A stretch of 64,000 nucleotides of DNA from Rhodovulum imhoffii (GTDB lineage: Bacteria > Pseudomonadota > Alphaproteobacteria > Rhodobacterales > Rhodobacteraceae). Position numbers and translations under genes: made by a program. Where the stretch lies: NCBI RefSeq assembly GCF_003046545.1, contig NZ_QAAA01000009.1, forward strand, positions 1-64,000, given 5' to 3'. Below the pieces are notes generated by a model that saw only the letters and a list, made by a program, of their open reading frames with translations, was not told the DNA's origin and made no database searches. Shown here piece by piece: positions 1 to 64,000 of this stretch (position 1 is the first letter of the stretch; the number at the start of each line of letters is the position of its first letter).

Positions 1-357
1 TGCCCCTATCGGGTGGCCCGGTTTCAGTCTTAGTGCATGACGGGTCTCGGTGCCAAGGTAGATGCCTGCGGCGGCGCCTGATCCAATCACGGCGGCCAAT
101 TCCTTGAGCGTAATGTCCGGTCCGGCTTGCACGATCTCCAGCAGAAAATCCCGGTGCGGGGCGAGTTTGCCGAACTGACCGGCGGGGCGACCTTGTGGCC
201 TGGGAACCGCCTTACCGTATTCACGATGCTCCGCTGCCAATCGCACCGCCGTGGCTGCACTCACGCCGAACAGCCGCCCCGCTGAACGGGCCGAGTTGCC
301 CTCAGCGACGCAAGCGCAAATCCGTTCCCGAAGGTCCAAAGAGTAAGGTTTGCCCAT
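1..357 (-). mobile_element. IS630-family transposase, N-terminal part, runs off the window
   Basis: Read on the minus strand from the ATG at 357, the frame stays open to base 1 (119 codons). It begins MGKPYSLDLRERI and continues with a helix-turn-helix region, then a Gly/Pro/Arg linker (RPQGRPAGQFGKLAPH) and PDITLKELA. This is the usual layout of the DNA-binding first ORF of IS630-type transposases. After about residue 95 the sequence (GSGAAAGIYLGTETRH) no longer looks like the family, so the copy may be damaged as well as cut by the window edge. The DDE catalytic part is not in view. The element sits directly downstream of the IS5 remnant, suggesting one IS inserted into or beside another. 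Confidence 0.65.
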
Positions 358-458
358 GATCCACCTCCCAACAGAAGTGAACCAGAGAAAAATCTGGCCT
401 GTGAATCCCAAGCCGAGTCAAATCAAACGCAAACCGCTTTAGGCATACCGCCCCGACC

Positions 459-823
459 TCACTGCGGACGCTGATGCGTCTGGTCGGCAACGACGCGGGT
501 CGTTTTTTTGAGCGTGGTTGCCGAATGATGGGCGCGCACGCTTGTGCCATCGACCATGACCGTATCCACATTGTGGGCATCCGCCACCGCCTCCATAATC
601 CGGTCCCAGTGACCGGCACAGGTCCAACGGTTGAAGCGATTGTAGATCGTGGTAGGCGGGCCGTATTCGCTCGGCAGATCAGCCCAAGGAATGCCGGTGC
701 GCAGAACGTAGAAAATGCCGTTGATGACACACCGGTCATCAACACGCCTAACGCCCCGAGATTTATTCGGCAGAACCGCTTGATGAAGGCCCACTCCAGA
801 TCACTCATGTCTGAACGCGCCAT
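459..823 (-). pseudogene. IS5-family transposase remnant, frameshifted and truncated
   Basis: The start at 823 gives MARSDMSDLEWAFIKR, the N-terminus of IS5-type transposases, but the family sequence then jumps to another reading frame (LPNKSRGVRRVDDR, NGIFYVLRTGIPWADLP, YNRFNRW, MVDGTSVRAHHSATTLKKTT). The break lies near 775-790, so an indel has split the gene. The second frame stops at 459, before most of the DDE domain. A run of seven T (A7 on the coding strand) near 506-513 lies at the LKKTT codons, where some IS5-group elements use programmed frameshifting. Because of the upstream indel and missing C-terminus I read it as dead. Terminal repeats were not identified. Confidence 0.75.
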
Positions 824-901
824 AGCCTGCTCCCGCCTGTCGTTTGACGAAAATTGAATCACAAGCTCATGCAAATGAACAGGAATTAATGGGCCTGCTG
901 C

Positions 902-1441
902 CTAATTGAAAAGCTCAACCTCGCGACGCAGAGGCGCAGGTCTGCATCCGGGTCCGGGCACCTCGAGGTCCGGCATGCTGGGCACAAGGAACTGTTGCAC
1001 CAACCCAGTCGCCGGGGAAAATCGGATCCGGCGGGCCGAGGTGCCGCCAAGGCTTTCCGACAAGATCGGAATCTTTTCGTTGGTCAGAAACCCCCTGGCA
1101 AAATCGGCATTGTCGCGCCCGATATCGCGCAGGTTGTCATTCAACGAACTGCCCCCGAATACCTTTGCCGCCAGCCTGCTCCGCCGGGCCCCGCCTTTCA
1201 GAAGCGCGTTGATCAGAAGCTCCATCGCGTAAGCACCGAATTTCACAGTCTCGCCATCCGGCCCGTCGCGTTCGGGCAACAGGAAGTGATTCATTCCGCC
1301 GATCCCGGCCATGGGGTCCATCATGCAAACCGCCACGCAGGAGCCCAAAACCGTGGACAACACTTCATCCGGGCGCCTGGTAACGTAGAATTCTCCCTGC
1401 AAGACATTCACAATCCGAAACTTTGCGCCATTCCCAATCAT
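902..1441 (-). CDS. cheD: Chemoreceptor glutamine deamidase CheD
   Basis: This 179-residue protein matches CheD, which deamidates specific glutamines of methyl-accepting chemotaxis proteins and so tunes receptor signalling. The catalytic cysteine is in VLGSC (Cys35) and the histidine in GGMNHFLLP (His52). The GAYAMELLINALLKGGA and AKVFGG segments are also typical of the family. Its ATG overlaps the cheB stop by four bases (ATGA), implying translational coupling. It is the last gene of the chemotaxis operon, and IS debris begins within about 80 bases of its stop. Confidence 0.93.
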   Translation of the reverse strand: MIGNGAKFRIVNVLQGEFYVTRRPDEVLSTVLGSCVAVCMMDPMAGIGGMNHFLLPERDGPDGETVKFGAYAMELLINALLKGGARRSRLAAKVFGGSSLNDNLRDIGRDNADFARGFLTNEKIPILSESLGGTSARRIRFSPATGLVQQFLVPSMPDLEVPGPGCRPAPLRREVELFN

Positions 1442-2442
1442 GGTTTCGCCTCTTCCCCGGACATGGACGCCGCCTTCAGAATTTCCGCGGCCATATCGAC
1501 CAACGGTATGCGCTTTTGGGCGCCGCCGTTTTCCCAGGCCGCTTTCGGCATCCCGTAGACAACCGAGCTCGCCTCATCCTGGGCAAGCGTGCTGGCCCCG
1601 GCTTGTCGCAACTCCAGCATGCCACGGGCGCCATCTCGGCCCATTCCGGTCAGCAGAACGGCAACCGTTCGGGGCGCAACCCGAAGCGCCGAGTGAAACA
1701 TCGCGTCCACCGATGGCAGATGTCCGGATACCGGGGCCGAAGGAACCAGGCGAACCTGGGGGGCGTGAGAAATCGCCAGTTGCATATGTGCCCGGCCACC
1801 CGCGGCAATGCAGATCGTTCCGGGGTCAAGACGCATGCGGTCTTTCGCAGGCATCACATGGGCGGCACATTGACGATCCAGCAACCCTATCAGGCTGCCT
1901 CCGAACGAATGGCGGGTGTGCTGAACGATCATCGTCGGCGGGCAATCTGTCGGAAAACCGGACAAAAGCGTGGCCAACGCATCCACCCCGCCTGTCGATG
2001 CGCCGATCATGACAAGTTTCTTTTGCCCCGGCATACTCTGCCGGACCGGTCGGGCAGGTACCATTTTCCGGCGCTGTGCCCGCGTCACAGACCGGATCAG
2101 CGGCACCAGGCCCGCCCCGCCGCTGCGCAGGTCTATGGTAAACAGGTCCGAGTTGCGCGTGATCTTGAGATGCGGCGTACAGGCATCGCCATTCTCGATT
2201 ACCAGCCACCGGGTGTCGAGCACCCTGAACAGCATGTGCATCACCTCGAACTCCGGCAAGGCGGCGAAACTTTGGCTGATAAGTACGATCGCAGGACTGA
2301 GCGCCTCGGTCGCGGTGTAGGTTTGGCTCAGATCACGGGCCTGGGCCAGAATACGAAAATCCGGCTCTTTCTCCAGAATGTTTTGCAGTCTCCTGCATTC
2401 CACCGGGCTGGGGGAGGCTATAATCGTGTCAATCTGTGCCAA
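1438..2442 (-). CDS. cheB: Chemotaxis protein-glutamate methylesterase CheB with a degenerate receiver domain
   Basis: The 334-residue protein carries a full C-terminal methylesterase domain. Its catalytic triad is visible as Ser149 in GASTGG, His175 in VQHTRHSF and Asp270 in LLTGMGRDGA. The N-terminal 120 residues are placed and sized like a CheY-type receiver but lack its chemistry: IIAS replaces the acidic pair and VLIS replaces the phosphorylated Asp. Control by CheA phosphorylation is therefore doubtful. The start is a TTG preceded by AGGAAC. A hairpin separates it from the mcp gene upstream, and it overlaps cheD by four bases. Confidence 0.9.
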   Translation of the reverse strand: MAQIDTIIASPSPVECRRLQNILEKEPDFRILAQARDLSQTYTATEALSPAIVLISQSFAALPEFEVMHMLFRVLDTRWLVIENGDACTPHLKITRNSDLFTIDLRSGGAGLVPLIRSVTRAQRRKMVPARPVRQSMPGQKKLVMIGASTGGVDALATLLSGFPTDCPPTMIVQHTRHSFGGSLIGLLDRQCAAHVMPAKDRMRLDPGTICIAAGGRAHMQLAISHAPQVRLVPSAPVSGHLPSVDAMFHSALRVAPRTVAVLLTGMGRDGARGMLELRQAGASTLAQDEASSVVYGMPKAAWENGGAQKRIPLVDMAAEILKAASMSGEEAKP

Positions 2443-2466
2443 GGCAGGGTTCCTCGGTGGCCTGAT

Positions 2467-2490
2467 GGCGAAGCGCCTTGGCGCTTCGCC
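2467..2490 (-). other. Perfect hairpin between mcp and cheB
   Basis: GGCGAAGCGCC, a two-base loop, then GGCGCTTCGCC form an 11-bp perfect stem just after the mcp stop codon and about 25 bases before the cheB start. No T-run follows on the minus strand, so it does not look like a full intrinsic terminator. It could be an mRNA-stabilising or attenuating stem that makes cheB-cheD expression lower than that of the upstream genes. Confidence 0.6.
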
Positions 2491-2499
2491 GTTTCCGGA

Positions 2500-4818
2500 T
2501 CAGAAGTCTTGCCAGACCCCCGGATGTGCACCCCCATTGATGGTGCGCGAGGTCTGGGTGCCGTCCGCGATCTCCTCACCCTGCCTCACGGCTGGCGGAA
2601 GATCCCCGGCCAGGTCGGCCTCAGACTGGGACGTCACAAAGCGCGACACGAGATCGGAAAGCTGCGCTGCATCCTTGTTCAGCAAGTGGCTGGCGGCGGT
2701 AGTCTGCTCAACCATCGCGGCATTTTTCTGGGTTACCTGGTCCAGTTGCGTTACGCCGGTGTTGATTTCCCCGATTCCGTTGGCCAGTTCTTCGGCACTG
2801 GCGGCAATCTCCGTGGTCAGGGTCGAAATATGCTGAACCCGTTCCACAATGCCGTCCAGCGCCTTGCCGCCAAGTCCGACGAGTTCCACACCATTCTTGA
2901 CCTGCTGCGTGCTGCTGCTGATGAGGGTCTTGATCTCCTTCGCCGCTTCCGAAGACCTCTGGGCCAGAGCCCGGACCTCCGACGCTACGACGGCAAAGCC
3001 CTTACCGGCATCCCCTGCGCGAGCAGCCTCCACCCCCGCATTCAGAGCCAGAAGGTTCGTCTGAAAGGCGATGTCGTCGATCACGCCGATAATTTGGGAA
3101 ATGTGCTCGGACGACTTCTCGATTTCGGTCATCGCCGAAACAGCGCTTTGCATGGTTTGGCCGGTCTGTTCGGCTTCGCTTCGGGCCTGGCCCACGGTTT
3201 CGGCCACGGACTTCGTACCATCAGCGGCGGACTTGACGGCACTCGTCAGTTCATCCAGCGCAGCAGCGGTTTCCTCAAGCGTCGCGGCCTGGTTTTCCGT
3301 CCTGTTGGAAAGGTCGTCCGACGCCTGACTGATCTCTACCGAGCCGCGATTGATACTCTCGGCGGCGGCCACGACATCCGACATTGCGGAATTCAGGGTG
3401 GACAGCGTTTTGTTGAAATTGAGACGCAGCGATTCATAGGCCGCCGGAAACGGTTCCGCAATTGGGCGCGTCAGGTCCCCCTTGGCCAGGCAGGTCAGCC
3501 CGACGGTCAGGCTTTCCACGACATTTTGAAGCTGGCGCTGCATCTCGGCCCGTTCTTCATTCGCGGTGCGCGCCTCGACAAGCTTGTCCTTGAGTTCCGA
3601 AAGGCTGGAAGCCATATCGCCGATCTCGTCCTTACGGTCGGTATCGGGTACGTCAATGTCAAGATTTCCATTTGATATGTCCAGCATGGCTTCTGTCGTA
3701 TGCGCAAGCGGCACGGTTATCGTGCGGGCGAACAGCCACCCCAGGATCGACAGCAACACTGCCGAAACCGCCGCAAACGCCACCAGGACCATCCCGGTCT
3801 GCCGTGCGGGGGCGTATATTTCCGCCATGTCCTGTTCGGCAACGAGGGCCCATTTGGCGTTGTGATAGTGCAAGCCACTGGCATAGGCGATAACCGGGCG
3901 CCCCTGAAGACCGGAAACGTTCTCGTAAAAGCGTTCCTCCCCATCCAGGGCTGCCTCCACCTGGGGCAGCGCCGGCACGACATCCATCAGTTTTGGACCA
4001 TCCTTGAGACGCGGCTCCGTTGCCAGCCGCATGTTTGAGGACACCACATAGATTTCGCCGCTTTTGCCAAGTCCGCGCTCATTGGCAATAATTCTCGTCA
4101 AACGCTCCAGAGGAAGCTCAAGCCCCACCGCGCCAATCTTCCTTCCGGTTTCGTCCACGATTGGCGACGAAACGAAAAGGGACATCCTGTCATTTGCCGC
4201 ATAATAGGAAAGATCCGCGACATAAACCTGCCCCGCACTTCCTTCCATCGCCCGGCGGAACGCCTTTGACAGTCCTGACTCCGCATAGGCGCCGTTGCGG
4301 AAATTCGTTGCGAAGTCCCGCTCCTTCTGGACCGAGTAAATCAGATCGCCCTCGGCATTGAACAGGAAGATATCGTGGAAGCCTTTGGAGTTCTGAAATT
4401 TCCTGAAGAAATCATGGTAAATACCGTGATGCGTATTGTAGAGACCCGTTTCCTCCCCCTTGTCGAACATCGCGCGTTGATCGCTCGGAAACGGGTTTTC
4501 GTTGATATATACGCGCTGAAGATACGCCATCGGGTTCTCAAGCGTGTTCCAGGCAGAATTCAGGCGCTGAAACGCCGTGCGGGTCGTCGGGCTGGCCGCA
4601 AGAGTTATCACATCCGAATCTATTACCTCCAACCAGTTTTGAATGGACTGGCGGCGGTCGAGAATGGTTGAGGAAAAGTGCTCCTCCGCCTGCTCAACGG
4701 ATTTCGCACGGGCATTGGTAAAGGCCACAACGGCCTGGATGGTGGTCACCAGCAAACAGAACGCCGTGATTGCAAGCGGCAGTTTCGTCGCCAGTTTCAT
4801 GGATCGAATAGCTTTCAT
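2500..4818 (-). CDS. Methyl-accepting chemotaxis protein with periplasmic Cache-type domain
   Basis: This is a 772-residue transmembrane chemoreceptor. A first membrane helix lies at about residues 10-35, followed by a periplasmic region of roughly 300 residues that resembles a Cache sensor (motifs GFHDIFLFNAEGDLIYSV and KERDFATNF). A second helix (LVAFAAVSAVLLSILGWLF), a HAMP region and a long signalling coiled coil follow. The hairpin tip reads IIGVIDDIAFQTNLLALNAG, diagnostic for MCPs. The C-terminus ends VWQDF, fitting the xWxxF CheR-docking pentapeptide. The ATG at 4818 was chosen because GGAG precedes it at good spacing. The ligand is unknown. Confidence 0.93.
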   Translation of the reverse strand: MKAIRSMKLATKLPLAITAFCLLVTTIQAVVAFTNARAKSVEQAEEHFSSTILDRRQSIQNWLEVIDSDVITLAASPTTRTAFQRLNSAWNTLENPMAYLQRVYINENPFPSDQRAMFDKGEETGLYNTHHGIYHDFFRKFQNSKGFHDIFLFNAEGDLIYSVQKERDFATNFRNGAYAESGLSKAFRRAMEGSAGQVYVADLSYYAANDRMSLFVSSPIVDETGRKIGAVGLELPLERLTRIIANERGLGKSGEIYVVSSNMRLATEPRLKDGPKLMDVVPALPQVEAALDGEERFYENVSGLQGRPVIAYASGLHYHNAKWALVAEQDMAEIYAPARQTGMVLVAFAAVSAVLLSILGWLFARTITVPLAHTTEAMLDISNGNLDIDVPDTDRKDEIGDMASSLSELKDKLVEARTANEERAEMQRQLQNVVESLTVGLTCLAKGDLTRPIAEPFPAAYESLRLNFNKTLSTLNSAMSDVVAAAESINRGSVEISQASDDLSNRTENQAATLEETAAALDELTSAVKSAADGTKSVAETVGQARSEAEQTGQTMQSAVSAMTEIEKSSEHISQIIGVIDDIAFQTNLLALNAGVEAARAGDAGKGFAVVASEVRALAQRSSEAAKEIKTLISSSTQQVKNGVELVGLGGKALDGIVERVQHISTLTTEIAASAEELANGIGEINTGVTQLDQVTQKNAAMVEQTTAASHLLNKDAAQLSDLVSRFVTSQSEADLAGDLPPAVRQGEEIADGTQTSRTINGGAHPGVWQDF

Positions 4819-4950
4819 GGTCACTCCAGTCAGCACCACCTGCAAAAGCGGGTTGGTATCGGTTTCTCTGCCAGAGTGGCCAGACAGGGTTTAAGTTTGG
4901 CCTAATCGCGACGGCATTCCGGGGCGGGAATACCTAAAATGTGACGTATT

Positions 4951-5292
4951 TCAGAACAAATCGACCTCACCCGAATCATGCCGCAAATGCCCTTCTCCAC
5001 CACCAAGCCGATCCGCAAGATCACGCAGATGCAGAACCTCGAAACAGCCCGTCGTGTTCAGCCTGTCATCTGGCCCGGCCTGCGCCCCGAGAGCCGACGT
5101 ATAGCGCGACAAATCGCGAAGGGACTGGCACAAAAGATCCAGATCCTGAAGCGCATGCAACTGGGCACGGCTCAGCTTATGGCAGGCCAGAAGCGGCAGA
5201 ATCTCATGTTCAAGGCGATCAATACGTTCAGCCTGCCGGGCCAGTTCCTGCGAAAGACTTTCCAGGACGGCACAAGCGGCCTTGTGCGTCAC
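4951..5292 (-). CDS. Small uncharacterised protein of the che operon
   Basis: I do not recognise this 113-residue protein. It is rich in Leu, Arg, Glu and Ala with heptad-like spacing (LESLSQELARQAERIDRLE, LSRAQLHALQDLDLLCQSL), so it is probably all-helical, followed by a His/Gly-rich tail. There is no signal peptide or membrane segment. Its ATG overlaps the stop of the upstream cheY-like gene by four bases, and codon use matches its neighbours, so it is very likely translated. The position next to a receiver gene suggests an accessory role such as a CheY-binding or phosphatase-like helper, but that is inference only. Confidence 0.7.
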   Translation of the reverse strand: MTHKAACAVLESLSQELARQAERIDRLEHEILPLLACHKLSRAQLHALQDLDLLCQSLRDLSRYTSALGAQAGPDDRLNTTGCFEVLHLRDLADRLGGGEGHLRHDSGEVDLF

Positions 5293-5675
5293 AGCCGCCC
5301 CACAACTTGTTCGATACAGGCCCTCATGGATGCCGCCGTGAACGGTTTCTTGATCATGTTGTTCAGCCCCAGCCTGCGCCCCTGTTCGATCAGCTCCGGG
5401 GTTGGACGCCCGGTCACCAGAATGAATCCGATCCGCTGGGTCGAACGGTTTTCCCGCAACGCCTGCAACAATTCCAACCCGTCCATATCGGGCATGTTGT
5501 AATCGGACAGGACAAGATGAACCGGTGCCCCGACAAGCTTGGGCAGCGCCGAGCGACCGTTGTTCTCGGTGGTGTAGTTCATGACTCCGATCTGTTCCAG
5601 CGACTGGGTGATAAGCCCGCGGCTGGTGGACATGTCATCGACGACCATGACCCGCAAGGAATTCCTCAGACTCAT
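5289..5675 (-). CDS. cheY: CheY-like single-domain response regulator (second copy)
   Basis: A 128-residue stand-alone receiver domain. The acidic pair is in VVDD (Asp13/14), the phosphoacceptor is Asp58 in LVLSDYNMPDMDG, the switch Thr88 is in ILVTG and the conserved Lys is in MIKKPF. The ATG at 5675 follows GAAGGAGG at good spacing, and the longer upstream frame is a shadow of cheR. It differs clearly from the other receiver at 9064-9438. Alphaproteobacteria often use one CheY for the motor and another as phosphate sink; which is which cannot be read from sequence. Confidence 0.93.
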   Translation of the reverse strand: MSLRNSLRVMVVDDMSTSRGLITQSLEQIGVMNYTTENNGRSALPKLVGAPVHLVLSDYNMPDMDGLELLQALRENRSTQRIGFILVTGRPTPELIEQGRRLGLNNMIKKPFTAASMRACIEQVVGRL

Positions 5676-5685
5676 TCTGCCTCCT

Positions 5686-6555
5686 TCATCCGATGCGGGG
5701 CTGAACCCCGGCAGCTTTCTCGTAAATCGTGATGCCCACACTGCGCATACCGCTGGCCGCCGACCCCGAGATCCGCTCGGAGTGGCCAATGAACAGATGT
5801 GCGGACGGCCCCATGACCCGACCGAACGACGCCCAGACCTTTTGTTGCGTCGCCTTGTCGAAATAGATGGCGACATTTCGGCAAAATATGACGTCGAACG
5901 GGCCCTTCACCGGCAGGTCCACCACGAGATTCATCACCCCGAAAGTCACCAGCCGGCGAACCGGGTCCGCCATGCGAAACTGTCGGCCCAGACGCATGTT
6001 GAGCATGCAATACTTATGGTGTTCCCGTGGAATCGCGGCAAGCTCTTCCCGGTCGTAAACCCCGCGCCGGCCACGGTCGACAACGACCGGATCGATATCC
6101 GTCGCCAGAAGCCGGATATCCAGATCAGCTGCGTTCGGATACAGCCCCAAAACCGTCATGGCGATCGAGTAGGGCTCCTGTCCCGAAGAACAGCCCGCCG
6201 ACCAAAGCCGAACCCGCCCGCCCCGCCGGGCATGATCCAGAAGAGGCGGCAGAACCCTCTCCCGCAGGTAGGTGAAGTGATGCTGTTCACGAAAGAAATG
6301 GGTGACGTTGGTCGTCAGCAATGACAACAGAGCCGTCAGCTCCTCCCTGTCCTCCAGACGGGCAAGGTAGGCCTTGACGTTTTGAACCCCAAGGCCGCGC
6401 AATCGCTTGGCCAGGCGTGAGGCAACAAGAGGCTTCTTGGCGCTTTGCAGGTTCAGCCCGAATTCCCGGTGGGCAATTTCGGCGATCGCCCGGAAATCCG
6501 CATCGGTAAAGACAAAGTCCCGGATTTCGCGCGGCGCGGGGGCGGCGCTCATCAT
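5686..6555 (-). CDS. cheR: Chemotaxis protein methyltransferase CheR
   Basis: This 289-residue protein methylates receptor glutamates using S-adenosylmethionine. It shows the N-terminal helical domain and then the SAM-binding motif LWSAGCSSGQEPYSIAM, followed by LLATDID, the FDVIFCRNVAIYFD motif and GHSERISG near the end. The insert around VTFGVMNLVVD belongs to the beta-subdomain region that docks on receptor C-terminal pentapeptides, which fits the VWQDF tail of the operon's MCP. It overlaps cheW by four bases and is followed ten bases later by the second cheY. Confidence 0.95.
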   Translation of the reverse strand: MMSAAPAPREIRDFVFTDADFRAIAEIAHREFGLNLQSAKKPLVASRLAKRLRGLGVQNVKAYLARLEDREELTALLSLLTTNVTHFFREQHHFTYLRERVLPPLLDHARRGGRVRLWSAGCSSGQEPYSIAMTVLGLYPNAADLDIRLLATDIDPVVVDRGRRGVYDREELAAIPREHHKYCMLNMRLGRQFRMADPVRRLVTFGVMNLVVDLPVKGPFDVIFCRNVAIYFDKATQQKVWASFGRVMGPSAHLFIGHSERISGSAASGMRSVGITIYEKAAGVQPRIG

Positions 6556-7022
6556 GCGGGGGTAACCTTCTGAGGATGGATGACAGCCTTCAGATCCGCC
6601 ATGCGGATCATGTCTCCATTGACGGAAATGACGCCGGTGATGCAGCGGCGCGTGGCCTCGGACCTGATGTCGGGGGTCGGCTGAATATCCGCGCGCGATA
6701 CGGACAAGACCTCTGAGACGGCCTCAACCAGAAGGCCGACGATGTTCCCTTCCAGCGCGACAACGATGATCACGTTCCGCTCGCTTTGCCGGATGTTGTC
6801 CAGCCCGAACCGGGCCGCGAGATCATAGATGGGAATGACCGAACCGCGCAGGTTCATCACCCCCAGGACATCTGCCGGCGCATGGGGCAGCGCGGTCACC
6901 GGAGACCAGCGGCGAATTTCGCGAATACTCTGAATATCGAGACAGTAGCTTTGCCCGGCAACCGAGAACGTGACAACTTCAAGATCCTTTTGCAACGCCG
7001 TGTCTTCAGCGGTCATCGACAT
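6552..7022 (-). CDS. cheW: Chemotaxis coupling protein CheW
   Basis: A 156-residue scaffold protein linking MCPs to the kinase CheA. The SH3-like double beta-barrel fold is indicated by VVTFSVAGQSYCLDI, the conserved IREIRR turn, LGVMNLRGSVIPIYDLA and VGLLVEAVSEVL. Its ATG follows the cheA stop directly (TGA then ATG) with a GGAGG ahead of the stop, so translation is coupled to cheA. It overlaps cheR by four bases. Confidence 0.96.
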   Translation of the reverse strand: MSMTAEDTALQKDLEVVTFSVAGQSYCLDIQSIREIRRWSPVTALPHAPADVLGVMNLRGSVIPIYDLAARFGLDNIRQSERNVIIVVALEGNIVGLLVEAVSEVLSVSRADIQPTPDIRSEATRRCITGVISVNGDMIRMADLKAVIHPQKVTPA

Positions 7023-9062
7023 TCAGGCCTCCTCTTTCATGGGGGTGGGGCGGGGCGAAAGCTGCGCGGTACTGTCCGGGTCAAGGATCAGCGCGATCTT
7101 GCCGTCTCCAAGGATCGTGGCCGCCGAAATGCCCGGAACAACACCGTAATTGCCCTCAAGACTCTTGATGACGACCTGCCGCTGATCATGCACCATATCC
7201 ACGGCAAAAGCCCGCCGCTCCTGGGTCTGGGTTTCGACGAGGATCAGAACGCCCTCTTCATTCACTCTATCCGGGCGGGTCAGGCCAAGGCTGCTGGCCA
7301 CATCGACCACCGGCACGTACTGACCCCGGATGGACAGAAGCTGACCTTCCGCGCCGAGACTGTGCAGGTCTTGTACCTCAGGGCGTATGGTCTCAAGGAT
7401 TGCCGTGATCGGCATCACCATGGTTTGCCCGGCAACCGAGATTACCATGCCGTCCAACACAGCCAGCGTCAGCGGCAAGACGATGGTAAAGGTTGTGCCC
7501 CGCCCACGAACCGAAGAAATGGTAATTCGTCCGCCCAGATCCTGCACCGCGCGCTTGACGACATCCATGCCCACCCCGCGGCCGGAAAGGTTGGAGACCT
7601 CCGCCGCCGTTGAAAATCCGGGCAGGAACAACAGTGCGTCGATTTCGGATTCACTGAAATCGGCGGATTCGGAAACCAGCCCCTTCCGAACGGCGGCGCC
7701 AAGAATCTTTTCTCGATTCAGCCCCGCGCCGTCATCGGAAACCTCTATGAAAACACTGCCGGACCTGTGGCAGGCGGACAGGGTGATACGCCCCTGCGCG
7801 GACTTCCCGGCGGCCGTGCGGGCATCGGACGGTTCAAGCCCGTGATCCACTGCGTTGCGGATCATATGAGTCAGGGGGTCCGCGAGACGCTCGATCAGGG
7901 TCTTGTCTATCTCCGTCGCCTCACCGGTGGTGACGAATTCCACATCCTTCCCGGTGGATGCCGAAGCTTCGCGCACAATCCGGGCCATACGCTGAAACAA
8001 CGGTTTGACCGGCTGGGCCCGGATTGCCATGATCCCTTCCTGGATATCGCGGGCCAGAAGCTTGTAGTCCTCCAGTTCGTTTTCCAGCGGATTCCCCGCC
8101 GGCAGGTCAAGCGCATGAATTCTCTGCGAGATCATGGCCTGATTTATGATCAGCTCCCCCACCGTGTTGATCAGCCGGTCGACGCGCTCCAGATCGACGC
8201 GCAGGGTCGGACGGGCGCCACCCTGATGCTCCGCCCTGGCCTTGTCGGGCAGGTCGGCCGGAGGCGGGGCACCGGGGGGCCGGGTTTCCACTGGCAGCAC
8301 CTCGACGGCAAGGTCCGGCACAGAGTCCGGGGTGGGGGCATCCTCTGCGGGGATGTGGCGGATCTCAAGATCGCACAACCCCTCGACAAAATCGAAAACT
8401 GCGGCGACAGCCGGCTCCGTCTGCGGGCCGCACAGCGATATGGTCCAGCCCAGATAGGATTTCTCCGGATCGAAACCGTCCCAGTCCGGCAGGGCCGAGT
8501 CATCGAGAACCACCCCGATTTCCCCCATTTCGGCCAGTTCCGCAAACATCAGCGCCGGTTCGTGCCCGTTTGCCGAGAGGCCGTCATGGGGACGAAAGAC
8601 GATCTCGTACCACTCCGCCGGTGCGGCGGCGAGCGGCTCCAGATCCAGTGTCAGGGTGGGAAAATTGAACGCCTCCTCTTGCCCCGCATTGCCGAGGTAG
8701 CCGTTGAGATCCGCCAGAACGCTGTCGCGCGCGGCCGCGTCCGCCGCGGTTCCGTCACGCGTGGCCTCCACCAATGCGGCAAGCCGGTCGCTTGCCGCGT
8801 AAAGAACTCTGGCAAGATCGGCATCGGGGGACAGCCGGTCGGCGCGCAGCTCATCCAGAACCGTTTCAAAAATATGGGCAAAGGATACGAGATCGTCGAA
8901 CCCGAACGCTCCCGCGCCGCCCTTGATGGAATGCACGGCACGAAACACCGCATTCACGGTTTCCTTGTCATGGGCACCGGAGACAACCTGGCCCAGCCCC
9001 TCGTCCAGCGCGAGAAGCAACTCCTCACACTCCTCGAAGAAAGTATCCTGAAGGCTGGACAT
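7023..9062 (-). CDS. cheA: Chemotaxis histidine kinase CheA
   Basis: The 679-residue kinase phosphorylates the operon's CheY proteins. It has an N-terminal HPt domain with phosphorylated His44 in AVHSIKGGAGAFG, a variable middle part, the dimerisation helix (DRLINTVGELIINQAMI), and an HATPase domain with MIRNAVDHGLE (N box), SDDGAGLN (G1) and LSGRGVGMDVVK (G2). The C-terminal CheW-like domain begins near LPLTLAVLDGM. The start MSSLQDTFFEEC at 9062 was chosen because upstream codons are not CheA-like and the preceding cheY ends one base before it. Confidence 0.96.
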   Translation of the reverse strand: MSSLQDTFFEECEELLLALDEGLGQVVSGAHDKETVNAVFRAVHSIKGGAGAFGFDDLVSFAHIFETVLDELRADRLSPDADLARVLYAASDRLAALVEATRDGTAADAAARDSVLADLNGYLGNAGQEEAFNFPTLTLDLEPLAAAPAEWYEIVFRPHDGLSANGHEPALMFAELAEMGEIGVVLDDSALPDWDGFDPEKSYLGWTISLCGPQTEPAVAAVFDFVEGLCDLEIRHIPAEDAPTPDSVPDLAVEVLPVETRPPGAPPPADLPDKARAEHQGGARPTLRVDLERVDRLINTVGELIINQAMISQRIHALDLPAGNPLENELEDYKLLARDIQEGIMAIRAQPVKPLFQRMARIVREASASTGKDVEFVTTGEATEIDKTLIERLADPLTHMIRNAVDHGLEPSDARTAAGKSAQGRITLSACHRSGSVFIEVSDDGAGLNREKILGAAVRKGLVSESADFSESEIDALLFLPGFSTAAEVSNLSGRGVGMDVVKRAVQDLGGRITISSVRGRGTTFTIVLPLTLAVLDGMVISVAGQTMVMPITAILETIRPEVQDLHSLGAEGQLLSIRGQYVPVVDVASSLGLTRPDRVNEEGVLILVETQTQERRAFAVDMVHDQRQVVIKSLEGNYGVVPGISAATILGDGKIALILDPDSTAQLSPRPTPMKEEA

Positions 9063-9063
9063 G

Positions 9064-9438
9064 TCAGGCCGCGTGCCCCGTAACGCGCCGCAGCACAGAG
9101 ACAAGCGCAACATCGTCGAACGGTTTGACAATCCAGCCCGTTGCCCCGGCATCGCGGGCGCGGGCCTTCATATCGGGGGAACATTCCGTCGTCAGCACAA
9201 TGATAGGCACCGAACTGGGGGCCTCTCCGCGGCGCAGCGCATCGATGACCCCGAACCCGTCAAGGCGCGGCATGTTGATATCCACGATCACCACATCCGG
9301 GCGAACATCCTGAAAGCGTTCGACTCCGGCTACCCCGTCCTCCGCACAATGATAGTCGAACCCGCTGTCCTCCAGCGTTGCGCGCAGCAGGTCACGGATC
9401 GTTCGCGAGTCATCTATTGCCAACACCCTGATCGTCAT
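9064..9438 (-). CDS. cheY: CheY chemotaxis response regulator
   Basis: A 124-residue receiver with the complete active site: Asp9/Asp10 in AIDDS, phosphorylated Asp53 in IVDINMPRLDG, Thr in VLTTE and Lys105 in IVKPFDD. It lies directly upstream of cheA and overlaps the STAS gene by four bases, the usual position for the cheA-linked CheY of Rhodobacterales operons. It probably receives phosphate from CheA and acts on the flagellar motor switch, or serves as a sink. Confidence 0.95.
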   Translation of the reverse strand: MTIRVLAIDDSRTIRDLLRATLEDSGFDYHCAEDGVAGVERFQDVRPDVVIVDINMPRLDGFGVIDALRRGEAPSSVPIIVLTTECSPDMKARARDAGATGWIVKPFDDVALVSVLRRVTGHAA

Positions 9439-9734
9439 GCGCCTGGCTCCTGTTCAAAGATTTCCATGTCTACGCCCAGCATGGATGCGCCACGCCGGAA
9501 GATTTCGGTGCAGTTGGAGAGCCTGAACTTCACGCCGGCAGACCGCCACTCCCTTTCAGCGCAAAGAAGAATCTGCATGCGCGGTGCATCCACGACCTCG
9601 ACCCGCCCGACATCGATAATGACCGGCCGGCCCCGGGCCGCGTTCAGAAAGCAATAGAGCGCATCCGGCGCGCTCGGGCTGCGCCGGGGTGCCATTTCAA
9701 AACCTTGATCGCCGTCCTGCAAGGAAGCCCCCAA
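9435..9734 (-). CDS. STAS-domain protein, first gene of the che operon
   Basis: This protein of about 99 residues has the STAS (anti-anti-sigma-like) pattern: RPVIIDVGRVEVVDAPRMQILLCA, then GVKFRLSNCTEIFRRGASMLGV. The position that carries the phosphorylated Ser in SpoIIAA-type proteins reads Asp-Ala-Pro, so regulation by a serine kinase is unlikely. The start is uncertain: TTG at 9734 is used here, and an ATG at codon 14 is possible. It overlaps cheY by four bases. Its partner is unknown; STAS genes heading che operons are seen in related bacteria. Confidence 0.75.
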   Translation of the reverse strand: MGASLQDGDQGFEMAPRRSPSAPDALYCFLNAARGRPVIIDVGRVEVVDAPRMQILLCAEREWRSAGVKFRLSNCTEIFRRGASMLGVDMEIFEQEPGA

Positions 9735-9750
9735 ATCTCCGTGAATGGGT

Positions 9751-9765
9751 GGCGTTTAAAACGCC
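9751..9765. promoter_or_regulatory. Palindrome upstream of the che operon
   Basis: GGCGTTT-A-AAACGCC is a perfect 7-bp inverted repeat about 17-31 bases upstream of the first che gene's start. It could be an operator or lie in the 5' leader. A lone GTTAA/TTAAC half-site of CtrA type is found at 9791-9795. I could not assign a promoter with confidence in the 257 bases between this operon and the next gene, and nothing else stands out there apart from the terminator near 9950. Confidence 0.4.
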
Positions 9766-9946
9766 CGTTCCCTTGAGGTAGTCCCGAATTGTTAAGGAAG
9801 GGTTGGAAAAAGCGCACCCAAAGCCACGGCTTCCCGTCCGGTAACCCAATGAAATCAAAGAATTGGATTTCTGCCCTTGCGGGTCCTGCCAATGCAGGTT
9901 CCGATCAAGTACGGACAAGTTTAATCAACGGGTGGGTCGGCACGCA

Positions 9947-9973
9947 AAAGGCGGCGGAAAACCCGCCGCCTTT
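9947..9973 (-). terminator. Intrinsic terminator after the small membrane-protein gene
   Basis: AAAGGCGGCGG, a five-base loop and CCGCCGCCTTT form an 11-bp perfect stem that runs into a short T tract on the minus strand. It begins about 20 bases after the stop codon at 9992, as expected for a Rho-independent terminator separating this gene from the che operon. Confidence 0.85.
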
Positions 9974-9991
9974 ACATGAACCCGCCTGAAG

Positions 9992-10183
9992 TCAGCTGGC
10001 CGCAACCCCCGCAAACATGATCAGCGCCATGAGCGGCACAAGAATCCCCGAAGCGGACGACGCGGTGTCTTCAACGATGACTTCGGGTTCGATCGTGGGC
10101 TCCATGACCGGCTCACTGTAACCGCCGGCAAAAGCGGCAGACGCCGCGACAGACAAAACGGCAGCGAGAGCGATTTTCTTCAT
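9992..10183 (-). CDS. Small exported/membrane protein, family of unknown function
   Basis: A 63-residue protein starting MKKIALAAVLSVAASAAFAGGY, a clear Sec signal peptide with an AFA cleavage site. It continues with a Pro/Glu-rich stretch (EPVMEPTIEPEVIVEDTASS) and ends in a hydrophobic segment (GILVPLMALIMFAGVAAS). GGAGG precedes the ATG at good spacing, which decides this start over one twelve codons upstream. Similar short proteins are common in Rhodobacteraceae but I know of no function. It has its own terminator, so it is probably monocistronic. Confidence 0.75.
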   Translation of the reverse strand: MKKIALAAVLSVAASAAFAGGYSEPVMEPTIEPEVIVEDTASSASGILVPLMALIMFAGVAAS

Positions 10184-10312
10184 TTGAACCTCCTGAACGG
10201 GTGCCGGAGCACCCTTCTTCAACCATGCGCCAGGGGCGCAGGTTGGATGTAATCAGGCGGATGGATGCCACAAGACACGGGCGGAGAATTCCCGTTAAAT
10301 TCTGAAATTTTG

Positions 10313-10915
10313 CTAAATCAGCAACACTTGCGTGCCGATCTTCGCGTAACTGAAAAGCTCGGAGATATGTTCATTGTAAAGACCGATACAGCCGTTCGAA
10401 GACTTGCGCCCGATCTTGCGCGTGTCGTGAGTTCCGTGAATCCGGTAATAGGTCCAGCTCAGGTACAAGGCATGTGTCCCCAGGGGGTTGTCCGGACCCG
10501 GTCCTATGTAATCGGGCCATTCCGGGTTGCGCTCCTTCATCGACGGCGTCGGGCGCCAGCTTGGGCCTTCGACCTTGCGCACAACCTCCGTCCGGCCAAG
10601 GCGGGTCAGCTCTTCGGAAAGCGGCACGCTGGACGGGTACAGCTTGTAGACCGCCTGATCCTCGGCCCAGAAATGCAACGCCCGCGACGTCGTATCGACA
10701 AGGATCGCACCGTTGCGAAGATTCTGAAAATACGGTCTCCAGTCGAGAGAGCGGAAGCTGGAAATGTTATGGCGTGTGGGGGTGCGTCCTTCCTCCGGCG
10801 CGCTCAGCGATGTGGTTTGCGCCAGAACCGACGGGGCAGACAGCCCCCCAATAACACCTGCCGCTCCCCCAAGAAAAGAGCGGCGGTCGAGATCGCCGAG
10901 GATACGACGTGTCAT
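10313..10915 (-). CDS. L,D-transpeptidase (YkuD family) with Tat-like signal
   Basis: A 200-residue periplasmic enzyme expected to form 3-3 peptidoglycan crosslinks or attach lipoproteins. The N-terminus has a twin-arginine-type motif (DRRSFLGGAAG) and a hydrophobic stretch ending near VLA. The catalytic domain shows GPDNPLGTHALYLS, YRIHGTH and the active-site SSNGCIGLYNEH. The ATG at 10915 was chosen because GGAG stands 8 bases before it. It diverges from the CAP-domain lipoprotein gene across about 150 bases. A second YkuD gene lies just beyond that gene. Confidence 0.9.
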   Translation of the reverse strand: MTRRILGDLDRRSFLGGAAGVIGGLSAPSVLAQTTSLSAPEEGRTPTRHNISSFRSLDWRPYFQNLRNGAILVDTTSRALHFWAEDQAVYKLYPSSVPLSEELTRLGRTEVVRKVEGPSWRPTPSMKERNPEWPDYIGPGPDNPLGTHALYLSWTYYRIHGTHDTRKIGRKSSNGCIGLYNEHISELFSYAKIGTQVLLI

Positions 10916-11062
10916 AAGGGAACTCCGTGAACACAAAGGTTGATATCTTGTAAATCTCTCACACCTCAAGCGCAATTCAAACTCCCGTCAGCAGCCGCGC
11001 AATAGATTTGAAAGACGTCCGGCTTGGCCTTAAGACTTCAGTATTCACCAGAGGGACACCCC

Positions 11063-11608
11063 ATGATCCGCGTTTCTGTCGTTACCATTGCTGTCGGTCT
11101 GGCCCTTGCGGCCTGCAGCCCGCAATCCGGCGCCATCGGCCCGGACGGGCGGCCAATTCCGAAAGTTTACAAGCTGTCGGAAAGGGATACGCCCGCTGTC
11201 CAGTATCGCATGCTGGATTCGGTCAACGCCCTGCGCCGCGCCGCAGCCGCCCCGGAATTGCAGTTGAACGCCCGGCTCAACGCTGCCGCGGCGACTCATG
11301 CGCGGGACATGGCAGTACAAAACAGGCCCTGGCATTTCGGCTCGGACGGGTCGTCGCCGCTGGACCGGGTGCGCCGCACGGGCTACCCCGGCACCATGAT
11401 GGGGGAAAACATCTCCGAAACCTACGAGACCGAGTTGGAAACCCTGGCCGCATGGATGGAGGAAAAACCCACCCGCGACGTGATCCTTGACCCCACCGCG
11501 CGCGATCTGGGCTTTGCCTTCTTTCAGGAACCCAGCGGCAAGATCTGGTGGACCCTCGTCACCGGCGCGCCACACGTACTCATGGCGCAGGTTCAGGGTA
11601 ATATATAA
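11063..11608 (+). CDS. CAP-domain (SCP/PR-1-like) lipoprotein
   Basis: The 181-residue protein begins MIRVSVVTIAVGLALAACSP, a signal peptide with an LAAC lipobox, so it should be lipid-anchored in the envelope. The CAP domain is visible in LDSVNALRRAAAAPEL, AAATHARDMA, NRPWHFGSDGSSPLDRVRRTGY, MMGENISETYET and the final DLGFAFFQEPSGKIWWTLV. The biochemical role of bacterial CAP proteins is mostly unknown. Its 3' end overlaps that of the converging second L,D-transpeptidase by 16 bases, and it is flanked by cell-wall enzymes on both sides. Confidence 0.88.
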   Translation: MIRVSVVTIAVGLALAACSPQSGAIGPDGRPIPKVYKLSERDTPAVQYRMLDSVNALRRAAAAPELQLNARLNAAAATHARDMAVQNRPWHFGSDGSSPLDRVRRTGYPGTMMGENISETYETELETLAAWMEEKPTRDVILDPTARDLGFAFFQEPSGKIWWTLVTGAPHVLMAQVQGNI

Positions 11609-12087
11609 ACCTCGGTCCCGTCCTCGACCATGGCATAGATCTGTTCGATGTCGCGGTCCCGGACCGCAATACAGCCGGCGGTCCAGTCTTGGCCCTTGCC
11701 GCGGTTCTGACCGGCCTGTCCGTGAATGAAGATGTCTCCGCCCGGATGCTTGCCCAGAGCGCGCGCCTCGGCAACATCTCTCTGGCTGGGGTAAGAGATT
11801 CCCAGTGACAGGTGGTACCGGCTGTTGGGGTTGCGCCGGTCGATCCAGTACCGGCCTTCTGGCGTGCGCCCGTCACCGCGGTAGCGCTTGTCGCCCTGCG
11901 GCCGAAAGCCCAGCCCGATCCGATAATGCCTGAGAACCCTGTCATGGTGCATCAGGTAAATGCGACGCTTGCTTTTGCTGATGATGACACGGGTTACCTG
12001 CGGCCCGTCATAGGCCTGGAACTTCGAAGAGCCCCCGGTCAGGATGACTGCCGCACAGCCCGTCACCAAGCCACGACGCGTAATCAT
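11593..12087 (-). CDS. L,D-transpeptidase (YkuD family), second copy
   Basis: A 164-residue YkuD-domain protein. The start MITRRGLVTGCAAVIL looks like a Tat or lipoprotein-type signal. The domain is shown by VIISKSKRRIYL, GFRPQGDKRYRGDGRTPEGRY, DIFIHGQAG and the active-site cysteine in DWTAGCIAVRDRD. It is shorter than and only distantly similar to the enzyme at 10313-10915. It converges on the CAP-domain gene and overlaps its last 16 bases, so antisense or transcriptional interference is possible. Confidence 0.9.
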   Translation of the reverse strand: MITRRGLVTGCAAVILTGGSSKFQAYDGPQVTRVIISKSKRRIYLMHHDRVLRHYRIGLGFRPQGDKRYRGDGRTPEGRYWIDRRNPNSRYHLSLGISYPSQRDVAEARALGKHPGGDIFIHGQAGQNRGKGQDWTAGCIAVRDRDIEQIYAMVEDGTEVYILP

Positions 12088-12165
12088 TTCACTGCCTCAC
12101 ACGATTTTTTCCACTCCCATAGCAGAAAACGAAAAGATTTTCAGCAGGTAAATGCGTTTGCGGGT

Positions 12166-12933
12166 TCAGCCCCGGTTTTCAAGAAACCTCTCGATCTTCT
12201 CCAGCCGGGCAAGCACTTCGTCCCGGTAGGCATCGGTACGCAGAGTGTCTTCTTCATGATGGGCGTCCTGCATGGAGTTCACGATCAGGCCAACCAGCAG
12301 GTTCACCACCGCGAAGGTCGTGACCATGATAAACGGCACGAAAAACAGCCACGCATAAGGGTAGGCCTCCATCACCGGGCGCACGATGCCCATGGACCAG
12401 CTTTCCAGCGTCATGATCTGGAAAAGCGAGTAGGCCGACCGGCCCAGCGTACCGAACCAGTCGGGGAACGCGCCCCCGAACAGCTTGGTCGCCATTACCG
12501 CACCGATGTAGAAAATCAGGCCCATCAGCAAGAACACCGACCCCATGCCCGGCAATGCCGTGATGAAGCCCTCCACCACCCGGCGCAGGCGCGGCGCGAC
12601 GGAGATTACCCGCAGCAGCCGCAGGATACGCAAGGCCCGCAACACGCTGAGCGTCTGTGCGCCGGGGACCAGAGACACCCCGACGATCAAGAAGTCGAAC
12701 ACATTCCAGCCGGACCGGAAAAATCCGAACCTGTAGGCCCCCAGCTTCAGCCCGATCTCGGCCACGAAAATGGCGAGGCACAGCTTGTCCAGCGCAAGGA
12801 TCAACGGCCCGAAATGCGCCATGATCCGGCCTGAAGTCTCCATCCCCAAAAGCACGGCGTTGAACAGGATGACGCCCATGATGGCGTTGCGGAAAAGGGG
12901 ACGCTCCAGAAATCGGACCAGCCTGCTTTGCAT
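12166..12933 (-). CDS. Voltage-gated sodium channel, BacNav family
   Basis: This 255-residue protein has the six-helix plan of homotetrameric bacterial sodium channels. The S4 voltage sensor carries Arg at every third position (LRALRILRLLRVI, Arg99/102/105/108). The selectivity filter is TLESWSMG at about residues 175-182, the signature of NaChBac/NavAb-type sodium selectivity. A long S6 (FAVVNLLVGLIVNSMQDA) leads into a C-terminal coiled coil (DEVLARLEKIERFLE) that assembles the tetramer. The ATG at 12933 begins MQSRLVRFLERPLFRNAI; longer upstream frames are non-homologous. In alkaliphilic and marine bacteria such channels assist pH homeostasis and motility. Confidence 0.93.
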   Translation of the reverse strand: MQSRLVRFLERPLFRNAIMGVILFNAVLLGMETSGRIMAHFGPLILALDKLCLAIFVAEIGLKLGAYRFGFFRSGWNVFDFLIVGVSLVPGAQTLSVLRALRILRLLRVISVAPRLRRVVEGFITALPGMGSVFLLMGLIFYIGAVMATKLFGGAFPDWFGTLGRSAYSLFQIMTLESWSMGIVRPVMEAYPYAWLFFVPFIMVTTFAVVNLLVGLIVNSMQDAHHEEDTLRTDAYRDEVLARLEKIERFLENRG

Positions 12934-12961
12934 CTTTGAGCCTTGCGGAAAAATACGGGTT

Positions 12962-14176
12962 TCAGCCGATATGGTCGCGCGTAAAGCAGGCTGCAAGCTC
13001 CACATGCGCCGACCAGCGAAACTGGTCCACCGCCGAAACCGCCCCAAGGGCAAAGCCCCCCTCAACCAGCCGCCTTGCATCGCGGGCAAAGCTGACCGGA
13101 TTGCAGGACACCATGACCACCCGCGCCAACCGCGAAGCCGCGATCCGGTCCACCTGGGCCTCCGCTCCGGGCCGGGGCGGGTCCAGAACGGCAACGTCAA
13201 AGCCTGCCAGCTCATCGGGGGTCAGGGGGCGGCGAAAAAGATCGCGCGGCTCAACCGTAACCCGCCTGAGACCCTGCGCCTGTCGCCAGCCCCGCTCAAG
13301 CGCCGCCAGCATCAGCGCGTCGCCTTCGACGGCATGAACCTCGGCACGCCCGGCGACAGGCAACGTGAACGTCCCCACCCCGGCGAACAGATCCACCACT
13401 CGTGCAGGTGTCCCCAACGCCTCCAGCACCAGGCCGGTCAGGGCGGACTGCCCTCCGGCCGTCGCCTGCAAGAACGCACCGCCCGGCGGCACAACCTGCG
13501 CCCGGCCCAGACGTTGCGCGGGTTCGCGGCGGGTGGCCACCAGCTCGCCGTTCCAAGTCAGGCGGGCAAGGTCGTGACGATCTGCCAGTGCGGCAAGACG
13601 CCCGAATTCGCCCTCCCGCGCCCCCTTCACGGCCACATCCACCCCCGCCCCTGACAACGTCAGGGTAAAGGCAACCTCTCCCCGGCGGCTCGCACCTTCG
13701 GCGGTCAGATCTTCCAGTGCCGGCAGGCATCCCACCAGGTCCGGGTGCAACAACGTACAGCCGGGCACCGCCACGATCATGTCCGAGGCGCGGCCATGAA
13801 ACCCAACCATAACGCCCTTCTTCGTGCGCCGCCCGGCCAGCACCGCCCGCCGTCGCGCCCGGGCGTGCGAGGTGTGCACAAGGCTAACGGGCGCCTCAAG
13901 CCCTTGGCCGGAAAGGGCGCGCGCCACCACTTGCGTCTTCCAGTCCGCGACGAACGCATCGCTGGCATGTTGCAGCGCACAGCCCCCACAGGCCCGAAAA
14001 TGGGGACAGGGGGGACGCACACGATCCGGAGAAGGCGTGATCACCCTCGCCCGGTGGATGCGGCCCGCATCCACCGCACCCTCGACGACCTCGCCCGGCA
14101 GACTCCGCGGCACAGTCAGCCCCTCTGCGCTCAGCCCCTCCCCCCGAAGGGAAAGCCGTTCGATCTTCACGTTCAT
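12962..14176 (-). CDS. SAM-dependent RNA m5U methyltransferase (RumA/TrmA family)
   Basis: A 404-residue member of the RlmD/TrmA family of RNA uracil-5-methyltransferases. It has an N-terminal TRAM-like part, the iron-sulfur cysteines CPHFRACGGCALQH, the SAM site VVDLFAGVGTFTLPVA, the DPPRPGAE motif and the catalytic cysteine in VMVSCNPVSFARD. Whether the substrate is 23S rRNA or tRNA is not decidable here. Its start overlaps the stop of the upstream ABC transporter gene by four bases. Confidence 0.9.
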   Translation of the reverse strand: MNVKIERLSLRGEGLSAEGLTVPRSLPGEVVEGAVDAGRIHRARVITPSPDRVRPPCPHFRACGGCALQHASDAFVADWKTQVVARALSGQGLEAPVSLVHTSHARARRRAVLAGRRTKKGVMVGFHGRASDMIVAVPGCTLLHPDLVGCLPALEDLTAEGASRRGEVAFTLTLSGAGVDVAVKGAREGEFGRLAALADRHDLARLTWNGELVATRREPAQRLGRAQVVPPGGAFLQATAGGQSALTGLVLEALGTPARVVDLFAGVGTFTLPVAGRAEVHAVEGDALMLAALERGWRQAQGLRRVTVEPRDLFRRPLTPDELAGFDVAVLDPPRPGAEAQVDRIAASRLARVVMVSCNPVSFARDARRLVEGGFALGAVSAVDQFRWSAHVELAACFTRDHIG

Positions 14177-16005
14177 TGTTCAACCTCGCTCAGGCCGATG
14201 AACCCCCCTGATTGCCGCGTCCAGTAGCGTGCATACAACCCGGCACGGGAAAGCAAATGAGCATGGGTTCCCTGTTCCGCAATCCGGCCTTCATGCAGCA
14301 CCACGATGCGATCCATCTGCGCGATGGTGGACAGGCGGTGCGCAATGGCCAGGACGGTCTTGCCCTCCATCACCCGGTGCAGGGCGAACTGGATCGATGC
14401 CTCCAGTTCACTGTCCAGCGCCGACGTCGCCTCATCCAGAACGAGGATCGGCGCGTCCTTAAGAAACGCGCGTGCCAGCGCGATACGCTGGCGCTGCCCC
14501 CCGGAAAGCTTCACCCCCCGCTCCCCCAGATGGGCATCATAGCCCGTGCGACCGGTGCCATCCCTGAGGCCAAGGATGAAATCATGGGCCTCGGCCTTGC
14601 GGGCGGCGGCAATGATTTCGGCATCCCTGGCACCGGGGCGACCGTACAGAATATTTTCCCGCGCCGAACGGTTGAACATGGCCGTTTCCTGCGTGACCAT
14701 CGCAATCCCGCGGCGCAGACTTTCCTGGGTAACCTGCGCGATATCCTGACCGTCGATCAGAATCCGGCCCTCTTCTGGGTCGTAAAGGCGCAGCAACAGG
14801 GACACCAGCGTCGACTTCCCCGCCCCCGAGGCCCCCACGATACCAAGTTTTTCCCCCGGCCTCACGGTCAGGGACAGATCCTGTATGCCGCCTCCTCGCC
14901 GCCCATAGGTAAAGGTGACGCCATCGAAAGCCACTTTCGCGTCCCGCATCCGCAAGTCGCGGGCCCCGGGGGCATCGGTCAGGGCATGAGGCGCGGCGAG
15001 GGTCTTCATGCCATTCTCGATCTCGCCGATATTGGCGTAAACGGCCATCAGCGTGAAACTGACCCACCCCGTCATCTGCGCGATACGCAGGGCCACCGCC
15101 CCCGCGGCAGCGATATCGCCCGCACTGGCCTCCCCGGCGGACCACAAGATCAATGCTCCGCCGATCAGAACCACCGGCAGGACCCCCGCCAGCGCCAGCA
15201 AAGACACCCGAAACAGCGCCGCCACCTGTCCGAAACCCGCGGCCTTGTCGCGATAGCTGCCCAGCGCAGCCCGGACGGAGTCTTCCTCATACCGGTCATG
15301 AGCGAACAACTTGACGGTCTTGACGTTGGTGATCGTATCCACGATCTGCCCCGACACCGCCGCGCGCGCCCCGGCCCGCGCCGCCGAGCGGCGCCGGATA
15401 CGCGGCATGAACCAGCGGATCAGCGCGAAATATGCCATGAGCCAAAGGCTCAGGGCCGCGGCGATCCGCAGGTCGATCGTGGTCAGAAGCACCGCAGAGC
15501 CGATCAGCGTCGCCAGGGCAAAGGCGACGACGTTCACCATCTCTGAGATCACATCGGTGACGGCACGGGCGGTTTGCATCTGCTTCTGGGCGATGCGCCC
15601 GGCAAAATCGTCATCGAAGAACCCCACCGCCTGGCCCAGTGTCCAGCGGTTCAGCCGCGCCTGCACCATGGGGGTAATGTTGGGCTGCACCACCACCGAA
15701 CTGGCGAAGGCACTCAGCCCCAAAACCGCCGGACGCAGCAGAATGAAGAATACGCCCAACCCCGGAAGCAGCGGCCAGTGCGTGGCAAAGAACCCCTGCG
15801 GCCCGGCCTCCAGCGCCGTGTCGATGACAACCCCCAAAAGCAGTGCCGCCAGGACCTCCAGCGTGCCGGACAGGGCCGAAATCGCCGCCGCCAGAAGGAT
15901 CGCCGGCCACGCCCCGCGCAGGCACCACAGCATGAACCGGCCCAGCCGCCGGGGCGGGGCACCGCGCGCGGGGCGAAACGGGTCGATCAGATGGGCAGGT
16001 TTCAA
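14173..16005 (-). CDS. ABC exporter half-transporter (ATPase fused to permease), second of a pair
   Basis: A 610-residue protein with an N-terminal six-helix exporter-type membrane domain (about residues 25-330) and a C-terminal nucleotide-binding domain. The latter has Walker A GASGAGKSTL, signature LSGGQRQRIALARA, Walker B ILVLDEATSALDSE and switch His in AIAHRLSTIAQ. All catalytic residues, including the Walker B Glu, are present. It overlaps its partner gene upstream by four bases, and the two most likely form a heterodimer. The substrate is unknown (lipid, drug or peptide). Confidence 0.9.
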   Translation of the reverse strand: MKPAHLIDPFRPARGAPPRRLGRFMLWCLRGAWPAILLAAAISALSGTLEVLAALLLGVVIDTALEAGPQGFFATHWPLLPGLGVFFILLRPAVLGLSAFASSVVVQPNITPMVQARLNRWTLGQAVGFFDDDFAGRIAQKQMQTARAVTDVISEMVNVVAFALATLIGSAVLLTTIDLRIAAALSLWLMAYFALIRWFMPRIRRRSAARAGARAAVSGQIVDTITNVKTVKLFAHDRYEEDSVRAALGSYRDKAAGFGQVAALFRVSLLALAGVLPVVLIGGALILWSAGEASAGDIAAAGAVALRIAQMTGWVSFTLMAVYANIGEIENGMKTLAAPHALTDAPGARDLRMRDAKVAFDGVTFTYGRRGGGIQDLSLTVRPGEKLGIVGASGAGKSTLVSLLLRLYDPEEGRILIDGQDIAQVTQESLRRGIAMVTQETAMFNRSARENILYGRPGARDAEIIAAARKAEAHDFILGLRDGTGRTGYDAHLGERGVKLSGGQRQRIALARAFLKDAPILVLDEATSALDSELEASIQFALHRVMEGKTVLAIAHRLSTIAQMDRIVVLHEGRIAEQGTHAHLLSRAGLYARYWTRQSGGFIGLSEVEQ

Positions 16006-17843
16006 TCCGGGGCCTCCGTTCCGAGGAAGCCCCCCGACTGGCGCGCCCAGAAGCGGGCATAAGGCCCCTTTCGCGCCAGCAGCTCCACATGGGTTCCCTG
16101 CTCCGCGATCCGCCCCTCGTCCAGAACCACGATGCGGTCCATGTGGGCGATGGTGGACAGGCGGTGGGCGATGGCGATGACGGTTTTGCCCTCCATCACA
16201 CCATAAAGCGTTTTCTGGATCTCCGCCTCCACCTCGCTGTCGAGTGCCGATGTCGCCTCATCGAGCACCAAAATCGGCGCGTCCTTCAAGATCGCGCGGG
16301 CCAGTACGATGCGCTGGCGCTGACCGCCGGAAAGCTTTACCCCCCGCTCGCCCACCTGGGCATCGTAGCCGGTGCGCCCCTGCGGGTCGCGAAGGCCGAG
16401 AATGAAGTCATGCGCCTCGGCACGACACGCGGCAGCAACCATCTCCGTCTCGCTGGCATCGGGGCGGGCATAAAGGATGTTTTCCCGCACGGAGCGATGC
16501 ATCAGGCTGGCCTCCTGCCCGACCATGGCGATCTCCCGGCGCAGGCTTTCCTGGGTAACCTGCGCGATGTCCTGGCCGTCGATCAGGATACGTCCTCCCT
16601 CGGGGTCGTAAAAGCGCAGCAACAACTTCACCAGCGTCGACTTCCCCGCCCCCGAGCGCCCGACAAGGCCAACCTTTTCCCCCGGCTCCAGCGTCAGGCT
16701 GACATCCGCCAGTCCGCCGCTGTCGCGCCCGTAGTGGTGGGTGAGGTTTCGCACCTCCACCCTGCCCGCACGCAGGTCCAGCGGCCCGGCACCGGACGTG
16801 TCGGTGAGGGTGACGGGATGGGCAATCGTCTCCATCCCTTCGGCCACCACACCCAGCGCCCGGAAAAAACTGGACAGCGCCCACATGACCCAGCCCGTCA
16901 TGGCATTGAGCCGCAAGGTCAGCGCCGTGGCTGCGGCCACCACGCCGACGCTGGCCGCACCCTGCATCCAGAGCGCGATGGCCCAGCCCACGACACCCAC
17001 GATCAGAAACCCGTTCAACGCCGTCAGCGCGATATCCATGAGAGTGTAAATCCGCATCTCGGCGGCAAAGCTGCGGCGGGCCTCCTCGATGGCCTCTTTT
17101 GCATAACTCGCCTCCCGGTCGTGATGGGCGAAAAGCTTGACCGCATGGATGTTGGTATAGGCATCCACGACCCGTCCGGTCACGGCACTGCGCGCCGCCG
17201 AAGCCGCCTTCGACGCCGGCCCGACCCGCCTGATCACCCAGCGCACCAGTACCGCATACAGCCCCAGCCAGAACAGCAAGGGCAACGCCAGCCGCATGTC
17301 GGCCTCTCCCAACAGAACGACCGCCCCCACGGCATAGGCCAGCGCAAAGGCGATGGCGTCAAAGACCTGGTAGATCGCCTCTCCCGCGGCGGGCGGGGTC
17401 TGCATGATGCGGTTGGCGATGCGCCCGGCGAAGTCGTCCTCGAACCAGCCCACGGACTGCCGCAAGACCTGCCGGTGCGCCCGCCAGCGGATCAGGGTTC
17501 CGAAATTCGGCATGATGGCGTTGTTCAGCACCGCCGCATCGAGCCCCTGTATCGCCGGGCGCAGAATCAGGACGAACAGCGCAATGCCGATCAACATCCA
17601 GCCGTGATCTTGCCAGACCTGCTCCGGCGTCCCTGAAGACAGCACATCCACCACCTGCCCCATGAGATAGATGAGCGCAATCTCGATAGTCGCAACGATG
17701 ACCGACAGTGTCGCCGCAACCGCGAACACCTTGTGGAACGGGCGCGCATAAGTCCGAAGGAACGGCAACAGGCGGCGCGGCGGCTCGTCGGTTTCCCGAT
17801 ACGGCTGATAGGGGTCGACAAGGGTTTCGAGAAAACGGAACAC
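16002..17843 (-). CDS. ABC exporter half-transporter (ATPase fused to permease), first of a pair
   Basis: A 613-residue homologue of the following gene with the same order: exporter membrane domain, then ATPase domain with GRSGAGKSTL, LSGGQRQRIVLARA, ILVLDEATSALDSE and AIAHRLSTIAH. The two ATPase domains are highly alike, suggesting an old tandem duplication. Both appear catalytically complete, unlike heterodimeric exporters with one degenerate site. The gene starts 80 bases after the cca stop. Confidence 0.9.
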   Translation of the reverse strand: MFRFLETLVDPYQPYRETDEPPRRLLPFLRTYARPFHKVFAVAATLSVIVATIEIALIYLMGQVVDVLSSGTPEQVWQDHGWMLIGIALFVLILRPAIQGLDAAVLNNAIMPNFGTLIRWRAHRQVLRQSVGWFEDDFAGRIANRIMQTPPAAGEAIYQVFDAIAFALAYAVGAVVLLGEADMRLALPLLFWLGLYAVLVRWVIRRVGPASKAASAARSAVTGRVVDAYTNIHAVKLFAHHDREASYAKEAIEEARRSFAAEMRIYTLMDIALTALNGFLIVGVVGWAIALWMQGAASVGVVAAATALTLRLNAMTGWVMWALSSFFRALGVVAEGMETIAHPVTLTDTSGAGPLDLRAGRVEVRNLTHHYGRDSGGLADVSLTLEPGEKVGLVGRSGAGKSTLVKLLLRFYDPEGGRILIDGQDIAQVTQESLRREIAMVGQEASLMHRSVRENILYARPDASETEMVAAACRAEAHDFILGLRDPQGRTGYDAQVGERGVKLSGGQRQRIVLARAILKDAPILVLDEATSALDSEVEAEIQKTLYGVMEGKTVIAIAHRLSTIAHMDRIVVLDEGRIAEQGTHVELLARKGPYARFWARQSGGFLGTEAPD

Positions 17844-17889
17844 GGGGGATGCCTTTTCGGGTTGGCCCCCCCGGATATAGCCCTGATCC

Positions 17890-17909
17890 GGGCCGGGGAA
17901 AACCGGCCC
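17890..17909 (-). terminator. Possible terminator hairpin between cca and the ABC transporter genes
   Basis: GGGCCGG, a six-base loop and CCGGCCC form a 7-bp GC-only stem 15 bases after the cca stop codon. On the minus strand the loop contains TTTT but no T-run follows the stem, so termination may be partial. Confidence 0.4.
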
Positions 17910-17923
17910 CGCAGACGCAGCGA

Positions 17924-19069
17924 TTAGCGCAACAGCTCCTCACGCGTCAGGACGAAGCCCGAGGCGATCCAGCGCGCCTCCAGCTCCTTCAGACGCTGGC
18001 CAAGCGCCGGGCCGGACAGGGCGGGCATCAGGTCCTGCGCCAACACCGGAAAACACGCCGCCGCACCTGCCCCGACCTGGGCGCGGGCCTCCGGCGGGGG
18101 CGGCCTTTTCACAAGCGCCGCGTGCAAAAGAACCGCATCCGGCCCGTCCGCACCAAGGCGGTAGCCCAGCTCTGCCGGAGAGGCGTCGCTTTCCGCCGCC
18201 ACGCGCAAGGCCGACAGCCGCCTTGCCTCCGCCCGGCTGAGCCGCAGCGCCCCGGCCACGGCATCCCCCCCCAACGCGGCAAGGCGGCGGATCGGATCGG
18301 GCGGCATCCCCCACGCGGTCTCAAGGTGCACCAGAATCGGCAGGGCACCCGGATTCGCGCCCGGCAAGATCCGCATCAGAACCCCGGCCTGCGTCATTGC
18401 CGCTACCGACGGCGCCGGGTCCGGGGCGGACAGCAGTTTTTTCATCTCGGCACCCAACCGCTCCCGCGACAGGTCCGCAATCCCCCCGGCCAGCGCCGCA
18501 CAGGCGGAAAGCCCCTCCCGGTCCAGCCCCGCGCCGGCATCGCCGTACCAGGCATGAAACCGGAAAAACCGCAGGATGCGCAGATAATCTTCGCGGATGC
18601 GGTCCGCCGCCGCACCGATGAAGCGGACTCGCCGCGCCCTCAGGTCGGCCAGCCCGCCCAGCGGATCGAAAACCTCGCCATCGGGCGTCGCGTAAAGGGC
18701 GTTCATGGTGAAGTCCCGGCGGCGGGCATCTTCTTCGGGCGTTGTGGCAAAGGACACCTGCGCGTGGCGGCCATCGGTCCGCAGGTCTCGGCGAAAGGTC
18801 GTGACCTCGTGCGGGATCCCGCCCGACACCACCGTCACCGTCCCATGGGCCAGCCCGGTGGGAACCGGGCGCAGACCTGCGGTTTCGGCCAGCGCAGCCA
18901 CCTTGTCCGGCGGGGCGTCGGTTGCAATATCGATGTCGCTGACCGGCGCGCCGATCAGGGCATTGCGCACGCACCCCCCCACGAACAGCGCCCGGAACCC
19001 TGCCCCCGTCAGCATCGCACAGACGGCCTGCGTGGGGGGGGCCGCAACCCAGTCTTCCGCCAACCTCAT
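17924..19069 (-). CDS. cca: CCA tRNA nucleotidyltransferase
   Basis: The 381-residue protein belongs to the class II CCA-adding/poly(A) polymerase-like nucleotidyltransferases. The head-domain motif FVGGCVRNALIG and the metal-binding DIDIAT are followed by RRDFTMNALY and the RFIGAAADRIREDYLRILRFFRF neck region. It repairs or completes tRNA 3' ends. Its ATG overlaps the stop of the CoA-pyrophosphatase gene by four bases, in a chain hslO-nudL-cca. Confidence 0.93.
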   Translation of the reverse strand: MRLAEDWVAAPPTQAVCAMLTGAGFRALFVGGCVRNALIGAPVSDIDIATDAPPDKVAALAETAGLRPVPTGLAHGTVTVVSGGIPHEVTTFRRDLRTDGRHAQVSFATTPEEDARRRDFTMNALYATPDGEVFDPLGGLADLRARRVRFIGAAADRIREDYLRILRFFRFHAWYGDAGAGLDREGLSACAALAGGIADLSRERLGAEMKKLLSAPDPAPSVAAMTQAGVLMRILPGANPGALPILVHLETAWGMPPDPIRRLAALGGDAVAGALRLSRAEARRLSALRVAAESDASPAELGYRLGADGPDAVLLHAALVKRPPPPEARAQVGAGAAACFPVLAQDLMPALSGPALGQRLKELEARWIASGFVLTREELLR

Positions 19070-19668
19070 GGTGCCACCCGGTCGGCAAGCGCCCGCAGAA
19101 TGCGTGCCGTCGCCCCCCAGATATAATATGGCCCAAAAGGCACCGTGTAGTAGAAGCGCCAGTCCCCGCGCCAGCGTCGCGCCTGGACCCGGAAATTTCC
19201 CGGCTGCACCAGGTGAGTGAAAGGCACATCGAAGATTTCCTCGACCTCCCCTGCCTCGGGCACGGGGGTAAAAGGCCCACGCAACACCCCAAGAACCGGC
19301 GTCACGGTAAACCCGGTTACCGTTTCGTGGCAGGGCAAGAGGCCCAGAATCTCGACGTTCTCGGGCGGCAGGGCGATTTCCTCCTGCGCCTCGCGCAGGG
19401 CGGCGGCGACGGGTCCGGCATCGCCCGCATCCAGCTTGCCGCCGGGAAAGGCGATCTGGCCGGGATGGTGCCTGAGCCGGGAGGATCGCTTCGTCAGCAC
19501 CACATGCAGCCCCGCCGGCCCCCGCTTGACCGCCACCAGAACCGCCGCCGGGCGCAGAACGCGACCGGGCAGCCGCGGAAAATCCGGATTCAGGTCATGG
19601 TCCGACGTCTCCCCGCCCGTTCGGGCAAGGGCCGCACGCAGGGCAGCAACGGGGTCATGGGTGCCCAT
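19066..19668 (-). CDS. CoA pyrophosphatase-type Nudix hydrolase
   Basis: A 200-residue Nudix protein. The Nudix box is visible as GGKLDAGDAGPVAAALREA followed by QEEI, and the preceding LTKRSSRLRHHPGQIAFPGG matches the CoA-pyrophosphatase (NudL/YeaB) signature. It likely cleaves CoA or acyl-CoA into phosphopantetheine and 3',5'-ADP. It overlaps hslO by 14 bases upstream and cca by four bases downstream, implying coupled translation. Confidence 0.9.
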   Translation of the reverse strand: MGTHDPVAALRAALARTGGETSDHDLNPDFPRLPGRVLRPAAVLVAVKRGPAGLHVVLTKRSSRLRHHPGQIAFPGGKLDAGDAGPVAAALREAQEEIALPPENVEILGLLPCHETVTGFTVTPVLGVLRGPFTPVPEAGEVEEIFDVPFTHLVQPGNFRVQARRWRGDWRFYYTVPFGPYYIWGATARILRALADRVAP

Positions 19669-20647
19669 TGCCCTTCTCCGCCTCGAAACCGAGCGTCGCG
19701 GGATCCATCCGGTAATGAGCCCCGCAGAACTGGCAATCTGCCGTAACCACGCCTTCTTCGGTCGTCATGTGCGCGATGTCCCTGGCCGAATAGATCGACA
19801 GACTCTGGCGCACACGTTCTTGCGAACAGGTACAGCCGAAAGTGATCGGCTGGGCATCGAACACACGGGGCGTTTCTTCATGAAACAACCGCACGAGAAG
19901 GTCCGTCGGTTGCACGCTGGGGCCGATCAGTTCCAGGTCGTCCACGGTGTCCAGAAGGGCATTGGCGCGGCTCCAGTCCTCGGCCTCACCGCTGTGGAGG
20001 ATATCTTCGGGTTCCAGCAGGCCACGCTCCCCGCTGGCCCCGGCCACATGGGGGGAGGCCTTGGGCATCATCTGCAACATCACGCCGCCCGCGCGCCAGC
20101 CCTCGGCCTGCCCCTGGAGGTGCGAACGCCCGAAGGAAAGCTGGAACCGGGTGGGAAGCTGCTCGGACTGGGCGAAATACGTCTGCGCACAGGCGCTCAA
20201 AGACCCGCCCGCCAGCGGTGTGATGCCCTGGTAGGGAACCATCCCCTTGCCCTGATCGATCAGCACCGCAAAATATCCGCTTCCAACCTGACTGAAGGGG
20301 TTGGCGCCCTCTTGCAGGCGATCCTTGTCATAGCTTGCATAGGCACGGATGCGCGCAGGCCCCCCGGCCTCCGCGGGTGCATAGTAGTCGGTTGCGATCA
20401 GACGTGCCGGGCCGTCACCCCGCACCTGGAGCGACAGCTTCCAGCGCAGCTTTATCGTCTGGCCGATCAGCGCCGTCAGGAGCGCCGTCTCCGCCACCAG
20501 CGCCTCGATCCCGGCGGGGTAGTCATGCTGGGAGAGCACCTTTTCCAGAACGCCGTCCAACCGTGCGACACGACCGCGAATGTCGCTGCGGTCAAGCTGG
20601 AAAGGCAGGACGGTATCGTCCCAGGCGATCTGAGATCCGGGTGTCAT
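19655..20647 (-). CDS. hslO: Redox-regulated chaperone Hsp33
   Basis: A 330-residue Hsp33 homologue. The zinc-binding redox switch is near the C-terminus: CTCSQERV and, about 30 residues later, CQFCGAHY (CXC plus CXXC). Oxidation of these cysteines activates the holdase in this family. The ATG at 20647 has AAGGAAA ahead of it; the longer frame upstream lacks homology. It diverges from the Nudix gene at 20725. Confidence 0.94.
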   Translation of the reverse strand: MTPGSQIAWDDTVLPFQLDRSDIRGRVARLDGVLEKVLSQHDYPAGIEALVAETALLTALIGQTIKLRWKLSLQVRGDGPARLIATDYYAPAEAGGPARIRAYASYDKDRLQEGANPFSQVGSGYFAVLIDQGKGMVPYQGITPLAGGSLSACAQTYFAQSEQLPTRFQLSFGRSHLQGQAEGWRAGGVMLQMMPKASPHVAGASGERGLLEPEDILHSGEAEDWSRANALLDTVDDLELIGPSVQPTDLLVRLFHEETPRVFDAQPITFGCTCSQERVRQSLSIYSARDIAHMTTEEGVVTADCQFCGAHYRMDPATLGFEAEKGNGHP

Positions 20648-20724
20648 GGGGTTTCCTTGGGCTCTGCGGCTTGGCATACCTGCCTGTATATAGCCGCGCA
20701 ACCGCCAAGACAAAAGGGCACCAC

Positions 20725-21162
20725 ATGATCAGACGGGTCGGAGAGCCGGTCAACCCGAACCGACAATACACCCTGCGGCGGGGGGCCTATGCGGTGCTGG
20801 CCCGCGATGGGGCGCTTTTGCTGACCCATCAGGCCGCCCCCACCCCCGAAATCCAGTTGCCCGGCGGCGGCATCGACCCCGGCGAATCCCCCCTTCAGGC
20901 CCTTCACCGGGAGGTCCGGGAAGAAACCGGCTGGCGCATCCGGGTTCACCGGCGCCTGGGTGCGTTCCGGCGTTTTACCTACATGCCGGAATACGATCTG
21001 TGGGCAGAGAAACTGTGCCTTGTCTACCTTGCCCGACCGGTGCGCCACCTCGGCCCCCCGCAAGAGGCCGGACATACCGCGATCTGGATGTCTCCCGAGG
21101 TCGCGGCCACGCAACTTGCCAATGACGGGGACCGGCTGTTCGTCACACGCCTTCTGCGCTAG
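20725..21162 (+). CDS. Nudix hydrolase
   Basis: A 145-residue protein made up almost entirely of a Nudix domain: QLPGGGIDPGESPLQALHRE followed by VREETGW is an intact Nudix box. The substrate cannot be read from sequence. The ATG at 20725 gives MIRRVGEPVNPNRQYTLRRGAYAVL; the upstream frame is the shadow of hslO. Its 3' end overlaps the converging phosphatase gene by four bases. Confidence 0.88.
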   Translation: MIRRVGEPVNPNRQYTLRRGAYAVLARDGALLLTHQAAPTPEIQLPGGGIDPGESPLQALHREVREETGWRIRVHRRLGAFRRFTYMPEYDLWAEKLCLVYLARPVRHLGPPQEAGHTAIWMSPEVAATQLANDGDRLFVTRLLR

Positions 21163-22424
21163 GCGGGTGGCGCATCACGCTCCAACAAAACCGCGGAGAT
21201 ATCATCGCGCAGGGGTTCCCCGGCGGCATGATCTTCCAGGGTGCGCTCCAACCGGGAGAGAAAATCGGGACCTCTGGCCTTTGCGTTCTGACGCATTACG
21301 CGCGCCAGCCCCGCAATGTCGACCTGCCGCCCCTGCGGATCCGCGCATTCGGTCACGCCATCCGACACGATCAGAAGCCTTTCACCGGGGCGAAGAATCG
21401 TTTCGCAGCACTCGAAATCGGCCTCTTCCAGCAAGCCAACCGGCAGACCTCCCTCTCCGAGGCACTCGACTTCGCCGCAGCGGCGCTGAACGACGGGGGG
21501 CGGATGCCCGGCCTGCACAAAGCTCAGCCGCCCGGATTGAAGGTGTATATAAGCCAAAAGCAGGGTGATGTAGATGTCGTTGTCCTTGTCCTGAAGCAGC
21601 AGGCGGTTGATCGCACGGGCAACCTCATCCGGCGGGCGGGCGCGAAACCGCCCGCTCCGGTCCGGCGCCAGCGCGATATTGTGTTCCGGCGTACCGGCCG
21701 AGAAAAGCGCCGCCAGCCGTGCCGCCATCAGGGCCGAGGTGACCCCATGGCCCGACACATCGACGCAAAACACCCCCAGGCGGGTTTCCCCCACGGGAAA
21801 ACATCCCACCAGGTCGCCGCCCACATGGCCGCTGGGCCGCAGGAGCAGCGACACCTGAGCCCCGCCGAATCTCTGGAACGGGGCCCGCAGAAGCGATTGC
21901 TGGAGCTTGCGGGCCTCCAACAGGTCCCTGTTCAGAGAATCATAAAGCCCGTTCAGCCGCGCCAGAGCCTCCTGGAGTTGACGATTCTTGTGATTCAGTT
22001 CCCGCTCCATGCCCAGAACACGCTCCCCCCCCGCGATACGGGCACGCAATTCATTTGCGTGTACGGGCTTGATCAGGAAATCGTCCGCTCCGGCTTCCAA
22101 CCCGTGAACGAGTTCGCCGATCTCTGATTTTGACGTTAAAACAATAAAGTAGCCATAGTTCTCCCGCGGCAGGTCACGAAATGCCCGGCAGAATTCCAGC
22201 CCGGTCATGCCGGGCATCATCCAGTCGCTTATGACGATGTCCACATGGGTGGCCCGGCAGATTTCCAGCGCCGCGGCAGCCCCCCCGGCCTCGTACACGG
22301 CAAACCCCCATCGTTCCAGCAACGCCCTCAGGATGCGCCGTTGCATACGACTGTCGTCGACGAGAAGGACGGTTCCCCGTCCCCTCCCCCCAAAAGTGCC
22401 GATCACATCGAACCTTTGCCCCAA
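21159..22424 (-). CDS. Receiver domain plus PP2C-type (SpoIIE) serine phosphatase, RbaY-like
   Basis: This 421-residue protein has an N-terminal receiver (VLLVDDSRMQRR, phospho-Asp in VISDWMMPGMTG, Lys in FLIKPVHANE), a coiled-coil linker (ELNHKNRQLQEALARLNGLYD) and a C-terminal PP2C/SpoIIE phosphatase domain (GGDLVGCFPV, VDVSGHGVTSALMA, LIVSDGVTECADPQG, RDDISAVLL). The same architecture occurs in RbaY of Rhodobacter capsulatus, which acts in a partner-switching pathway affecting motility and gene transfer agent. The anti-sigma partners are not in this window. An HPt gene diverges from it across 152 bases. Confidence 0.88.
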   Translation of the reverse strand: MGQRFDVIGTFGGRGRGTVLLVDDSRMQRRILRALLERWGFAVYEAGGAAAALEICRATHVDIVISDWMMPGMTGLEFCRAFRDLPRENYGYFIVLTSKSEIGELVHGLEAGADDFLIKPVHANELRARIAGGERVLGMERELNHKNRQLQEALARLNGLYDSLNRDLLEARKLQQSLLRAPFQRFGGAQVSLLLRPSGHVGGDLVGCFPVGETRLGVFCVDVSGHGVTSALMAARLAALFSAGTPEHNIALAPDRSGRFRARPPDEVARAINRLLLQDKDNDIYITLLLAYIHLQSGRLSFVQAGHPPPVVQRRCGEVECLGEGGLPVGLLEEADFECCETILRPGERLLIVSDGVTECADPQGRQVDIAGLARVMRQNAKARGPDFLSRLERTLEDHAAGEPLRDDISAVLLERDAPPA

Positions 22425-22468
22425 GAGATTATCCTGTTGAACCTTTTCTCACGAGATTCACGACTTGG

Positions 22469-22480
22469 GTTAATTTTAAC
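22469..22480. promoter_or_regulatory. GTTAA-TT-TTAAC inverted repeat, possible CtrA half-sites
   Basis: The intergenic region between the phosphatase and HPt genes contains GTTAATTTTAAC, an inverted repeat of TTAAC. TTAAC is the core half of the alphaproteobacterial CtrA site, but the spacing differs from the classical TTAA-N7-TTAA, so this is a weak suggestion. Confidence 0.3.
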
Positions 22481-22576
22481 TGAAAGGCTGGGTTGTCTGT
22501 GTATTCGCGGTTTCCCAAACCCGACCTTAAGAACCGGCCGCCATCTTCAGAAGCCTGTCTGGACTCAGGGGGCCCC

Positions 22577-22903
22577 ATGATAGACTGGATCCGCGTTTCC
22601 CAACTGCGCGAAGAAGTCGGCCATGACGCGTTTGAAGATGTGGTGGCCTTGTTCATGGAAGAAATCGACGCAGTGTTTGTCGCCCTCTCCCCGAATTCCC
22701 GGTTGGAGGAAGACCTGCATTTCATTACCGGGTCGGCGCTGAACCTCGGGTTTGACGCGCTCTGCCGACTTTGCCGCGAAGAAAGCCGGAAGGCGAAGGC
22801 GCGCGGCCCCGGTGCGGTGAACATCGTGGCGTTGCGCGACTGCTATCGGGCTTCGCGGTCCGCGTTTCTCGACGGGCGGGCGACATGGCCCGGCATCAGA
22901 TGA
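22577..22903 (+). CDS. Histidine phosphotransfer (HPt) domain protein
   Basis: A 108-residue stand-alone HPt-like protein. The candidate phosphorylated histidine is His48 in DLHFITGSALNLGF, which matches the HxxKGSAxxLG pattern except for Thr instead of Lys. The ATG at 22577 is preceded by AGGGGGCC. It is divergent from a receiver-phosphatase gene, making a phosphotransfer link between the two plausible but unproven. Its last eight bases overlap the end of the converging ilvA gene. Confidence 0.78.
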   Translation: MIDWIRVSQLREEVGHDAFEDVVALFMEEIDAVFVALSPNSRLEEDLHFITGSALNLGFDALCRLCREESRKAKARGPGAVNIVALRDCYRASRSAFLDGRATWPGIR

Positions 22904-24140
22904 TGAACTCGGCCAGGGTCGGATCGTTCGTGATATCGTGATAGACGAACCCGCCCTTGTCCAGCCGCGCCAGAAGCGGGGGGAAGTTGGCGGCATTCCG
23001 CGTTTCGATCCCGATCAGCACCGACCCGAAATTGCGCGCGGATTTCTTGAGATATTCAAAGCGCGCCACATCGTCATCCGGCCCCAGGAGATGCAGGAAG
23101 TCGCGCAGCGCACCGGGACGCTGGGGCAGGCGCAGGATGAAATACTTTTTCACCCCCGAGTAGCGCAGGGCGCGCTCCTTCACGTCGGGCAGGCGTTCGA
23201 AATCGAAGTTCCCGCCAGAGGTCACGCAGACAACGGTTTTGCCGGCGATTTCCTCTGCCAGAACAGGCAGGACATCAACCGAAAGCGCCCCGGCCGGTTC
23301 CAGTACGATACCTTCGATATTGAGCATCTCCATGATCGTTGTGCAGATGCGGTTTTCGGGGGCGGTCAGAATCTGCCCCGGCGCGATCCCGCTCAGCCGC
23401 GCGAAGGGCTTTTCCCCGATCCTCGCCACCGCAGCACCATCCACGAAATTGTCCACCTCGCCCAGGGTCACGGGCCGCCCGGCCGCCACGGCCGCGCTCA
23501 GCGAAGCCCCCCCGGCCGGCTCCACGAAGCGAACCTCCACCTGCGGAGCCATCTGCCGCATGAACGAAACCACCCCCGCGGCAAGGCCACCGCCCCCGAC
23601 CGGCAAAATCACCAGATTCGGCGGGGTCTCCATCTGAGACAGAATCTCCACCGCGACAGAGGCCTGCCCCTCAATCACGTCCTCGTCGTCGAAGGGTGCC
23701 AGGAAATGCCCCTCCGCCCCGACGCAATAGGCCTGTGCGGCCGCGAGCGTTTCGTCGAAGTAATCTCCGGTCAGGCGGATTTCGATGTTCTCTCCCCCGA
23801 AGGTCCGGGTTTTGTCGATCTTTTGCTGGGGTGTGGTGACGGGCATGAAGATCACCCCGTTTGCCCCGAAATGCCGGCAGATATAAGCCATGCCCTGCGC
23901 ATGGTTTCCCGCGCTGGCCGCAACGAACAGCCTTTGCGCACCCTCTGCCAGAACCTTGCGCATGGCGTTGAAGGCCCCGCGGATCTTGTAAGAGCGGACC
24001 GGGGTCAGGTCCTCGCGCTTGAGCAGGATCTCCGCGCCAAAGCGCGCGCTGAGATGGTCGTTGCGCTGCAACGGCGTTGGAGGAAACACATCGCGCATCG
24101 CCGTTTCGGCGGCGCGGGCAAGGGAGGCGAACTCTGTCAT
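22896..24140 (-). CDS. ilvA: Threonine ammonia-lyase (threonine dehydratase)
   Basis: The 414-residue PLP enzyme converts threonine to 2-oxobutyrate, the first step toward isoleucine. The PLP lysine lies in [12 protein letters not shown], the substrate loop in [12 protein letters not shown] and the phosphate-binding Gly loop in [13 protein letters not shown] single ACT-like regulatory domain occupies about the last 85 residues ([18 protein letters not shown]), which would allow feedback control. The start is taken as the ATG at 24140 ([10 protein letters not shown]); a TTG two codons upstream is possible. It diverges from argG. Confidence 0.92.
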
Positions 24141-24256
24141 GCGCAAGCTTTCGCGCGAAAGCCCGGCCGACGCAAGCCACAGCTGAGGCGGTGAACTTGC
24201 CCTTGAACCAAAAACCCGCTATCGCGCGGAAAATGGTATCACCCGGAGTTTCCCGC

Positions 24257-25474
<1,218 letters not shown>

Positions 25475-25490
25475 GGGCCGGGCCGCAACC

Positions 25491-26348
25491 TCAGACGTTC
25501 AGCAGTGCCTCTATTTCGGCGCGCGCCGGCATGGCATCCCCTGCCCCGGCACGCGTCACCTTCAGGGCCGCCGCTGCGCTGGCAAAGCGAAGGGCACACG
25601 CCCGGTCTGCCTGTTCGTCCAGCGCCGCCGCCACCGCACCAATGAAGCAATCTCCCGCCCCGGTGGTATCCACCGGATCAACGCGAAAGGCGGGGGCATG
25701 CAGGGCCCGTCCCCCGAAATGCCACCACGCCCCCTTGGCCCCCTGGGTCACGATCTTCTCGGTTCCGGCCAATGTCCCAAGGGCAGCCTGAAGCTGTTCG
25801 GCCTCAACCGCATTCATCGCCAGAAGCGAGACGTGGGGCAGCACCGCGCGTACGGCATCCACGTCGAACGGTGCGGCAGAATAGATGACGCGCGCGCCTT
25901 TTTCGCGGCCAATCCTTGCGGCCTCAACCTGATGAGATGTTTCATTTTGCAAAAGCAGCGTATCCTCTGGCCCGGCCGCCGCCAGAACTTCGGCAATACG
26001 GGCGACGCTTTGACGACAGTTCGCACCGGGGAAAAGGACGATGGCGTTTTCTCCCCGCGCCTCCACGGTGATGATCGCATGGCCTGTGGGGTCCTCCACC
26101 CGCACGATGTGGTCTATATCGACACCATACGCGGCCAACGCCGCGACCATCCGGTCTCCATCCGGTCCGACGGCCCCGATATGCACCACCCGCGCCCCGG
26201 CCCGCGCCGCCGCCACCGACTGATTGGCCCCCTTGCCGCCCAGGCCTGTCGTAACCTCCGTTGCGGCCAATGTTTCCCCCGGTCCGGGCAGATGCGGCAC
26301 ACGATAAACGTGATCCACATTGATCGAACCAAGGCAAAAGACCGTCAT
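25491..26348 (-). CDS. rbsK: Ribokinase / PfkB-family sugar kinase
   Basis: A 285-residue PfkB kinase. The N-terminal signature GSINVDHVYRVPHLPGPGET and GLGGKGANQSVAAARAGA, and the C-terminal catalytic VDTTGAGDCFIGAVAAAL with the general-base Asp, fit ribokinase best. No ribose transporter gene is nearby, so the exact sugar is uncertain. It overlaps the malic enzyme gene by four bases, an unusual operon partner. Confidence 0.85.
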   Translation of the reverse strand: MTVFCLGSINVDHVYRVPHLPGPGETLAATEVTTGLGGKGANQSVAAARAGARVVHIGAVGPDGDRMVAALAAYGVDIDHIVRVEDPTGHAIITVEARGENAIVLFPGANCRQSVARIAEVLAAAGPEDTLLLQNETSHQVEAARIGREKGARVIYSAAPFDVDAVRAVLPHVSLLAMNAVEAEQLQAALGTLAGTEKIVTQGAKGAWWHFGGRALHAPAFRVDPVDTTGAGDCFIGAVAAALDEQADRACALRFASAAAALKVTRAGAGDAMPARAEIEALLNV

Positions 26349-28603
26349 CCGACCTCACAGGCGGCCAGAAGCGCCATGTTGGTGATGTCGTTCACCGTCG
26401 ACACGGTCGAGCAGATCTGGATCGGCTTGTCTACGCCCGACAGGATCGGGCCGATCACCGTTGCTCCGGCCATCTCCTGCATCAGCTTGACCGAGATCGA
26501 GGCCGAGTGCCGCGCAGGCACGACCAGAACGTTGGCCGGGCCGGTCAGGCGGCAGAACGGGTACTTGGACATCGCCTCCATGTTCAGGGCGACATCCACG
26601 GTCATTTCGCCATCGTATTCGAAATCGACGCCGCGCCTGTCCAGCACGCGCGAGGCCACGTGCATCTTCGTCGCCCTCTCGCTGACCGGATAGCCAAAGG
26701 TCGAAAAGGACAAAAACGCCACGCGTGGCTCAATCCCCAGGCTGCGGGCCACGGCAACGCCCCGTTCCGCAATGTTGGCGAGATCTTCCTCATTGGGCCA
26801 TTCATGTACCAGCGTATCGGCAATGAACACGATCTTGCCCTTGTGCAAAAGCGCGGTGACCCCCACGGCCCCGTCTTCTGCGGTGGCGTCGAAAACGTGG
26901 TTGATCAGCTTCATGACATGGGCCGATTTGCGGGTCGCACCGGTAACCAGGGCATCGCCATGGCCATGCGCCAGCATCAGGGCGGAAAACACATGCCGGT
27001 CGCGCTTGGCCAGGCGGTCGATATCATGGGTATCAAAACCCTTCCGCTGCAGCCGATTGTAAAGAAAATCTCGATAGGCGTCGAGATGGCGGGAATTGGC
27101 GGCGTTGACAACTTCCAGCTCACGGCTGGCATCGCCCAGGCCCGCAGCCTCCAGCCTCTGTTTCACGTCGGACTCCCGGCCCACAACCAGCGCCTTCCCA
27201 TAACCCGCACGCTGATAGCTGACTGCGGCGCGCAGAACCCGCTCATCGTCGCCTTCGGCAAAGATCATCCGGGCCTGTGCGGCCTTGGCCCGTGCCGCAA
27301 TACCCGACAGTACCGAGGCCGTCGGGTCCATCCGGGCCTTCAGGGCGTCACGATAGCGGCCCATATCCACGATCGGGCGGCGGGCGACCCCGGTTTCCAT
27401 CCCCGCCTGCGCCACTGCGGGCGGAATGACCCAGATCAGCCGCGGATCGAACGGGGTGGGAATAATGTAATCGCGCCCGAAGGACAGCTTGCGTCCATAG
27501 GCGATGGCAACCTCGTCGGGCACGTCCAGGCGTGCCAGCTCGGCCAGCGCCTGGGCACAGGCGATCTTCATCTCGTCGTTGATGGCGCGGGCATGGATGT
27601 CCAGTGCTCCCCGAAAGAGATACGGAAAGCCGAGAACGTTGTTCACCTGATTGGGATAATCCGACCGGCCCGTGGCAACGATGGCGTCGGCCCGCACGGC
27701 GTGGGCCTCTTCGGGGGAAATCTCCGGGTCCGGATTGGCCATGGCAAAGATGACCGGATCGTCGGCCATGCTGGCGACCATCTCGGGGGTTACGGCGCCT
27801 TTGGCGCTGACGCCAAGGAAAACGTCCGCGCCGTTCATCGCGTCTTCAAGGGTTCGGGCGTCCGTGTTCGCGGCATGGGCCGATTTCCATTGGTTCATGC
27901 CCTCCTTGCGGCCCTGGTAGATCACGCCTTTGGTGTCGCACATGATGCAGTTGTCATGCTTTGCGCCCATGGCCTTGACCAGTTCGAGGCAGGCGATCCC
28001 CGCCGCCCCCGCGCCGTTGAGCACGATGCGGCAATCCTCAAGCCGCTTGCCCGTCAGGTGCAGCGCATTGATCAGCCCCGCTGCGCAGATCACCGCCGTG
28101 CCGTGCTGATCGTCGTGAAAGACGGGGATGTCCATCTCCTCCTTCAGACGCTGCTCAATGATGAAGCACTCCGGCGCCTTGATGTCTTCGAGGTTGATAC
28201 CGCCGAAGGTCGGCCCCATCAGCTTGACGGCCTTGATGATTTCCTCTGGATCTTCGGTGTCCAGTTCGATGTCGATGGCGTTGACGTCGGCAAATCGCTT
28301 GAACAGCACCGACTTTCCTTCCATCACCGGCTTGGAAGCCAGGGCCCCGAGATTTCCAAGCCCCAGAATCGCGGTGCCGTTCGACACCACGGCAACAAGA
28401 TTCCCCTTGGTCGTATAGTCGTAAGCCGTTTCGGGGGCTTCGGCGATGGCCTCCACCGGAACCGCGACACCGGGTGAATAGGCCAGGCTGAGATCGCGCT
28501 GGGTGGTCATCGGCTTGGAGGCGACGACCTCGTATTTGCCGGGCGTGGGGTGGATATGGTACCGCAGCGCCTCTTCGGGGGTGATTTTCGATTTGTCGGA
28601 CAT
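26345..28603 (-). CDS. maeB: NADP-dependent malic enzyme with C-terminal phosphotransacetylase-like domain
   Basis: This 752-residue fusion is the MaeB type. Residues 1 to about 430 form the malic enzyme ([75 protein letters not shown]), converting malate to pyruvate and CO2. The remaining 320 or so residues resemble phosphate acetyltransferase and in studied homologues serve regulation by acetyl-CoA rather than catalysis. The ATG at 28603 gives [16 protein letters not shown]; the extension upstream is not conserved. Confidence 0.95.
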
Positions 28604-28734
28604 GTGGGGTCTGTCTCCTCCTGCACAACGTTTTCTTAGCGTCAAGGGCCGACGGCCTCAACACCGATGGAAATGTGGCTTTTCGCGGCGCGGCGCGGTT
28701 TGTAAGGTCGCCGGACCAGAAAGCGGGGGCAAAC

Positions 28735-31383
28735 GTGGCTAAAGGGGAAACCGTCACGCCAATGATGGCGCAATATCTTGAGATCAAGGCCGCCCATCCC
28801 GGTGCGCTGTTGTTCTACCGGATGGGCGATTTCTACGAGATGTTCTTTGACGATGCCGTCGCCGCAGCGCAGGCGCTGGACATTGCCCTGACCAGGCGCG
28901 GCAAACATCTGGGCGAGGATATCCCCATGTGCGGCGTACCGGTGCACGCAGCGGAAAATTATCTGCTGACACTGATCCGCAAGGGTTTTCGGGTTGCCGT
29001 GTGCGAACAGCTCGAGGACCCGGCCGAGGCAAGGAAGCGCGGGTCCAGGTCAGTGGTAAAGCGCGATGTCGTACGCCTTGTCACCCCTGGAACCCTGACC
29101 GAGGACACCTTGCTGGAGGCGCGCCGGCACAATTTCCTGGCCGCCTGCGCGCTGGTGCGCGATTCGGGCGCGCTGGCCTGGGTGGATATTTCCACCGGGG
29201 CATTCCGGGTGATGTCCTGCCCCCCGGTGCGGCTGAGCCCGCAACTTGCGCGCCTCGCCCCGCGTGAAGTTTTGGTGCCAGACGGAGCCGAAGGCGGATG
29301 GGCCGACACGGTTGGACAATCCGGCGCGGCGGTAACACCGCTCGCACGTGCCAGCTTTGACAGCACTTCGGCCGAGGCGCGTCTGGGGGCGCTTTTTGGC
29401 GTGGAAACCCTGGAAGGGTTCGGGGCGTTCTCCCGCGCCGAACTTTCCGCCATGGGCGCCATCGTCGATTATCTGGACATTACCCAGAAGGGAAAGCTCC
29501 CGCTCCTGCAGAAACCGCACCGGGAGGCAGAGGCCGGAATCGTCCAGATCGATGCCGCCACGCGTCGTAACCTGGAACTGACCGCAAACCTTTCCGGAGG
29601 GCGCGAGGGCAGTCTGCTGGCGGCGATCGACCGCACGGTCACCGCCGGCGGCGCGCGCCTGCTGGAACGGCGCCTGTCCAGCCCCTCCCGCGATCTGGAC
29701 ACGATCAGAGCCCGGTTGACCGCGGTGCGCGCGCTGGTGGAAGATCACACGTTGTGCAACGCCCTGCGCGACAACCTGCGCAAATGCCCCGATATCGACC
29801 GGGCCCTTTCGCGCCTTGCCCTTGATCGCGGCGGCCCACGCGACCTGGCTGCGGTTCGTAACGGGCTGGCGCAGGCCATGACCCTGACCGCCCTTCTGGA
29901 CGCCGCCGACTTGCCCAAGCCTCTGCGTGACCGGTGCGCAGATCTCACCGGGCATGACGCGTTGCTGGAGTTGCTGGAGAAGGCGCTTGTGGCAGAACCG
30001 CCGCTTTTGGCCCGTGAGGGCGGCTTTATCGCCCCCGGCCATGACGCGGACCTGGACGAAGCGCGTACGTTGCGCGACGAAGGCCGGGGCATCATTGCCC
30101 GGATGCAGTCACAATATGCCCAGGAAAGCGGGATCGGCTCGCTGAAAGTCAGGCACAACAATGTGTTGGGCTACTTCATCGAAGTCACTGCAACCCATGC
30201 GGAGAAGATGCTGTCGCCCCCCCTTTCAGACCGCTTCATTCACCGCCAGACCACCGCGAATGCCGCGCGCTTCACCACCGTGGATCTGTCGGAGATGGAA
30301 ACTCGCATTCTGAACGCGGGCAGCCGCGCGCTGGAGATCGAAAAGCGACTGTTCGAGCACCTGCGCCAGGCCGTTTTGGACCGCGCGGGGCCACTGGGCC
30401 AGACAGCGGCGGCACTGGCGGAGATCGACTTGTCCGCCGCACTGGCCGATCTGGCACGGGGCGAAGGCTGGTGCGAACCAAAGGTCGGGGAGAACCGCAT
30501 CTTTAATGTCCGCGGCGGACGCCACCCGGTGGTGGAGCTGGCCTTGCGCAAACAGGGGGCCGCCCCTTTCGTCGCCAACGATTGCAACCTGTCAGACGGC
30601 GCGGACCAAGCCCATATCTGGCTTCTGACCGGGCCGAACATGGCCGGAAAATCGACCTTCTTGCGCCAGAACGCCCTGATCGCCCTGCTTGCACAGACGG
30701 GCAGCTTCGTCCCTGCGCAGGAGGCACATGTGGGGCTTGTATCCCAGATCTTCAGCCGGGTGGGCGCGGCGGACGATCTGGCGCGGGGACGCTCCACCTT
30801 CATGGTGGAAATGGTTGAAACGGCGGCCATCCTGAACCAGGCCGACGACCGGGCGCTGGTCATCCTGGATGAAATCGGACGCGGCACCGCCACGTATGAC
30901 GGTCTTTCCATCGCCTGGGCCACGCTGGAACACCTGCATGGGGTAAACCGCTGCCGGGCGCTTTTCGCCACCCATTATCACGAGATGACCTCGCTGGCGG
31001 GCAAGCTGGCCGGAGTGAAAAATGCCACCGTCGCGGTGAAGGAGTGGCAGGGTGAGGTCATCTTCCTGCACGAGGTCCGCCAGGGCGCGGCAGACCGGTC
31101 TTACGGGGTGCAGGTGGCACGGCTTGCGGGGTTGCCCGACAGCGTGGTGGAGCGGGCGCGCGTGGTTCTGGAGGCGCTCGAACGGGGCGACCGCGAAGGG
31201 ACGCGCGCAAAGAAAACGCTGGTGGATGACTTGCCGCTGTTTTCGGCGGCTCAGGCCCCGGCAACCCGCCCTTGTGAGCATCGTTCTGAAGTCGAGGAAA
31301 AGCTCGCCGGGATTCACCCCGACGAGCTGACACCGAAAGCCGCTCTGGATCTCGTGTACGTGCTGAAGGCACTTCTGGATTAA
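28735..31383 (+). CDS. mutS: DNA mismatch repair protein MutS
   Basis: An approximately 882-residue mismatch-recognition ATPase. The mismatch-contacting F-x-E motif is in [13 protein letters not shown] near the N-terminus. The ATPase has Walker [16 protein letters not shown], Walker [18 protein letters not shown] and the FATHYHEM switch. A GTG at 28735 ([16 protein letters not shown]) is taken as start; the ATG at 28762 and one at 28675 are alternatives. It diverges from maeB over 131 bases and its stop overlaps that of grpE. Confidence 0.96.
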
Positions 31384-31952
31384 GTTGCCGGTGTGGAAGA
31401 CACCCCGACCTGCGCGGGGCGCAGAAGGCGGTCATGCAGCATGAACCCCACGGCCATCACCTGGATGATGTCCCCGGCCCTGGTGTCGGGCACCGGGGCC
31501 TCGAACATCGCCTGGTGGAGTTGCGGGTCGAACGAATCCCCGACCTCGGGGGCGACACGTTCAATCCCGTGTTTGGAGAATACGTTCAGAAGTTCCCGCA
31601 GGGTCAGTTCGATCCCTTCGATAAGCGGCCCGTTCGCCTCGCGCTGCTCATCGGTCACGACATCCAGCGCACGGGACAGGTTATCATAGACCGGCAGCAT
31701 GTCCCGCGCCAGCCTGGAACCTCCATAATTCTCGGCCTCGCGGCGGTCGCGCTCACTGCGCTTGCGGGCATTTTCCGCATCCGCCAATGCCCGCATGAAA
31801 CGGTCGCGCAGGTCGTCGCGTTCCGCACGCAGGGCAGTCAGATCCTCTTCGGGGGGGGTACCTTCCCCATGCGATGCGCCAGGCTCTTCAGCGGCGCCAT
31901 CCTTGGTAAGCTGTTCGATATTCACGCTGTCGTCTTTTTCAGGATTTGCCAT
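31380..31952 (-). CDS. grpE: Nucleotide exchange factor GrpE
   Basis: A 190-residue co-chaperone of DnaK. An acidic disordered N-terminus leads into the long dimerisation helix ([22 protein letters not shown]), then [16 protein letters not shown] and the C-terminal beta wing ([33 protein letters not shown]). It is the second gene after hrcA, ten bases downstream, and converges with mutS with a four-base overlap. Confidence 0.95.
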
Positions 31953-31962
31953 TTCTTCCCTC

Positions 31963-33027
31963 TTAGCCCCGGTCGGAAATCAGCTTCCCGACCAGTTGTG
32001 CGGTGTAGTCCACGATCGGTACGATCCGTCCGTAGTTGAGCCGGGTCGGTCCGATGACTCCAACCGCACCAATGATCTTCCGGTCAGCGTTCATATATGG
32101 AGAGATCACCAAAGAGGAACCCGAAAGTGAAAAAAGCTTGTTCTCCGACCCGATGAAAATACGCACGCCTTCCCCCTGCTCGGCAAGCTCGAGGAACTCC
32201 ACAATATCGCGCTTGCGCTCCAGATCGTCGAAGAGGACGCGAATCCGCTCCAGGTCGGTCGGCACGGCCTCATCCCCCAGAAGATTGGCCTGACCCCGGA
32301 CGATCAGACGCTCCTGCGGTTCCCCTTCGTTTTCCCAGATTGCAAGACCGCTTTCGACCATCGCATGGGCGAGCACGTCGATTTCCTGGCGGCGGCGGTG
32401 AATCTCTGCGCGGATACCCTGGAGCAACTCCCCCAGCGTCTTGCCTTCCGCCAGAGCGTTGAGAAAATTCGCCGCCTCGCGCATGGAGGATGGTGTCTGC
32501 CCCGGAGCGGGCTGAAAAACGCGGTTCTCCACATGACCGTCCGCAAAAACCAGAACCGCCAGCGCACGGTCCGGCGCAAGGCTGACAAATTCGATATGCC
32601 GGATCGGAGCCTCATGCTTGGGCGCAAGGACAAGGCTGGCGCCATGGGTGACCCCGGACAGGGCCGCCCCGACCTTGTCGAGCATCGTCGTCACGTCACG
32701 CTCATTGCAGCCAAGGGTAGCGTCGATCTGTTCGCGGTCCGTGGATTCCAGGTCCCGGACCTCAAGCAGCCCATCCACGAACATCCGCAGGCCAAGCTGC
32801 GTCGGAACCCGCCCCGCAGAGACATGGGGACTGTCGAGCAGACCGAGATATTCGAGATCCTGCATCACGTTGCGGATGGTGGCGGCACTGACCTTCTCGT
32901 TCATCGTGCGGGTCAGTGTACGAGACCCCACCGGATCGCCGGATTCGAGATAGCCCTCGACAACACGGCGAAAAACCTCGCGGCTGCGATGATTCAGTTC
33001 CCTGAGAAGGCTGGCTGTGTCATTCAC
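31963..33027 (-). CDS. hrcA: Heat-inducible transcription repressor HrcA
   Basis: A 354-residue repressor that in other bacteria binds CIRCE operators upstream of groESL. The N-terminal winged helix is seen in [23 protein letters not shown] and [18 protein letters not shown], followed by [16 protein letters not shown]. The C-terminal effector part ends with the [22 protein letters not shown] signature. GTG at 33027 is chosen, with GGGAG upstream. I see no CIRCE repeat here, so its targets lie elsewhere. A sigma-32-like promoter lies just upstream. Confidence 0.94.
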
Positions 33028-33057
33028 CTGGCGGATCTCCCACAAGCGTATGCCATT

Positions 33058-33082
33058 AAATGGCGCGGGGCGGAAACGTCAA
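33058..33082 (-). promoter_or_regulatory. Candidate RpoH (sigma-32) promoter for hrcA-grpE
   Basis: On the minus strand TTGACG, a 13-base spacer and CCATTT occur 31 bases upstream of the hrcA GTG. CTTGA-type -35 and CCATnT-type -10 elements with a short spacer are the hallmark of heat-shock sigma-32 promoters, which suits a chaperone-regulator operon. The assignment is by eye. Confidence 0.6.
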
Positions 33083-33145
33083 TCGGGCTTGCATCAGCGC
33101 CCCCTTCATGGGAGCAAAGCCCCACCCCTAAACAAAGGAAGTACC

Positions 33146-33862
33146 ATGCGCCCATCTGGTCGAGACATAAGCGAAATGCGCCCGATTTCAATCGAGACCG
33201 GCGTGACCAAACATGCGGAAGGCTCCTGCCTTATAAGGGTCGGCGACACCCATGTCCTGTGCACCGCCAGCCTGGAGGAGCGCGTGCCGCCGTTTCTGAA
33301 GAACTCCGGCCTTGGTTGGGTCACCGCGGAATACGGCATGCTGCCGCGCGCCACCGGATCGCGTATGCGGCGCGAGGCCGCTCAGGGAAAACAAGGCGGG
33401 CGAACTGTCGAGATACAGCGCCTGATCGGGCGTTCTCTGCGCGCGGGGGTCGATCGTGTCGCCCTTGGCGAACGCCAGATCACCGTCGACTGCGATGTCC
33501 TTCAGGCCGATGGCGGCACGCGTTGCGCGGCCATCACCGGCGGTTGGGTTGCGCTGCGGCTGGCGGTCAATGCGCTGATGAAAGCCGGGGATGTGACCTC
33601 CGACCCGCTGGTCGCGCCGGTTGCGGCCGTCTCCTGCGGAATTTATGCGGGTCAGCCGGTATTGGACCTCGACTATGCCGAAGACAGCCGGGCCGGTGTG
33701 GACGGCAACTTCGTCATGCTGGGCGGAAACCGGCTGATCGAAGTACAGATGTCGGCCGAGGGCGCCACCTATACCCGCGATCAGATGGGTCTGCTTCTGG
33801 ACCTGGCCGAGAAGGGTGTGAACGAACTGGCCGCCGCTCAAACCGCCGCAGTGGGGGGCTGA
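33146..33862 (+). CDS. rph: Ribonuclease PH
   Basis: A 238-residue phosphorolytic 3'-5' exoribonuclease trimming tRNA precursors. Family motifs are [62 protein letters not shown] and [18 protein letters not shown]. The length is normal for RNase PH. The ATG at 33146 has AAGGAAG ahead. It heads a three-gene run with rdgB and hemW and diverges from hrcA. Confidence 0.97.
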
Positions 33863-33865
33863 ACC

Positions 33866-34474
33866 ATGCGCCGCTTTGCGGGCGACCGGCTTCTGGTCGC
33901 CACCCACAACCGGGGAAAGCTGGAGGAGATTGCCGCCCTGCTGTCGCCTTACGGTGTTTCCACAATCTCAGCAACAGAGATGAACCTGCCCGAACCCAAG
34001 GAAACGGAAGCGACGTTCCTCGGGAATGCCCGCATCAAGGCCCATGCCGCGGCCAGGGCCACCGGCCTGCCCGCACTGGCCGATGACAGTGGAATAGAGA
34101 TCGACGCGCTGAACGGCGCCCCCGGCGTTTACACAGCCGACTGGGCGACAACGTCGCAGGGGCGCGATTTTGTCATGGCAATGGAAAATACCTGGGCCAG
34201 GCTGGAAAAGGTAAACGCACCGGAGCCCCGCACCGCCCGCTTTTGCTGTACCTTCGTACTGGCCTGGCCCGATGGACACGACGAGGTGTTCGAAGGACAG
34301 ATGCCCGGTCGTATCGTCTGGCCGATGCGCGGCGAGCAAGGTCACGGCTATGACCCGATTTTCCAGCCCGAGGGCTATGAAATCACCTTTGGCGAGATGG
34401 ATCGTTGGGAAAAAAACAAGATCAGCCATCGCGCCCGTGCCTTCGAAAAACTGGTCCACGCTTTTGGCGGCTGA
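33866..34474 (+). CDS. rdgB: XTP/dITP diphosphatase (RdgB/HAM1)
   Basis: A 202-residue nucleotide pool sanitiser hydrolysing non-canonical purine triphosphates such as dITP and XTP. The motifs LLVATHNRGKLEEI, FLGNARIKA, ALADDSGIEIDAL and GYDPIFQPEGY are all characteristic. It follows rph by three bases, a widespread pairing in alphaproteobacteria, and overlaps the hemW start. Confidence 0.96.
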   Translation: MRRFAGDRLLVATHNRGKLEEIAALLSPYGVSTISATEMNLPEPKETEATFLGNARIKAHAAARATGLPALADDSGIEIDALNGAPGVYTADWATTSQGRDFVMAMENTWARLEKVNAPEPRTARFCCTFVLAWPDGHDEVFEGQMPGRIVWPMRGEQGHGYDPIFQPEGYEITFGEMDRWEKNKISHRARAFEKLVHAFGG

Positions 34475-35633
34475 AGACTGGCAGGCGGGCGGCTTCGGGC
34501 TGTACATTCATTGGCCATTTTGCCTGTCCAAATGCCCCTATTGCGATTTCAACTCCCATGTTGCCGAATCCGTCGACCGGCTTCGATGGGAGCGTGCTTT
34601 TCTGACCGAAATAGACCGTATCGGTGCCAAAACCCCCGTACGTACTCTCAATTCGATCTTCTTCGGAGGCGGCACGCCCAGCCTGATGGACCCCGACCTG
34701 GTCCGCGCCATCATACAGAGGGCGCGCGCCACATGGATCAGCGTGAACGATCTGGAGGTCACGCTGGAAGCCAACCCCACCTCGGTTGAGGCCGGACGCT
34801 TTTCCGCCTACCGCGATGCGGGCGTGACCCGTGTATCGTTGGGCATTCAGGCACTGCGAGACGCGGATCTGCGCCGCCTTGGCCGACTGCACAGCAGCGC
34901 CGAAGCCCGCGCCGCCTTCGATATCGCCCGTGATCGGTTTTCACGGGTCAGCTTCGACCTGATCTACGGACGACAGGATCAGACACTGCAAGACTGGCAT
35001 CGCGAACTGTCCGAGGCGCTTGCCATGGCGGCGGATCATCTTTCGCTTTACCAACTGACGATCGAGCCGGGCACGGCGTTCGGAGACCGCCTGGCCAGCG
35101 GCCGGTTGCACGGGCTGCCTGACGAAGACACAGGGGCCGACCTTTATGAACTGACACAGGCGCTGTGTGAGCGGGCCGGGCTCCCGGCTTACGAGATTTC
35201 CAACCACGCTCGCCCCGGGGCGGAATCGCGGCACAACCTGATTTACTGGCGCTATGGCGATTACGCAGGGATCGGCCCGGGCGCACATGGCCGTATGTCA
35301 TTGCACGGGCGGCGCTTTGCCACAGAAGCCCTGAGCCGGCCGGACGCATGGCTGGAAGCCGTGGAGACGCGCGGCAGCGGAGAACGGCCTCCAGCGCCCC
35401 TGTCCACGCGCGACCAGGCCGAGGAATACCTGATGATGGGGCTTCGGTTGCGAGACGGGATCAGCCTGGCGCGGTATGAGGCCTTTCTGGGATCGGAAAT
35501 AAGTTCATTTAAAATCAATGGATTGGCTGATCTTGGGCTGATCGAGGCTGCTTCAGGCCGGCTCTTTGCCACCCCTGCGGGCCGGGCCGTTTTGAACGGG
35601 ATCATTCGCGAGCTTTTGCCCGAAACCGATTAG
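34464..35633 (+). CDS. hemW: Radical SAM heme chaperone HemW (coproporphyrinogen oxidase-like)
   Basis: A protein of about 389 residues with the radical SAM cluster motif CxxxCxxC in YIHWPFCLSKCPYCDFNSH, the SAM-binding FFGGGTPSLM and the HemW C-terminal domain. It lacks the extended N-terminus of HemN, in line with the HemW family, whose members deliver heme rather than oxidise coproporphyrinogen. No ATG lies near the conserved start, so a TTG at 34464 overlapping rdgB by 11 bases is proposed. Its stop overlaps that of the converging parB by four bases. Confidence 0.92.
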   Translation: MAAEDWQAGGFGLYIHWPFCLSKCPYCDFNSHVAESVDRLRWERAFLTEIDRIGAKTPVRTLNSIFFGGGTPSLMDPDLVRAIIQRARATWISVNDLEVTLEANPTSVEAGRFSAYRDAGVTRVSLGIQALRDADLRRLGRLHSSAEARAAFDIARDRFSRVSFDLIYGRQDQTLQDWHRELSEALAMAADHLSLYQLTIEPGTAFGDRLASGRLHGLPDEDTGADLYELTQALCERAGLPAYEISNHARPGAESRHNLIYWRYGDYAGIGPGAHGRMSLHGRRFATEALSRPDAWLEAVETRGSGERPPAPLSTRDQAEEYLMMGLRLRDGISLARYEAFLGSEISSFKINGLADLGLIEAASGRLFATPAGRAVLNGIIRELLPETD

Positions 35634-36550
35634 CCGAACCGATCCGCCGGTGTTGCGCTGAGAATCCCGCACAAAAGATCAAGCTGATCAAGGTTCTTGT
35701 ACCCGATTACAACTTGACCGGATTGGCCACCCGCCAAATGCTCAATACTGACATCCATCCCCAGAGCTGCGGACAGATCCTGTTCCAGAGCACGGGTATC
35801 CGCGTCTTTTTCCCTTGACCTCGCGGACCTTCGCCCCGGCTTTTTTGGCCCGCCTTCCGACGCCCTGACAAGCGCCTCCGTCTCGCGCACCGACAACTGG
35901 CGGCGGAGGACTTCTTGGGCCAAACGCTCCGCATCAGGTGTGGTGATGAGGGCCCGGGCATGCCCCGCACTAAGCCGGCCATCCCGCAACATCGCCAGAA
36001 CAGCATCGGGCAGTTGAAGCAGACGCATCAGGTTGGCAATGTGGCTGCGGCTTTTCCCAAGCGCCTCCGCCAGCTTTTCCTGCGTATGCCCAAAGCGATC
36101 CATCAACTGGCGATAGCCCATTGCCTCCTCGACAGCGTTCAGATCCGCCCGCTGAATGTTTTCTATGATCGCAATCTCGAGGACCTCGGTATCGTTCAGA
36201 TCCCGAACGATCACGGGGACATCGTGAAGCTGTGCCCGCTGTGCCGCGCGCCAGCGGCGCTCCCCGGCGACAATCTCGTAATGGCCAGGCTTTCGCGGGC
36301 TGACACGCACAATCAGGGGCTGCAAAACGCCCTTCTCCCGGATGGAGGACGTCAGTTCTTTCAGCGCCTCCTCGGAAAACTGACGCCTCGGCTGATCCGG
36401 ATTCGGCTCAAGCAGATCAAGCGAAAGCGTTTGGTCGGGGCGTATGGCCTGACCCGAATCGCCGGATCTCACTTCGGGCTGAATACTTACATCCGCCATA
36501 AGAGCCGAAAGACCCCGCCCCAGGCCCCGCCGATCATTCTTCTTTACCAT
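35630..36550 (-). CDS. parB: Chromosome partitioning protein ParB
   Basis: A 306-residue ParB CTPase clamp that loads at parS. The N-terminal RRGLGRGLSALM, the CTP-binding motif YEIVAGERRWRAAQ and IENIQRADLNAVEEA, the helix-turn-helix AEALGKSRSHIANLMRLLQLP and the C-terminal dimerisation region are all present. It follows parA by 18 bases. Two perfect parS sites lie 1.4 and 3.3 kb upstream in the same operon. Confidence 0.97.
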   Translation of the reverse strand: MVKKNDRRGLGRGLSALMADVSIQPEVRSGDSGQAIRPDQTLSLDLLEPNPDQPRRQFSEEALKELTSSIREKGVLQPLIVRVSPRKPGHYEIVAGERRWRAAQRAQLHDVPVIVRDLNDTEVLEIAIIENIQRADLNAVEEAMGYRQLMDRFGHTQEKLAEALGKSRSHIANLMRLLQLPDAVLAMLRDGRLSAGHARALITTPDAERLAQEVLRRQLSVRETEALVRASEGGPKKPGRRSARSREKDADTRALEQDLSAALGMDVSIEHLAGGQSGQVVIGYKNLDQLDLLCGILSATPADRFG

Positions 36551-36568
36551 CGTTTTCCCGCCCTTCGT

Positions 36569-37375
36569 TCAGGCCACTGCCACCTTGCTTTTCAAAACCT
36601 CTTTCGCCAGAGCCCTGTACGCCTCCGCCCCTTTAGACTTTGGGTCATAATCCAGTATCGGCAGGGCAAAAGACGGTGCTTCGCTCAACCGAACATTCCG
36701 GGGAATGACGGTTTCAAACACCAGATCCCCGAGATATGCACGCGCATCGTTTTCAACCTGCTGAGACAGCCGGTTTCGCGCATCAGACATCGTGAGGACA
36801 ATTCCCTCGATGCGCAACTCCGGATTCGCGCCCTGACGCAGATCCCGCACCGTAAGCATAAGCTGCGACAGCCCTTCCAGCGCGAAAAACTCTGCCTGGA
36901 GCGGCACCAGGACCGAGTGAGCGGCAACCATAGCGTTCACCGTAAGAAGGTTAAGTGACGGGGGACAGTCGATCAAAATGTAATCGAATCCGAACGATTC
37001 GACCTGTGGCTGATGTAATGCGTCCCGTAAAAGAAGGCTCCGGCGGTTGTTGTCCGCAATTTCAAGGTCTGCAGAGCTGAGGTCCGTCGTCGCCGGGGAT
37101 ATCATGAGGCGCTCAACGCCCGTTGGCAGAAACACGTCCCTCGGCTCGGCCTCCCTGAGAAGCAGGTCAAAGGTTGTTTTGTCCCGCTGCTCGGCCCCAA
37201 CGCCAAGCCCGGTCGATGCATTTCCCTGAGGGTCAATATCCACGATGAGAATCTTGAGTCCCTCGACGGCCAAAGCAGTTGCGAGATTGATCGCCGTTGT
37301 GGTTTTGCCAACCCCCCCCTTCTGGTTGGCAACCGCGATGATTTTCGGACCCTTGCGGGCGTCGGATTCAGACAC
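36569..37375 (-). CDS. parA: Chromosome partitioning ATPase ParA
   Basis: A 268-residue deviant-Walker ATPase that moves ParB-parS complexes. The Walker A is VANQKGGVGKTTTAIN with the signature lysine, followed by ILIVDIDPQGNASTGLG and DYILIDCPPSLNLLTVNA. The first eight bases overlap the end of rsmG, and parB follows. The gene order rsmG-parA-parB is characteristic of bacterial origin regions. Confidence 0.97.
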   Translation of the reverse strand: MSESDARKGPKIIAVANQKGGVGKTTTAINLATALAVEGLKILIVDIDPQGNASTGLGVGAEQRDKTTFDLLLREAEPRDVFLPTGVERLMISPATTDLSSADLEIADNNRRSLLLRDALHQPQVESFGFDYILIDCPPSLNLLTVNAMVAAHSVLVPLQAEFFALEGLSQLMLTVRDLRQGANPELRIEGIVLTMSDARNRLSQQVENDARAYLGDLVFETVIPRNVRLSEAPSFALPILDYDPKSKGAEAYRALAKEVLKSKVAVA

Positions 37376-37985
37376 GGGAAATGCCTCCGATTTTCAGGAT
37401 TACAGCATCAGGGTTCGTCTGGCTGGGAAAAGTCTGAACATCAAACCGCCACGATGCAAGCGCGGCATCCAGTTCTGCGCGAAAACGTGCGCCTTTTGGA
37501 AAAACCGCCGTACCGTCCGGACGAAGATGGCGCTCTGCGAATGTCAAAAGCTCAGCTAATGGGGCAAGGGCACGGGCGCTCAGAATCGCGGCACCCAGAG
37601 GGGAAACGGCCTCTGCCCGCTCTGCCAAAACCAGAGCGTTCAAATCGAGTTCCCGCACCACCGTTCGCAGGAATATGGATTTCCGAAGATCGCTTTCCAC
37701 CAGCATTACGCGAAGATCCGGCTTTCTTTCGGCTGCGAGAATCGAAACCACAAGCCCAGGAAAGCCCCCTCCGCTGCCAAGATCCGCCCAGAGGCCCTTC
37801 GGCTGGACAAGAGAAAAAATCTGCGCCGAATCAAGGAAGTGTCGATCCCACAGGCTGTCGATCGTGCTCCGGGAAACAAGATTGATTGTGCTGTTCCACT
37901 TTCGCAGCAGCCCCTCATAGTGATGAAGCCGCTCCAGTGTTTCACGTGAAACATCCTGCCCCGGCAGCCCCCTCTGCGCCATCAT
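37368..37985 (-). CDS. rsmG: 16S rRNA (guanine527-N7)-methyltransferase RsmG
   Basis: A 205-residue methyltransferase formerly called GidB. The SAM-binding site [17 protein letters not shown] and the surrounding [21 protein letters not shown] are standard. The codons for VSRET near residue 14 are formed by a perfect parS palindrome, so the protein's N-terminus is partly dictated by a DNA segregation site. It overlaps mnmG by four bases upstream and parA by eight downstream. Confidence 0.96.
37938..37953. other. parS: parS centromere site 1, inside rsmG
   Basis: TGTTTCACGTGAAACA is a perfect 16-bp palindrome identical to the bacterial parS consensus. It lies in the 5' part of rsmG, about 1.4 kb from parB, and should be a ParB loading site. 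Confidence 0.95.
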
Positions 37986-39847
37986 GCAAGCCGGCGCTGG
38001 TCTTGCCGCAGGCGCGCGAGAATCAGCGCCAGGGCCGCTGGGGTCATCCCCTCGATCCGAGCCGCCTGAGCAAGCGTTTCCGGCCGCAGGCGCGCCAGCT
38101 TTTCTCTGATCTCAGCGGAAAGACCCTCCAGCGACGCGTAATCGAAATTCAGCGGAAGCTCCAGAGCCTCATCCCTGCGCATGGCCTCCACATCCTGGGC
38201 CTGGCGCCTGACATAGTTTGCGTACAGCGCGTCATACGTCACTTGTTTCCGAATCTCCCCGGAAAACTCTGAAAGCTCGGGGCAGAAGGGCAGAAGCCGT
38301 TCAAAGGAAATATCCGGAAAGGCCAGAATGTCCAGGCCGTTTCGCCGCGCCCCGTCGGGACTAACCCTGATCCCCACGGCGTTCAATTGCTGAGGCGTCA
38401 CCGAGATTGTGGAAAGCTTTTCATTCGCACTTGCCAAAAGATCCATCTTTTCGTTGAACGCCCGCTTTCGGCTCTTCCCAATGCACCCCAGTTCAATCCC
38501 GGTCGGGGTCAGCCGCTGGTCGGCGTTGTCCACGCGCAGCGACAGTCGAAACTCCGCCCGAGACGTGAACATCCGATAGGGCTCCGTTACCCCGCGGGTC
38601 ACGAGATCGTCAATCATGACCCCAATATAGCTGTCCGTTCTCGCAAACCGGACCTCATCCCTCCCCTGGCTTAATCTGGCCGCATTCAACCCGGCCGCCA
38701 AGCCCTGGGCGGCAGCTTCCTCATAACCCGTCGTTCCATTGATTTGCCCCGCAAGGAAAAGGCCGCGTACCTCTTTGAGTTCGAGCGTTGCCTTCAGGGC
38801 GCGCGGATCGACGAAATCATACTCGATCGCATAACCCGGCTGTAGAATCCGTACCTGCTCAAGTCCGGCAATGGAACGCACATACGCACCCTGAACATCT
38901 TCCGGAAGCGATGTCGAAATTCCGTTGGGGTAAACAGTGTCGGTGTCCAGCCCTTCCGGCTCAAGAAAAATCTGGTGTGACTCCTTGTGTGAAAATCGGA
39001 TGACCTTGTCTTCGATGGAGGGGCAATAGCGTGGCCCAACCCCTTCGATATGCCCGCCATACATCGCAGACCGGGAAATATTTTTCTTTATAATTTCATG
39101 GGTTTGCGGGTTTGTATGGGTAATTCCACAGGAAATTTGGCGAGCTGTCGGCCTCCTTGAAAGGAACGAAAACAGGGTCGGATCTTCATCCCCCGGCTGC
39201 TTTTCAAGGCGATCCCACGCGATTGTCCGTCCGTCCAGCCTGGGCGGCGTGCCGGTTTTCAGACGGCGCAGGGGAAGTCCGTATCCCGCGAGCCGCGTTG
39301 CCAGGGCAATCGAGGGCTTATCCCCCATCCGCCCCCCAGGGAAACTCTTGTCCCCGATACGAATCGTTCCGCGCAGGAACGTCCCTGTGGTCAAAATTAC
39401 TGCCCCGGCCTCAACTTCACTGCCATCCGCAAGCAAAACGCCATAAACAGAACCACCCCTTTCGATCAGGTCCGCCACTTCTCCCTCGATCAACGTCAGA
39501 TTTTTCTGGAGTCGTACGGTTCTTTCTGCCTCAGCCCTGTACAAACATCGGTCTGCTTGTGCACGCGGTCCCTGTACGGCAGGCCCCTTGCGGCGATTCA
39601 GCAGCCGGAACTGGATGCCTGCACGGTCAGCAATTCGCCCCATTACTCCATCCAGCGCATCGATTTCGCGCACCAGATGCCCCTTTCCGACCCCACCAAT
39701 CGCAGGGTTGCAAGACATGACACCAATATCCGATTCCCGAAGCGTTACCAAGGCAACACGCACACCCATGCGCGCGGCAGCGTGGGCAGCCTCGGTTCCG
39801 GCATGCCCCCCCCCAACCACGGCCACATCGAACATGCGATGTTTCAC
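37982..39847 (-). CDS. mnmG: tRNA uridine-5-carboxymethylaminomethyl modification enzyme MnmG
   Basis: A FAD protein of about 621 residues that with MnmE modifies the wobble uridine of several tRNAs. The dinucleotide fold is in [23 protein letters not shown], with [23 protein letters not shown] and the conserved [17 protein letters not shown]. The GTG at 39847 is preferred because AAGGAG lies eight bases before it; that GTG is inside the parS palindrome. An upstream GTG (39856) and an ATG (39835) are alternatives. It overlaps rsmG and follows mnmE. Confidence 0.95.
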
Positions 39848-39855
39848 GTGAAACA
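39840..39855. other. parS: parS centromere site 2, at the mnmG start
   Basis: A second perfect TGTTTCACGTGAAACA lies at the junction of mnmE and mnmG, 1.9 kb from the first. Read on the minus strand it contains the proposed GTG start codon of mnmG and the spacer from the Shine-Dalgarno sequence, so it combines a translational signal with a ParB binding site. Confidence 0.95.
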
Positions 39856-39859
39856 CTCC

Positions 39860-41149
39860 TTACTTTCCAAGGCAAAAGCTTCCGAAGATTTCATCCAGAA
39901 CCGTCTCCACGTCGATTCGCCCTACAACCGATTCAAGGCTTCGGATCGCGCTGTTAAGATCTTCTGCTGCCAGTTCAACCAATTCAAGGCCGCTCTCCAG
40001 ACGGGCCTGCGCAGCCTCTATTGCGATTCTGGCCCGCCCCATGGCCTGCCTGTGGCGCTCCCGCGTGGCGGTCCCCGCTGCGCCCGCTCGTGTCTCGAGA
40101 ACAGATGTAATCCGGGAGATCAACGTCTCAAGCCCCGCCCCCGTCTCCCCGGAAACCGCAAAGCCTCTTGTATCTCTCAGATCCGCCTTACCGAGGACAA
40201 GGATATCCCCCGGCCCTGGCTCCAGAAAAAGAGGCGCCCCAAGATCGTCTTGCAAGAAAACCCTTAAATCTGCTGCACGCGCTCGTTCGACAGCCCGCTT
40301 AATCCCAATCGTCTCAATCGCATCCACTGTCTCGCGCAGCCCGGCCGTATCCAGAAAAGTCACGGGCAACCCCGCCAAGTCCATGCGAACCTCGATCACA
40401 TCCCGTGTCGTTCCGGCATGTTCAGAGGTGATCGCCGCCTCACGCCCTGCAAGTGCGTTCAAGAGTGTAGATTTTCCCGCATTCGGTGGCCCGACAATTG
40501 CCACCTCAAATCCTTCGCGAATGCGCTCTGCCGCCCCAACGCCTTGAATTTCCCGGCCAAGATCGTCAAGAACCCCTCTGATCAATGGCAAAACTTCCGG
40601 GCGAACATCTTCCGGAACTTCTTCGTCGGAAAAATCTATCACAACCGCCAAAAGGGCTGCCGCCCGGATCAGCTTACCCCGCCAAGCTTCGATTCTTTCA
40701 GCCAGCGATCCAGAAAAAATCCGCAAGGCCTGTTTTCTCTGTGCTTCTGTTTCCGCATCAAGAAGGTCGCTCAACCCCTCGACCTGTGACAAATCCAGAC
40801 ACCCGTTTTGCAACGCGCGGCGCGTAAATTCTCCGGGTTCTGCCAGGCGCAGCCCTTCCATCTGCCCCAGTTCCCGTAAAATTGCCGCTATCGTCGCCTG
40901 TCCGCCATGGCAGTGCAGTTCAACAATATCTTCTCCGGTAAAGCTTGACCCTTCCGGAAAAAACAAAACGAGAGCTTCATCAAGAAGCACACCGGAAGAA
41001 GATGTCAGACGCCGTAAACCCGCCCGCCGCGAGGGCGGCAATGCCCCGGCCAAGCCCTGCCCAGCCGGCCGTGCCCCGGGGCCGGAAATACGGATCACAG
41101 CCACACCCGCTTTCCCACGGGCAGTGGCCTGAGCAAAGATCGTATCCAC
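39860..41149 (-). CDS. mnmE: tRNA modification GTPase MnmE
   Basis: The 429-residue partner of MnmG. The N-terminal tetrahydrofolate-binding domain ([30 protein letters not shown]), the helical domain, the inserted G domain ([21 protein letters not shown]) and the C-terminal FCLGK with its conserved cysteine are present. The G4 motif reads LGKADL, with Gly where NKxD has Asn, which may alter guanine recognition. The start is GTG at 41149. It ends 13 bases before mnmG. Confidence 0.95.
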
Positions 41150-41170
41150 CCTCCATCCTCCGAGGTGGTG

Positions 41171-42442
41171 TCAGGTATTCATGGAGTCGAAGAATTCGGA
41201 GTTTGTCTTCGTCTGCTTCAGCTTGGACAACAAGAACTCGATAGCGTCGGTTGTTCCCATTGGGTTGAGGATTCTGCGCAGGACAAAGGTTTTTTGCAAA
41301 TCCCCCTTGTCGACCAACAGATCTTCCTTCCGGGTCCCGGATTTCAGGATATCCATGGACGGGAAAACGCGCTTGTCCGCAACTTTGCGATCCAAGACGA
41401 TTTCGGAGTTCCCCGTCCCCTTGAATTCTTCGAAGATTACTTCATCCATGCGCGATCCGGTATCGATCAGGGCCGTGGCGATAATGGTCAGGCTGCCCCC
41501 TTCCTCGATATTCCGTGCCGCACCGAAAAACCGCTTTGGCCGCTGCAACGCATTCGCGTCCACGCCGCCGGTCAGAACCTTCCCGGAAGATGGGACGACC
41601 GTATTATATGCCCTACCAAGTCTTGTTATGGAGTCGAGAAGTATAACAACATCTCGTTTATGCTCCACCAGTCTCTTGGCTTTTTCGATCACCATCTCAG
41701 ACACGGCCACATGCCGTGTTGCCGGTTCATCAAAGGTGGAGGAAATCACCTCTCCCTTCACGCTCCGCTGCATGTCGGTCACTTCTTCAGGGCGTTCGTC
41801 GATCAGCAGGACGATCAGGTAACATTCGGGGTGGTTTCGTTCTATGGAATGGGCAATGTTCTGCAACAGGACAGTTTTCCCCGTCCGCGGCGGCGCCACG
41901 ATCAGGGATCTCTGCCCCTTCCCGATCGGCGCAATCAGATCAATCACCCGCGCCGACCTGTCCTTGATCGTCGGGTCTTCGATTTCCATTTTCAACCGCT
42001 CATCCGGGTACAACGGCGTCAGGTTGTCGAAGTTTATCTTGTGCCGGGCCTTTTCCGGATCCTGGAAATTGATTGCCGTCACTTTGGTGATTGCAAAATA
42101 CCGCTCATTCTCGCGCGGGGCATGCATAACGCCTTCGACCGTGTCCCCCGTCCGAAGAGAGTGCTGTCGGATCATCTCTGGCGACACGTAAATGTCATCC
42201 GGACCCGGCAGGTAGTTTGCCTCTGGGGAACGCAAGAAACCAAATCCGTCCTGCAAAACCTCCAGAACACCATCCCCGGAAATTTCCCACCCGTCTTCGG
42301 CCCTTTCCTTGAGGATCGAGAACATCATGTCGCCCTTGCGCATGGTGGAGGCGTTCTCGATCTCCAGCTCCTCAGCCATGGCAAGGAGATCCTTGGGACT
42401 TTTGGCCTTGAGATCGGCCAGATTCAAACGCTCTTGTGTCAT
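41171..42442 (-). CDS. rho: Transcription termination factor Rho
   Basis: A 423-residue hexameric RNA helicase. It has the N-terminal RNA-binding domain ([40 protein letters not shown]), Walker [13 protein letters not shown], the Q-loop/R-loop region ([25 protein letters not shown]) and the conserved [18 protein letters not shown]. Its length is close to the E. coli protein. mnmE follows 21 bases later, so rho may be cotranscribed with the tRNA modification and partition genes. Confidence 0.97.
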
Positions 42443-42493
42443 GGAGATATCCAGGATGCGCGGCAGCGTCGCGTCATTTGTAAGGAAATAACC

Positions 42494-42509
42494 CGGGCGG
42501 GACCGCCCG
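42494..42509 (-). other. GC-rich hairpin between hemJ and rho
   Basis: CGGGCGG, two bases and CCGCCCG form a 7-bp stem in the 111 bases between the hemJ stop and the rho start. No strong T-run follows, so it may be a weak terminator for hemJ or a structure in the rho leader. rho leaders are often autoregulated, but nothing here proves that. Confidence 0.4.
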
Positions 42510-42553
42510 TTGGACCGGACTCATACGCCCGGTCTGTCCGCGAGTCAACGGGC

Positions 42554-43003
42554 TCAGAACTTGAAGATCACTGAGAAAACGATCACCACCATCAGGATCG
42601 TCGGAACCTCGTTCATCATTCGAAACGTGCGCCCGCTACGGGTATTTCCGGCGGCAATAAAATCTTTACGCCGTTTTCCCAACCACATGTGAAACCAGGT
42701 CATCGCAATGACGGAAAGACCCTTCGTATATGGCCAGATGCTGTACCAATCGACGATCCCGGGTGTGAACGCCAGCATTACCCCGAAAATCCAGACGGCA
42801 ATCAGAGACGGGTTCATGATATAACGGAAAAGCTTCATCTCCATGGTCTGAAACAGCTCATCCGTTTGCCCCCCCGTTTGTACACGTTCCGTATGGTAAA
42901 CAAACAGTCTTGGCAGGTAAAAAATACCTGCCATCCAGGTCAAAACCGCGATGATGTGCAACGATTTCGACCAAGGGTAAAGATAGGCCAGAAGATCAAG
43001 CAT
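42554..43003 (-). CDS. hemJ: Protoporphyrinogen IX oxidase HemJ
   Basis: A 149-residue membrane protein with four predicted helices. The first helix segment SLHIIAVLTWMAGIFYLPRLFVYH holds the conserved His, and the TKGLSVIAMTWFHMWL helix carries another, matching HemJ, which performs the penultimate step of heme synthesis in many alphaproteobacteria. The ATG at 43003 gives MLDLLAYLYPWSKSLH. It is the first gene to the left of the candidate origin. Confidence 0.9.
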   Translation of the reverse strand: MLDLLAYLYPWSKSLHIIAVLTWMAGIFYLPRLFVYHTERVQTGGQTDELFQTMEMKLFRYIMNPSLIAVWIFGVMLAFTPGIVDWYSIWPYTKGLSVIAMTWFHMWLGKRRKDFIAAGNTRSGRTFRMMNEVPTILMVVIVFSVIFKF

Positions 43004-43080
43004 GTTCCGTCTCTTGTCTGCGTTCGCGTGACCACCTCTAAAACATGGACAATATAAAAAGAAAAGATGAGGTAGTAGAA

Positions 43081-43425
43081 GGCCCTGTGGAGACTGTGGA
43101 TTAAACGGATTTCCACAGATTTTTCCGCCTCGCAACCTCCTGTTGAAAACTCTGAAGATAACTTCTTAAAAAATTTCAACATCCAGAAAAACAAATATAT
43201 ATCAATTGGTTAAATGATGCGGATGAGCTTCCGGTCTGTGGAAAAACTGCTGGATTCAAGGCTTTGCACACTTATCCCCGTTGCGACGATGAGTCAGTCC
43301 ACAGGGGATGACTCCGGAGTGGAGCGTTGACAACAGGCAGGGTTGAGCACAGCCTCTCGAAAAGGCAGAACTTGTGCAGGCGGGATCCACCGCTCTTCCC
43401 ATGGTTTTCAACAGGGTTACCCACA
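43081..43425. other. oriC: Candidate chromosomal replication origin (oriC)
   Basis: About 420 bases between hemJ (start 43003) and maf (start 43425) hold no credible gene. TCCACA/TGTGGA cores of DnaA boxes occur at 43086, 43095, 43112, 43237 and 43298. Near-consensus copies are TGTGGATTA (43095), TGTGGAAAA (43237) and TTACCCACA (43417). An AT-rich block (43141-43215) could be the unwinding element and carries an 8-bp inverted repeat TGTTGAAA/TTTCAACA. Three GANTC methylation sites lie at 43253, 43291 and 43310. parAB, rsmG, mnmG and two parS sites are within 8 kb, as in other alphaproteobacterial origins. Confidence 0.7.
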
Positions 43426-44024
43426 TGTCTCAGCCTCTGGTTCTTGCGTCTGGGTCTGCGGTGCGGGCAAGACTGCTTCGGGCAGCGGGAGTGTCGTTTG
43501 ACATCCACCCGATTGCGATTGATGAGGGGGCCTTTCGCACCGGCCTGGAGGCCGAAAATGCCACCCCGGCCGAAATTGCCGAAGCGCTTGCCGCCGCAAA
43601 GGCCGCGCGCGTTGCCGCAAAACGCCCCGAAGCCCTTGTGATTGGGGCGGATCAGGTCCTGACCTGTCGTGGCAGGGTCTTTTCCAAACCGGACACAAAG
43701 GAAGACGTCCGTGGCCAGATTCGGAGTTTACGGGGAAAGTCGCACCAGCTTCTCTCAGCGGTGGTTGTTCACGACGATGGTGCCCCGCTATGGCGTCACG
43801 TGGGCAGCGCCACACTGACCATGCGTTCCATTTCGGATACCTATCTCGACGCCTATCTCGACCGAAACTGGCCGTCGGTCGGGGAGTCGGTCGGGGGTTA
43901 CAAGCTCGAAGAAGAAGGTGTACGCCTTTTTTCCGGTGTCGAGGGGGATTATTTCACCGTGCTCGGGCTCCCGCTTTTGCCCCTCCTGACCTTTCTTACA
44001 ACAAGAGGGGTGCTGCCCGCATGA
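43425..44024 (+). CDS. maf: Maf-family nucleoside triphosphate pyrophosphatase
   Basis: A 199-residue Maf protein hydrolysing modified or canonical pyrimidine triphosphates in studied homologues. The signature LVLASGSAVRARLLRAAGV and the later VIGADQVL and SVGESVGGYKLEEEG are recognisable. The ATG at 43425 (MSQPLVLASGS) overlaps a DnaA-box-like TTACCCACA. It is the first rightward gene from the candidate origin and overlaps aroE by four bases. Confidence 0.93.
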   Translation: MSQPLVLASGSAVRARLLRAAGVSFDIHPIAIDEGAFRTGLEAENATPAEIAEALAAAKAARVAAKRPEALVIGADQVLTCRGRVFSKPDTKEDVRGQIRSLRGKSHQLLSAVVVHDDGAPLWRHVGSATLTMRSISDTYLDAYLDRNWPSVGESVGGYKLEEEGVRLFSGVEGDYFTVLGLPLLPLLTFLTTRGVLPA

Positions 44025-44854
44025 CCCATCCTGTTCCGCTTGCCGGAGTTATCGGATCGCCAGTTGCCCATTCGCGATCTCCGGCCCTGCATGGCCATTG
44101 GTTGCGGCGCTATAAGGTGTCCGGTCACTATATTCCCATGGATGTAGCTCCCTGCGACCTGGCCGAGGCCCTGCATGTCCTGCCGCGCCTGGGATTCGTC
44201 GGGGTCAATGTCACGCTTCCTCACAAGGAGGCGGCCCTTGCCCTTTCCCATACCCATACGGATCGCGCGGCCCGGATTGGGGCGGCGAACACGTTGACCT
44301 TTCAGGCAGATGGCACGGTACATGCCGACAACACCGACGGTTTTGGATTTATGGCCAGTTTGCATCAGTCCGCCCCGGACTGGCAGCCGCACCAGGGCCC
44401 CGCAGTGGTGCTTGGGGCTGGGGGGGCGGCGCGGGCAATTCTTGTTTCGTTGCTGGAAAGCGGGGTTCCGGAAATCCGGCTTGCCAACCGGACCCGCGCC
44501 CGGGCAGAGGCGCTGTGCGCGGAGTTCGGCCCCCGCGTGTTTTGCCATGATTGGAACAAACCCATTTCCTATCTGAAGGAGGCCAGAACGCTGGTCAACA
44601 CCACCGCTTTGGGCATGACCGGCAAGGATGATCTTTCGTTCCCATTTGAGATGTTGCACCCGGAGCTTCTCGTGACCGACATCGTTTACACCCCCCTTGA
44701 AACGACCCTCCTGCGGGAGGCCGCCGCCCGAGGCGCAACCGTCGTAGACGGGTTGGGGATGTTGCTGCATCAGGCTGCGCCCGGATTCGAGCGGTGGTTT
44801 GGCCGGGTGCCAGAGGTGGATGCCGCCCTGCGGGCCGCGGTATTGACCGGATGA
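44021..44854 (+). CDS. aroE: Shikimate dehydrogenase
   Basis: A 277-residue NADP-dependent enzyme of the shikimate pathway. The substrate-binding VIGSPVAHSRSPALHGHWL, VNVTLPHKEAAL with the catalytic Lys, ANTLTFQ..NTDGFGF, and the nucleotide-binding VVLGAGGAARAI are all in place. Start and stop overlap its neighbours maf and coaE by four bases each, marking a tightly coupled operon. Confidence 0.97.
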   Translation: MTHPVPLAGVIGSPVAHSRSPALHGHWLRRYKVSGHYIPMDVAPCDLAEALHVLPRLGFVGVNVTLPHKEAALALSHTHTDRAARIGAANTLTFQADGTVHADNTDGFGFMASLHQSAPDWQPHQGPAVVLGAGGAARAILVSLLESGVPEIRLANRTRARAEALCAEFGPRVFCHDWNKPISYLKEARTLVNTTALGMTGKDDLSFPFEMLHPELLVTDIVYTPLETTLLREAAARGATVVDGLGMLLHQAAPGFERWFGRVPEVDAALRAAVLTG

Positions 44855-45486
44855 GCGGGGCGCCCTTCCTTTTGGGTCTGACCGGATCGATCGGGATGGG
44901 AAAATCCACCACTGCGGGATTTTTCCGCGAAGCCGGGGTTCCGGTCTGGGATGCGGATGCCGCGGTTCACAGGCTTTACGCGCCCGGCGGTGCCGGGGTA
45001 GTGGCCATCGCCACCCTCTGCCCCGGGGCAGTGCGCGACGGTCGGGTTGACCGTGCCGCACTGAAGGCATGGATCGATAAAGATACCAGTGCCCTGAGCC
45101 GGATCGAGACCGTTATCCATCCGCTTGTGGTCGAAGACCGCCGCGCCTTCATCGCCGACCATATGCAGGCGCCGCTGATCGTGCTCGATATTCCGTTGCT
45201 TTTTGAGACGGGCGCCGAGTCCATTCTGGACGGCATTCTGGTGGTAACCGCCCCTCTGGAAATTCAGCGCGCCCGGGTCCTGGCGCGTCCCGGCATGACG
45301 GAGATTCACCTTTCCGCCATTCTGGCCAGGCAGATGCCCGATACCGAAAAACGTGCCCGCGCCGATTATGTTATCGAAACGCACAGCCTTGAACAGACCC
45401 GCGTCGAAGTGCAGACTCTTATCGGGCAGATCGAGGGGCGGCAGAATGCGCGAAATTGTGCTGGACACGGAAACGACGGGCTTTGA
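44851..45486 (+). CDS. coaE: Dephospho-CoA kinase
   Basis: A 211-residue P-loop kinase performing the last step of CoA synthesis. The P-loop is LTGSIGMGKSTTAGFF, followed by VWDADAAVHRLY and LIVLDIPLLFETG, both diagnostic for CoaE. The C-terminal 14 codons or so overlap the start of dnaQ in another frame, an unusually long overlap of 41 bases. Confidence 0.96.
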   Translation: MSGAPFLLGLTGSIGMGKSTTAGFFREAGVPVWDADAAVHRLYAPGGAGVVAIATLCPGAVRDGRVDRAALKAWIDKDTSALSRIETVIHPLVVEDRRAFIADHMQAPLIVLDIPLLFETGAESILDGILVVTAPLEIQRARVLARPGMTEIHLSAILARQMPDTEKRARADYVIETHSLEQTRVEVQTLIGQIEGRQNARNCAGHGNDGL

Positions 45487-46144
45487 ACCGTCCGAGGGAC
45501 ACAGGGTCGTTGAAATCGGTGCAGTGGAGTTGTGGAACCACTTGCCAACGAAAAAAACCTTTCACGTATATATCAACCCGGAACGGCCAATGCCCCAGGG
45601 CGCGTTCGAAGTGCACGGGCTGGGGGACGATTTTCTCCGCGACAAACCCCTTTTCAAGGCCGTTGCACAGGATTTTCTGTGCTTCATAGGTGACGCCAAG
45701 CTGGTGATTCACAATGCCGGCTTCGATATGAAATTTCTGAATGCCGAACTGGAATGGGCAGGGCTGCCGCAACTTCCGATGGACCAGGCAATCGACACGC
45801 TGGCCATGGCACGCACGAAATTCCCCGGCGCACCGGCGACGCTTGACGCGCTTTGCCGCCGCTTCGGGGTTGATAACTCGGCGCGGGAAAAGCACGGCGC
45901 GCTGCTGGACTCAGAGATTCTGGCCGAAGTGTATCTTGAGCTGATCGGGGGCCGACAGCCGGATTTCACCCTGACCGGCCCGGACGAAATGCACGCGAAA
46001 CCCTCCGCCACCCTTGATGCGTCATGGCGACCCAGGCCGCGCCCGGACCCTCTTCCGTCCCGCCTGACGGAGGCCGAAGCCGCCGCCCATGCCGAATTTG
46101 TCGCGACTTTGGGTGACGGCGCGCTGTGGCGCAGGTTCGATTAG
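45446..46144 (+). CDS. dnaQ: DNA polymerase III epsilon subunit (proofreading exonuclease)
   Basis: A 232-residue DEDDh exonuclease. Exo I is [26 protein letters not shown], visible as Asp7 and Glu9; Exo II is [13 protein letters not shown]; Exo III holds the His and Asp in [15 protein letters not shown]. It should be the proofreading subunit of the replicase. Its start lies inside the 3' end of coaE and its stop overlaps secB by four bases on the other strand. Confidence 0.95.
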   Translation: [232 protein letters not shown]

Positions 46145-46641
46145 GCGTCGGCGGTTTCGTTGTCGGCCTTTTTGGCCTCGGCCCGGCGCAGGATTTCCTG
46201 CCGGTAAAGCTGGAGGAAATCGACGTTTTCCAGATTCAGTGGCGGAAAGCCGCCATCGCGGGTCACATCGCTGACGATACGGCGGACGAAGGGAAACAAA
46301 AGCCGCGGACACTCGATCATCAAGAAGGGGTGGATCTGATCTTCGGGTACGTTCTCGATGTGGAATACACCGGCATATTCCAGCTCCAGCAGGAACATGG
46401 TTGCCCCGTCGGACTTGTTTTTCGAGGAAATGTTGAACTTGCTGATGACCTCATATTGATGGTCGGCATTGCGCTTGCGTGCGTCCAGCCCGACCTGAAC
46501 CTGAATATCGGGGTCGACGCTGGTGTTCCCTTCCTGGCGCATCAGCATGTTTTCAAAGGACATGTCACGGACGAACTGTCCCAGGACATGCATTTTCATC
46601 TGGGGGGGTTGGGTCCCGTTTCCGGCTGTGGGCTCGGTCAT
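46141..46641 (-). CDS. secB: Protein-export chaperone SecB
   Basis: A 166-residue homotetrameric chaperone that keeps preproteins unfolded and hands them to SecA. FVRDMSFENM, the SNKSDG-type loop, MFLLELEYAGVFHIENVPE, LMIECPRLLFPFVRRIVSDVTRDGGFPPL and the final NLENVDFLQLYRQE are standard SecB motifs. The ATG at 46641 has AGGAG ahead at seven bases; the frame upstream begins with a TTG and is not conserved. Confidence 0.96.
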   Translation of the reverse strand: MTEPTAGNGTQPPQMKMHVLGQFVRDMSFENMLMRQEGNTSVDPDIQVQVGLDARKRNADHQYEVISKFNISSKNKSDGATMFLLELEYAGVFHIENVPEDQIHPFLMIECPRLLFPFVRRIVSDVTRDGGFPPLNLENVDFLQLYRQEILRRAEAKKADNETADA

Positions 46642-46696
46642 CTTCGGCTCCTGCAAGGCTTGATCGACCGGCTTTTAACAGGTCATTGGCGACGCC

Positions 46697-47176
46697 TCAA
46701 TGCCGGGTCCAGTCCGATGGGGGCTGCGTGGGGCGTGCCATGCCAGGGTCGACCTCCTGAAACTCGCCATCTATCACGTCCATGGGCCTTGTGGAATGCG
46801 GCTGCCGCGTTCCCGGGGTTACGGATTGCACGACAACCCGCTTGCGCAGCCAGCCATAGGCGGCCCGTCGTATGGCCGGAACCAACAAGGCAAAGCCCAC
46901 CGCGTCGGTGAAGAATCCTGGGGTCAAGAGCAGGGCGCCGGAAAACAGGATCATTGCGCCATGTGCCAGCGGCTCGGTCGGGTCACGCAGATCGTTGAAG
47001 GAGTGGCGCAGTTGCGACATCGCCAATGCGCCCTGCTGGCGCATCAGCGAGGTGCCCAAAAGCGCGGTCAAAATCACGATCCCCAGCGTGGGCCAAAGGC
47101 CGATCGCACCGCCAACCTGAATGAACAGGGCGATCTCGATAAGGGGAACGGTGACAAAGATCACGAACAACCACAT
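46697..47176 (-). CDS. fxsA: FxsA-family membrane protein
   Basis: A 159-residue inner-membrane protein with three or four hydrophobic helices. The N-terminal LFVIFVTVPLIEIALFIQVG and the LTALLGTSLMRQQG and LLLTPGFFTDAVG motifs define the FxsA family. E. coli FxsA affects exclusion of phage T7, but the general role is unknown. It diverges from the Tim44-like gene at 47288 and lies 55 bases upstream of secB. Confidence 0.9.
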   Translation of the reverse strand: MWLFVIFVTVPLIEIALFIQVGGAIGLWPTLGIVILTALLGTSLMRQQGALAMSQLRHSFNDLRDPTEPLAHGAMILFSGALLLTPGFFTDAVGFALLVPAIRRAAYGWLRKRVVVQSVTPGTRQPHSTRPMDVIDGEFQEVDPGMARPTQPPSDWTRH

Positions 47177-47287
47177 TTTTCACCTCTTTTTCGGCGGGAG
47201 CCGCAGGTGGACTTGATACCACCCGTGCCTTACATATGTGCGGTACCACCTTCATGCAAACAAACGGTGTTCAGACGAGGCCCGAAT

Positions 47288-47947
47288 ATGAGCTCAGCCA
47301 TCATCCAACTTCTGGTTCTTGCAGGGATCGCGGTTTTCCTGGTCCTGCGGCTGCGCTCGGTTCTGGGAACCCGGGACGGGTTCGAGAAACCGCCCGCGGC
47401 GCTCCGCCCCGCGCAGGAGCGTAACCCGCCGGAGCTTGAAGTGATCGAAGGGGGGCCGGATCGTGACATTGTCGACCATGTCCCCGAAGGCAGCGATGCC
47501 GCTCGGGCCCTGGCAGAGATGAAGCGCCGCGAACCCGGATTTTCCGTAGGGGATTTTCTTCAGGGCGCTCGCGGCGCCTATGAGATGATCCTGATGGCCT
47601 TCGAGAAGGGGGACCTGTCGCCGGTGCGCGACTTTCTTGCACCCGAAGTGCACGACAGTTTTCAACAGGTCATCGACCTGCGGGAGCAACAGGGCCTGAG
47701 TATCGAAGCCAGCTTTGTCGGCATCCGGGAGTTGCGTCTTGTAGACGCCGCTTTCGATCCCGATACCAGTGAAGGCGAGCTGGCCGTCAAGTTCGTGGGG
47801 GAGTTGACCTCCGTGGTGCGTAATGCGGGCGGAGAGGTGGTTGAGGGTAATCCCAGCGAGATCAAGCGCCAGCGTGACGTATGGAGCTTCGCCCGTGTAA
47901 TGGGCGCTGACGATCCGAACTGGCAACTGGTCGCGACAGGCGGCTGA
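47288..47947 (+). CDS. Tim44-like domain protein
   Basis: A 219-residue protein with a single N-terminal membrane helix (IIQLLVLAGIAVFLVLRL), a variable linker and a C-terminal Tim44-like domain (FLQGARGAYEMILMAFEKGDL, PVRDFLAPEVHDSFQQVI, DVWSFARVMGADDPNWQLVATG). Tim44 is the mitochondrial import motor anchor, and bacterial TimA-type relatives are membrane-associated with unknown partners. mltA follows after three bases and secB is nearby, which hints at an envelope or export-related role. Confidence 0.88.
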   Translation: MSSAIIQLLVLAGIAVFLVLRLRSVLGTRDGFEKPPAALRPAQERNPPELEVIEGGPDRDIVDHVPEGSDAARALAEMKRREPGFSVGDFLQGARGAYEMILMAFEKGDLSPVRDFLAPEVHDSFQQVIDLREQQGLSIEASFVGIRELRLVDAAFDPDTSEGELAVKFVGELTSVVRNAGGEVVEGNPSEIKRQRDVWSFARVMGADDPNWQLVATGG

Positions 47948-47950
47948 GGC

Positions 47951-48970
47951 GTGCTGCGGGGGACGGTGCTGTCGCTTTGTCTGGCCGCGGGGCCGGGCAA
48001 CTGTGGCACCGCCACGCTGCTTGGATACGCCGATCTGAACGGCTGGGCCAAGGACGATCACGCGGCTGCGCTGCGCACCTTTGTCCGGACCTGCGCCGAT
48101 GTACGGCGCCCCGGCTGGGAACAGGTCTGCCGGCAGGCAGAAGATGAACCAAATCCGCGCGCGTTCTTTGAGCTTTTTTTCCGCCCGGTCCAGATCGACG
48201 GGTCCCGCCCCGCCCTGTTCACCGGGTATTATGAACCGGTACTGGAGGGCGCGCGCGCGCGCACGGAGCGTTTCGGCTTTCCCATCTACCGCGCGCCTGC
48301 GGAACTGGCTGGCAACCGGCCCTGGCTGACGCGCAAGGAAATTGATGAAACCGGCGCGCTTGAGGGCCGGGGTCTGGAGCTGGCGTGGCTTGAAGACCCT
48401 GTCGATGTGTTTTTCCTTCAGGTTCAGGGGTCGGGCAGGATTCGCCTGCGCGACGGAAGCTTGCTGCGCGTGGCCTATGCCGACCGCAACGGCCATCCTT
48501 ATCGGTCTATCGGCAAGGAAATGATCCGCCGCGACATTTATAAATCCCACCAGGTTTCAATGCGGATGATACGGGAGTGGGTGCGGCAAAACCCCGGGGA
48601 AGGCCGGGAGCTTCTTCATCATGATCCGTCCTTCGTGTTTTTCCGTGCGATCGATCTGCCCCCGGATCTTGGCCCGGTCGGCGCGATGAATCGCCCGCTG
48701 ACACCCCTGCGCAGCGTGGCGGTCGATCCCGGTGTGATCCCCCTCGGGTCGCCGGTCTGGATCGAGAAGGCGGGGAAATCGCCCCTTGCCCGGCTGATGG
48801 TCGCGCAGGATACGGGGGCTGCCGTGAAAGGTGAACAGCGCGCGGATATTTTCTTTGGTACGGGCGGTGCGGCCGGGCGTGCCGCTGCGCATGTTCGCGA
48901 CGGTGGGCGGCTGGTTGTCCTTTTGCCTTTGGCAGATGCGATGGCGGCCCTGGCAGAGCATCGCCCGTGA
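47951..48970 (+). CDS. mltA: Membrane-bound lytic murein transglycosylase A
   Basis: A 339-residue MltA homologue cleaving the MurNAc-GlcNAc bond with 1,6-anhydro product formation. Recognisable are ALFTGYYEPVLEGAR, DVFFLQVQGSGRIRLRDG, RVAYADRNGHPYRSIGKEM, NPSFVFFR-like HDPSFVFFRA and the 3D-domain aspartates in LMVAQDTGAAVKGEQRADIFFG. The GTG start gives a short signal-like sequence without a convincing lipobox. Its stop overlaps the smr GTG by four bases. Confidence 0.93.
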   Translation: MLRGTVLSLCLAAGPGNCGTATLLGYADLNGWAKDDHAAALRTFVRTCADVRRPGWEQVCRQAEDEPNPRAFFELFFRPVQIDGSRPALFTGYYEPVLEGARARTERFGFPIYRAPAELAGNRPWLTRKEIDETGALEGRGLELAWLEDPVDVFFLQVQGSGRIRLRDGSLLRVAYADRNGHPYRSIGKEMIRRDIYKSHQVSMRMIREWVRQNPGEGRELLHHDPSFVFFRAIDLPPDLGPVGAMNRPLTPLRSVAVDPGVIPLGSPVWIEKAGKSPLARLMVAQDTGAAVKGEQRADIFFGTGGAAGRAAAHVRDGGRLVVLLPLADAMAALAEHRP

Positions 48971-49545
48971 GCCGCCGCCTCACCCCCGAGGATTATGCGC
49001 TCTGGCAGGAGGTCGCGGCGACTGCGCGCCCGATGCATCCGGAGCGCCCTGCCCCGTCGTCAGGCAAGGGTGTGCGGCCCAGACCTGCGAAACACGCGCC
49101 GCGCTCCGTTCGCCCGACTGGTCAGTCAGGACGGTCGCGTGTTTCGGGCCATGACCTTGCGCCCACCCTGTCGGAGAGCCTGGCACAATCCCCCGTGAGG
49201 ATGGATCGCAAAACCCATGACCGAATGCGGCGCGGTAATCTTGCCCCGGAATCCCGGATCGACCTGCACGGCAAGACGCTCGTACAGGCGCATCCGGACC
49301 TGACGGAGTTCATTCGCCGCGCCCACGGACAGGGAAAGCGGCTGGTTCTTGTCATCACCGGCAAGGGCCGGACCGGACCTGAAGACGGGCCGGTCCCTCA
49401 GCGCCGGGGGGCTTTGAGACACCAGGTACCCCTGTGGCTGTCCTCAGGTCCTCTGGCGGGCCTCGTGCTGCACATTACCCCCGCCCACCGCAAACATGGC
49501 GGGGAGGGCGCATTCTACGTATACCTGCGCCGATACAGGGCTTAG
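48967..49545 (+). CDS. Smr/MutS-C domain protein
   Basis: A 192-residue protein with a disordered Pro/Arg/Ser-rich N-terminal half and a C-terminal Smr domain (ESRIDLHGKTLVQAHPDLTEF, KRLVLVITGKG, ITPAHRKHGGEGAFYVYLRR). Smr domains bind or nick nucleic acids in studied cases. The start is GTG, coupled to mltA. The pair Tim44-mltA-smr is a recurrent alphaproteobacterial arrangement, though the functional link is not known. Confidence 0.88.
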   Translation: MSRRLTPEDYALWQEVAATARPMHPERPAPSSGKGVRPRPAKHAPRSVRPTGQSGRSRVSGHDLAPTLSESLAQSPVRMDRKTHDRMRRGNLAPESRIDLHGKTLVQAHPDLTEFIRRAHGQGKRLVLVITGKGRTGPEDGPVPQRRGALRHQVPLWLSSGPLAGLVLHITPAHRKHGGEGAFYVYLRRYRA

Positions 49546-49579
49546 CCGAAATCGCGGCCCGAAAGGCCACGCACTGCGC

Positions 49580-50887
49580 TTACAGGATATAACGTGTCAT
49601 GTCGGCGGAGCGCGTCAATTCCCCAAGATTTTCCTCAACGAAGGCGGCATCCACGGTCACGCTCTCTCCGGCCCGGTCCGGAGCAGAGAAGCTCAGCTCC
49701 TCAAAAACGCGTTCCATCACCGTGTAAAGCCGCCGTGCCCCGATGTTTTCTATGGTCTCGTTGACCTCAGCGGCGATCCGGGCGAGGGCGGCGATCCCGT
49801 CCTCCGTGAAAGAGACATGCACCTCCTCAGCTCCCATCAGCGCGGTGTACTGCCGCGTCAGGGCGTTGTCGGTCTCGGTCAGGATCCGAATGAAATCGGC
49901 CTCGGTCAGGGGGCGCAACTCCACCCGGATCGGCAGGCGGCCCTGAAGTTCTGGCAACAGGTCCGAGGGTTTGGCAATATGAAACGCGCCGCTGGCAATG
50001 AACAGGATGTGGTCTGTCTTTATCGGGCCATATTTTGTGGAGACGGTCGTGCCCTCGATCAGGGGCAACAGGTCGCGCTGCACGCCCTCGCGGCTGACAT
50101 CGGCGCCGCGGGCATCCGAGCGGGCACAGACCTTGTCGATTTCATCGAGAAACACGATGCCGTTTTCCTGAACCGCCTCCAGCGCGGCCCGGGTAACGGT
50201 TTCATCGTCCAACAGCTTGTCGGCCTCTTCCGAGATCAGGACGGCATAGCTGTCGGCCACGGTCATGCGTCGCCGGACGGTGCGCCCGCCAAAGGCCTTT
50301 CCGAAGATATCCCCCAGACTCATCATGCCACCCTGACCGGGGGGCATGCCGGGAATATCCATCATCGGCATCGGGTTCGACGTGTCGAGAAGATCGAGTT
50401 CGATAATCGTGCCGTCCAGTTCACCACGCTTGAGCTTGGCGCGGAACATTTCGCGGGTTTGCTCACGGGCGTCGGTTCCGGCAATGGCCTCTATCACGCG
50501 GTCTTCGGCGGCCTGATGGGCGGCGGCTTTGACCTCTTCGCGCATATGGTCCCGAGTTTGGGCAATGGCACTATCGGCAAGATCGCGGACAATCTGTTCA
50601 ACGTCCCGGCCGACATACCCGACTTCCGTGAACTTGGTTGCCTCCACCTTGATGAAGGGGGCGCGTGCCAGCCGGGCCAGCCTGCGTGAAATTTCGGTTT
50701 TTCCGACGCCGGTCGGCCCGATCATCAGGATGTTCTTGGGGTAGACTTCCTCACGCAGGTCCGCGGGCAGTTGCTTGCGCCGCCAGCGGTTGCGCAACGC
50801 CACGGCCACGGCGCGTTTTGCGCCTTTCTGGCCGATGATGAAACGGTCAAGCTCCGAAACGATTTCGCGGGGGGTCAGGTCCGTCAT
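49580..50887 (-). CDS. hslU: ATPase subunit HslU of the HslVU protease
   Basis: A 435-residue AAA+ unfoldase. Walker A is [19 protein letters not shown], the pore motif [22 protein letters not shown], Walker [12 protein letters not shown] and the sensor region [25 protein letters not shown]. The tail DMTRYIL corresponds to the conserved HslU C-terminus that inserts into HslV. It is separated from hslV by a small transporter gene, which is unusual. Confidence 0.97.
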
Positions 50888-50895
50888 GGAGACTC

Positions 50896-51216
50896 CTATT
50901 GAGATGACACGAACTTCAGCCCGACGATCGAGGCAATCAGGAGGCTGAGAAAAAACATACGCAACAAACCGGCGGGTTCATCGTACAGGAATATCCCCAC
51001 CAGAACGGTGCCCACGGCACCGATGCCTGTCCAGACGGCATAGGCCGTGCCGAGAGGCAGATAGTCCAGCGAGCGGAACAGCAGGAAGAAGCTGGCGACT
51101 GCGCAGATCAGGAAGGCGAGGGAGGGCAACGGCCGCGTCAGCCCGTCGGAGGTCTTCATCGCGGTGGTGAATCCAATCTCGAACAGACCGGCAAAAAGGA
51201 GGATGAGCCAGCCCAT
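50896..51216 (-). CDS. sugE: Small multidrug resistance family transporter, SugE/Gdx type
   Basis: A 106-residue protein with four membrane helices. The essential Glu13 is in [19 protein letters not shown], and [18 protein letters not shown] is the SMR helix-3 signature. The MK-S-G pattern after the first helix suits the guanidinium exporter (Gdx/SugE) branch rather than the multidrug EmrE branch. The ATG at 51216 starts one base after the hslV stop and hslU starts eight bases after its own stop, so it is embedded in the protease operon. I see no guanidine riboswitch. Confidence 0.88.
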
Positions 51217-51217
51217 C

Positions 51218-51778
51218 TTAACCTTTCGAGATCGTTTCAACGGTCAGGTTGCCGTTGGTGTAGACACAGATATCGGCGGCGATGGCCATCGCCTTGCGGG
51301 CGATATCCTCTCCGGTCAGGTCGGTCTCCATCAGCCCCCGTGCCGCAGCCAGCGCGAAATTCCCGCCCGAGCCGATCGCGGCCACGTCATGTTCCGGGGC
51401 CAGCACATCGCCCGCGCCGGTGATGACGTACATCTCGTCCCCGTCGCTGACGATCAGCATGGCCTCGAGCTTTTGCAGATACTTGTCGGTACGCCAGTCC
51501 TTCGCCAGTTCCACCGCCGCACGCTGCAACTGGCCGGGGGTGGCCTGCAACTTGGCTTCCAGCCGCTCAAGCAGGGTGAAGGCGTCTGCGGTCGACCCCG
51601 CGAACCCCACCACAACGTCATACCCGCCGGGGTTGAGCCGGCGCACCTTGCGCGCGGTGCCCTTGATGACGGTCTGGCCCAGACTGACCTGTCCGTCGCC
51701 GGCGATGACCACCTGTCCACCGCGCCGCACACCCAGGATCGTGGTGCCGTGCCATCCGGGAAACTCGTTATCGGCCAT
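51218..51778 (-). CDS. hslV: Proteasome-like peptidase subunit HslV
   Basis: A 186-residue threonine peptidase. After a short propeptide the catalytic Thr follows in [37 protein letters not shown]-like [31 protein letters not shown] and [15 protein letters not shown] are typical. The ATG at 51778 is favoured over longer upstream frames. It heads the hslV-sugE-hslU operon and has a sigma-32-like promoter. Confidence 0.97.
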
Positions 51779-51804
51779 GTGCTTTCTCCGTCTCGTTCGG
51801 GCAG

Positions 51805-51832
51805 ATATGGTTCTCTCCATGCCGCCCCACAA
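51805..51832 (-). promoter_or_regulatory. Candidate RpoH (sigma-32) promoter for hslV
   Basis: On the minus strand TTGTGG, a 16-base spacer and CCATAT lie about 27 bases upstream of the hslV ATG. The CCATnT-type -10 element fits heat-shock sigma factor promoters and hslVU is a classical target. The -35 element is less good, so this is tentative. Confidence 0.5.
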
Positions 51833-51845
51833 CCCGCTCAGCAAA

Positions 51846-51869
51846 AAGGGGCGCCAAGGCGCCCCTTTG
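51846..51869 (-). terminator. Intrinsic terminator after trxA
   Basis: AAAGGGGCGCC, a two-base loop and GGCGCCCCTTT form an 11-bp perfect stem followed on the minus strand by a run of T. It begins 21 bases after the trxA stop and separates the tsaE-to-trxA operon from hslV. Confidence 0.88.
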
Positions 51870-51889
51870 TCTCAGAGACCCAAGGCAGG

Positions 51890-52210
51890 TCAGACCGAGG
51901 TTTCAATCCAGTTTTTGAGCGCGGCCTTGGGTGCTGCGCCGGTCTGGTTGGAAACGACCTCCCCGTCCTTGAACAGAAACAGCGCCGGAATCCCGCGTAC
52001 ACCCAGCCGCGCCGCGTAGGCGGAGCTTTCGTCCACGTTGACTTTCACGATCTTGACCTTTCCGGCAAGCTCTTCTGAGATTTCCTCCAGCGCCGGCCCG
52101 ATCTGTTTGCACGGACCGCACCATTCGGCCCAGAAATCGACAACCACGGGGAGGTCGGCGTTCACCACCTCTGCTTCGAAGGTGTCATCGGTTACGGCAT
52201 GGGTCGGCAT
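51890..52210 (-). CDS. trxA: Thioredoxin
   Basis: A 106-residue classical thioredoxin. The active site is [15 protein letters not shown], with the cis-Pro loop [14 protein letters not shown]. It reduces cytoplasmic disulfides such as those of ribonucleotide reductase. Its start lies inside the last 26 bases of addA, so it is the last gene of the recombination operon, and a strong terminator follows. Confidence 0.97.
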
Positions 52211-55200
52211 CGGGTTCTCCTTGGGTTGTTGAGGCGGGAAGGTAAGGAGCCTTCTCCGTCCCGTCAAGCTGCACACGGGCCAACGCTTGCGTGATCAGGG
52301 AGTCCGGAAGGGACATCAGGGTGCGGGTCCTTGTCCACAGGATTGCGGTTTCCACCGGACGATCCGGATAAATTTGCCTTAGCGCGGCGGCATAAGCCCC
52401 CATCTGACGCAAAATCCCCTCGGGGACGTCCTCGGGGCCGGCGGCGACCACGGCATTGGTCTTGTAGTCAACGGCCAGGATGCGGTCGGGCTGCACGATC
52501 AGACGGTCGACGGCGCCCAGCATCACGGCACCGGACCCGGGAAAGGGGGCTGTCACCTCCACCTCGGCCAGAGAGTCGGGCGTGAATATCCCGGCCAGGT
52601 CCGGAGCCTCCAGAACAGCCTCGGCCTCCGCCAGAATTCCGGCATGGGCCGGTTCGGGTGCGCCGGCGCCAGCCAGCAGCGTCTGCCCGGCCATGCGGCG
52701 CGCGTCCGGGGCAATTCGGGGCAGATGTTCCAGCAGCAGGTGTACCCAACTGCCCCAGGCCAGGGGCTCTCCGGTGTCGTCGGGCTGTTGTGCACTCAGC
52801 CCTTTCGCACCGCCAAGGCCGGATGGCGACAGCGGTGTATGGGGGCGGGCGGGGCGCGGCGCCGGGGTCGTGGCCCAGTCCGGCAGTGCGGGCAGGGCGT
52901 CCGGCCCACGGCTCCGGAACGGCGCCGCATGTCTGCCCCCCCAGCAACCGTTTTCCAGCCGCAGGCCCGCGCCGAACGGAAAGTCGTGCACCGTTGCGCC
53001 GCCGCGCTCCATCCCGGCACGGACGGTCTGGTACCAGTCCTGCCCGTCCTTGTTCAGCCTGCCCGCCGCCGCGACGATCAGCCATTGCTCTGCCCGCGTC
53101 ATGGCAACGTAAAGCAGCCGTGCGCGTTCCTCCTCCTGTCGCTGGCGCCAGGCCTGGGCAGCCTGCGCGATGGCGGGCGGGCTGTCGTCCGCAGGCGTCC
53201 GCCAGAGCGGCAGTCCGGCGGGCAATATCTCGTTTCGCGGGCGCAGGGGCCGGTCCGCCGTGTCGGGCAGGATCACGATCGGCGCCTCCAGCCCCTTCGC
53301 GCCATGCACGGTCATTACCCGGATCCGGTCGCCTGCGCTGTCAAGTTGCCGTTTGATCTCCACGTCGCCGCTGTCCAGCCACGACAGGAACCCGGTCAGG
53401 GAGGGCACCTCCATCCGCTCATAAGCCAGCGCCTGTGCCAAAAGCGCGTCGATCCCGTCTTCGGCTTCTGGTCCCAACCGGGCGATCAGGTTCTGGCGGC
53501 CACGGTGGCGTGTCAGGATGCGCTCCAGAAGCTCGTAGGGGCGCAGGAAATCGGAGGAATCGCGCAAGGCGGTCAGGATTTCGACCTCCGGTCCACCGCG
53601 CCGGCGCAGGGTCTGCCAGAGATGGCGGCCTTCCCGCCCGGCGGCGAGGTCATAGACCGCCCCCTCCCCCCAGCCGAACAGGGGCGACCGCAGCGCCGTC
53701 GCCAGCGACAGGTCGTCTTCGGGCGTTGCGAGGAAGGCCAGCGTGGCGTGCAGGTCACGCACCGCGATTTCGCCGCCGAGTTTCAGTCGGTCTGCACCGG
53801 CAATGGCCAGGCCGGCGGATTTGCAGGCGCGGATGATTTCGTGAAACAGGTCGGATCGTCGCTGAACGAGAATCAGGAAATCCCCCTCGGAGACCGGGCG
53901 GCGCACGGCGCCGTCAAGAACGGTCTCCTTCCGGTCGATCATCGCGCGGATCTCGCCCGCCATGCGACGGGCCAGCTGTACGGCATGGTGCTCGGGGCTG
54001 AGCGTATCGACCGGGTCGGCCCAGTGCGGAGGCTCGGTTTCGTCTGCGGGCTCGATCACGGGCCACAGGTCAACCCGGCCGGGCAGATCGGTCTTGAAGG
54101 CGCGATGGGTCACGTCGCGCCCCAGACCGGCCCGCGCGCCCTCCGGAAAGGTGGTGTCCACGAGGTTCAGAATCGCCGGGGCCGAGCGGAAGGAATATTC
54201 CAGCGTCAGGTCCTGCAGGGGGGTGCCGCCCTCCAGCCGCTGCGCGAAAGCTTCACGCATGCGGTCGAACCCGTCCGGATCCGCCCCCTGGAAGGAATAG
54301 ATGGATTGCTTCTTGTCGCCGACCACGAAAACCGTACGCGTTTCATCGCGCGCGCCCGCGCCGGCGGTGAATTCCTGCGCAAGCTGTTCGATCACCTTCC
54401 ATTGTTCAGGGGCGGTATCCTGCGCCTCATCCACAAGGATGTGGTCGATCCCGCCGTCCAGCCGGAACAGAACCCATGCCGCCACCCCCGGATCGGTCAG
54501 CAGCGCGCGGGCCCTGAGAATCAGGTCATCGAAATCCAGCCAGCCATGGGCCTGCTTGCGGCGGTCGTATTCGGGCAGGAACGCGGCGGCAAAGCGGTGC
54601 AGCGCCAGCGTCCGCTCCCGCGCGGCCAACCCAAGGCGCAGGGGCCGGGCATCGGCGACGCGCTGCATCAGGTCATCCAGCGCCTGCGCGCCGGTCTCCA
54701 GCTTGGCGCGTGTGGCCCTGGTTGGAAACCTGCCGACTTTGGCAGAGAACGGGGTCTTGGTTTTTGCCCCGCTCAAAAAGACCGCTTCCAGCGCCTTCAA
54801 GGTCTCAGGTGTCGGCGCGGTGACATCCAGCGGCGAGAGCCTGTCCGCGGCCCTGATGTCCGTGGCGGACCCCGCCCGCAGCGCGGGCAACAGGGTGCCG
54901 AACAGGGCACTTTCCCCGCCGGTAAAAACCTGTGCCAGAAGGGTTTCTTCGGTCAGAGTTTCGGAAAGGCCGAGAAGGCGCGCCAGAGCGGTGGCGTCCG
55001 GTGTGTCGGGAAACTGCGTACGGTGGCGCACGATTTCTTCGGTAAGGCCATCGAGATCGTCGCCCATGTAATGGGCGGCCATTGCGTCGAATGCTCCACG
55101 CCGGGAGCCATCGGCCAGATCCTCGACAATTTCGGCCCGCAGGCGACGGGCGGCACGGTCATCCATTTCCACGAACTGGGGGGAGACCCCTGCCTCCAGC

Positions 55201-55604
55201 GGAAAGCGCCGCAACAGTGCCGCACAGAAGGAATGAATCGTCTGGATTTTCAGCCCGCCCGGCGTTTCGATGGCGCGTGCGAACAGGCGCCGTGCGCGAC
55301 GCAAAGTGGTCTCGTCCGGCGCGGCCTCGTGCCCGAGATCCGCCAGCGCCTGCGCCAGCGGCGCATCGTCCAGCATCGCCCACTTGCCCAGTTCTCCGAA
55401 AAGGCGGTTCTGCATCTCGCTGGCTGCGGCTTTCGTATAGGTCAGGCACAGGATCCGCTGCGGCGGCACATCGCAAAGCAAAAGCCGTGCCACGCGGTTC
55501 GTCAGCACCCGTGTTTTGCCGGACCCCGCATTGGCCGACAGCCAGGTGGAGCGGAACGGCGCGGCGGCCTGCATCTGCCGCAAGGTGGCCGCATCGCGGG
55601 TCAT
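52185..55604 (-). CDS. addA: Double-strand break repair helicase-nuclease AddA
   Basis: A 1139-residue UvrD-like helicase with a C-terminal nuclease. Walker A is [19 protein letters not shown], Walker [17 protein letters not shown], followed by [16 protein letters not shown] and the helicase motif [17 protein letters not shown]. The RecB-family nuclease motif [13 protein letters not shown] lies near the C-terminus. It works with AddB in place of RecBCD to resect DNA ends. It overlaps addB by four bases and trxA by 26. Confidence 0.96.
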
Positions 55605-58507
55605 TCTCCTACCTCCTGCGCTTGTGCCCGGTCGCTTTCGTCCCATTCGCCATGGCGCGACAAGCCGTCATAATCTGTCGCCATGTTACGTTTTTGAAGG
55701 TTGTTGCGGGCGGTGTAGCCCTGTGCGCGGCTTTGATAGCTGGCGACCAGCTTACGAAAGTCCACCCATGTTTTTCCGGTCAGACCGTCGGCAAGCGGGT
55801 TTTCCACCTCTTTCGGCGACGATCCGAGCCCGATATAGGCGACCTTTGCCACCGATGCCGGCGGGATGTCCCCGAAACCGCCCAGTTCCGCGATGCAGGC
55901 TTCCAGCAAAAGCTGTTTGTCGAAGGCATCCATCGCTTTCAGGGTCGGGGGGGTGCCGGTCTTGTAGTCGTAGATTGCCAGCCGACCATCATGCAGCCGG
56001 TCGATCCGGTCGGCTTTCGCGGTCAGGGTGAAGCCATCCACCGTGACAGCTCCTACCCGCTCCAGTGCCAGAACGGCGCCCTCCGTTTTCCGGGCGGCCT
56101 CCCGGTCAAGGAACCAGTCCGCCACACGCGCAAGCCGGGCCAGCCACAGGCGCCGGGCGGCGGGCCAGGGGGTTTGCTGCTCCAGAACTCCGGCGGCGAT
56201 TTCCAGCAGACGGTCTCGCGACGAGGTGCCCTCCCGCACGAATTTCTCCAGAACATCGTGCAGCAAGGTGCCGCGCAACCGGGCATCGGCGGCGCGCGCC
56301 AGGGGCTCCAGCGGGCGCAGGTTCAGGATGTAGCGGGCGTAGACCGCGTAAGGATCGCGGATCAGGCGCTCCACCCCGGTCACGGGCAAAGTGCGGGGCC
56401 GGGCCGCGACCGGCGGGCATGGGGACGGCCTTGAGGCAGGGGTGGCGGGCGCGTCGGGCACGTCAAGCGCCTGCGCCAGCGCGACCCAGCGCGCCCCTCG
56501 GGAGCGCATGTCCGCCAGCCGCTCCGGCCCGCCCTGCCCATGCAGTCCGCCCAGCAGGTTTTGCAGCCGGTTGAGCCAGCGTGACGGGACGGTCTCGGCC
56601 TCCGAGTCGCGGATGGCGCGGGTCAGGACAACCTCTTTTGCACCGACCGCCTGCTGGAAGTCATGGGCAGCCAGCCCGATGCGCCGTTCCGGCAGCAGAA
56701 GCCCGGCCTCCTTGCGCATCTGACGGTTCAGCCACGGGTCGGGCGGCGGGGTTTCGGGCCAGACGCCCTCGTTCAGGCCACCGAGGATCAACAGCCCGGC
56801 CCCCTGGACACGGGCTTCCAGCGTTCCCCAGATCATCACGCCCGGATGGGCCTGAACAGGGTTACGGACCTCTTCACGCCGCAAGACCGCCGTGAAAAGG
56901 CCGGCATAATCGGCCGGGGCCATTTCCCCACCATGGCCAGCCTCGGCGGTCAGCGTGCCGCAGGTGGCGCGGGCCTGCTCTCCGGCGGGTCCGTCCCAAA
57001 GGGCACCGGGTGTGCCCTCCGCCCCGGCGGCAAGGGCTTCGGCCAGCGCAATATGGTGGATCAGGTGATCTTTCAGGGAACGGACGCCCACTGTGGCGCA
57101 GGGCTCCAGCGTGTCGGCCAACCATGTGGCCCAGCCCGCGCGCCCGTCTGCATGGGCAGCAGCCCAGCGGTCCAGTGCTGCACGGTCGGGGAAGGCGGGC
57201 CCGCCCTTGCGCAGGAACAGTTCCAGATCCCGCGTCCAGCGCAGATGGTCGCCCCGCGCGCCGCCCGTTGCCACCAGCGGGTGCTTGAGCAGCGTCAGCA
57301 GGGCTTCCGCCGTCAGCGCCTGACCGAACAGCGCCGCAATGTGGCGCAACAACCGCCCCGGTGCGGCGAGCGGCAGCGGCAGGCCCGCACTGTCATCGGG
57401 TTCGACGCCCCAGCGGTCCATCGCGGCGGTGACCTGCCGGGCCAGCGTCCTGTCCGGGGTGATGAGCGCGGCGGCCCGCCCCTCTTCCGCCGCTTTGCGC
57501 AGGCGCAGCGCGATGGCAAGGGCCTCCACCCGCGGCGAAGGCGCCTCGATCAGGGTCATGTCCGAGGTTGCCGCCCGCAGGTCTTCCAGGTGCTGGCCTT
57601 CGTCCCGCCATTGGTCGGTGACCGGCGCGGGCCGCAGCGAAAGCGATACCAGACGGTTGCGCGCCGGGCAGGGCGCAGGGGCATCGGACCAGCGCCGAAC
57701 GGCTTCCGGGGGCAGGTCCAGCGCGCGCATCAGCGCCCGAAAGCGATATTGCGGATGATCCTCGGCCGCAAGCGCATCGTCAAGACCGGCCCAGATGGCG
57801 GCAGGTTGGTCAAAGTCGAATCCGGGCAGCACCACGGCCCCTTGCGGCAAACGGGCCACAGCTTGCATGAACAGCCCCGTCGCTCCGCGGGACCCCGTGG
57901 AGCCAGCCACGAGAACCGGATGATCGGGGGGGGCCTCTTGCCAACGTGCGGCGAGGCGCGTCACCACTTCGCGGCGCCGGCCTTCGGCATCGCGGGCATC
58001 GCCGGCCATGACCTGTTCCGCCAGCGCGATGAACTCCCGCGACCGGGCCCAATGTTCCGACAGGCCGCTGACATCAAGCCCGTGCAAAACCTCGGGGGGG
58101 ACCCCCTCACCCTGCATTTCGTCCATCAGGGCGGCAAGGCTGTCAGCCAGGTCGTAAACGGCCGTTCCGGGGCCGAGATCGGGCCGGGCCTTCAGTAACG
58201 CCCCGACAAGCTGCGCCAGCTCCAGCCGGCGGCGCAAGGGGGGCACCGGTGCGGGCAGGTCGGCGAAAGCCGGATCCCCGGCCAGGTCGGTAACCAGCCG
58301 GATGCGCGGCAAAAGGCGCGCCGGACCCTCCATGAACAGGGCGGTCAGTCGGCGCTGCATGCGGCGAGTGTTGACGTAAAGCTCCACCCGCGCCAGCGTC
58401 TCGGGCGGGCAGCCCCGCATTCGGGCCAGCAGTCCAACTACCAGCAGACGCGGGAAATCCGCGCCGGGGGGCAGACCGAACAGGCGGGGGCCGGGGAAGT
58501 CAAACAT
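55601..58507 (-). CDS. addB: Double-strand break repair protein AddB
   Basis: A 968-residue partner of AddA, of the alphaproteobacterial type. The N-terminal part has no obvious P-loop where one would be in a helicase. The C-terminal nuclease motif is seen in LAIYDYKTGTPPTLKAMD, with upstream GTLLHDVLEKFVREG. The ATG at 58507 (MFDFPGPRLFGLPPG) is chosen over an upstream ATG lying within murU. It overlaps murU by eight bases and addA by four. Confidence 0.93.
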   Translation of the reverse strand: MFDFPGPRLFGLPPGADFPRLLVVGLLARMRGCPPETLARVELYVNTRRMQRRLTALFMEGPARLLPRIRLVTDLAGDPAFADLPAPVPPLRRRLELAQLVGALLKARPDLGPGTAVYDLADSLAALMDEMQGEGVPPEVLHGLDVSGLSEHWARSREFIALAEQVMAGDARDAEGRRREVVTRLAARWQEAPPDHPVLVAGSTGSRGATGLFMQAVARLPQGAVVLPGFDFDQPAAIWAGLDDALAAEDHPQYRFRALMRALDLPPEAVRRWSDAPAPCPARNRLVSLSLRPAPVTDQWRDEGQHLEDLRAATSDMTLIEAPSPRVEALAIALRLRKAAEEGRAAALITPDRTLARQVTAAMDRWGVEPDDSAGLPLPLAAPGRLLRHIAALFGQALTAEALLTLLKHPLVATGGARGDHLRWTRDLELFLRKGGPAFPDRAALDRWAAAHADGRAGWATWLADTLEPCATVGVRSLKDHLIHHIALAEALAAGAEGTPGALWDGPAGEQARATCGTLTAEAGHGGEMAPADYAGLFTAVLRREEVRNPVQAHPGVMIWGTLEARVQGAGLLILGGLNEGVWPETPPPDPWLNRQMRKEAGLLLPERRIGLAAHDFQQAVGAKEVVLTRAIRDSEAETVPSRWLNRLQNLLGGLHGQGGPERLADMRSRGARWVALAQALDVPDAPATPASRPSPCPPVAARPRTLPVTGVERLIRDPYAVYARYILNLRPLEPLARAADARLRGTLLHDVLEKFVREGTSSRDRLLEIAAGVLEQQTPWPAARRLWLARLARVADWFLDREAARKTEGAVLALERVGAVTVDGFTLTAKADRIDRLHDGRLAIYDYKTGTPPTLKAMDAFDKQLLLEACIAELGGFGDIPPASVAKVAYIGLGSSPKEVENPLADGLTGKTWVDFRKLVASYQSRAQGYTARNNLQKRNMATDYDGLSRHGEWDESDRAQAQEVGE

Positions 58508-59183
58508 CGTCCGCCTCCAGCATTGCCTCGGCGCGCGGAATGCCCTCCGGCGTGCCGACATCGCACCAGCCGCCCCTGTGCAGCACCCCGAAAAGGCGGC
58601 CCCTTTCCAGCATCCGGTTCCAAAGCCGGTTCAGCGAAAACACCTGCTCCGGTATTTCGGTCAGCCCGCCGGTCTTGAGAATCTGCGCGCCGGAATAAAC
58701 TGCGCCGGGGCCGCGTTTCAGACGGCCATCGGGGTTGGGCATGAAGTCCCCCATGCCCGCGTGGCCGAGTGCGGCTTCTCTGGGAATCAGCAGCAGCAAC
58801 GCATCCATCCGCGCGGGGTCCCAGGCGCGGGCCAGCCGTGTCAGCGGATTTTCCCCCGTCCATACGGCATCGGTGTTGAGGGTAAAGACCGGTCCGGCCC
58901 CCAGCAACGGCAGTGCGTGGCGCAGCCCCCCGCCCGTGTCCAGGATGTCGGGTGTTTCAGGGGAAAGAGTGACCGCGCTTTCCGCCAGGTGGGTTGCGAT
59001 CTGTTCCCCAAGATAATGGGTATTCACCACGATTCGCCCAACCCCGGCGCTTTGTGCAATGCCCAGCGCGTGATCCAGCAACGGCTTTCCCCCAACCGGG
59101 ATCAGCGGCTTGGGGCGATCTGCCGTCAGGGGGGCCATCCGGGTCCCGAACCCGGCGGCAAAGAGCATCACGGCATCGGGCAT
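58500..59183 (-). CDS. murU: N-acetylmuramate-1-phosphate uridylyltransferase (MurU-type)
   Basis: A 227-residue nucleotidyltransferase. The signature MLFAAGFGTRMAPLTADRPK, then PLIPVGGKPLLDHAL, and FTLNTDAVW with its metal Asp are typical. Together with the sugar kinase gene upstream it matches the AmgK-MurU route that recycles peptidoglycan MurNAc to UDP-MurNAc, bypassing fosfomycin-sensitive MurA. It overlaps amgK by 16 and addB by eight bases. Confidence 0.88.
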   Translation of the reverse strand: MPDAVMLFAAGFGTRMAPLTADRPKPLIPVGGKPLLDHALGIAQSAGVGRIVVNTHYLGEQIATHLAESAVTLSPETPDILDTGGGLRHALPLLGAGPVFTLNTDAVWTGENPLTRLARAWDPARMDALLLLIPREAALGHAGMGDFMPNPDGRLKRGPGAVYSGAQILKTGGLTEIPEQVFSLNRLWNRMLERGRLFGVLHRGGWCDVGTPEGIPRAEAMLEADDV

Positions 59184-60187
59184 TTGGCCTCGATCCTTTT
59201 GAGAATCGCATTGCCGGGTTCGGGGATCAACCGGTCCACCCGTGCGCGCAGCCCGGTCAGCGCCGGGTGTGACAGGTCGTTTTGCAGATGCCCCCAGACC
59301 CGCTGCATCAGTTTCAGGTAGCCGGGCTTGCCATCGCGCACGCACAGACGTGCGAAGACCCCGATAATACGCAGGTTGCGTTGTGCCCCCAGAACCGCAC
59401 AGGCGGCGCGGAAGGGGGCCTCCGGCAAGCCGGTGCGGGCCAGGTAACGGGCAATCATGCTTTCCGCCAGGGCTGGCGGCACATCGCGGCGCGCATCCTC
59501 CAGAAGCGAGATCAGATCATACGCCCGGTGTCCGGCCATCGCATCCTGAAAATCCAGAAGGCCGACTTGCGCCACCCCGCGACGCATCGGCAGCCACAGC
59601 AGGTTTTCGGCGTGGTAATCGCGCAGCACCAGAACCGGCGCAGTGTCGCAATGCTGGCGCAAGAGCGTCTCGACCACGGCGCGAAAGGCCGCGCGTTCTC
59701 CCGCATCGGTTCCGGCGTCCGCAGCGGGCAGATACCAGTCGAAGGGCTGGCACGCCATCTCGGCCATCAGGGGGGGGTCATAGGCGGCGATTCCCGCGGG
59801 CGGGGGGGTCTGGTGCAGGTTGGCGAGCAGGTCCGTTGCGGTTTCGTAGAGCATCTCCTCCAGGTCCGGCGCCCGCGGCACCACGCGGGCGTAGAGATCA
59901 TCGCCCAGATCCTCAAGCATTAAGAACCCGGATTCTGTATCCCGGGCCAGGATGCGCGGTGCGGAGAGACCAAGGGCCAGAAGATGTTCGGCGATGGTAA
60001 TGAACGGGCGGACGTCTTCGCCCCTTGCCGTATCCGCGTCCATCAGGACCGCGCGGGCGTTCGTATCCGGGTCTGTCAGGCGTTCGTACCGGCGGGCGGA
60101 GGCGTCGCCCGCCAGCGTGGTGCGCGTCGCTGCGCCCCAGCCGGAGGCTTCCACGAAACGGGTGGCCAGAAAGGCACGCTCAGTCAT
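59168..60187 (-). CDS. amgK: N-acetylmuramate/N-acetylglucosamine kinase (AmgK-type)
   Basis: A 339-residue aminoglycoside-phosphotransferase-fold kinase. The catalytic loop is LVLRDYHAENLLWL and the metal-binding loop VGLLDFQDAMAGHRAYDL. The N-terminal lobe has GDASARRYERL. Its location between tsaE and murU is the standard context of AmgK, which phosphorylates recycled MurNAc at the anomeric position. The ATG at 60187 overlaps the tsaE end by eight bases. Confidence 0.88.
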   Translation of the reverse strand: MTERAFLATRFVEASGWGAATRTTLAGDASARRYERLTDPDTNARAVLMDADTARGEDVRPFITIAEHLLALGLSAPRILARDTESGFLMLEDLGDDLYARVVPRAPDLEEMLYETATDLLANLHQTPPPAGIAAYDPPLMAEMACQPFDWYLPAADAGTDAGERAAFRAVVETLLRQHCDTAPVLVLRDYHAENLLWLPMRRGVAQVGLLDFQDAMAGHRAYDLISLLEDARRDVPPALAESMIARYLARTGLPEAPFRAACAVLGAQRNLRIIGVFARLCVRDGKPGYLKLMQRVWGHLQNDLSHPALTGLRARVDRLIPEPGNAILKRIEAKCPMP

Positions 60188-60668
60188 GGGGAAATCCTTC
60201 TTTTGCGGCTGTGACCACAGCGGCCCAGCGGGCATCGTCGGAAGACAACCTGAGATGCCGGAGGCCGGGGGTGTCCGTGACAGAGAAATGCAGGTGCAGC
60301 GCCCCTGGAGGCCCGAGGCCACCCAGGCGGTCGGGCCATTCAACCAGACACATGGCGGTGGAGAAGGCGTCTTCCAGGCCCAGTTCCAGCACATCGTCCG
60401 GGTGGGTCAGGCGGTAGAGGTCGGCATGCCAGATTTCCAGCCCGTCGCCGTCATAGGTTTGCACCAGCGTGAAGGTCGGGGAGGGCACGTCTTCGGGGAC
60501 CGGCAGGCGCGACTGGATCAGCGCACGGGCAAAGGCCGTTTTCCCGGCCCCGACCTGGCCATGCAAAAGCAGCACGTCCCCCTTGCGCAGCGCCGCGCCC
60601 AGACGGATGGCAAAGGCACGGGTTTCGGATTCGTCGCGGAACGTGACAGTCAGGGGCAAAGCGGTCAT
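60180..60668 (-). CDS. tsaE: tRNA threonylcarbamoyladenosine biosynthesis ATPase TsaE
   Basis: A 162-residue P-loop ATPase needed for the t6A modification of ANN-decoding tRNAs. Walker A is LLLHGQVGAGKTAFARALIQ; SPTFTLVQTYDG and IWHADLYRLTHPDDVLELGLED are family hallmarks. It heads the overlapping run amgK-murU-addB-addA-trxA and begins 42 bases after the DivL-like gene. Confidence 0.95.
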   Translation of the reverse strand: MTALPLTVTFRDESETRAFAIRLGAALRKGDVLLLHGQVGAGKTAFARALIQSRLPVPEDVPSPTFTLVQTYDGDGLEIWHADLYRLTHPDDVLELGLEDAFSTAMCLVEWPDRLGGLGPPGALHLHFSVTDTPGLRHLRLSSDDARWAAVVTAAKEGFPHD

Positions 60669-60710
60669 GAGGGCAGTTTTACCCCGCCCCGCCCCGCCTG
60701 CAAGCGGGGA

Positions 60711-62282
60711 TCAGCGAAACGGTGCCGAAAGGGTGCTGCCCGCCGGGTTTGCCGCCCCCGCGCCCAGGGGAAGCCGAATGAACCCCACCATCAGCGCCCC
60801 CCCCGAAAGGGGGGCCACCCGTGTTTCCACTGGGATCCCATTGCGCATATGCAAAACGCCCGCCCACCCCGTGCGCCCGCCACTGGCCCACAGCGCGGTC
60901 TGCAATTTCTGCCACGCCGCGTCGTTCCGGAAGCGGCCTTGCCACCGGGCACCGGCCTCGGACAGCCCCAGCTCCCCCAGGGAATCCATCGGATCATGGC
61001 CCCACATCTGCGCATAAGCTGCGTTCGAGGTGGTCAGAACCCCGGCAGCATCGAAAACGGCGATGGCCTCCGGCATGGTATCCAGCACCGCCTGCCCGGT
61101 TTCCAGCTCCGCACGGAAACGGCGGGTCATGCAGATTTCCGCACTTATGTCCTGAAACAGGAAGGCGATTGCCCCGTCGGGGTGTAGCCGGCCGGTTACG
61201 CGATAGGTCAGCCCTGAGGGCAGCGTCCAGGTTTGCTCATAGGCATCGTTCTCGGCGTCACGCTCCAGCCGGGTGATTTGCTGGCGCCAGGATTTGTAGT
61301 TTTTGGGCTCAGGCATCATCCGGGTTTCGCGCAGCCGGTCGAGGACTTCCGTCAGGTGCGGGCGGGCGCCGAGGAACTCGGGCTCCAGGCCGCAAAGCCC
61401 TGTCAGTGCGGGGTTGAACAGAACCAGTTCCCGCGCGCGGTTGAACACGGCCAGCCCGATGGGCAGGTCGGCGAAGGTTTTCGTCAGGGTCTGGATGAAG
61501 TCGCGCAGCGACTTCTCGGCCTGCACGGCCGCGTCGGCAGGCAGGGCGAAATGCAGGCTGCCTTCCCCTTGCGGGACGGTCACGTGGTCGAACCAGAGCC
61601 GGGCCTCCTCCTTCAAAAGGGAGATGCGCCTGGGAACCGGGCGCCCGTTCGCTCCGGCCGCGCCCTCGTCCAGGAACAGGCGCGGCAGGGGCCAGGCCGG
61701 GGCTGCGGGTCCGCCCGGCCTCCGGAGAAGCCCGTCAAGGTAGGCGCGATTTGCCCAGATGACATCGCCTGCCTTGTCCTGCTGCCAGATCAGAACGGGT
61801 GCGGCCTCCAGCGCGGCGCGGTGGATTTCCAGCTCATCGTGCAAGGCGCGTACGGTGGCTTCGGCCGCGCCGCCGCGGTCCGGGCCCGTCAGAGTCAGGC
61901 GAAGGGTTTGCCGGTGCCTGCGGAGCCTCAGCGTGCCTGTGCCGCCGGGCTCATGAAGCACGACATCCTGTCCACCGGGCGCGCGGTCGTGCAAGGTCTT
62001 CAACTCTGTCTTCAGGTCGGGAAATCGGGGCCGCAGAATTGCCATCAGGCGCGGCCACTCGGGAAGATCGGGCGATCCGTGCGCCAGGATTTCCAGCGCC
62101 GCGGGAGAAGCATCGGCCAGCGATTGCCCCTCGAACAGGAAAACAGTGCCTTCGTCCTCCGACTGGGGGGGGCTTTTGCGCGGGCCGCGCGGGGGCAGGC
62201 ACGCCACAAGGACCAGCGCAACCAGCGCGGCGACCAGCGATGAGACGAGAAGCACCAGGGGAATTCCCCACGTGGGTGACAA
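60711..62282 (-). CDS. divL: PAS-domain membrane protein, DivL-like without a kinase domain
   Basis: A 523-residue protein with an N-terminal membrane anchor (IPLVLLVSSLVAALVALVLVACLP) and two or more PAS-like segments (ALEAAPVLIWQQDKAGDVIWAN; LPIGLAVFNRARELVLFN; MPEAIAVFDAAGVLTTSN). No HisKA or ATPase motifs follow; it ends shortly after the last PAS. In Rhodobacter capsulatus a PAS protein in this position near regB is called DivL and acts upstream of the CckA-ChpT-CtrA relay. I infer the same role from architecture and context. The start is a TTG with AAAGG five bases ahead. Confidence 0.72.
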   Translation of the reverse strand: MSPTWGIPLVLLVSSLVAALVALVLVACLPPRGPRKSPPQSEDEGTVFLFEGQSLADASPAALEILAHGSPDLPEWPRLMAILRPRFPDLKTELKTLHDRAPGGQDVVLHEPGGTGTLRLRRHRQTLRLTLTGPDRGGAAEATVRALHDELEIHRAALEAAPVLIWQQDKAGDVIWANRAYLDGLLRRPGGPAAPAWPLPRLFLDEGAAGANGRPVPRRISLLKEEARLWFDHVTVPQGEGSLHFALPADAAVQAEKSLRDFIQTLTKTFADLPIGLAVFNRARELVLFNPALTGLCGLEPEFLGARPHLTEVLDRLRETRMMPEPKNYKSWRQQITRLERDAENDAYEQTWTLPSGLTYRVTGRLHPDGAIAFLFQDISAEICMTRRFRAELETGQAVLDTMPEAIAVFDAAGVLTTSNAAYAQMWGHDPMDSLGELGLSEAGARWQGRFRNDAAWQKLQTALWASGGRTGWAGVLHMRNGIPVETRVAPLSGGALMVGFIRLPLGAGAANPAGSTLSAPFR

Positions 62283-62333
62283 ATCAACCTTTCCCAGGAT
62301 GACCTCAGGCTACAGGGCGAGTACACCTCAAAT

Positions 62334-62361
62334 TAGGTTAACAGTAGGTTAATTAGGTTAA
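62334..62361. promoter_or_regulatory. CtrA-type box in three TAGGTTAA repeats upstream of divL
   Basis: TAGGTTAA occurs at 62334, 62345 and 62354. Two of the copies create TTAA-N7-TTAA at 62338-62352, the classical full CtrA recognition pattern, and a third TTAA follows five bases on. Read on the minus strand the repeats are TTAACCTA, close to the TTAACCAT half-site. The cluster is 52-79 bases upstream of the divL start and just past the regB stop. Confidence 0.7.
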
Positions 62362-62383
62362 TTTGTCGGCCGTATAGGGTAAC

Positions 62384-63775
62384 TCACGCCTCTATCCGCT
62401 GGTTTTCCCCCAGGGCAGAACCCGTTGCCGGGTCAGGCAGAACGGCTTCCAGGGACCAGATCACCTCGATCACGGCCCCGCTGCGCTCGGGCTGTTCGGT
62501 GCTGGCAAGAAAAGGATCCGATCCGTTGGCAAAGCTGAGCACCGCGCCCGTGCGTTCCAGCAGGGTCTTGGCGATGAACAGGCCAAGTCCCATCCCCTCA
62601 TATCCGGGGCGTTCGGGGGCCTCCTGTTCGGTCTTGCGCTTGCGCACGAACGGGTCCCCGATACGGCCGATCAGGTGGGGTGGGAAGCCGGGGCCGTCAT
62701 CCATGATGCGCACGGTCAGTTCGGAATCCGTCCAGTTGGCCTCAACCCAGACGGTCGTGGCGGCAAAATCCACCGCGTTCTGGATGAAGTTGCGCAGCCC
62801 GTGAATGATCTCCGGGCGGCGGCGGATTACCGGTTGTTGCGTCATGACGCCCGGCCCCGGCGCGACAGTGGAGATGATTTTCGTGCCCCGGTCCTGATGC
62901 GGCTCCGCAGCCTCGTTGATGACGCTGCCTATAGGGGCGGTGTGCATCTGAAGGTCGTCCTTACCGGCCCGGCCCATGGATCTCAGGATATCCCGGCAGC
63001 GGTCCGCCTGGTCGCGGATCAGCGCCGCGTCGTCGCGCAGGTCCTCCTTGTCGGACAAATCCTCCATCAACTCCGAACTGACCAGCTTGATCGTGGCCAG
63101 GGGCGTGCCCAGCTCATGGGCATAGGCCGCGACGACACCGCCAAGGTCGGTCAGTTTCTGCTCCCGCGCGAGGGCCATCTGCGTGGCCAGAAGCGCGTCC
63201 GACATTGAGTTGATCTCCGACGCGACGCGGCCCGCATAGAGCGCCAGGAACACGACTCCGATCACGATAGCGGCCCAGAACCCGAAAAGAAAAATCGGCG
63301 GAAGCTGTGGCATCGGCCCGCCGACGGTTGTCAGGGGCATGTAGAAAAAGACCAGGAATGTCGCTATCGTTATGGTGATGACGCCCATCAACAGCGTGGA
63401 CCGGAACCGCAGCGCCGTAGCGGAAATGATGACCGGAGTCAGAAGAAGCAGCGCAAACGGGTTGTTCAGCCCCCCCGACAAGAACAAGAGAAAAGAAAGC
63501 TGCCCAAGATCGAACAGCAGCGCCAGAAGGGTTTCCGATTCTGTCAGGCGTTTGCTTTCAGGGTAGACGAACAGCCAGATCATGTTGGCGATGATGGCGA
63601 TGCCGATGGCAAGAAGGCTCCAGCCCAGTTCCAGCCTGACATCGAAATTCACCCATGCAACGGTGATCGCGACAAGCTGGCCGGTGATGGCCACCCACCG
63701 CAGCAGAACCAGTGTCCGCAATCGAATCCAGTGGCTCCTTTCGATCGGGGCCTGCTGGTTTTTGGGGGTCTCCAT
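62384..63775 (-). CDS. regB: Redox-sensing histidine kinase RegB/PrrB
   Basis: A 463-residue membrane kinase with six N-terminal helices. The quinone-site heptapeptide GGLNNPF (residues 101-107), the phosphorylated His220 in AYAHELGTPLAT and the redox-active Cys260 in DRCRDIL are all present, as in RegB/PrrB of Rhodobacter. The ATPase region has GLRNFIQNAVDFA, IMDDGPGFP and GMGLGLFIAKTLLE. It phosphorylates RegA, which is expected beyond the right edge next to senC. It diverges from senC. Confidence 0.95.
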   Translation of the reverse strand: METPKNQQAPIERSHWIRLRTLVLLRWVAITGQLVAITVAWVNFDVRLELGWSLLAIGIAIIANMIWLFVYPESKRLTESETLLALLFDLGQLSFLLFLSGGLNNPFALLLLTPVIISATALRFRSTLLMGVITITIATFLVFFYMPLTTVGGPMPQLPPIFLFGFWAAIVIGVVFLALYAGRVASEINSMSDALLATQMALAREQKLTDLGGVVAAYAHELGTPLATIKLVSSELMEDLSDKEDLRDDAALIRDQADRCRDILRSMGRAGKDDLQMHTAPIGSVINEAAEPHQDRGTKIISTVAPGPGVMTQQPVIRRRPEIIHGLRNFIQNAVDFAATTVWVEANWTDSELTVRIMDDGPGFPPHLIGRIGDPFVRKRKTEQEAPERPGYEGMGLGLFIAKTLLERTGAVLSFANGSDPFLASTEQPERSGAVIEVIWSLEAVLPDPATGSALGENQRIEA

Positions 63776-63872
63776 TTCGGGTTCCGTTCGCGCTGTTATT
63801 TCAATTTACCCTTGTTAAAATGTGGACAAGAGACGATCAATGCGCGCAAATGACCGCTGCGAGGAAACGCCC

Positions 63873-64000
63873 ATGCCCCGGACACGTATGATCTTTGCGG
63901 CGGTTGCGGCCATCGTTGCCGGCCTGGGCGGATGGTGGGCGCTTTCGGTGCCGGAACCCGACCGGTTTGACCAGTGCCGCCCCGGTCCGCGCCCGCCGGG
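63873..64000 (+). CDS. senC: SenC/PrrC (Sco1-family) protein, start only, cut by the window edge
   Basis: Only about 42 codons are visible: MPRTRMIFAAVAAIVAGLGG, a membrane anchor, then WWALSVPEPDRFDQC. The divergent position opposite regB and the anchor-then-D-R-F pattern fit SenC/PrrC, a copper chaperone for cytochrome oxidase assembly that is linked to the Reg system. The copper-binding CxxxC would lie outside the window, so the identification rests mainly on context. The 97 bases between regB and this gene should hold both promoters. Confidence 0.75.
   Translation, partial: MPRTRMIFAAVAAIVAGLGGWWALSVPEPDRFDQCRPGPRPP

Follow-up and report, generated by a model that had tools for sequence, protein, structure and literature searches.

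A conserved CtrA-type box upstream of the short-form divL gene of Rhodovulum imhoffii

Introduction

The systems closest to the one considered here have been described in other Rhodobacterales, and the account that follows draws on the accessible portions of the papers cited. In the circuit set out by Brilli 2010 for cluster B of the Rhodobacterales, DivL has no kinase domain and DivK is absent (PMC2877005), and CtrA was predicted to control itself, CckA and DivL (PMC2877005). A short DivL without DivK is regarded as a common trait of the order, degenerate long forms having also been described, and a short DivL accompanied by a probably transferred DivK is a published exception (PMC9430884). 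In Dinoroseobacter shibae, a CtrA site was reported in the promoter of divL (Dshi_3433), the expression of which was lower in ctrA, cckA and chpT mutants (Wang 2014, PMC4046655). A later study of this species, which made use of a scored matrix, gives predicted CtrA sites at ctrA and cckA, with divL unnamed in the accessible part of the paper (PMC6473078). In Rhodobacter capsulatus, divL was significantly down in ctrA knockouts and mildly up on ctrA overexpression, and CtrA firmly binds gafA (Fogg 2019, PMC6363796). The ctrA promoter of that organism carries the one-mismatch site GTAAC-N6-TTAAC (Fogg 2019, PMC6363796), at which unphosphorylated CtrA gave no detectable binding and CtrA D51E bound weakly; binding of CtrA to a TTAAC-N6-GTAAC site is also reported (PMC6363796). 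DivL of R. capsulatus is reported to promote the phosphorylation of CtrA (Westbye 2018, as cited in PMC9143464). At the Caulobacter pilA promoter, transcription is lowered by upstream CtrA sites that depart from the consensus and have a 6-bp spacing (PMC11264516). In one open-access library, no paper was found that deals with the regulation of Rhodovulum divL by CtrA or with the extra half-site described below.

Results

The window, by which is meant the whole 64-kb stretch of DNA that was analysed, carries a short-form divL orthologue at 60711..62282 on the minus strand, defined from the ORF list, Pfam and an AlphaFold2 model and encoding 523 aa from a TTG start. Read side by side with its relatives, this start (M-S-P-T-W) aligns with their ATG (for example, M-T-F-D-W in L023). 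A Pfam scan of the 523-aa protein returned PAS families only, with neither HisKA nor HATPase. In the AlphaFold2 model, an N-terminal membrane helix (residues 6-28) precedes four PAS-like folds (about 46-132, 164-248, 275-378 and 406-503) joined by helices, and no kinase fold or DHp/CA kinase domain was present, the secondary structure having been read by eye in both cases. The model was built on a 37-row alignment and reached a mean pLDDT of 84.8 with a pTM of 0.45, leaving domain placement uncertain. Its top Foldseek matches were PAS proteins, PpsR, DosP and FixL among them, and a search of PDB sequences with DivL gave a single weak match, to BvgS (E 0.011). Foldseek was set aside as a guide to the partners of DivL, the matches shown being mostly generic multi-PAS proteins and uninformative in this respect. 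The PAS region shares 21-31% identity with longer proteins from other families of the class; two of these were scanned with Pfam, and both contained HisKA and HATPase_c. By a test of length only, the 108 DivL orthologues considered below extend at most 74 aa beyond the matched region. The Rhodovulum imhoffii genome (2.9 Mb, 59 contigs) contains one divL match.

The upstream neighbour of the gene is regB (prrB), encoding a redox sensor kinase (62384..63775, minus strand; NCBIfam equivalog NF045988, 743 bits), the stop codon of which lies 31 nt upstream of the promoter box described below, on the same strand. Downstream lies tsaE (60180..60668, minus strand; PF02367/TIGR00150), beyond which a phosphotransferase-family gene, a nucleotidyltransferase gene and addB follow on the same strand. 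Across the 108 distinct loci, regB was found 5' of divL in 106 and tsaE 3' of it in 103, and tsaE is also located 3' of divL in some of the long forms. The PAS-only Pfam result, the modelled helix 6-28 and the RegB and TsaE neighbours agree with the earlier note, which had described a kinase-less PAS membrane protein in the DivL position near regB. Judged from its sequence and model, the protein is a family-typical short DivL, predicted to be a membrane-anchored four-PAS sensor that lacks the pseudokinase.

As had been claimed, TTAA-N7-TTAA lies upstream of divL, at one place in the window (62338..62352, minus strand). This full CtrA-type box, TTAACCTACTGTTAA, is 55 nt from the start codon, and its proximal half is TTAACCTAATTT. 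The word TTAACCTA is found here three times on the minus strand. Its first copy (62334..62341) includes the proximal half-site and its second (62345..62352) the distal half-site of the full box, both at conserved positions, while the third (62354..62361) supplies an extra upstream half-site that forms TTAA-N5-TTAA with the second. The presence of three TAGGTTAA repeats was confirmed, and so were the 52 and 79 bases that had been given as their distances from the start. The window contains TAGGTTAA three times, always at the divL promoter (62334, 62345 and 62354), a number reached in 0 of 100 shuffles; TTAA-N7-TTAA, which occurs once, appeared at least once in 5 of 100 shuffles and is marginal when taken alone. 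Genome-wide, the exact TTAA-N7-TTAA pattern was found at 12 places, versus 4 for a reversed control pattern, and TTAACCTA at 8, three of which are at the divL promoter, with 17 for its reversed control word. A sigma-70 type -10 element was looked for 3' of the box, with no clear enrichment.

The box stands above chance because it is conserved over 108 promoters, and not by virtue of the window itself. These promoters were drawn from 110 divL loci, of which 30 came from the genomes of relatives (Rhodovulum imhoffii included) and 80 were the best 80 of 193; two duplicates were removed, and each remaining sequence was counted with equal weight, whatever its relatedness to the others. In the stretch from -250 to +40 relative to the aligned start, the best box was exact in 97/108 promoters and had one mismatch in 11/108 (99/110 and 11/110 with the duplicates kept), beginning 95 to 31 nt upstream of the aligned start, with a median gap of 50 nt between box and start. 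An exact box was present inside the 150 nt 5' of the start in 97/108, compared with a mean of 0.3/108 and a maximum of 3/108 expected from mononucleotide shuffling (200 rounds). Alternative spacings of the two TTAA tetrads, from N0 to N12, were each seen in no more than 6/108 promoters, and the control pairs AATT, TATA, TTTA and TAAT in no more than 3/108. Both tetrads were nearly fixed, as was the C that follows the second (94%), giving the consensus TTAAC-N6-TTAACCATT over the 108 promoters, with little information in the flanks and spacer. Motif conservation upstream of orthologues, a check named beforehand, was therefore borne out by the exact and one-mismatch counts, and a chance origin of the box was rejected in view of the same conservation.

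The proximal half reads TTAACC in 73/108 promoters, the mirror form GGTTAA being found in 16/108, and the distal half reads TTAACC in 24/108. At least three TTAACC were present in Rhodovulum imhoffii only (0/107 of the other promoters). Since three TTAACC occur in just 1 of 108 genomes, the TAGGTTAA triplet was rejected as the key element. The absence of the repeats in near relatives, which the earlier note would have taken as evidence against its proposal, is real for the extra TAGGTTAA repeat and does not extend to the TTAA-N7-TTAA box. On the aligned promoter sequences, what has been conserved is the pair of tetrads, TTAA-N7-TTAA, the extra TAGGTTAA repeat being private to this genome.

Among the 11 boxes with one mismatch, eight (L050, L063, L079, L097, L104, L106, L127 and L139) have TTTA in place of the distal TTAA, seven of them as TTTACC. 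At two loci in relatives, G003:C1:2341333-2342843 and G024:C3:2932432-2933876, the divL match is split in two through a frameshift, a sequencing error or decay; the box is exact at the former and has one mismatch at the latter.

The relay genes of the same genome were also considered. Its CtrA and CckA were identified with query fragments of the two proteins, at 76% identity to the CtrA fragment and 82% to the CckA fragment; ChpT is present, with PF10090 above cut-off. Flagellin and GTA structural genes were found in the genome, so the outputs of the relay exist here. The exact boxes at divL, cckA and a chpT-side ORF make up 3 of the 12 genome-wide, the remaining nine having been listed by their neighbouring ORFs. 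The cckA box, TTAAGGCGTGTTTAACC, is located 48 nt 5' of the presumed GTG. An exact box was found in 20 of the 30 cckA loci fetched, and the 22 same-family loci (L140-L161) comprised 19 with an exact box, two with one mismatch and one without a scannable upstream region. The chpT-side box is exact and lies 51 nt 5' of a 65-aa ORF, the stop of which overlaps the chpT ATG; it is also 83 nt 5' of a divergent acyltransferase-like ORF, which makes its target ambiguous. The ctrA box, ATAACGTGTGGTTAACC, has one mismatch and is 57 nt 5' of the ATG. At ctrA loci, the best site had one mismatch in 28/30, was exact in 1/30 and had two mismatches in 1/30, the one-mismatch sites of several distant genomes being at least 115 nt upstream, where they may be due to chance. 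In all 22 same-family ctrA loci (L170-L190 and L192), the first T was replaced, giving GTAA or ATAA-N7-TTAAC. Compared with the mostly exact boxes at divL and cckA, this one-mismatch ctrA box (22/22) is perhaps a conserved weaker site.

Three copies of GTA_TIM hub proteins were seen in the genome. That at C2:34965-35855 (L228) is near terminase, portal and capsid genes in a GTA-like cluster. Of the ORFs scanned around the others, the copy at C15:12931-13827 (L227) is beside DUF2460, baseplate hub and NlpC/P60 genes, and that at C1:325385-326281 (L226) has a phage lysozyme gene nearby; these two copies may be prophage parts or extra GTA modules.

A survey of 61 genomes was used to relate the box to the kinase domain and to DivK; a divL-like match was found in 54, and the box was examined in 52 (G042 and G059 were left out). 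Among same-family genomes, 36/37 had a divL match (none in G029), with an exact box in 32, one mismatch in two (G024 and G019) and no box in two (G023 and G032). The exact box of G016 lies 141 nt 5' of a mechanically chosen start. Within the family, a strong DivK match was obtained for G023 and G032 only (72-73% identity), the match in G019 being at 45%. A Caulobacter DivK query had no match at E 1e-22 in the Rhodovulum imhoffii genome, where weaker receivers exist. Of seven family DivL proteins scanned with Pfam, those of G019, G023 and G032 had HisKA but no HATPase_c, and those of G016, G026, G030 and Rhodovulum imhoffii had neither domain; for the remaining 29, absence of the kinase was judged by length. 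The longer DivL proteins without recognisable HisKA (G016, G026 and G030) are accompanied by an exact box. In the G019 DivL (L204), the H-box-like stretch (SHRLRTPL) contains a histidine at the position occupied by tyrosine in five other long DivL proteins and by threonine in one (L206).

Outside the family, 14 of the 16 loci, with start codons assigned mechanically, had no box within one mismatch. The other two, G043 (exact) and G040 (one mismatch), both possess HisKA, HATPase and a DivK match, and the idea that the box is exclusive to kinase-less DivL is ruled out by them outside the family. In the 36 family genomes, the association between box and DivK gave a Fisher p of 0.0016, a value that ignores phylogeny and depends on two DivK-bearing genomes; one of the two is 82% complete, and its DivK match has one internal TGA. 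As far as these sequences indicate, the box accompanies the loss of DivK and of the kinase within the family, a link that is not strict outside it, the counts being phylogenetically non-independent.

Discussion

The box upstream of divL can very probably be taken for a CtrA site. CtrA probably activates the gene, because the box is found at a distance from the start like that of the cckA, chpT-side and ctrA boxes. CtrA, acting via the predicted box, would activate divL, and DivL would in turn raise the kinase activity of CckA; phosphate passed from CckA through ChpT to CtrA would then increase CtrA~P further, closing a positive loop. Such a loop would act on how much CtrA is phosphorylated relative to how much is not, at a point upstream of motility and of the release of GTA, and the extra half-site, N5 from the full box, may either raise or damp occupancy. 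The feedback loop through the CckA-ChpT-CtrA relay that had been suggested for DivL is thus favoured by the boxes at cckA, chpT-side and ctrA and by agreement with published relatives. It is further supported by the exact (97/108) and one-mismatch (11/108) boxes set against 0.3 in shuffled sequence, and by the lower divL expression of D. shibae and R. capsulatus strains that lack CtrA (PMC4046655, PMC6363796). Several observations, however, point the other way. A clear -10 element is missing downstream of the box, and the window alone is marginal against chance; kinship among the 108 sequences was ignored, 80 of the loci being the best 80 of 193. In the accessible published material, divL is unnamed among the D. 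shibae promoters with predicted CtrA sites (PMC6473078), ctrA overexpression raised R. capsulatus divL mildly (PMC6363796), and unphosphorylated CtrA showed no detectable binding at the one-mismatch ctrA promoter (PMC6363796).

A possible, if doubtful, history for the family is that the divL box replaced the DivK-pseudokinase branch in an ordered swap, post-translational control of CckA by DivK giving way to transcriptional control of DivL by CtrA, with the extra half-site tuning the loop in Rhodovulum imhoffii. G023 and G032, the two family genomes in which DivK is strongly matched, keep HisKA and have no box; G019, where HisKA is found together with a weak DivK-like match and a box with one mismatch, would be an intermediate; and G016, G026 and G030, which are longer and without recognisable HisKA, already carry the exact box. 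Outside the family, however, G043 has the box together with DivK and a full kinase, and the published short DivL alongside a probably transferred DivK (PMC9430884) also speaks against such an order.

Activation of divL by CtrA was weighed against other explanations of the box. Given that the loss of CtrA lowers divL expression in D. shibae and R. capsulatus (PMC4046655, PMC6363796), it is unlikely that CtrA binds there but mainly represses or fine-tunes the gene, with the N5-spaced half-site behaving like the Caulobacter pilA upstream sites. The TTAA-N5-TTAA arrangement directly 5' of the full box speaks for such an effect, as does the inhibition of pilA by upstream CtrA sites that depart from the consensus and are spaced by 6 bp (PMC11264516), yet the third TTAACC is found in 0/107 other promoters. 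Binding by another regulator of TTAA-rich sites, with CtrA acting on divL indirectly, is improbable. CtrA is proposed here from the motif alone, and R. capsulatus divL was 9-fold up without SqrR by RNA-seq, although a later test gave no change (PMC9143464). The N7 spacing, TTAACC half and position nevertheless correspond to those of the cckA and ctrA boxes of the same genome, the chpT-side box has the same spacing and position, the published CtrA consensus is identical (PMC4046655, PMC11264516), and CtrA binds TTAAC-N6-GTAAC in R. capsulatus (PMC6363796). A functionless chance AT-rich stretch behind regB, with divL read from the regB promoter, is scarcely credible, since the same-strand regB stop 31 nt from the box and the 5/100 window shuffles that yield one are outweighed by fixed-spacing tetrads in 97/108 promoters with flanks of little information.

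With CtrA as the probable activator of divL, the prediction that the sensor feeding CckA-ChpT-CtrA is a family-wide CtrA target is supported on 108 promoters, and models of the motility and GTA switch in this family should include a positive loop that runs through DivL. The association of the box with DivK loss and kinase loss offers a testable account of how a promoter site may have replaced a signalling branch, and in the extra half-site nature provides a promoter variant on which tuning could be studied.

The circuit itself is already in print, in the prediction of Brilli 2010 and in the D. shibae and R. capsulatus expression data, and Rhodovulum is a further instance of it; the additions made here are modest, and consist in the scale on which conservation was tested, in the chpT-side box, in the association of box, DivK and kinase, and in the private half-site. 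Like Rhodovulum DivL, the Caulobacter protein has a PAS sensor region, and its partner is CckA, as predicted for the Rhodovulum protein (PMC9430884, PMC6473078), but it keeps the DivK-binding pseudokinase that the latter lacks. R. capsulatus DivL (rcc00042) is a PAS protein like that of Rhodovulum, and its gene is lower in ctrA knockouts; the accessible parts of the relevant papers describe no promoter box for it (PMC9143464, PMC6363796, PMC6473078). A CtrA site at the divL promoter is common to D. shibae Dshi_3433 (PMC4046655) and to Rhodovulum, where it is predicted, whereas no TTAACCTA triplet is mentioned in the available text on the former, the authors of which call the homologue weakly conserved (PMC4046655). 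With the cluster B circuit, as far as the accessible text goes, Rhodovulum has in common a kinase-less DivL, the absence of DivK and predicted CtrA sites at ctrA, cckA and divL (PMC2877005), and to that circuit it adds the counts over 108 promoters, the chpT-side box and the private half-site.
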